From positions 1-25,410 of IMG/VR virus record IMGVR_UViG_3300034198_015726: 25,410 bases of DNA. One strand, 5' to 3'. The DNA is from a virus. The notes beneath the pieces were generated by a model. The model saw only the letters and a program-made list of their open reading frames with translations. It was not told where the DNA came from and did not search any database. This document shows, in pieces, positions 1 through 25,410 of the stretch. The position numbers and the translations under genes are program-made. Numbering within the stretch: the first letter of the stretch is position 1; the number at the start of each line of letters is the position of its first letter.

Positions 1-311
1 GCGGTTGCATTTACTGTCGTAGCGTATACGTTAGTAGTAATTACGTTAGCCGAGGCATTAACAGTAGTGGCGTATACGTTTACTGTTACGACATTGGAGG
101 ATACGTTAAGGTAGCCGGTAACATTGACGTTACCGGAAGATAAAACAGCGCCAACGATTAAGTTGGCTGAGACATTAGCATCACCGCTTACGGTTAAAGC
201 TACGTCAGGAGTTACAGTGTTGATGCCAACCTTACCGTTATTGGCATAAAGAAGATTGCCATTGACGGTTAAGCCATTTTTTACGACGAACGAATTATTA
301 GCGGTTGACAT
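1..311 (-). CDS. Tail fibre-like protein, N-terminal part (3' end outside window)
   Basis: The frame opens at the ATG at 311 and stays open to the left edge, so only about 103 residues are visible. They begin MSTANNSFVVKNGLTVNG and contain the motif VGINTVTPDVALTVSGDA, a form of the G-I-x-T-x-x-P-x-x-x-L-x-V-x-G repeat common in phage and bacterial trimeric fibres that often end in an S74 intramolecular chaperone; that chaperone end is not visible. Further on the chain repeats NVYATTVNA-type units, giving a DNA period of about 48 bases near 22-78. Inferred role: a distal fibre binding the host surface. It is the last visible gene of the leftward late block, after a set of small virion proteins. 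A plain structural protein without receptor binding is possible. Confidence 0.7.
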   Translation of the reverse strand, partial: MSTANNSFVVKNGLTVNGNLLYANNGKVGINTVTPDVALTVSGDANVSANLIVGAVLSSGNVNVTGYLNVSSNVVTVNVYATTVNASANVITTNVYATTVNAT

Positions 312-335
312 CAGGTTCCCTTTCCCCTGTATTGT
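312..335 (-). promoter_or_regulatory. Purine-rich ribosome binding region of the fibre gene
   Basis: Read on the minus strand, the leader just before the ATG at 311 is AGGGGAAAGGGAACCTG, giving two overlapping Shine-Dalgarno-like cores (GGGG and AGGG). This is stronger than at most junctions in the block, where genes overlap by one to four bases. It sits in the 47-base gap between the 111-residue gene and the fibre gene and supports the start choice. No clear late promoter octamer is seen in the gap. Confidence 0.55.
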
Positions 336-358
336 TATTATTGTATACTTATAATAAA

Positions 359-694
359 TTAAATGCGGGTCACCTCTGGTGTAACAGTTGCCATTCCTTC
401 GAGAACGCGAGTAACGACATCTCCATTTGTCAATTCTACATCATAAACATAACGTCCAGCTGCGATGTCGGAAGTTTGTTCAGCCGTCAAAGATAAAGTT
501 ATTTCTCCTGCAGCAGCATTATCAGTATTGACAGCAAAGGAAACTGCAGTAGATGAGGTATAGTATTTTCTTAGTTGACCTTGACCGGAATATCCGCTAT
601 AATCAATCTGTTGATTGAAAGTATCAACTAAGACTAAAGTGTTTGTATAAGTCGATCCTTGATCAATCAGTAAATTAATTTTTCTAGAAGCCAT
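359..694 (-). CDS. Small beta-rich virion structural protein
   Basis: A 111-residue protein starting MASRKINLLIDQGSTYT, with a TSSTAVSF segment in the middle and LTNGDVVTRVLEGMATVTPE near the end. The pattern (INLLIDQG, GQLRKYY, AGRYVYDVEL, RVLEG) resembles small structural proteins I recall from T4-like cyanophages and the N-terminal domain type of baseplate upper proteins, where it forms a beta sandwich. No signal peptide or membrane segment is visible. The start codon overlaps the stop of the 190-residue gene in a TAATG junction, implying translational coupling in the late tail operon. Function within the virion is unknown; an adapter between baseplate and fibre is a reasonable guess from position. 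Confidence 0.65.
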   Translation of the reverse strand: MASRKINLLIDQGSTYTNTLVLVDTFNQQIDYSGYSGQGQLRKYYTSSTAVSFAVNTDNAAAGEITLSLTAEQTSDIAAGRYVYDVELTNGDVVTRVLEGMATVTPEVTRI

Positions 695-1266
695 TATGGT
701 TTCAACGTAGTTCTTTGAAAGCTAACGGTGCTTGTAGTCTGAGTAGGCGTAATTAATAAGTTTACGCTACCAGAAGAAATGTTTACTGAAAACACGCCTT
801 GTGTACTGTTTGTTGTTAGTGTGGCGTATTCAGTTACGTAAGCATCTGCGCCATCTGTAATAACAAGCAACTCTGAGCATTGATGTCCGTATGCAGTGTT
901 TACTTGTAGAAAATACTTGGAAGATCTATAGCTTGTTGCACTGATGCTATCAACGATCTGATTTGCACTCGCGTCGGTTAACGAGACCTTCCCAGAGGCG
1001 TGCAAGGAAATACTGTTACATAATACGTCGCTTGTAATGTTAAGCGTCCCAGAGGACTCCACATTACCTCCACGGAGGGTTTGAGAGACCGCGATAACAT
1101 TAGCTGAGAACCTACCATTAAGGTAAGAATTACCAGAAGTAACACCAGCTGTACTATTTGAAGTAAGAACAACAGTGCTTAGTTTGTAAGCGATTTCGTT
1201 GGTTGTGTCAATCCAATCCGCAAAACTATCTGTTGCTAAAACTACGTTTGCTGTATTAATTGCCAT
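694..1266 (-). CDS. Virion structural protein, fibre-associated type
   Basis: A 190-residue protein starting MAINTANVVLATDSFADWID and containing LRGGNVESSGTLNITSDV, a segment recurring in cyanophage-type tail fibre proteins. The middle is polar beta-repeat sequence rich in N, S and T; the C-terminal half (LQVNTAYGHQCSELLVITDG onward) looks like a separate beta domain ending in TTLKP. No enzyme motif is seen. Its start lies eleven bases inside the end of the 72-residue gene and its stop overlaps the start of the 111-residue gene, so the three small genes are tightly coupled. Likely a component of the fibre or baseplate periphery; exact role unknown. Confidence 0.6.
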   Translation of the reverse strand: MAINTANVVLATDSFADWIDTTNEIAYKLSTVVLTSNSTAGVTSGNSYLNGRFSANVIAVSQTLRGGNVESSGTLNITSDVLCNSISLHASGKVSLTDASANQIVDSISATSYRSSKYFLQVNTAYGHQCSELLVITDGADAYVTEYATLTTNSTQGVFSVNISSGSVNLLITPTQTTSTVSFQRTTLKP

Positions 1267-1474
1267 TGTTTTTTACCAACATCTTAAGGATTTCTTTGAT
1301 TTCAGCTACAGAAGAAGATAGATCTTCCACCTTCTTGTTTATTGATTCTTGCTGCAAAACTCTAGCACGCTCTAATTTGAACTGATTATATTCAGCGTCA
1401 TTTCTATTTATCAAAGCTCCGGTAGAGGTATCTCTATACAATCCAGGAGTTTCAGTACCAACATATTGACTCAT
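1256..1474 (-). CDS. Small coiled-coil protein of the tail operon
   Basis: A 72-residue protein starting MSQYVGTETPGLYRDTSTGA. The N-terminal third (GLYRD, GALINRND, YNQFKLER) looks like a peptide anchor, and the rest is a strongly heptad-like helix: ARVLQQESINKKVEDLSSSV followed by AEIKEILKMLV. It probably forms a short coiled coil, perhaps a trimeric linker or adapter. The start overlaps the stop of the 696-residue gene (TAATG), and its 3' end overlaps the next gene by eleven bases. I recall similar short proteins between structural genes of cyanophages but know no proven function. Its coding nature is supported by perfect packing in the operon. Confidence 0.6.
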   Translation of the reverse strand: MSQYVGTETPGLYRDTSTGALINRNDAEYNQFKLERARVLQQESINKKVEDLSSSVAEIKEILKMLVKNNGN

Positions 1475-3564
1475 TATGCACTCACTCCTATCGCTCTAAT
1501 ATCACGTATTCTTGGTGCTACGTTAGGATTAGAAGACAGCAACAGAAATTTGAGCTGCATTGTATCGTAAGTATCATACTCAATTCGATTGGTATCATAA
1601 TATCTAACGACGTTGCTATTCTCTATGTTCAAGAATGCGCTTTGTGGATTATCAACAACATCAATTACAAACCCGTCTCCTACTAAACTGGTGTTTGCGA
1701 TAGGAGAATTAATTGAAAGGTGCGTGGCATTCGTTATAGCATTAACTGCAGCAACATGAAATTGATCTGGAAATACTGGAGAGTAAATCTTAATTACATC
1801 CCCATTAGAAATTTCAGATCTTCCAAAATCAGTACCATGGCCAACGATAATGTTGTTACCAAGTTGAGTAGTAACCGTTCCATCAGCAGTATATTCTACA
1901 ACTGGCGTTGTTGGTAATCCAAAAGTCAATTCAACATAATTGTTTGACGTTGTACTACTTACTTGATTATTGCTGTTATCAATGAGTATTAACTTGGTCC
2001 AATCTTTATCATCAAATGCCTCTGGATCTTTTCCGTTATGAATTTTAGCATAAGCTTCTATTCTTGTGCCCGCCGGTTGATATACAGTAGAGTATACCAA
2101 TAAATCTTCGGCGGATTTACCTTTATCAAAAGAAACTTTGGTCGTAATGTGCTTAGACTTAGCCTCACCGTGTCTAGTGTTTTCTTTATAATCATTATCA
2201 TTAATAACATTGATAGAAGAAAATATGTCAATTTTTTCTTGATAGATATACGGAGAAGTATATACTCCATTTATCGGGTCGCCGTTTTCTTTAATAACCA
2301 GTTTTAAAACAGCAGATTTGTGATTTGACCCATACAAATATGTTGGATTTCTAACTTCCAATGATCTAGACATGATCATTGAATTGTACTGTGTTATGTT
2401 AGTAACTTGATAATTCGGAGCAGTATTAAATGCGCTTGCAATGCTATACGCTGTTGAATTTGACTTAGCAAATGCATATTGAACAGCTACGTTTCCGCCT
2501 GATGGTATCGTAATACCAATCTCTGGTTTTATTTGCGAGACAGGGAAATTATCAACAGAAGTAACCAGCGCCGAAGCATTCGAAGTTACACCAATAACAG
2601 TTTTACCATAATCAAAATAAAGTGTGCTGTTTGCAGTAGATTCTGTTAAATATAATGTATTTGCTGAAGAAACAGAACTATATACTTTACCTACTGGTGA
2701 ACTAAAAAATCCTGCGCCAGTTGAGTTTGTAAATGGTAGGGGTTCTGTGACTGTGAGGCTTGTGCTATTGGCAATAGAAGCTACTTTTCTAAGAACAACA
2801 TTCGTACCATCTTTGTATATACCAAAGTAACTGCCTGTAGTAAACTTTGTTTGAAAACTTGTACCAACACCTCTAACAGTGCTATTACCCGATGTACACA
2901 ATATTGTACCAGTATTATTGCTGGTTTTTTCGTATACTAATTCACCACCAATAAAATTACCTTTTTGATTCCAAACGCTCAAGAATTCATAATCTTTGTT
3001 CGCTATTTCTACGGTTACAGTATTCGCTAAAAATTTGACTACATCTACAGAAAATTTAAGTTGTGTAGACTGTCTTGGAGTTATTGTGCCGTCAGTTCCA
3101 TTATCAAAAAGGCTTCCTAGATGACCACCACTAAATCCAGCAAACGGATTGTTTGTTCCAACAAGTTTGTCGCCAGATTTAGCAAGCCATAAAATATACC
3201 CAGGATCTTCTATTTTAACGTTAATAGAATAAAATTTTCCTGTTTCTACAGCTACTGGCGTGTTAAACTTAAAATTGGTTGCAGTAGCTGCTGTAGTGCT
3301 AATAGAGATATCGGCGTATGCTTTACGAAGCAAAGAATTAACGTACTCGTTTGTAAAATCCGGTATATTTAAGGAACCAGATTGAGTAGAAGATTTTGTT
3401 TTAGTTATAGAAATTGAAACGCCAGGATTCGTTATGCCGCTAGCGTTGTTGGTAGCAGTAGGTTTTGCTTTGAAATACAAATTAACGCTGTTCAAGAAAA
3501 CAATAGAAGAATTGCTTACTGTATTTGGGTCAACGTAAAATGTTTGGGAATAGTTGTATGCCAT
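1474..3564 (-). CDS. Large beta-rich virion/baseplate protein
   Basis: A 696-residue protein starting MAYNYSQTFYVDPNTV, long, polar and beta-rich, with no enzyme motif. Two internal segments share one pattern: TVRGVGTSFQTKF...YFGIYKD...VASIANSTSLTV (about residues 225-280) and NIIVGHGTDFGRS...GDVIKIYSP...VNAITNATHLSI (about 560-620), so the protein carries a repeated beta module. The C-terminus (DTYDTMQLKFLLLSSNP then APRIRDIRAIGVSA) looks like a conserved closing domain. Its position after the giant fibre-like gene fits T4 genes 10-12, peripheral baseplate and short-fibre components, but I see no sequence match to a named T4 protein. Probably part of the outer baseplate or fibre attachment. 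Confidence 0.65.
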   Translation of the reverse strand: MAYNYSQTFYVDPNTVSNSSIVFLNSVNLYFKAKPTATNNASGITNPGVSISITKTKSSTQSGSLNIPDFTNEYVNSLLRKAYADISISTTAATATNFKFNTPVAVETGKFYSINVKIEDPGYILWLAKSGDKLVGTNNPFAGFSGGHLGSLFDNGTDGTITPRQSTQLKFSVDVVKFLANTVTVEIANKDYEFLSVWNQKGNFIGGELVYEKTSNNTGTILCTSGNSTVRGVGTSFQTKFTTGSYFGIYKDGTNVVLRKVASIANSTSLTVTEPLPFTNSTGAGFFSSPVGKVYSSVSSANTLYLTESTANSTLYFDYGKTVIGVTSNASALVTSVDNFPVSQIKPEIGITIPSGGNVAVQYAFAKSNSTAYSIASAFNTAPNYQVTNITQYNSMIMSRSLEVRNPTYLYGSNHKSAVLKLVIKENGDPINGVYTSPYIYQEKIDIFSSINVINDNDYKENTRHGEAKSKHITTKVSFDKGKSAEDLLVYSTVYQPAGTRIEAYAKIHNGKDPEAFDDKDWTKLILIDNSNNQVSSTTSNNYVELTFGLPTTPVVEYTADGTVTTQLGNNIIVGHGTDFGRSEISNGDVIKIYSPVFPDQFHVAAVNAITNATHLSINSPIANTSLVGDGFVIDVVDNPQSAFLNIENSNVVRYYDTNRIEYDTYDTMQLKFLLLSSNPNVAPRIRDIRAIGVSA

Positions 3565-3594
3565 GGAAAACCCTTATTCGTTTCTATTATTTAG

Positions 3595-4080
3595 TTACGC
3601 AGCTGGTGGTGCTAATGTTCTTACTGCTATGTCTGCACTACCGGAATTAACGGTTATTGTAGTAGTAGCTTTAGATTTCTCGTCGCTACTTTTTAATACC
3701 ACAACTTTACTACCTACAATAGAATTCAATTGAGTCTGTAAAGTTCTATAGTCTGTTTCTGTAGTAGGTAATCCGGAATCATATAAAAAATTAAATTGTA
3801 CATCGCCTCCAGCTCCTGTAATAATTGGATCTCCGATATTTTTACCCAAAGGCACACATTTATCGCTTTTATCAATGGAGTCTAGATAAAAATAGTGTCT
3901 TGTAGAAGGCTTCAATCCGTTTACAGTAAACACAAACACTTTTCCTGGCGTTGTAACCCTTTCTTTTATAGAAGCTGGGTCAATATCAGAACCTTTAATT
4001 GTTACGCCGCTTGATGTAACAAACGAGCTAGTATTCGTAAACCAGCTTGTACTATTTGATGCTACTAATGTTGCAGCCAT
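3595..4080 (-). CDS. Virion structural protein with fibronectin-like segment
   Basis: A 161-residue protein starting MAATLVASNSTSWFTNTSSF. The segment VFTVNGLKPSTRHYFYLD (about residues 49-66) is the L-x-P-x-T-x-Y-x-F strand pattern of fibronectin type III-like domains, often found in phage decoration and fibre proteins. The second half, including GAGGDVQFNFLYDSGLPT, is also beta-like. It lies between the giant fibre-like gene and the 696-residue gene, ten bases after the former ends. Role inferred as a virion surface or adapter protein; no enzymatic residues are visible. About 30 bases separate it from the next gene. Confidence 0.6.
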   Translation of the reverse strand: MAATLVASNSTSWFTNTSSFVTSSGVTIKGSDIDPASIKERVTTPGKVFVFTVNGLKPSTRHYFYLDSIDKSDKCVPLGKNIGDPIITGAGGDVQFNFLYDSGLPTTETDYRTLQTQLNSIVGSKVVVLKSSDEKSKATTTITVNSGSADIAVRTLAPPAA

Positions 4081-4089
4081 TTTTTTCCC

Positions 4090-7000
4090 CTAGATGTAAA
4101 TTACAACTCTACCGTGTTTACCGTCTTGATCACTTCTTCCGCCGCAACCAACTGCATATTGACCTGACCCCAATCCATCTTCTGCAGCTCCGTCTGGTAA
4201 AGAAGGTATACCGCCAACCTGAGATCCTTCATGTTTTTTGGCGGTTCCTCCGGATAATCCGCTTCTACCGTTAGGAGAAGCGCCTGCGCCTGCCGCATTA
4301 GCTGCAGACTGCCCGCTATTTCCGCCACCAGTTCCGCCATAACCTATTCCGCTTGAATCTGCCTTACCACCACCACCGCCATTACCGCCAGGAGCAATTG
4401 CTACAACTGTGGCACCTCTAGCAATTCCGCTTGCGCCACCGCCACCGCCACCGCCACCGCAGCCATGAGTAGATGACGTAGCTCTTGTTCCGCCTGCAAT
4501 CGCCCCACGACCTTTACCGTTGGCTCCGTCAGAATATGTAGCTCCTCCAGGAGGAGTTCCGCCAGTTCCTCCTTTTAATCCGCCACCACCAGCTACCACA
4601 AGCAAAGTTTCTCCTGGAGTAACGTTAGCGAATCCTTCTACATATGCCCCGGATCCGCCGCTTGCGCCTATTCCAGGACCGTCATTATAGTCCGTGCCAC
4701 CACCGCCGCCGCCAGCGCCCCAAATTTTATATTTAATTCTATGAACGTTAGCTGGAACTACCCAATTTCTATACTCTAGTTTAGCATCAGCTTTAATGAT
4801 AGTAGTAGATGGGTAATTAACCATCGCCGCAAAAGGTGGTGGAGTTTGTTCTGTGGTCGCACTTGTTCCAACCACTAAAGCTCTGTTAGAGTATGTTGGT
4901 GGTGGAGGACGAGGAGTTAATGATGAATCGTTAATTGACATAACGATACCAGTTTCCGCAACTACAGGTCCTGAAACGCTACCGGTATGAATTTTTACAC
5001 CAAATGATTCTGTTCCTTCCGTAGTAGAATCAGCTTTAACTGCTCTAGTAAATGTGCCTTGTCCGCTATTAATAACGACTGTTCCTGTTAATGTTCCATC
5101 TGTAAAATCAGCAGCAGTTAACCCAGCTGATGAAGAAACATATGTTGACCAATATAACGTGGTGTTGTCAGAAACTCCAGTGGTGCGCACTGTTGCTGTG
5201 GCGACATAATTCCCCTCGTCAATGCTATGCGGATTGCTTGATTTGTTACTTAAAATTGTTACTGAATAACTGACTGTTGATGATGAATTTCCACCAAAAA
5301 CGCTGGCATCATATAGACTTATTGGTGCAGTAACCGTAACTATAGGACCTGTTCCGCTTCCGGTATGAAAATCTATGTTAAAAGACTTTACACTAGGAGA
5401 AATTGGTGTATTCTGTGCTGCACCTTTTCTTGTAACTGTTGCATTATTATTTTGAATAGTACATGTACCAGAAAGCGTGTTATCTGAAAAATCGCTAGCT
5501 AATACATTAAATCCTATATCTCTGGTCGTCCAATATAAAGTAGTACCATCAGCAACATTGTATGTTTGAACTGTTATATATGCTGTTCCAATACCGCCCG
5601 TTTTTATGCCGCCTCGCGCAGTTGCAGAAGTAAATTGTGGAGGAGCAATCGGCGTATCTGTTATAAAGCTAGACCAATAACTGGCACCCGGAACTGATTC
5701 TGGAACTGGTGGAATATAAACCTTAGAAACAACATACTCGGTATCAATTGAGAATGATGAAGGAGAAGCTGTCATTATACCCGTATAACTGGTTACAGGG
5801 GTGTTGTTTGATTGTTGATTGTTTGATTGGTTGTTTGAAACAACTACAGCGCCGTCTGTGGCAATACCCTGCGTCAAAAGAGTAAACGATGATGTTACTC
5901 CGTTAGCATAACGATAGGGTAAAGAAACGTATTTACCGTTTGTTGAATTAGCTGTATCTAAATCTGAGCTATGAAAATCAAATTCTACGTTTTTATTATA
6001 TGTTCTTGCAACAACTTCACTGTTTTGAATTTTAGCTAGATACTCAGGATTATTAACATCGCTATATAGCGTAGTGTCAAAACTATCAGCAAAGAATCCG
6101 TATTTAAAGCGATTGATGCTTGATGATATTGATGATGGGATTGTGATATCTTTTAAGCTTTGTTCTAGCTGAGAAAGTGAAACATAGTATTCTAGAGCAG
6201 CAATTCTTCTTTCAAGGTTTGCAATATCAGCCATTGTAAATCTAGTAGGCTGATTCTTTTCAATCTGTGTTTTACTTAAAAGCGGAACAGCGATCGTATG
6301 ATCTTGAATTCGTCTCTGCGTAAATTTGTCGTTAGCAATACCTTTATCAATGATGTTGATGTAGTTGTTAGACAATCTTTGTGGAACAGAAGGATACGCA
6401 GGTATAAACAACAAATTAATTGTCATGCTATCTTTTGGTTCTGGAGGAGCAGATAGATTGTTTACTCCAGGAGTGCCCGTTACTGCCTTGATAATTCCGT
6501 CTTTATCAATAACGATTCTATCTACACGAGCTAGATGGTGTTCAAAATCAGAAGTATATTGTGAGCTAGGTACAGGAAATACTGTAGTAGTTGCCTGGAA
6601 CTTCTCAATAGCACTAGGAACAGGAGGATTTACCGTTGATAGCGCGATGTTACCGGCAGTAATCGCAGCAGTAGCAACAACTCTTGGTCTAAAATCAACA
6701 GCATCAATTAGGTCAACATTGGTTCCTTTAGTAGTAAACAATTCTGGAACTTCGTGCGTACTAATCGAACCACCTGTTAGTGTGCCAGTTAAAGTATCGT
6801 AGTTTTGCGTGTCATTAACATTGTATGACGAACGTGTAAACACACCGGCTGCAGCGTTTGTAAAGTGATCATAGCTTACTATAAAAACGTCTGCGTCAGA
6901 AACATTTAATAATGACTTTGGTTTTTTGTATAGATATCCGTAATCATAATAGTCTAGATTTTGGTTATGGTCGATGTAAAAATCGTTAGTCACGTCGACT

Positions 7001-10000
7001 GCAGTAGAAGGTAATTCGGTAACTTTTACATATTGTGAATAGTTATAATGATCAACTTCACCGTAGGCTAGTGAGCTTACTCCGGCTACATTAGATCCTT
7101 TAATGACAGCAATAGTGTTTGCTACATTTATTGTTTGTACTAACTTAGTAGTAAATCCGTTTCTGATAATTCTTCCGTTATTGCCGATAGATGTAATTGT
7201 ACCTAGAGAAATAACGTTAGAAGTAACCAAGTCGACAGTTGAGTTGGCTCCAGAAACTTCACCTATAACGCTAGTTGAATTTGTAAATCCAGTAAAATCT
7301 GTTAGCCCCACGAATGGAAGAGTGTTTACTACCATAACGGTGCTGTTAACACTAAGGATTATACCGCCAGCAACGTTAGCCGTGCTATTAGCCTGATAAA
7401 CATATTCTCCGTTTGTAAACGCCCCATTTATTGAAGAAATGTTTAGATTGTACATTCCAGAGTGTTGTGTTACCGTTTCTCCATTACTAAATGCGCCGCT
7501 TGTAGTAGAAAAACTTATTGTAATTACGTCACTATTACTATCAACAATATTGTATCTGGTATCTTTATAGACTTTTCTTAGTCTAAAAATATCTGGTTGT
7601 CCAAGCGCCCAAGGACCTGTATATGCTCCAGGATTTTTGCTTGGGTTAATTACTACGGTGGTTTCTCTGTTAGTAGTTTTTGCAACGGGAGCAGCATTAA
7701 CAGATTTAGCGTTATACGTAACTGTAGCAGCAGAAGAATTTGATGCTAAGTTAGTCCCAATGTTAATTGTTAACAATTGACCGCTGCTGTCAACATTAGC
7801 AGAACGAGTCGTAGTTCTAGTGTGCAATGGAACGGGAGCGTTTTCGGGGAAGAAAAATTTAACATTAACTGCACTATTTGACGCAGCAGGAGGAGCATCT
7901 ATTTGAAATGCTGTGCTATTGAGTACAGCGGTAATCTTCTTTATTTCTGTTGTTGATGCTTGATAAATTTTTACAAAGTCGCCGGAATTAAACGTAGCAA
8001 TGAAATTAAGTGTGCTAGAGTTAGCAGAAATTACATTACTAGATGAACCAACAACAAACGTTCCTGTCAAATTAGTTTGTGCCTCAGCGTTAGAAGTAAA
8101 TACTAATTGAACAGTTTTTAGTTGTTCTTGGGACAATGTTGAGTCAGCAGTATATGAGAAATAATTGCTACCCGCTAAAGAAACTTGTATAGTTCCATTG
8201 TTTCCTGCATTTACTGTTGATAACGATTTAAATGAATATACAATGTTAGCGGTGCTCTTTGTAGAAGCTGCACCACTATCGAACACCATCTGAGAAATTT
8301 CGGTATTTGCTATCGTTGCAATATACGTATTAGTTGACGCATCATTAACTGCAACAATGTCAGCAATACCATCATAGTTTGCAGAAGAGTAATATACTGC
8401 ACGCACATCTCTAAAATTCTTAGTTTGGTTCATGTTAATGTCATACAAATATAATTTGTATACGGCTGACGCATCACCAGGAGTTCCACTATCTAATGAC
8501 ATAGAACGAATTCTGGCAGTTCCTATAGCAGTTCCTTTAGGGGCTGTATTACTATTTGAATAGTAAGCTGAAACGGTGCTGTTGCCGGCGAAGCTCAAAT
8601 AATTTTTTGCTGCGTTATATAACGTAACATAGTCGCCTACTGTATAATCAAAAACTCCGCCAACCTCTTTTACTTTAGTATAGTTGCCGTAGTTTAGATT
8701 AACAGCTACGCCGGTAGAATTTTGAGTATATATACCTTGATCAAGAACTAAAGAATAGTTTCTATCGGTTTTAACTCGATTACCAGAGATATATGCATAT
8801 CCAGGATCGATGGTTACTCTGAATTTTTCGTGTTCGTCTACAACATCTTCTGGTGTTATAGTGCTTAATATGAAAGGATCAATTACAAAGTTGCCGCTGG
8901 TATCAGAAGTTCTTTTAGACATTTCATCGCCAATAAGGCTGTATGCTGTCTGTTGGTTTTGAAGGTAAGGTTGCCCCAAAGAAAAGGCAGTGATAATGAA
9001 AAAGTCGCTATTTGCTTCAGCAACAGCTGTATCTTGTAAAATTAATCCAGGTACTAATTTTAGTCTGTCTGCGCCAGGAGCTTGCGTGTTAAACGTACCG
9101 GTAGAATTGTCAAGCAGCGTTGGATCGATGTCGCTGGTAACAATACTTTCTACCGTACTGAAACCGACAGAAATTGCGTCTGGTTTGCTTGAGTATTTGT
9201 CTACTACAATTGTTTGTGGTGAAACAAAAAGGAAATACCCTTTCTGATAAACAATACCCTCAGTAATACTGAATGCGTAGCCAAATCCTACAGCGTTGCT
9301 TGACCCGGATTGTGCGTTATTAGCAATCGTTACTTGAGCAAGATAATTTTGAGCTGTTAAATTAAGATTTGTAACGCTAGCGCTGGTGTTAGAAGTTTTG
9401 ATAGTAACGTATGGAGCGAAATCATATCCTTGTCCAAGGTCAGTCATCACAATTTCTGTAATTACACCAGAAGAATTTGTAATAACATCTGCGTTAGCGC
9501 CAGAACCAATTATACCATCAATTATTGTTGATGTGGTGTTATTAACTAATACAGTATTACCGACTCTAAATGTCCAAGAAGAAGCGTTAACGCTGTTGTC
9601 AGTCAAAGAATTGGCGTAAGGGCGAAGCTTCAATACTTTACTGGAGTTGATTGCTGTTGCATTTACTGCTAGAACAACAGCATTAGCTAAAGAAACTGGG
9701 TCGTTGATTGTATCGTTAACAGAAACAACTGTGTCGTCTGGAACAGTAATAGAAGATAAAAATACTACGCTATCGCCGTTACTAAATCCTTGACCTGTTC
9801 CATTGACGGGAATATTGACTTGATAAACAGAAACGTTAGCGTTGTAAACAGTTAAAACTTGATTCTGAGCAAAAGCGGTTAACTCAGAAGTGTCTCCGGA
9901 ATTAACGTAGTGTAAGAATAGAGTGCTAAGATCCGGAGCCTGAGATTCGAACCCATTATTCGCAGAGATAATGCGTGCAACTAGATTAGAGCTATTCTTA

Positions 10001-10296
10001 GCGAATAAGCCAACATAATTTCCTAGAGCAACAGGCTCACCATCAACCTGTAGATCTTTTATCTTAGCATATGGGTATTGAGAATCATAGGTAAAGTTAC
10101 ATCCGTCGATAATACTGCCTTTTTTGAAGATATTATCGCCGAATTTTTCAACTTGGTTTTGAAGAATAGTCTGTAACTGATTTATTTCACGAGTTTGAAG
10201 CGCCACTCCAGGCTTGAAAAGAATTTTGTGATAATTTGATGACTCATTAAAGTCGTCAAAATATGGTTCAACGCTAAGGTCTGTTTGGATTGGCAT
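4090..10296 (-). CDS. Giant DUF4815-type baseplate/fibre protein with glycine-rich tip
   Basis: A 2068-residue protein. The N-terminus (YFDDFNESSNYHKILFKPGV, residues 12-31) is the hallmark of the DUF4815 phage structural family. Further family-like segments lie much later: DAVDFRPR near 1200, a helical coiled stretch LERRIAALEYYVSLSQLEQS near 1360-1380, and FKYGFFADSFDTTLYSDV near 1400, so the family domain appears split by a long beta-rich insertion. About residues 1560-1655 and 1685-1790 hold two related repeats (NTTLYWSTYV, ADFTDGTLTGT, FTRAV, EGTESFGVKIHTG) resembling Calx-beta domains. A proline linker (TPRPPPPTY) precedes a glycine-rich end of about 220 residues (IKYKIWGAGGGGGG onward) like phage adhesin tips. 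Position after gp8 corresponds to T4 genes 9-12. Inferred role: baseplate-anchored receptor-binding protein. The start is preceded by AAAGGAT on its own strand. Confidence 0.8.
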   Translation of the reverse strand: MPIQTDLSVEPYFDDFNESSNYHKILFKPGVALQTREINQLQTILQNQVEKFGDNIFKKGSIIDGCNFTYDSQYPYAKIKDLQVDGEPVALGNYVGLFAKNSSNLVARIISANNGFESQAPDLSTLFLHYVNSGDTSELTAFAQNQVLTVYNANVSVYQVNIPVNGTGQGFSNGDSVVFLSSITVPDDTVVSVNDTINDPVSLANAVVLAVNATAINSSKVLKLRPYANSLTDNSVNASSWTFRVGNTVLVNNTTSTIIDGIIGSGANADVITNSSGVITEIVMTDLGQGYDFAPYVTIKTSNTSASVTNLNLTAQNYLAQVTIANNAQSGSSNAVGFGYAFSITEGIVYQKGYFLFVSPQTIVVDKYSSKPDAISVGFSTVESIVTSDIDPTLLDNSTGTFNTQAPGADRLKLVPGLILQDTAVAEANSDFFIITAFSLGQPYLQNQQTAYSLIGDEMSKRTSDTSGNFVIDPFILSTITPEDVVDEHEKFRVTIDPGYAYISGNRVKTDRNYSLVLDQGIYTQNSTGVAVNLNYGNYTKVKEVGGVFDYTVGDYVTLYNAAKNYLSFAGNSTVSAYYSNSNTAPKGTAIGTARIRSMSLDSGTPGDASAVYKLYLYDINMNQTKNFRDVRAVYYSSANYDGIADIVAVNDASTNTYIATIANTEISQMVFDSGAASTKSTANIVYSFKSLSTVNAGNNGTIQVSLAGSNYFSYTADSTLSQEQLKTVQLVFTSNAEAQTNLTGTFVVGSSSNVISANSSTLNFIATFNSGDFVKIYQASTTEIKKITAVLNSTAFQIDAPPAASNSAVNVKFFFPENAPVPLHTRTTTRSANVDSSGQLLTINIGTNLASNSSAATVTYNAKSVNAAPVAKTTNRETTVVINPSKNPGAYTGPWALGQPDIFRLRKVYKDTRYNIVDSNSDVITISFSTTSGAFSNGETVTQHSGMYNLNISSINGAFTNGEYVYQANSTANVAGGIILSVNSTVMVVNTLPFVGLTDFTGFTNSTSVIGEVSGANSTVDLVTSNVISLGTITSIGNNGRIIRNGFTTKLVQTINVANTIAVIKGSNVAGVSSLAYGEVDHYNYSQYVKVTELPSTAVDVTNDFYIDHNQNLDYYDYGYLYKKPKSLLNVSDADVFIVSYDHFTNAAAGVFTRSSYNVNDTQNYDTLTGTLTGGSISTHEVPELFTTKGTNVDLIDAVDFRPRVVATAAITAGNIALSTVNPPVPSAIEKFQATTTVFPVPSSQYTSDFEHHLARVDRIVIDKDGIIKAVTGTPGVNNLSAPPEPKDSMTINLLFIPAYPSVPQRLSNNYINIIDKGIANDKFTQRRIQDHTIAVPLLSKTQIEKNQPTRFTMADIANLERRIAALEYYVSLSQLEQSLKDITIPSSISSSINRFKYGFFADSFDTTLYSDVNNPEYLAKIQNSEVVARTYNKNVEFDFHSSDLDTANSTNGKYVSLPYRYANGVTSSFTLLTQGIATDGAVVVSNNQSNNQQSNNTPVTSYTGIMTASPSSFSIDTEYVVSKVYIPPVPESVPGASYWSSFITDTPIAPPQFTSATARGGIKTGGIGTAYITVQTYNVADGTTLYWTTRDIGFNVLASDFSDNTLSGTCTIQNNNATVTRKGAAQNTPISPSVKSFNIDFHTGSGTGPIVTVTAPISLYDASVFGGNSSSTVSYSVTILSNKSSNPHSIDEGNYVATATVRTTGVSDNTTLYWSTYVSSSAGLTAADFTDGTLTGTVVINSGQGTFTRAVKADSTTEGTESFGVKIHTGSVSGPVVAETGIVMSINDSSLTPRPPPPTYSNRALVVGTSATTEQTPPPFAAMVNYPSTTIIKADAKLEYRNWVVPANVHRIKYKIWGAGGGGGGTDYNDGPGIGASGGSGAYVEGFANVTPGETLLVVAGGGGLKGGTGGTPPGGATYSDGANGKGRGAIAGGTRATSSTHGCGGGGGGGGASGIARGATVVAIAPGGNGGGGGKADSSGIGYGGTGGGNSGQSAANAAGAGASPNGRSGLSGGTAKKHEGSQVGGIPSLPDGAAEDGLGSGQYAVGCGGRSDQDGKHGRVVIYI

Positions 10297-10309
10297 TCGT
10301 TCAAATCCT

Positions 10310-12196
10310 TTAGTATTCTAGAATAAGTTTAATTGTTTCTTTTTGTCCAGGTGCTCTTGTTACTGGGTCAAAATTTTCAATATAAATCACGTCTCCGCTT
10401 TCAATTATTACGTCGGGCGCATGTATTGTATTTATATCGAATCTTGCACCGCTAGTAACCCCGATTAATGGACCAGAAACTAAAGAAGTGGGGTAAATTG
10501 GACCAAGTTTTTCACTTATATAAATGCTATTTCCATAAGAGTTGTTAGCATAAAATATAGCATTAGAAACAGCAACGTTGCTTTGATACACCTTTTCGCC
10601 TTGAATAAACGTTCCGCTTAATAAAGAACCATCATATCTATAGTACTCGGTAAACGTTTCAAAGTTTTTAACCAAACCAGAAACTTCTATCTCAGTGATA
10701 AATGCATTAGAAGAAGATGTCGTTCCAACAATAGTGCCTACAGTTGAGTTTGTAGTAGTAACAAAAAACCCGCTAGCATTAGTTACTTGTAGAGAACCAA
10801 GGCTCGAGCTTACAACAATACCCTTGGCGGTTGTTGTAATACCTGTATCTTCATGATATATGGATTGAGTAACTTCTTCGTTAGCTAAGAAAGGTGAAGT
10901 CTGATAGTCTACAGCAAATACAAGGTTAGAAAAAAGAGGATCTCTTATTATCCCAGCGCTTCTATATGTACTAGAATCGGGAATTGTATCTCCCTCTGAC
11001 CCGTCAAAAGTTAGGCTTATTCCAACTCTAGAGCAAAATAATTCGTTAGCAACATTAGCGCCATGGCCACCCTTTGGTCCGCTAATAACTTTTAGTGTGG
11101 CTGCATTGCTAACTCCAGCTTGAGGAGCTGAATAAACGTAAGCGCCAGCGGAAGAAATACCGCTTCCTCTATTGAGGATTTCCACTTTGTAAATAGAGTT
11201 TGCTGCGCTAGGGCTTACTAATGCTCTAGCTTCAGTAGTAACTGCTTCATCTCCGCTATTTAATATAACGACCCTTGGATTTATTTCAAAATGAGAAGTG
11301 CTGTCGGGAGTAGGAATAAACTTAGAATCAAGATATGCATATATTCCTAGAGAATTACTTACGTGTGAAGTAATAGTTCTCCATTGCCCAGCGCCAGTTC
11401 CTCCTGTTATATACAAATAACACCCGTTATATACGCCAGAAACTGCTGAGGGTGTTATTGCATTATTGGGAGAAGCATAAATTCTTGTTGTAGAATTGGC
11501 ATAAACCACGTTAGCAAGTTCAACTAAAGGCGCATTACCGATAGTCTTAAAGTTTCCGGAAGATCCAAACTTACCAACAAAATGATTTGTGTATCCACTT
11601 CCACCAGTTCGAACTAAAATTACGTCAACAGCGCCTGGAACAGCGTTACCGGAAACATTTTCATCCGGAACTACTGGCATGTAAAAACTGTTGTTAAATT
11701 TATTAAAGGTTGCGCTGTCAACTTGATACATGTACTTCCAATGATATCCATCAGAAGTTTCGTAATAAACATCATCAGGCGCAGTGTCTGCAAAGGTTGG
11801 TTTATATGTTGAAGCAGCGCCGTCATTGTTGTTTAAGCATTTAAACACATAATAAATAGAACCTTCATACGTATAAACGTAGAATGGTTTGGTTGCTAAA
11901 TTGGGGTCGTTATCGTCATAGTAAGGATAAACTGTTCCTGCTGTCCATAAATTGGCATTCACCATCAGCTTAACATCGTCAGATATAATATGTTTAGCAA
12001 ACAGCATGCTGTTATAGGTATTAAACTGTACAGTCTTTACGCTATCGTATGCTTGTGGAACTACACCTCCGCCGTACGCACTAGCTATCCCAGCAAACAT
12101 ATAGTATACTGTGTTAGCAGGTTCATTGAAAGACTCAATGAATTGATTAGCATTATGCAGTTTATAATTGTTTGTTGTTAATTGCGTTGTTGCCAT
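10310..12196 (-). CDS. 8: Baseplate wedge subunit gp8-like, enlarged
   Basis: A 628-residue protein whose two ends match T4 gp8. IYYVFKCLNNNDG and YETSDGYHWKYMYQVDSATF (about residues 109-170) parallel the T4 gp8 stretch with VYRCLD and GDGYVWEYLFEI, and the C-terminus GDVIYIENFDPVTRAPGQKE followed by TIKLILEY parallels GEMIYMENRPP...EINILFTF. T4 gp8 is 334 residues, so nearly 300 residues are added in the middle; these include copies of a beta module seen elsewhere in this region (ANEEVTQSIY; FIQGEKVYQSNV). Gp8 joins gp7 and gp6 in the wedge arms. The order gp6, gp7-position, gp8 is as in T4. The match is from memory of T4 gp8. Confidence 0.78.
   Translation of the reverse strand: MATTQLTTNNYKLHNANQFIESFNEPANTVYYMFAGIASAYGGGVVPQAYDSVKTVQFNTYNSMLFAKHIISDDVKLMVNANLWTAGTVYPYYDDNDPNLATKPFYVYTYEGSIYYVFKCLNNNDGAASTYKPTFADTAPDDVYYETSDGYHWKYMYQVDSATFNKFNNSFYMPVVPDENVSGNAVPGAVDVILVRTGGSGYTNHFVGKFGSSGNFKTIGNAPLVELANVVYANSTTRIYASPNNAITPSAVSGVYNGCYLYITGGTGAGQWRTITSHVSNSLGIYAYLDSKFIPTPDSTSHFEINPRVVILNSGDEAVTTEARALVSPSAANSIYKVEILNRGSGISSAGAYVYSAPQAGVSNAATLKVISGPKGGHGANVANELFCSRVGISLTFDGSEGDTIPDSSTYRSAGIIRDPLFSNLVFAVDYQTSPFLANEEVTQSIYHEDTGITTTAKGIVVSSSLGSLQVTNASGFFVTTTNSTVGTIVGTTSSSNAFITEIEVSGLVKNFETFTEYYRYDGSLLSGTFIQGEKVYQSNVAVSNAIFYANNSYGNSIYISEKLGPIYPTSLVSGPLIGVTSGARFDINTIHAPDVIIESGDVIYIENFDPVTRAPGQKETIKLILEY
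10429..10436 (-). promoter_or_regulatory. T4-type late promoter inside gp8 gene
   Basis: On the minus strand the sequence reads TATAAATACAATAC, an exact match to the T4 late promoter octamer TATAAATA recognised by the gp55 sigma-like factor with the sliding clamp. It lies in the last 130 bases of the gp8 coding region, about 133 bases upstream of the giant fibre-like gene. Only two exact copies on the coding strands were noticed by eye in the window. It would give that gene and the small structural genes downstream an independent late transcript. A chance match in AT-rich DNA is possible. Confidence 0.5.
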
Positions 12197-12197
12197 A

Positions 12198-14699
12198 TTA
12201 TCCTACAATTGGTCCAGTATTTGAATTATTAATAGTTGTTTTATTAGTGGCGGTAGTTTTTTTAATCACAGCACCAAAAAACTTAGTCCCAGCAACATGC
12301 GTCACGTCTCTAACCATTTGTGCATATTTAGTTAGGTCTCTTGATGCTTGAATTTCATATGAGAATTCTTGATAGTATTCTCCATCTTGTATATACTTAT
12401 CAGCGCTTAAAAACCCTCTGGTAGTTGAATAATAACCAGAACCATATCCTTGCTTAGCAATAATAGGAATTACGGTTCCTGTTTTTTCTCCATCCAACGA
12501 ACTGAAAGTAATTAGATTTTCAGCGTTACTGTAACCCAATCCGGAATCTGCTACTAATAATTTAGTTATAGATCCATTTGATGAAATTACGTTTGCTGCA
12601 ACTATTGCATTATCGCCTGAGAATAAAGAATTAGCAGCATATACTCCAGTAACGTTTGCCATAGCGCCGCTTAATTCTCCTACGACGTTGATATTAGTTA
12701 CGAAGTCTTGAATTATTCCTTCTCTTTTTGCATAAATAACGCTGTCGTTTGCAAAGGTGATTTTACCTATAGCTTGTGAAGTAACGCCACCCAATGTAAC
12801 CGTATCTACTGTTGCATTAGCCGTAGAAGAAAGACCAGATATTTCATAATCCGTAGTAAAAGTTCCGCTATAAACATTAACTAACAATTCACCGGTATTT
12901 ATTTGATAAACCGAGCCTGTCGCAACATTACTTACGCCATCATTTTGGAACACCAGCTCGCTGTAAGTAAACTCTCCTGGATCAGAATTTGCATAAATTA
13001 TACCTGAAACTCCAACAGAAACTAATCCTGATAGAGGAACAGTTTGATTTATTATTTCTCCAACAGTAAATCCACCATCTATAGTATCTATAGTTAATAT
13101 GTAATCCTGTTTCTTTTTAGTTGCTACTGCTCTTTCGTATATTTCTACATAAGGAGCTTTATTGTAGAGTTTTCCTGGGTTGACTGTGCGAATAGCTGTT
13201 ATTTCTGAAAGCTCTTTAACTGAATATTGTAATGCATCAATAAGAATCGTTGATGAGTTTGCTGTTGGAAATTTGGGAAACCCGTAATTAGAAGCATTTA
13301 ATCCTATAGTTAAATACGCAGAATTAAAGAAATTATTATCAGAGATATAGTCAGTAAATATAGGAACAGTTTCAGTTCCGGATAAGCTTTTTATTGAGAT
13401 ATTTGCATTAATCCCGGTGGTAGCGGCTGCTATAACAGCATTTCCGCTCACTGTAGTTAATACTGTGTGTCCTGCAGTAATAGATCCTGCGCTTAGTTTA
13501 TGAATACCAATGTCGATGTCAGTAGAAAATAATGTTCCTATGGCATTACTTGTTAATCCCCTTACGCTTAACCCATTTTTAAAATAAAAAGAAAACACAT
13601 TTGACACGTTCAGCGCTACTACACTACTATTGGTAGTTACAGAACGAACGTAAGCATTAGCGTTATTATCGCCAGAGGATACTGTTTCTCCTTTTATAAA
13701 AGAACCAACGACGGTGTTGAGATATAAATTTGCAGTGTTTGAGTATGCAAAAACGTTTGCGGTTACATTTAAAGCAAGATTACTAGGATTAGTTATTGTT
13801 ACTTTGCTGAATTTAGGGATAGGATAAGTGTTAGTTAATGCTGTAGAGTTGATATTACTCAAATAAAGAACCGTGTTCGAAATAATAATTTCAGAATTAT
13901 TAGTAAATCCCCAGCCACCCTCTAATAGTTTAAACGTAACAATACCCGTTACGTCCGCAGTTTCAAGTACTTTCGCTTTACCGTATTTACCAAAGGTGCT
14001 AGTAAGATTTAATATCTGACCAACCGTAAATCCATATCCTCCTTCGTCTATAACAAGACCCGATAAAGAACCAATAACAATAGGCACATCTTCTATGTTA
14101 TTGTTTACAATTAGCCTTTCACCAGTTTTAAAATCGTTGCTTAGGTTTGTAATATAAAATACTGTTACATATCTTCCATTGACCTGTCTTTTAACTATTC
14201 TGTCTACGAAAGCTGTGGCGCCAGATATAGCACCCTTAACTAATTTACCAAGATATTCTTTATTTCTATACGTTTCTGTGACTTCAAGATAAACAGGTTT
14301 TACCCATATTCCATCTGAAGATTTTAATACATCATCTCCAGGAAAATATAGATCTATGTCTTCTTTATAAACTAATTGAAATAATAGCTTAAGCGCACGA
14401 GGATTGCCTTTCGCTCTGTATAAATCAATAATCTTTTTAATAGATAAACGTTTATCGGCGAGTGTTTCAAACTGAACACCTTGCAAATACGTATTTTTGA
14501 AATGGATTAAGAATTCTTCTAGAGTTTGATCAACGTCAGAAAGCTCAGGTAATCTTCTGGCATAAAAAAGCGCATTACCTTCCTGTTCTAACCATTCATA
14601 ATAGGCTTGTACAAATTCAACAAAAACAGGACCTTCTTCTTGATAAAAAGAAGGAAACTGTTCGGCTACTAAATTCGATATTGTTGCTGGGTATATCAT
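12198..14699 (-). CDS. Baseplate wedge protein in the gp7 position
   Basis: An 833-residue protein between gp6 and gp8, exactly where T4 has gene 7 (1032 residues). The N-terminus (EQFPSFYQEEGPVFVEFVQA, then YYEWLEQEGN, LEEFLIHFKNTYLQG, YRAKGNPRALKLLFQLVY) is a helical domain I recall from T4-like cyanophage baseplate proteins; the C-terminus (YYQEFSYEIQASRDLTKYAQ then MVRDVTHVAGTKFFG) is also a conserved phage tail ending. Between them lie repeated beta segments such as FIKGETVSSGD, FTVGEIINQTVPLSG and FTYSELVFQND. The start overlaps the gp6 stop (TAATG). Assignment to gp7 rests on position and size, not on a sequence match to T4 gp7. Confidence 0.6.
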   Translation of the reverse strand: MIYPATISNLVAEQFPSFYQEEGPVFVEFVQAYYEWLEQEGNALFYARRLPELSDVDQTLEEFLIHFKNTYLQGVQFETLADKRLSIKKIIDLYRAKGNPRALKLLFQLVYKEDIDLYFPGDDVLKSSDGIWVKPVYLEVTETYRNKEYLGKLVKGAISGATAFVDRIVKRQVNGRYVTVFYITNLSNDFKTGERLIVNNNIEDVPIVIGSLSGLVIDEGGYGFTVGQILNLTSTFGKYGKAKVLETADVTGIVTFKLLEGGWGFTNNSEIIISNTVLYLSNINSTALTNTYPIPKFSKVTITNPSNLALNVTANVFAYSNTANLYLNTVVGSFIKGETVSSGDNNANAYVRSVTTNSSVVALNVSNVFSFYFKNGLSVRGLTSNAIGTLFSTDIDIGIHKLSAGSITAGHTVLTTVSGNAVIAAATTGINANISIKSLSGTETVPIFTDYISDNNFFNSAYLTIGLNASNYGFPKFPTANSSTILIDALQYSVKELSEITAIRTVNPGKLYNKAPYVEIYERAVATKKKQDYILTIDTIDGGFTVGEIINQTVPLSGLVSVGVSGIIYANSDPGEFTYSELVFQNDGVSNVATGSVYQINTGELLVNVYSGTFTTDYEISGLSSTANATVDTVTLGGVTSQAIGKITFANDSVIYAKREGIIQDFVTNINVVGELSGAMANVTGVYAANSLFSGDNAIVAANVISSNGSITKLLVADSGLGYSNAENLITFSSLDGEKTGTVIPIIAKQGYGSGYYSTTRGFLSADKYIQDGEYYQEFSYEIQASRDLTKYAQMVRDVTHVAGTKFFGAVIKKTTATNKTTINNSNTGPIVG

Positions 14700-16540
14700 T
14701 ATTGTCTTACTGTTTCTACCGTTACAAATATCTCATCATCTGGAATTTCAAATATAACTTGTTGTCCAGTAGTATTATCTTTAGTGGCGGATTTAGCGTA
14801 AAACCTAATAGAATCACCAAAATAACTATCAGGCTTAAATCCTCTTATTACTATTCGCCCTTTGGTATAATCCACAGAACCAATGACAATAATTGTGTTA
14901 TGATCTTGTTCTTTGGCTTGCACTATACGCATGTTTCCTTGACCGTCGTCTTCCATTACGACAGTTTGCCCTTTGTATATAAATTTAGAAGAAATAACCG
15001 TATGCGCTTCAGAAGACAAATGGACTCTAGGATAAGGAAAGAGTGTTGTGTCAAGCGGTATATTAAACGCAATAACATAATTTTTAATTGCTGTTGTAGA
15101 AGGTATTACTTTTTTCATTAACAAATAATCAGTTTCGTTACTGATAATACTTGGATGTGAATTGTCTATATCTGTTACTAATCTTGAATACAATATGGTT
15201 GATTTGAAGTCGTTTAAATTTTCAATGTTATAGTTCTGAATCGTAGAGGTCACATATGTTGTAATATCCTGAGAAGTAATAGCTGCTTTGTTAATGTTGT
15301 ACTTGACTTTGGTTCTAACGCTAGCATAGGTGTATTCTGGCTCTACAAAAATAGTATCGATAGTTAATGGTGCTCTTGTCTTCAAGAAATTGGTATATTC
15401 TATTTTCTTAGAGTCAGGTATAGCGTCAAAATTGGCAATTTTCATGGAAAGAAATACTTTGCCATATTGAGGAGGAACGGCTTCTTCTCCGCCGTAAACA
15501 GATATAACCTGAATTTCAGGATAGGTGATACGCATCAGACTTTCATAGTCTTTTGTTGTTACTGCTCTATCTTGTGTGGCATAAAATCTTGTGGCGTTTT
15601 TACGGACACTTTCGATATCTTCGCCGATATCGCCACCGACAGCAGGAATAGGATATCCGTTAGCGTCTGTTACGATGTCTACAACTACGTTGGAGGATCC
15701 GGCTATAGTTCCGTCGCAAGTAAATACAGAGATACCGTTGGGGAGCTGTCCATTCGTTATACGATACTCAGCAAGAACGATTGAGCCGTCGGCAGGTCTT
15801 CTTCCCACAATATTGTCGCCAAACACTAATTCGTATTTGTTGTTCTCAGCTCCCTGTAAAAAGTATACTTCGCTTGACTGTTTAAGGTCTAGGATACTTG
15901 AAGAAAGTTTATATGCTATGGTGTTAGCGCCATTATTCTCTACCACAGTAACCGTCATTGATGTGGTATCAATTGTAGGATTAGAAAGAATAAATCTCTG
16001 ACGATCTGTGTTTGCTAAAGGCTTTACAACATAAGAGTCTGTGATATACACACCTTCATATATTGGCACATTATTTTGTGTAAAAATGATTTGCGTTGGA
16101 TCTAAAGGATTTAATACACCCGTCGTTACAGTTAGAATTTGATCTGTACTGAAAGTAAAGTTATTTGACCCAACTTTACCTGTAAAGGTCGTTCCTTTTG
16201 GTATTGTAATAAGAGAAACAGTGTTGTCATCTACAGTAACAGTCAAATTCACATTAGCGGTAGCAGATCTAAAAGATCTAGGAACGTAGTTTAATTCTTT
16301 TGCTTTGAGGACAACTGAATCTCTAAGCTGAGCAGTGTCCAAAAACATCTCAGATCCAACCATGTTCAAGTAGAACGAGTTGAGGTATGTGTTATAGGAT
16401 AGTAGGTCTAAAAGAACACTAATGTTACTGGCTTCGAAGTTGAAATCTTTGAACCTTACTTGTGACTGTAAAAAAGCCTTTAAGGAACTCTTGTATGTAT
16501 CGAAGTCTAGACTGGTAAGACTTATACTTGTATTTGCCAT
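14699..16540 (-). CDS. 6: Baseplate wedge subunit gp6
   Basis: A 613-residue protein of the gp6 / baseplate J-like family. The N-terminus (SLDFDTYKSSLKAFLQSQVR, then FNFEASNISVLLDLLSYNTY, NMVGSEMFLDTAQLRDSVV, LNYVPRSFRSA) is the typical gp6 core that dimerises and forms the inner baseplate ring; further family marks are ATQDRAVTTKDYESLM and GGEEAVPPQYGKVFLSMKI (about residues 323-367). T4 gp6 is 660 residues, so this is near full length. Gp6 dimers hold gp25, gp53 and gp7 and rearrange on sheath contraction. It starts one base into the gp25 stop (TAATG) and runs into the gp7-position gene the same way. Confidence 0.92.
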   Translation of the reverse strand: MANTSISLTSLDFDTYKSSLKAFLQSQVRFKDFNFEASNISVLLDLLSYNTYLNSFYLNMVGSEMFLDTAQLRDSVVLKAKELNYVPRSFRSATANVNLTVTVDDNTVSLITIPKGTTFTGKVGSNNFTFSTDQILTVTTGVLNPLDPTQIIFTQNNVPIYEGVYITDSYVVKPLANTDRQRFILSNPTIDTTSMTVTVVENNGANTIAYKLSSSILDLKQSSEVYFLQGAENNKYELVFGDNIVGRRPADGSIVLAEYRITNGQLPNGISVFTCDGTIAGSSNVVVDIVTDANGYPIPAVGGDIGEDIESVRKNATRFYATQDRAVTTKDYESLMRITYPEIQVISVYGGEEAVPPQYGKVFLSMKIANFDAIPDSKKIEYTNFLKTRAPLTIDTIFVEPEYTYASVRTKVKYNINKAAITSQDITTYVTSTIQNYNIENLNDFKSTILYSRLVTDIDNSHPSIISNETDYLLMKKVIPSTTAIKNYVIAFNIPLDTTLFPYPRVHLSSEAHTVISSKFIYKGQTVVMEDDGQGNMRIVQAKEQDHNTIIVIGSVDYTKGRIVIRGFKPDSYFGDSIRFYAKSATKDNTTGQQVIFEIPDDEIFVTVETVRQ

Positions 16541-16968
16541 TATCTTACTCTATAAAGTATGGTGTTTAAAACGACAGGCTTAGTTATATTTAGAACGCTG
16601 AATACAATGGTTACCGTATACCCTGATTCATTTGAAAGCGGAGTGACGGTGACGCTCATCAGATTAGCTCTTGGTTCATAATTCGAAATAACTGTCCTTA
16701 TTTCTTGTTCGATAGCTACTTGTGATATAACATTAACAGGCTCGAACAAATAATTTCTAAGATTGCTACCTAAAGTTGGCTGGAACGGTCTATCATATTT
16801 ATTTGTAGAAATAAGATTTCGAATTGCCATTTTAACAGCATCTTCGTTTCTTTTTCTAGCAAGGTCGTGAAGTTCCGGGTGCTCGTCGAAGTTTGTGAGG
16901 AAGTCGCTGTACGCTTCCAGATCCTGAGTATGAACAGTAAACTTGTTTGGATTGAATAATTCTGCCAT
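16540..16968 (-). CDS. 25: Baseplate wedge subunit gp25
   Basis: A 142-residue protein of the gp25 family (T4 gp25 has 132 residues). ARKRNEDAVKMAIRNLISTN followed by KYDRPFQPTLGSNLRNYLFE is the classic gp25 core, and YEPRANLMSVTV contains the conserved EPR motif that plugs into the gp6 core bundle. The protein links the wedge core to the first sheath ring and is homologous to type VI secretion TssE and P2 gpW. It lies between the PAAR gene, one base downstream of its stop, and gp6, which it overlaps by one base. Full length and intact, so a firm call. Confidence 0.92.
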   Translation of the reverse strand: MAELFNPNKFTVHTQDLEAYSDFLTNFDEHPELHDLARKRNEDAVKMAIRNLISTNKYDRPFQPTLGSNLRNYLFEPVNVISQVAIEQEIRTVISNYEPRANLMSVTVTPLSNESGYTVTIVFSVLNITKPVVLNTILYRVR

Positions 16969-16969
16969 T

Positions 16970-17266
16970 TTATCCAGCTATTACGCTGCCTACTCCTGAT
17001 ATTATTTTACCGAAATCTGCAGAGTCTCCGACTCTTGCTATAGGTCTTCCATTTACAAATACTGTTGAAGAGCCGCCGCCTACTGCAGCTGGATGTGGTA
17101 CGCAATACTCCCCAACTAAAATTGTATGTGGACTTAAAAAATCTCCTAACCTAGAAACACCAACTCCTCCAGCAAATACGCTAGTAGAACATGTTTTTAT
17201 GGTAGTTGTTGTACTGCATAAATGCCCTGTCAATACTGCGCTACCTTTTGTTGCTACTGCTGGCAT
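16970..17266 (-). CDS. PAAR-type spike tip protein
   Basis: A 98-residue protein with the small repetitive PAAR layout: AVLTGHLCSTTTT, STSVFAGGVGVSRLGD, LVGEYCVPHPAAVGGGSSTV and FVNGRPIARVGDSADFG. The residues PHPAAV and the GRPIARVGD hairpin are typical. H15, H47, C55 and H58 are candidate zinc ligands, fitting the cysteine/histidine-coordinated metal known for this family. PAAR proteins cap the beta-helix spike (in T4, gp5.4 on gp5) and sharpen it for membrane piercing. The gene is directly downstream of the gp5-like spike gene with a seven-base gap, so the pair probably assembles together. Confidence 0.9.
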   Translation of the reverse strand: MPAVATKGSAVLTGHLCSTTTTIKTCSTSVFAGGVGVSRLGDFLSPHTILVGEYCVPHPAAVGGGSSTVFVNGRPIARVGDSADFGKIISGVGSVIAG

Positions 17267-17273
17267 AGTGTTC

Positions 17274-18125
17274 TCAATTTAAATTGATTGTAGAACCAAT
17301 AACATTAACGGCGTCTACAGCAGAAACATCTATAGCGGCTTCTGCATTAATACTAACTTTTTTACCAGAATCAACTTCAACATTCTTATCTGCGTTAATG
17401 TTTATCTTACCTTTTGCTGTAATTGATATATCTTTATCAGAAGATAAGTTGATATTCTTTTTAGCGGTTACATCAACCTTGCCATCAACCTTTAAAGAAT
17501 AATCGCCTTTAACTTCGATTTTGCAATCTCCTTTAACAAAAATAGTTTTGTCTTTTACAACAATTTCATAAGCATCGCCGACTACCTTCGTTACCTGCTG
17601 CCCATCATGATTGATTTCTACATAAGTGCCAGACTTATGATAAGAGTGAACCCGTTCTTTACCAGGAGTATCATCAACTTCGAAAACGTGTCCAGATTCA
17701 GTTTGCCAAACATGATTATATGGATACTTAGCGTTATATGCAGAATTTGGTTCTGGACCAACCTTTGATTTCTTGAGATTATTGACTTCCCTTGCTAATC
17801 CAGGAACATCGTTTCCTTTATCGCCTTTCTTAGCATAAGATCCCCATATTAACGGTAGGTTTTTTTCATTTCCATCCAGATAAAACCCAAACACCATAGA
17901 ACCAACAAGCAACCCAGTAGGAGATCTGCCGACCTGATTGAATCCTGCTGAGGTTGGTGGTAATATAGGCGTAGCCCAAGGAAGATCTTCTTTTTTGATT
18001 GAAGGAGAATCGTGTTCGTTAACAACTCTAATTTTTACTCGCCCAAGTTTCTCTGGATCTTTGAGATCTTCTACGGTTGCTACGAACCAACGTAATCCTT
18101 CTTCACCCATTCTTTTAGTTGTCAT
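17274..18125 (-). CDS. 5: Baseplate hub spike gp5-like, without lysozyme domain
   Basis: Starting at the ATG at 18125 the protein has 283 residues. The N-terminus (LRWFVATVEDLKDPEKLGRV then KIRVVNEHD) matches the OB-fold of T4 gp5, which has NWFVGVVEDRMDPLKLGRV in the same place. After a linker come SGHVFEVDDTPGKERVHSYH, SGTYVEINHDG and then a series of eight-residue-like strands (VKGDCKIEV, VDVTAKKNINL, ISITAKGKINI, VEVDSGKKVSI) that form the triple-stranded beta-helix needle. T4 gp5 is 575 residues because of an internal lysozyme domain; no such segment fits here. A longer TTG-started form from 18167 overlaps gp27 by 40 bases; the ATG follows directly after the gp27 stop with GGGGA upstream, so it is preferred. 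Confidence 0.87.
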   Translation of the reverse strand: MTTKRMGEEGLRWFVATVEDLKDPEKLGRVKIRVVNEHDSPSIKKEDLPWATPILPPTSAGFNQVGRSPTGLLVGSMVFGFYLDGNEKNLPLIWGSYAKKGDKGNDVPGLAREVNNLKKSKVGPEPNSAYNAKYPYNHVWQTESGHVFEVDDTPGKERVHSYHKSGTYVEINHDGQQVTKVVGDAYEIVVKDKTIFVKGDCKIEVKGDYSLKVDGKVDVTAKKNINLSSDKDISITAKGKININADKNVEVDSGKKVSINAEAAIDVSAVDAVNVIGSTINLN

Positions 18126-18127
18126 AA

Positions 18128-19381
18128 TTAATCCCCGTAGGTTCCTTTGATCAATTCCATTGAACAATAGTATTGTTTATCTCTAGAAGAGAAATTCATA
18201 ACGATATGCCTTAGTTTGGAGATAAGATATTTACCCGCCAATAGTTTGTTTTCATTAGTATTACCTGTTTCACCTGAGAAAGAAGGAATACGAATGTCAA
18301 CAACGTCACCAGCTGTTAAAGCGACGTCGCCGTATATAAGAGCTTGGTATATATTTTGTGAAACCTTAGTGACAAAAGAATGCTTTTTACCAAGCGAATC
18401 TGAAATATAGTTTTCTGGTAAATCGCTAGAAGTTGGCACAAGCATCGTTACTGCAGGATCCTTGCCATATTGTTGCTGAAACTTTGAACTGTTTATCGGC
18501 TGTGAATTATCTGATGTATACTTGAACTTTTGTTGCTGCTCGGAGTCTTTGTACTCTGTTTTAGTGACTTTACCTGTAAGCAAATCGAATTTTTTTACCA
18601 CATTGTTCAAAGAACCCGAAGTCAATTTTTTGGTGTTGTTGACCTGGGATACGTTAACTAGCGTAAGAATACCTCTGGTATTCATGTTTCTAGAATCACT
18701 ATTACCAGTCGTGTCATAAAAAAACACTTTGTCGTTAACATTTTTGCTTAGATTAGCCATTAAGTATTCTATGGTACAAAAATTGAATCCTCTTTTGTTT
18801 TCGAAAAAAACATAAGAAGAAGATTCGAAAAATTTAGATACTGCTCTTTTTCTAAACATATCTATAGCTTGTAGTGGTCTCAACCTACTAACTAAAAGAT
18901 CCTGCACACCTTTAGTTTCGTCGCCCAGCAAAAGATTTTTATCACTTTTCAATTCTTCTTTAAAGATCGTTTGTATAATGGACGAAGTTTCACCTTTATA
19001 TTTCTTGGCTACGAATCTATAGCTACTGGTAATCATTTCTTCGCTAACAGCTTTTATGACATAGCTTTTAGCTTTTGCTTGATTTGTTACAATTTGATTC
19101 TCTATGTTTTTGACATGAAACTTATAGGAATTGACTAAATCGACGCCTGGATTGGCAAACTCGACAGTAATTAATTCTTCGCCTTTGATGGGAAACAAAT
19201 TAAGAAGATCGACGGTATCAAGTATAACAAATTCAGCACGAATGACCGGAAATATGATATCTTCATAAATGTCAAATGATGCTACTTGATTTGAAATATC
19301 AAACTCTTGACCTGTTTCTACTGAAGTCATTTTTAAAGATTTGACCTCAACAGAATCTGACTTTATATAATTTGATGTCAT
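18128..19381 (-). CDS. 27: Baseplate hub subunit gp27-like
   Basis: A 417-residue protein (T4 gp27: 391). It lies directly upstream of the gp5-like spike and has the beta-barrel hub pattern: SLKMTSVETGQEFDISNQVA, FDIYEDIIFPVIRAEFVILD, SYKFHVKNIEN, and the hub hallmark SRLRPLQAIDMFRKRAVSKF (about residues 165-184), which matches the P-x-x-A-x-x-x-x-x-x-x-A-x pattern around the middle of gp27/gpD-type hubs. The C-terminus YLISKLRHIVMNF...YCSMELIKG is also typical. It forms the trimeric cup that adapts the tube's six-fold symmetry to the three-fold spike. Its start overlaps the gp53 stop by four bases (ATGA). Confidence 0.85.
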   Translation of the reverse strand: MTSNYIKSDSVEVKSLKMTSVETGQEFDISNQVASFDIYEDIIFPVIRAEFVILDTVDLLNLFPIKGEELITVEFANPGVDLVNSYKFHVKNIENQIVTNQAKAKSYVIKAVSEEMITSSYRFVAKKYKGETSSIIQTIFKEELKSDKNLLLGDETKGVQDLLVSRLRPLQAIDMFRKRAVSKFFESSSYVFFENKRGFNFCTIEYLMANLSKNVNDKVFFYDTTGNSDSRNMNTRGILTLVNVSQVNNTKKLTSGSLNNVVKKFDLLTGKVTKTEYKDSEQQQKFKYTSDNSQPINSSKFQQQYGKDPAVTMLVPTSSDLPENYISDSLGKKHSFVTKVSQNIYQALIYGDVALTAGDVVDIRIPSFSGETGNTNENKLLAGKYLISKLRHIVMNFSSRDKQYYCSMELIKGTYGD

Positions 19382-20214
19382 TGTTTTAATAGATTTTTCA
19401 GTTCTTTAACCGCCTGACCGCTAAATCTATTGTCAAGTAAAGAAATACTTTTCTTTTTATCGTTAATTCTAATTGCTTCGTCATAAGCTGTCACTGCAGA
19501 CCAATAAATTATTTCTTCGTCTGAAATAGTTTGAGAAATTAAATTGATGTCAGAAACCGTAGCAGTAACTCCAGATGTTTCTCCAGTAATGCTGCCTGCT
19601 ACTACAGTTGTTACATGATGGACTATTAAGGCTTTTCCTTTAGAGTATACTACTGTAGCAACGATTTCACCGTTTTGCAATATCTTCTCGTTTACTTTAA
19701 AAGTTATCGCTGTTGATAGCGTTAATTGAATTGTTTTGTTTGTGGCAACACTCCAATCTTCTTTTTTGCGTATATAAGAGATAATACCATAATTTTCACC
19801 CAATACAGGAGCCCAGTATTTTTTGAGTTTGGGTGTTAAATTTTCATAATTTGAAACAGATATGTCTGATGGATCTGTTGCATAGTTGTTTTCGAAATAC
19901 AATATGGTAGACCCAGCATTAGCTATAGATCCATACTGGTTAATAAGAGATTTGATTACGTTTGATTCTGATATAGCGAAATCGTAGTAAGGGTCAATTA
20001 CCTTGTTTGCTAAAGCAATCAACCAGATATAGTCAGAGTCATTATAGTAGTTGTAAGAAATAGCGTCAGGTCTTTCTCCGTCTCTAGATTCATAGGTGTA
20101 AAATGCCTGGAGATTATTTAGTGCTAGTTTAGACATATTGACGCGAGCAAGAATGTTCGTTACAACATTGTTGGCGTAGTTAATTACGGGGAATTTATTA
20201 AAGAATTGTGACAT
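19378..20214 (-). CDS. 53: Baseplate wedge subunit gp53, extended
   Basis: A 278-residue protein. The N-terminus (FFNKFPVINYAN, YYNDSDYIWLIALANKVIDP, YYDFAISESNVIKSLINQYG) is the conserved gp53 start, with the W-L-x-x-x-x-x-x-x-D-P-Y-Y core. The C-terminal EAIRINDKKKSISLLDNRF also fits. T4 gp53 has 196 residues; the additional part is roughly residues 160-222 (FKVNEKILQNGEIVAT, then SITGETSGVTATV), a copy of the beta module seen in the gp7-position protein, gp8 and the giant fibre protein. Gp53 locks neighbouring wedges together around the hub. It sits between gp48 and gp27, and its start is three bases after the gp48 stop. Confidence 0.87.
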   Translation of the reverse strand: MSQFFNKFPVINYANNVVTNILARVNMSKLALNNLQAFYTYESRDGERPDAISYNYYNDSDYIWLIALANKVIDPYYDFAISESNVIKSLINQYGSIANAGSTILYFENNYATDPSDISVSNYENLTPKLKKYWAPVLGENYGIISYIRKKEDWSVATNKTIQLTLSTAITFKVNEKILQNGEIVATVVYSKGKALIVHHVTTVVAGSITGETSGVTATVSDINLISQTISDEEIIYWSAVTAYDEAIRINDKKKSISLLDNRFSGQAVKELKNLLKQ

Positions 20215-20216
20215 AA

Positions 20217-21437
20217 TTATCCGCCAAAAATATTTGCTGCAGAGTTATTCGCCGCTGTCAAGGCAGGCTTAGCTGCCTCGTTATACCCATTAATTATGTT
20301 GCTTATCTCTGCTGAAATTAACGTAGCACCATTAGTACCAGTCGCTGTTGGGTCATAATCGGCTGCTGTCATAATTTCAATTTCTTCTAGATTAATAGTT
20401 AATTGAATAAATGCGGGAGCCGAAGTTCTAACATAAAAAGATGGCAATCCTTGTGGAGCGTAACTAACATTTACCTGTTTTATCGCACAGTGTTTAAATT
20501 TGGTCATGTATGGACTACTTCCAGTAATATTGGGTGTAATGATTACAGGCTGTACTACGGAAGGATAATTAAAAAGAAAACTACTTCCGCCTTGTTGTCC
20601 TTGTCCAGAAAAAGTTGGTAGATGTCTAGCCTTTAAGAAATTGATAATATCTTTTACTTGAACGCTTTCTTCATCGTTTTTAGGTGCAAAAGTCCATCTA
20701 AGAGTAAAGTCTCTAAATCCAACGCCCTGAAACAGCAAACTTAAACTTGGATTCGGAGCTACTCCCAATTCTGATTGAACTGCTTCTCCTATCATTGCAG
20801 TTTGTATTGAAGCCAATGCATAAGCTGTAGCATCACCAAGTTGATTTGTAGCTGCATCTTTTGTCGTAGCGTTTTTTATATTGTTACTGTTTTTTACGCC
20901 ATCTAAAATATTACCTGTTAAACCTAATGATTTTTCTTGCCAGTTTGCTGTTGTGTTATCAACTAATCCAGATCCTTCAGGAATTGGTAGTGTAACTTTA
21001 CCTTGAGGCTGCCAAGTAACTTTTCCGAGTGGAGTTGGACGTTGATATTGATAAAAATTCAACATCATGCAATATGGCGCTTGAGGATTCGGGTAAACAA
21101 AATTAGCCCCAATTGAAGTGGTTCCGGCTATAGATGTTTGCACTTTTAAATTAGGATCGTTATTGGGTCTAGAAAAGTTTCTATTTGCTAACTCATTTTC
21201 TGTTATTCTCAAAGGAGAATTAGAGGTAAACCCTAAAGCTTGGGCTGCAGCAAAAAGCGTGTTTAAAATATCTCCCCCACCAACAGATGAAATACCTGCT
21301 GCCAATAATCCTTTAGCAAGAGTGTCAGGCGAGTTTACCGCATCAATTACGCCAGAAATTCTCTTCTGAGTATTTTGATTTATCAACAATTGTTGATTTA
21401 ATGGGACAAAAGGATTATTTTGCGAGCTGTTGGCCAT
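20217..21437 (-). CDS. 48: Baseplate tail tube cap gp48
   Basis: A 406-residue protein (T4 gp48: 364). Diagnostic stretches are in the C-terminal half: GFRDFTLRWTFAPKNDEESV, QVKDIINFLKARHLPTFSGQ, the aromatic FLFNYPSVV, and YMTKFKHCAIKQVNVSYAPQ followed by G, then PAFIQLTINLEEIEIMTAADYD, which is the tube-like fold shared with gp54 and gp19. Gp48 binds the gp27 hub and starts the tail tube together with gp54. It is the first gene of the leftward block, with GGGGAAG six bases before the ATG and a late promoter octamer about 32 bases upstream. In T4 gp48 and gp54 are adjacent; here the gp54-like gene is on the other strand. Confidence 0.87.
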   Translation of the reverse strand: MANSSQNNPFVPLNQQLLINQNTQKRISGVIDAVNSPDTLAKGLLAAGISSVGGGDILNTLFAAAQALGFTSNSPLRITENELANRNFSRPNNDPNLKVQTSIAGTTSIGANFVYPNPQAPYCMMLNFYQYQRPTPLGKVTWQPQGKVTLPIPEGSGLVDNTTANWQEKSLGLTGNILDGVKNSNNIKNATTKDAATNQLGDATAYALASIQTAMIGEAVQSELGVAPNPSLSLLFQGVGFRDFTLRWTFAPKNDEESVQVKDIINFLKARHLPTFSGQGQQGGSSFLFNYPSVVQPVIITPNITGSSPYMTKFKHCAIKQVNVSYAPQGLPSFYVRTSAPAFIQLTINLEEIEIMTAADYDPTATGTNGATLISAEISNIINGYNEAAKPALTAANNSAANIFGG

Positions 21438-21448
21438 TTCTTCCCCGA

Positions 21449-21456
21449 ATAAATAT
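21449..21456 (+). promoter_or_regulatory. Probable rightward T4-type late promoter
   Basis: The plus strand has AATAAATA followed by TAGGTATTATG, one base off the late octamer TATAAATA. It sits 28 bases upstream of the gp4-like ATG at 21484, a normal leader length for T4 late genes. No other promoter-like sequence is seen in the 46-base divergent gap for the rightward block. The single mismatch in AT-rich sequence leaves real doubt. Confidence 0.4.
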
Positions 21457-21468
21457 AGGTATTATGAC

Positions 21469-21476
21469 TATTTATA
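21469..21476 (-). promoter_or_regulatory. Leftward T4-type late promoter
   Basis: On the minus strand the gap reads CACTATAAATAGTCATAA, holding an exact TATAAATA octamer. It is 32 bases upstream of the gp48 start at 21437 and would drive the whole leftward baseplate block. It lies downstream of the rightward AATAAATA on the plus strand, so the two promoters face each other and their expected initiation zones (about 21460-21465) overlap. Confidence 0.65.
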
Positions 21477-21483
21477 GTGAGTT

Positions 21484-21903
21484 ATGAAAGGTAAATTCCA
21501 ACCAAAAAATCCCAGTAAGTATTTAGGCGACCCAACTAACATTATTTGGAGGTCTAAGTGGGAACTGGATATGATGATGTTCTTCGATAAGAATCCGGAT
21601 ATAGTTGCCTGGGCTAGTGAGGAACTAATTATTCCATATAGATCTCCGGTAGATAATAAGGTGCACCGATATTTCCCAGATTTCGTCATAAAAAATACTA
21701 GGAAAGAAACGATAGTCATTGAAGTCAAACCGTATCAACAAACAATGCAGCCGACCAGTACGCCTAAGAAAACGAAAAAGTACATTAACGAAGCAGTGAC
21801 CTACGCGATTAATCAAGCCAAATGGAAAGCTGCTGAAGAATACTGCAAAGACCGTAAATGGAAGTTTCAGATACTAACAGAAAAAGAGATATACGGAAAG
21901 TAA
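21484..21903 (+). CDS. 4: Head completion protein gp4-like (nuclease fold)
   Basis: A 139-residue protein close to T4 gp4 (150 residues). Shared patterns are KFQPKNPSKYLGDPTNIIWR, SKWELDMMMFFDKNPDIVAW, ASEELIIPYRSP, VHRYFPDFVI and VIEVKPYQQTMQPTSTPKK, then YAINQAKWKAAEEYCKDRKW. The E in WELDMM, the PDF and the EVK form a PD-(D/E)XK-like nuclease signature, with D70- and E79-region residues in the usual order. In T4 gp4 is needed to finish the head before tail joining. It opens the rightward block; in T4 it lies on the same strand as 53, 5 and 6, so here it is inverted relative to them. Stop and next ATG are directly adjacent. Confidence 0.87.
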   Translation: MKGKFQPKNPSKYLGDPTNIIWRSKWELDMMMFFDKNPDIVAWASEELIIPYRSPVDNKVHRYFPDFVIKNTRKETIVIEVKPYQQTMQPTSTPKKTKKYINEAVTYAINQAKWKAAEEYCKDRKWKFQILTEKEIYGK

Positions 21904-22506
21904 ATGGCAATACAATTATTTGACAAGATACTGGCGGATGGTGTTCGTAGTGGGCAGATTCCTGCACGCACTCAGGCTTCCAGAGATTGGTTCAGAGATA
22001 CCGCAAAGAAAGTTCGAAACGTTACCGAAGGTAAACTGCTAGCTTCTGCTGACGCAAGAACAAATCGCCTAGAAGTAGGTAAGATGTTTTTCTTTTCATA
22101 TGACCCAAAGACAAAAGCCAAGCTACCATATTATGACACGTTTCCTCTGATATTCCCTTTCGCCAAAACGCCAGATGGGTTTATGGGTATCAACCTTCAT
22201 TATCTACCATACATCCTTAGAGCTAAACTTATGGACATGCTCTATAACTACGTCAGCGACCCTAAGCTAGATGAAAGAACCAAACTAAAGATATCGTATA
22301 ACATATTGAATAGCGCTGCAACCAATAAATATATAGAACCCTGCATAAAAAGATATCTGTCCTCTCATGTAAGGTCTAAGTTTATAAACATTGTTCCAGT
22401 AGAATGGGATATTGCTTTATTTTTGCCAGTTCAGAATTTCGTTAAAGCATCTTCTCGAAAGGTTTGGGCAGATTCAACAAGAACGATAAACAAAGGAAGA
22501 AGCTAG
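21904..22506 (+). CDS. Conserved T4-superfamily protein, unknown function
   Basis: A 200-residue protein starting MAIQLFDKILADGVRSGQIP. The text looks strongly conserved in character: RTQASRDWFRDTAKKV, GKMFFFSYDPKTKAKLPYYD, FPLIFPFAK, GFMGINLHYLPYILRAKLMD and YLSSHVRSKFINI, WDIALFLPVQNF. It is rich in aromatic and basic residues and has no obvious known catalytic motif or signal peptide. I recall similar proteins next to gp4 in T4-like cyanophages. In T4 the gene beside gp4 is gene 2 (DNA end protector), so a head or DNA-end role is possible by position, but no sequence match to gp2 can be claimed. ATG follows the gp4 stop directly, with GGAAAG upstream; its stop overlaps the next start (TAGTG). 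Confidence 0.75.
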   Translation: MAIQLFDKILADGVRSGQIPARTQASRDWFRDTAKKVRNVTEGKLLASADARTNRLEVGKMFFFSYDPKTKAKLPYYDTFPLIFPFAKTPDGFMGINLHYLPYILRAKLMDMLYNYVSDPKLDERTKLKISYNILNSAATNKYIEPCIKRYLSSHVRSKFINIVPVEWDIALFLPVQNFVKASSRKVWADSTRTINKGRS

Positions 22507-23267
22507 TGCCTGGATTTAACATAAACGAGTTCAAGTCTAATGTACTACGGAACGGGTTATTAAAGAACAACCTGTATCTAGTCAACTTCGACCCAAAAGC
22601 AAATCTTGGTCGTACACTCTTTTTCTATACCACTGAAGTAATTACGCCATTCGCAGACTTAGATCCTGTTAGCATAAACAGATACGGGTATGGTCCTACA
22701 GAACAGGTTGTTTATAGACCAGTGTTTTCTCCGTTGACAATTGATTTTATGGCAGAAGCTAGTGAACAAAGTTCTTTGATATTACTAACGCAAAAATTAA
22801 ATTCTGCCACCAACTTTATGTATTACAACGACATTAACAGCGGCGGATCGAACTACGCAGGAGGGGTTCCAAATAACCCCTACGAGGTTGAGTATAAAGA
22901 TAAATATACGTTTGACTTAGAAATTTACGTATATAATGAAGCGGCAAAACAGATATTAACATATAGTTATAGAGACTGTTTCGTTAAATCAGTAGGGCAG
23001 CTTATGTTATCATGGGCGCAAACGGATCAGTTGTTAAGGGTCACTGTTACGTTCTCTTTTACCGATTTTAGTATTTATCCATTAGATCAAAAAAACCTCT
23101 CCGGAGCTTTGGGTGGTTTAATCGGCGGAACTGCTGCAAGAAATCAATTTTCCAGCCCTAATTCATATGCAGTCGATCAAACTTTACTAACTTCCGCTAT
23201 AAGAATTCCCAGAACCCTTGCAGATTCAATTAACGTGAATAATGCAGGGTTATTTTTTCCTTCGTAA
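22506..23267 (+). CDS. Tail-tube-fold protein, gp54-like tube initiator candidate
   Basis: Read from the GTG at 22506 the product has 253 residues. The start overlaps the upstream stop (TAGTG) and follows AAGGAAGAAG at normal spacing, better than the TTG at 22464, which would overlap by 43 bases. The pattern is that of the tail tube/gp54 fold: INRYGYGPTEQVVYRPVFSP, LTIDFMAEASEQSSLILLTQ, YKDKYTFDLEIYVYNEAAKQ, ILTYSYRDCFVKSVGQLMLS, and VTVTFSFTDFSIYPLD. In T4 gp54 (320 residues) sits on gp48 and nucleates the gp19 tube. Position before gp26 and the tape measure supports a baseplate-tube role. It could instead be a gp19-like tube protein or a second initiator. Confidence 0.62.
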   Translation: MPGFNINEFKSNVLRNGLLKNNLYLVNFDPKANLGRTLFFYTTEVITPFADLDPVSINRYGYGPTEQVVYRPVFSPLTIDFMAEASEQSSLILLTQKLNSATNFMYYNDINSGGSNYAGGVPNNPYEVEYKDKYTFDLEIYVYNEAAKQILTYSYRDCFVKSVGQLMLSWAQTDQLLRVTVTFSFTDFSIYPLDQKNLSGALGGLIGGTAARNQFSSPNSYAVDQTLLTSAIRIPRTLADSINVNNAGLFFPS

Positions 23268-23286
23268 TTTAAATTGGAGATAAACA

Positions 23287-24009
23287 ATGGCACTACCTAA
23301 ATTGAAAATACCGATGTTTGATGCAACTATACCATCAACCAAAAAGAACATAAAGTACAGACCTTTCCTAGTCAAAGAAGAAAAGATTCTTCTGATGGCA
23401 CAGTCAGGCGCTAACAAAACAGAAATGATTAATGCGCTTAAGCAAGTAATCAACAACTGCAGCACAAACTTAGACGGCAGCGATGTTGACGTCGATGAGC
23501 TAACTACCTTCGACCTTGAATACATGTTCGTTAAAATACGTTCTAAGTCAGTTGATAACATCGTCAAGCTCAAGTATATCGATCACCAAGACGAAAAGAC
23601 ATATGAATTTGAAGTCAAGCTAGATGAACTAGAAGTCAAGTTCGATAAAGAACATACAAATAAAATCAAAGTATCAGATGATATTGGCATAGTCATGAAG
23701 TATCCTACCGCTGCTCTTATGGGTAGCTTGGATTTAGAGGCTATGAACGAAACCGAAATTACTACTACTCTTATCAAAGAATGTATGGAAAAAATCTATG
23801 ACGAAGATACAGTTTACGTAGTTAAAGAAAACGATCCAAAAGAACTAGAAGAATTTATTGATTCATTGAACGTAAAAGCTTTCGAAGAAATTCAAAAGTT
23901 CTTTGCTACCATGCCTAAACTATACCACAAAATTGAGTATACAAACTCAAAAGGAACAGCAAGAGAAATCGAACTGTCTTCGTTAGATGATTTTTTTACC
24001 TTTGCCTAA
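23287..24009 (+). CDS. 26: Baseplate hub assembly protein gp26-like
   Basis: A 240-residue protein starting MALPKLKIPMFDATIPSTKK with the gp26 family pattern: IKYRPFLVKEEKILLMAQSG, NALKQVINNCS, LTTFDLEYMFVKIRSKSVDN (about residues 75-94, the most conserved part), then a YPTA-L segment and a helical C-terminal end ELEEFIDSLNVKAFEEIQKF, FFATMPKLYHKIEY. T4 gp26 has 208 residues. In T4 gp26 and gp51 act in building the hub, and they sit beside the tape measure gene, as here. It is preceded by TTGGAGAT, a good ribosome binding site. Near its end a seven-T run at 23991-23997 may divert ribosomes into the -1 frame. Confidence 0.85.
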   Translation: MALPKLKIPMFDATIPSTKKNIKYRPFLVKEEKILLMAQSGANKTEMINALKQVINNCSTNLDGSDVDVDELTTFDLEYMFVKIRSKSVDNIVKLKYIDHQDEKTYEFEVKLDELEVKFDKEHTNKIKVSDDIGIVMKYPTAALMGSLDLEAMNETEITTTLIKECMEKIYDEDTVYVVKENDPKELEEFIDSLNVKAFEEIQKFFATMPKLYHKIEYTNSKGTAREIELSSLDDFFTFA

Positions 24010-24170
24010 ATCATAACAGCTTATCAAATTATTACTCAACGATATTTTCTATGGCACAACATTATCATTACTCGATAAGCGATCTTGAAGAACTCATTCC
24101 ATTCGAGAGGGACATATACGTGTCAATGTTAAACGATTACATAGAGAGTAAGAAAGAGCAAAATGGCTGA
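23287..24170 (+). CDS. Putative frameshift fusion of gp26-like protein and downstream frame
   Basis: This is a hypothesis product. If ribosomes slip one base back at 23991-23997, the first 237 residues of the gp26-like protein would be followed by 57 residues: 18 encoded between the slip site and 24050, then the 39-codon frame at 24051-24170, giving about 294 residues. I read the -1 frame codon by codon from 23997 to 24167 and found no stop. The added tail ends in SISDLEELIPFERDIYVSML. The layout (short product, -1 extension, then the tape-measure gene) is that of lambda gpG/gpGT, where the extension binds tail tube protein. Not demonstrated here. Confidence 0.5.
23991..23997 (+). promoter_or_regulatory. 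Candidate -1 ribosomal slippery heptamer
   Basis: Seven consecutive T, phased T TTT TTT relative to the gp26-like reading frame (GAT TTT TTT ACC). This is a homopolymeric form of the X XXY YYZ rule, allowing both tRNAs to re-pair after a one-base backward slip. The zero-frame stop TAA follows four codons later. No stop occurs in the -1 frame until 24168. No Shine-Dalgarno-like stimulator is seen close upstream and no strong hairpin right after it. Confidence 0.5.
24051..24170 (+). CDS. 39-codon frame between gp26 and the tape measure
   Basis: The frame begins ATGGCACAACATTATC and encodes 39 residues: MAQHYHYSISDLEELIPFER then DIYVSMLNDYIESKKEQNG. It is acidic and helical, and the I-P-F-E-R-D-I-Y pattern looks conserved and non-random. 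No Shine-Dalgarno-like sequence precedes the ATG (the upstream bases are AACGATATTTTCT), unlike nearly all genes here. It lies in the -1 frame of gp26 and its 3' end overlaps the next gene by eight bases. Either it is a free small protein or, more likely, the C-terminal extension of gp26 reached by frameshifting. By place it corresponds to T4 gene 51, but that product is about 249 residues. Confidence 0.6.
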   Translation: MAQHYHYSISDLEELIPFERDIYVSMLNDYIESKKEQNG

Positions 24171-25410
24171 CGATAATAAACAACCCACCCCAAAAGAAAG
24201 TTCACCTACTGGTGCGCCGATTAAAGATCGCAGCAAGATGACTTATGATGAAATGATGGAGGCTGGTAAAGACGATCCGTTGGTAAAAGAAAACGAAGCT
24301 GAACGTAAAACAGACGCCGCTATCGCCGTCGTTAAAGGTGTAGCAACGGTCGTGGTTGGTGCATTAGCACTTAGAGCCGGTGGACCTGCAGCACTTGCAG
24401 TTGGCGGAGAAGCAGCAGCAGTTGGCGGAGAAGCAGCAGCAGTTGGCGAAGGTGGTGTGATTGCGAACACATTACGTGGAGCAAAAAATTTAGGCGGAAA
24501 GGTAGTAAGGGGAGCAAAAAAAGCAGCAGTAGTTGGTGGTGCTTATGAAGTAGGGAAAGCTATGGGCAGCGGTGATAATGAAGGTGACGGTGAAGAACAA
24601 CCAGAAAAAGAAGATTCTGGGTTATCTGTGCTTTCACAAAGAGCTAAAGGGCAGGGGTATAATCCTTTAGAAGCTGCGATCCTTAGATCAGAAGGCATCA
24701 ACAGACAAGGCTTTTGGCTTTCTAGAAACGGCAAGAGCGTAAAAAAAGAAGAAGTTGAGTCCACTCTTAAATCCAGTCCTTTCACAGTAATAATCAAAAA
24801 ACTTGATTTTATCATAGAAAAATTAGATCAGATAGATGACTCGATAACTGAAGTAAAAAACATATCAAAACAACAGCTTGACTTACAAAGAAAAATCTTT
24901 GAAGCTCAGCAAATGGCGGCTGCAGAAAATGCAGATACCCCTCAGAAAGAAGGTGGTGATGGTTCCGCTTTTATTCGAAAACTAAAAGCGGAAACAAATT
25001 CTTTTCTTAAGACGCTTGGTTATCTTTTAATTCCTCTGGCATTAGGTTTAATTTCTAAATTTAAAGATAGTTTGCAATCAATTGCTGGTGCGGTTAATGG
25101 GTTGATTGGATGGATCAATAAATCCGTAAGCGGTATTAGTGGGTCTATACGAAAAACAATAGAAGGCGTCAGCAGTAGAATTTCTAAAGCGTTTGGTGAT
25201 GTTAGAGCTTCTATCAGTAAAATGATAGAAGGCATCAGCAGTAGAATTTCTAAAATAGTAGAAAGCGTCAAAGGCACCTTTAGTAAATTATTTGAAAATG
25301 CCAAAAATTTCTTATTTGGTAAAAACAAAGCAGCAGAAGTAGCACCAAAGGTAGCAGAAGCCACTAAAGTTGCAGAAGCTGGTAAGGCTGCAGAAGTAGC
25401 ACCAAAGGTA
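24163..25410 (+). CDS. Probable tape measure / inner tail protein, 5' part
   Basis: The frame from the ATG at 24163 is open for 416 codons to the right edge, so it is incomplete. The residues fit a tape measure: a charged N-terminus (MADDNKQPTPKESSPTGAPI), a hydrophobic alanine/glycine-rich stretch (VVKGVATVVVGALALRAGGP), a helical coiled region (IIKKLDFIIEKLDQIDDSIT), a second membrane-like segment LKTLGYLLIPLALGLISKF near residue 285, then helical repeats SISKMIEGISSRISKIVESV and an Ala/Val/Lys repeat near the edge. In T4 the tape measure gp29 follows 26, 51, 27 and 28; here the gene directly follows the gp26 locus and overlaps the 39-codon frame by eight bases. Alternative: another internal virion protein. 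Confidence 0.65.
   Translation, partial: MADDNKQPTPKESSPTGAPIKDRSKMTYDEMMEAGKDDPLVKENEAERKTDAAIAVVKGVATVVVGALALRAGGPAALAVGGEAAAVGGEAAAVGEGGVIANTLRGAKNLGGKVVRGAKKAAVVGGAYEVGKAMGSGDNEGDGEEQPEKEDSGLSVLSQRAKGQGYNPLEAAILRSEGINRQGFWLSRNGKSVKKEEVESTLKSSPFTVIIKKLDFIIEKLDQIDDSITEVKNISKQQLDLQRKIFEAQQMAAAENADTPQKEGGDGSAFIRKLKAETNSFLKTLGYLLIPLALGLISKFKDSLQSIAGAVNGLIGWINKSVSGISGSIRKTIEGVSSRISKAFGDVRASISKMIEGISSRISKIVESVKGTFSKLFENAKNFLFGKNKAAEVAPKVAEATKVAEAGKAAEVAPKV
24400..24448 (+). repeat. 21-base tandem repeat in tape-measure candidate
   Basis: Two perfect copies of a 21-base unit (24400-24420 and 24421-24441) plus a seven-base partial third copy. Each unit encodes VGGEAAA, in frame, so the repeat changes length by whole heptads of residues without shifting the frame. 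It is part of the hydrophobic/alanine-rich region near residues 80-95 of the protein. Confidence 0.85.
25159..25254 (+). repeat. 66-base spaced direct repeat in tape-measure candidate
   Basis: Two 30-base copies, 25159-25188 and 25225-25254, differ at one position and lie 66 bases apart. They encode IEGVSSRISK and IEGISSRISK, so the protein repeats with a 22-residue period, close to two heptad-based helical turns sets. This suggests recent duplication inside an elongated helical rod. Confidence 0.85.
25333..25410 (+). repeat. Ala-Glu-Val/Lys repeat at the right edge
   Basis: A 21-base unit encoding AEVAPKV (25333-25353) recurs exactly at 25390-25410, where the window ends, with related units AEATKVAEAGKA between them. 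The spacing is 57 bases, a multiple of three. More copies may follow outside the window. Confidence 0.8.

Follow-up and report, generated by a model that had tools for sequence, protein, structure and literature searches.

A gp26 gene of the T4 type with an in-phase T TTT TTT heptamer and a predicted -1 frameshift into a gp51-like extension

Long-tailed phages such as lambda produce two forms of a tail assembly chaperone from a locus directly upstream of the tape measure gene. A short form, gpG, ends at its own stop codon, and a -1 frameshift near the end of that frame, at the slippery site G GGA AAG, yields the extended form gpGT. Comparable genes have been described in the T4-like phages. 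Vladimirov, Gautam and Davidson (Virology 2022) reportedly identified the tail assembly chaperone genes of T4-like phages together with a frameshift in T4-like groups, and their abstract is said to describe the frameshift as conserved in several of these groups and to name genes 26 and 51 in T4. In T4 itself, the two products are encoded separately. T4 gp26 (208 aa) consists of the PF12322 domain only, while in T4 gp51 (249 aa) the PF12322 domain is continued, within a single reading frame, by an extension.

Passages of two later papers, both citing Vladimirov et al. 2022, bear on the same genes. Poly-T slippery sequences are stated to be known in the TAC-N genes of T4-like phages (PMC12846349), and other T4-like phages are stated to possess a separate short gene plus a fused long gene (PMC10885494). 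A -1 frameshift at a GTTTTT motif is also described for the chaperone locus of the Vandenendeviridae and Andersonviridae, again before the tape measure gene (PMC12846349). A preliminary description of the locus examined here was aware of no frameshift for a T4-type gp26. On the evidence of these passages that view was mistaken (PMC12846349, PMC10885494), and a frameshifted gp26 chaperone is already described for T4-like phages and is not new in kind. A search of the literature on gp26, the baseplate hub and cyanophage frameshifting found no direct description.

The locus lies in IMG/VR virus record IMGVR_UViG_3300034198_015726, of which positions 1 to 25,410 were analysed (25,410 nucleotides, hereafter the window). 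As far as the cited passages describe them, the T4-like gp26/gp51 chaperones share their genes and logic with the window, but the window represents a lineage whose gp26 is at most about 46% identical to any phage record among the matches listed. The window also resembles lambda in having a putative short chaperone and a predicted -1 extended form directly before the probable tape measure gene, the predicted slippage site being close to the 3′ end of the short frame; its T TTT TTN heptamer differs from the lambda site. As in the Vandenendeviridae and Andersonviridae, the -1 shift predicted here would take place on a poly-T site upstream of the tape measure gene, but the site itself differs (PMC12846349). 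Relative to T4, the short form of the window corresponds to gp26 and the long form to gp51, in which the extension is in frame. In contrast to the window, T4 genes 26 and 51 are on opposite strands and are expressed without a frameshift, and the slippery site of T4 gp26 now reads GAG TTC TTT, i.e., it has been lost.

Layout of the locus and the gp26 fold

The features of the locus are collected in Table 1. The 3′ end of gp26 reads GAT TTT TTT ACC TTT GCC TAA. The run comprises seven T in X XXY YYZ phase, with TTT TTT as 0-frame codons of gp26, and is followed by three sense codons and the TAA that begins at 24007. From the first post-slip codon, TAC at 23997, the -1 frame is uninterrupted to 24167 and closes with TGA at 24168–24170. 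The predicted fusion would thus comprise 237 + 57 = 294 residues. The first ATG of the -1 frame opens 39 codons; no ATG, GTG or TTG lies between it and the heptamer in that frame, and no Shine-Dalgarno sequence was found for it in the window. The next ORF overlaps the 3′ end of the -1 frame. The preliminary description had noted the heptamer in the correct phase, the -1 frame open into a 39-codon ORF without a Shine-Dalgarno, the tape-measure candidate directly after it, and an extended product of about 294 residues, and each of these points held.

Table 1. Features of the gp26 locus in window coordinates.
Feature	Coordinates	Strand	Basis
gp26, most likely the short chaperone form (TAC-N), 240 aa	23287..24009	+	PF12322, phrog_150, AlphaFold model
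Slippery heptamer T TTT TTT	23991..23997	+	window sequence; conserved in relatives
-1 extension (TAC-C, gp51-like domain), 57 codons + TGA	23997..24170	+	phrog_634 match; synonymous changes
Predicted gp26-gp51 fusion (TAC-NC) via -1 slippage, 294 residues	23287..24170	+	
39-codon ATG ORF, not regarded as an independent gene here	24051..24170	+	
Probable tape measure gene from its start, cut by window end	24163..25410	+	weak family matches
5′ arm position of the relatives' stem, decayed here	24005..24014	+	columns 15-24 of alignment
3′ arm position of the relatives' stem, decayed here	24051..24060	+	columns 61-70 of alignment

In-phase canonical heptamers were counted over the 8180 codon positions of the window's genes. 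Thirty-seven were found, five of them T TTT TTN. In none of the 36 others does the -1 frame stay open beyond 42 codons, and the gp26 heptamer is the only one within six codons of a stop whose extension exceeds seven codons. The heptamer and open -1 frame at the end of gp26 are therefore not a chance occurrence in the window, and the conservation across relatives described below is, at the level of sequence, the decisive evidence against chance.

The gp26 protein belongs to PF12322, the T4 gp26 family (E 4e-56, profile positions 5–218 of 219), and matches phrog_150 (E 8e-61). In relatives, it carries the annotation "baseplate hub subunit". An AlphaFold model of the protein has a mean pLDDT of 90.8, and its top match among solved structures is 2ob9, the tail assembly chaperone of HK97 (Z 8.5, rmsd 4.0, 88 residues). 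Foldseek compared the model with the HK97 chaperone at a probability of 0.91, with a weak E of only 0.12 and a match confined to residues 1–89. Sequence searches of solved structures with gp26 or the -1 peptide returned nothing relevant. Since the model matches the fold of the HK97 chaperone and the gene is positioned before the probable tape measure gene, gp26 is read as a chaperone of the G/GT type, and its most likely identity is that of a tail assembly chaperone, not of a baseplate hub component. The role as a tape measure chaperone proposed in the preliminary description is supported by this fold match and by the in-frame long form that is T4 gp51.

Conservation of the slippery site and of the -1 extension

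Relatives were collected by gp26, by the -1 peptide (ignoring the heptamer), and as named phages. In 123 of the resulting 124 loci, which were not chosen for the heptamer, an in-phase T TTT TTN occurs within eight codons of the gp26 stop, and in 121 it is within three codons. The heptamer, the -1 phase and a PFERDIY-type peptide, for which the preliminary description had suggested an alignment, are conserved in cyanophages, the pelagiphage HTVC008M, KVP40-like phages, and phages of Aeromonas, Cronobacter, Stenotrophomonas, Rhizobium and Ochrobactrum; loci with the site also include KVP40 itself and Methylophilales phages. The lone locus without T TTT TTN is that of Vibrio phage 1.255.O (Ackermannviridae; L123, 2160–2384), where gp26 ends in CTT TTT CGC TAA; an open -1 frame is present there as well, encoding a quite different peptide. 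A second set of loci was retrieved with the extension peptide of the stem-bearing group (see below) alone, and all 79 of its loci have TTTTTTT where it was predicted. Part of this set consists of contigs already seen, and 35 loci are distinct (<85% identity) from the earlier ones.

Across 93 dereplicated loci, T is invariant as the last base of the codon preceding the two Phe codons (FF), and TTT is used without exception for the first Phe, whereas TTC accounts for 33% of Phe codons elsewhere in gp26. The naive probability of this invariance is ~10^-38, a figure that is overstated since the loci share ancestry. No stop separates the heptamer from the extension in any relative examined, and the gp51 frame is -1 relative to gp26 in all relatives compared. 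A stop or a random phase in relatives, either of which was held in the preliminary description to tell against a frameshift, is thus not observed.

Homopolymers are prone to error, and an assembly or read error could have hidden a true run of eight T, in which case gp26 and gp51 would form one continuous gene. This explanation is extremely improbable. Two independent contigs (L002 and L003), whose gp26 is 70–72% identical to that of the window, keep the same phase and the same FFxFA-stop end of gp26, which favors seven T, and the frame break is common to more than 150 other loci. Transcriptional rather than ribosomal slippage on the T run could also join the frames, and the window's clade does possess runs of seven to eight T. 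However, 38 of the 93 loci have six T only, followed by C, which is short for polymerase slippage; the run keeps strictly to X XXY YYZ phase, wobble T included; and relatives conserve a Shine-Dalgarno-like motif and a stem at distances appropriate to ribosomal stimulators. Slippage by the polymerase is consequently considered very improbable.

The -1 peptide falls into the T4 gp51 family: it matches phrog_634 (E 3.9e-21), annotated as "baseplate hub assembly catalyst". T4 gp51 itself also matches phrog_634 (E 1.2e-23), and because it carries the extension in frame, the extension can be taken as a real protein. The match spans extension residues 2–55, including the 18 residues that precede the ATG. 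Three helices are predicted for the extension, the first at residues 6–23 (moderate confidence). As the ATG is residue 19, a start there would cut the first predicted helix. Given this position and the lack of a Shine-Dalgarno, the ATG ORF is not regarded as an independent gene of this phage.

Codon changes point to coding in the -1 frame ahead of the ATG. From the gp26 stop to extension codon 18, 42% of changes are synonymous in the -1 frame vs. 11% in the other two frames. Between the window and L002, seven of the eight codon changes upstream of the ATG are synonymous, and changes in the extension relative to L002 and L003 are mainly so.

Phage records (e.g., L030 and L121) often either list the -1 extension as a gene of its own, "baseplate hub assembly catalyst", or leave it unannotated. 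Two genes are annotated in most records, and KVP40 has a TAATG overlap, as would be expected if gp51 were a conventional gene of its own whose translation re-initiates at the gp26 stop or beyond it, the -1 phase of gp51 being that of the usual ATGA/TAATG overlap. For several relatives (KVP40, S-PM2), a separate gp51 product is indeed possible, since an ATG for gp51 occurs at or near the gp26 stop. As a general account, however, re-initiation gives no reason why the wobble T and the TTT of the heptamer should never vary. In many loci, including the window, the conserved -1 peptide begins at the heptamer, before any ATG, GTG or TTG; the first such codon of the extension is at codon 9 or later in 52 of the 93 dereplicated loci. 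Together with the full fusion in T4 gp51 and the helix that would be cut in the window, these observations make the separate-gene explanation quite improbable. The small ORF that is routinely annotated as a separate gp51, or missed, would here be the C-terminal part of a predicted frameshift product.

RNA elements flanking the site

Many relatives, but not the window, carry additional signals on both sides of the heptamer. At the Glu codon in position -4 from the codon preceding FF, GAG is used in 30 of 51 loci, compared with 12.8 expected from each gene's own codon usage (z 5.8). This bias produces a Shine-Dalgarno-like GAGGG about 9 nt before the heptamer (14 to 10 nt; e.g., in L004, L029 and L032). 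The motif is found in 30 of the 93 dereplicated loci, and its spacing resembles that of dnaX. At the same place, a stretch of 5–6 nt complementary to the 16S tail occurs in 34 of the 93 loci vs. 8% of control positions.

Downstream, the 60 nt starting 13 nt past the first base of the heptamer fold more stably than shuffled sequences (mean z -2.04, with 47% of loci below -2), whereas eleven control positions gave mean z values of 0.01 to -0.55. In the group nearest to the window, a stem pairs alignment columns 15–23 with 62–70, beginning 7 nt past the heptamer and enclosing a loop of ~38 nt. For tests of pairing and covariation, 34 loci were selected by their peptide, and the stem was lengthened to columns 15–24/61–70. 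Pairs form in 83.5% of cells vs. 21–42% when the arms are slid, and two-sided changes number 15 vs. 6.0 in shuffles (0 of 500 shuffles as high). At pair 16–69, for example, both C-G and U-A occur, exchanged by way of synonymous Leu and Gln codons. This stem is also recovered by RNAalifold from 27 loci that had been selected for its presence. Among the 35 held-out loci, 28 form 8 or 9 of the 9 pairs, and the paired total of 284 exceeds that of all 1000 arm permutations (mean 272, maximum 279).

Loci bearing the covarying stem are L035, L004, L006, L034 and ~25 more. One stem common to all 93 loci was considered and rejected, as the long stem is limited to one group and hairpins differ elsewhere. 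In cyanophages and other lineages (e.g., S-PM2), short hairpins occur in place of the long stem. In L097 (~2495–2574), the 5′ arm GGCTGAG is kept and paired with a nearer arm, CTCAGCC, suggesting that the partner of the stem is able to move.

Besides the window's clade, several others (e.g., L135, L141, L145, L180 and L194) have lost the long stem. About five of its pairs remain in the window, L002 and L003, which lack both the Shine-Dalgarno-like motif and the downstream stem, and no downstream RNA structure is predicted in the window (z 0.37). A dnaX-like arrangement, i.e., a Shine-Dalgarno 9–14 nt upstream and a stem 5–8 nt downstream, is thus present in many relatives and missing in the window's clade. 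Because both elements are gone, the slippage rate in that clade may be low or may rest on the heptamer alone. A bipartite signal, with GAGGG placed 9 nt upstream of the heptamer and a covarying 9-bp stem 7 nt downstream, could drive the frameshift of T4-like phages, some lineages including that of the window having lost it and relying on T TTT TTT alone; we consider the chances of this proposal to be evenly balanced. No description of GAGGG and a stem at the T4-like chaperone site was found in the literature searched, in which the content of Vladimirov et al. 2022 is represented only indirectly, and the flanking stem and Shine-Dalgarno-like element may be a new detail. If new, these conserved elements offer a handle on how T4-like phages set the ratio of short to long forms, and on why T4 swapped the frameshift for two genes.

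Proposed expression and the tape measure gene

Very probably, gp26 is a tail assembly chaperone to which -1 slippage on T TTT TTT adds a gp51 domain. From the heptamer, its phase, the open and conserved -1 coding frame, the family membership and the fold resemblance, all evident in the sequence, we infer the occurrence of slippage, its rate and the chaperone function. Most ribosomes would terminate at 24007 and release the 240-residue short form. A minority would slip by -1 on the heptamer, with both tRNA-Phe re-pairing on UUU UUU, and continue to 24168, yielding the 294-residue form with the additional 57 residues of the gp51 domain. By analogy with lambda gpG and gpGT, many copies of the short form might coat the tape measure protein, and a few copies of the long form might recruit tail tube subunits.

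The order of gp26, -1 extension and probable tape measure gene is common to the window and its relatives. The ORF that begins at 24163 matches tape measure families weakly, with phrog_167 as its top hit (E 2e-6). In L002, the uncut counterpart is 749 aa long with a C-terminal stretch that appears lysozyme-like, as judged by eye, and in HTVC008M a "putative tail tape measure" is annotated after the same cassette. The ORF is thus a probable tape measure gene. Short internal repeats, GGEAAAV and SSRISK, occur in the predicted protein (window positions 24390–24450 and 25140–25270).
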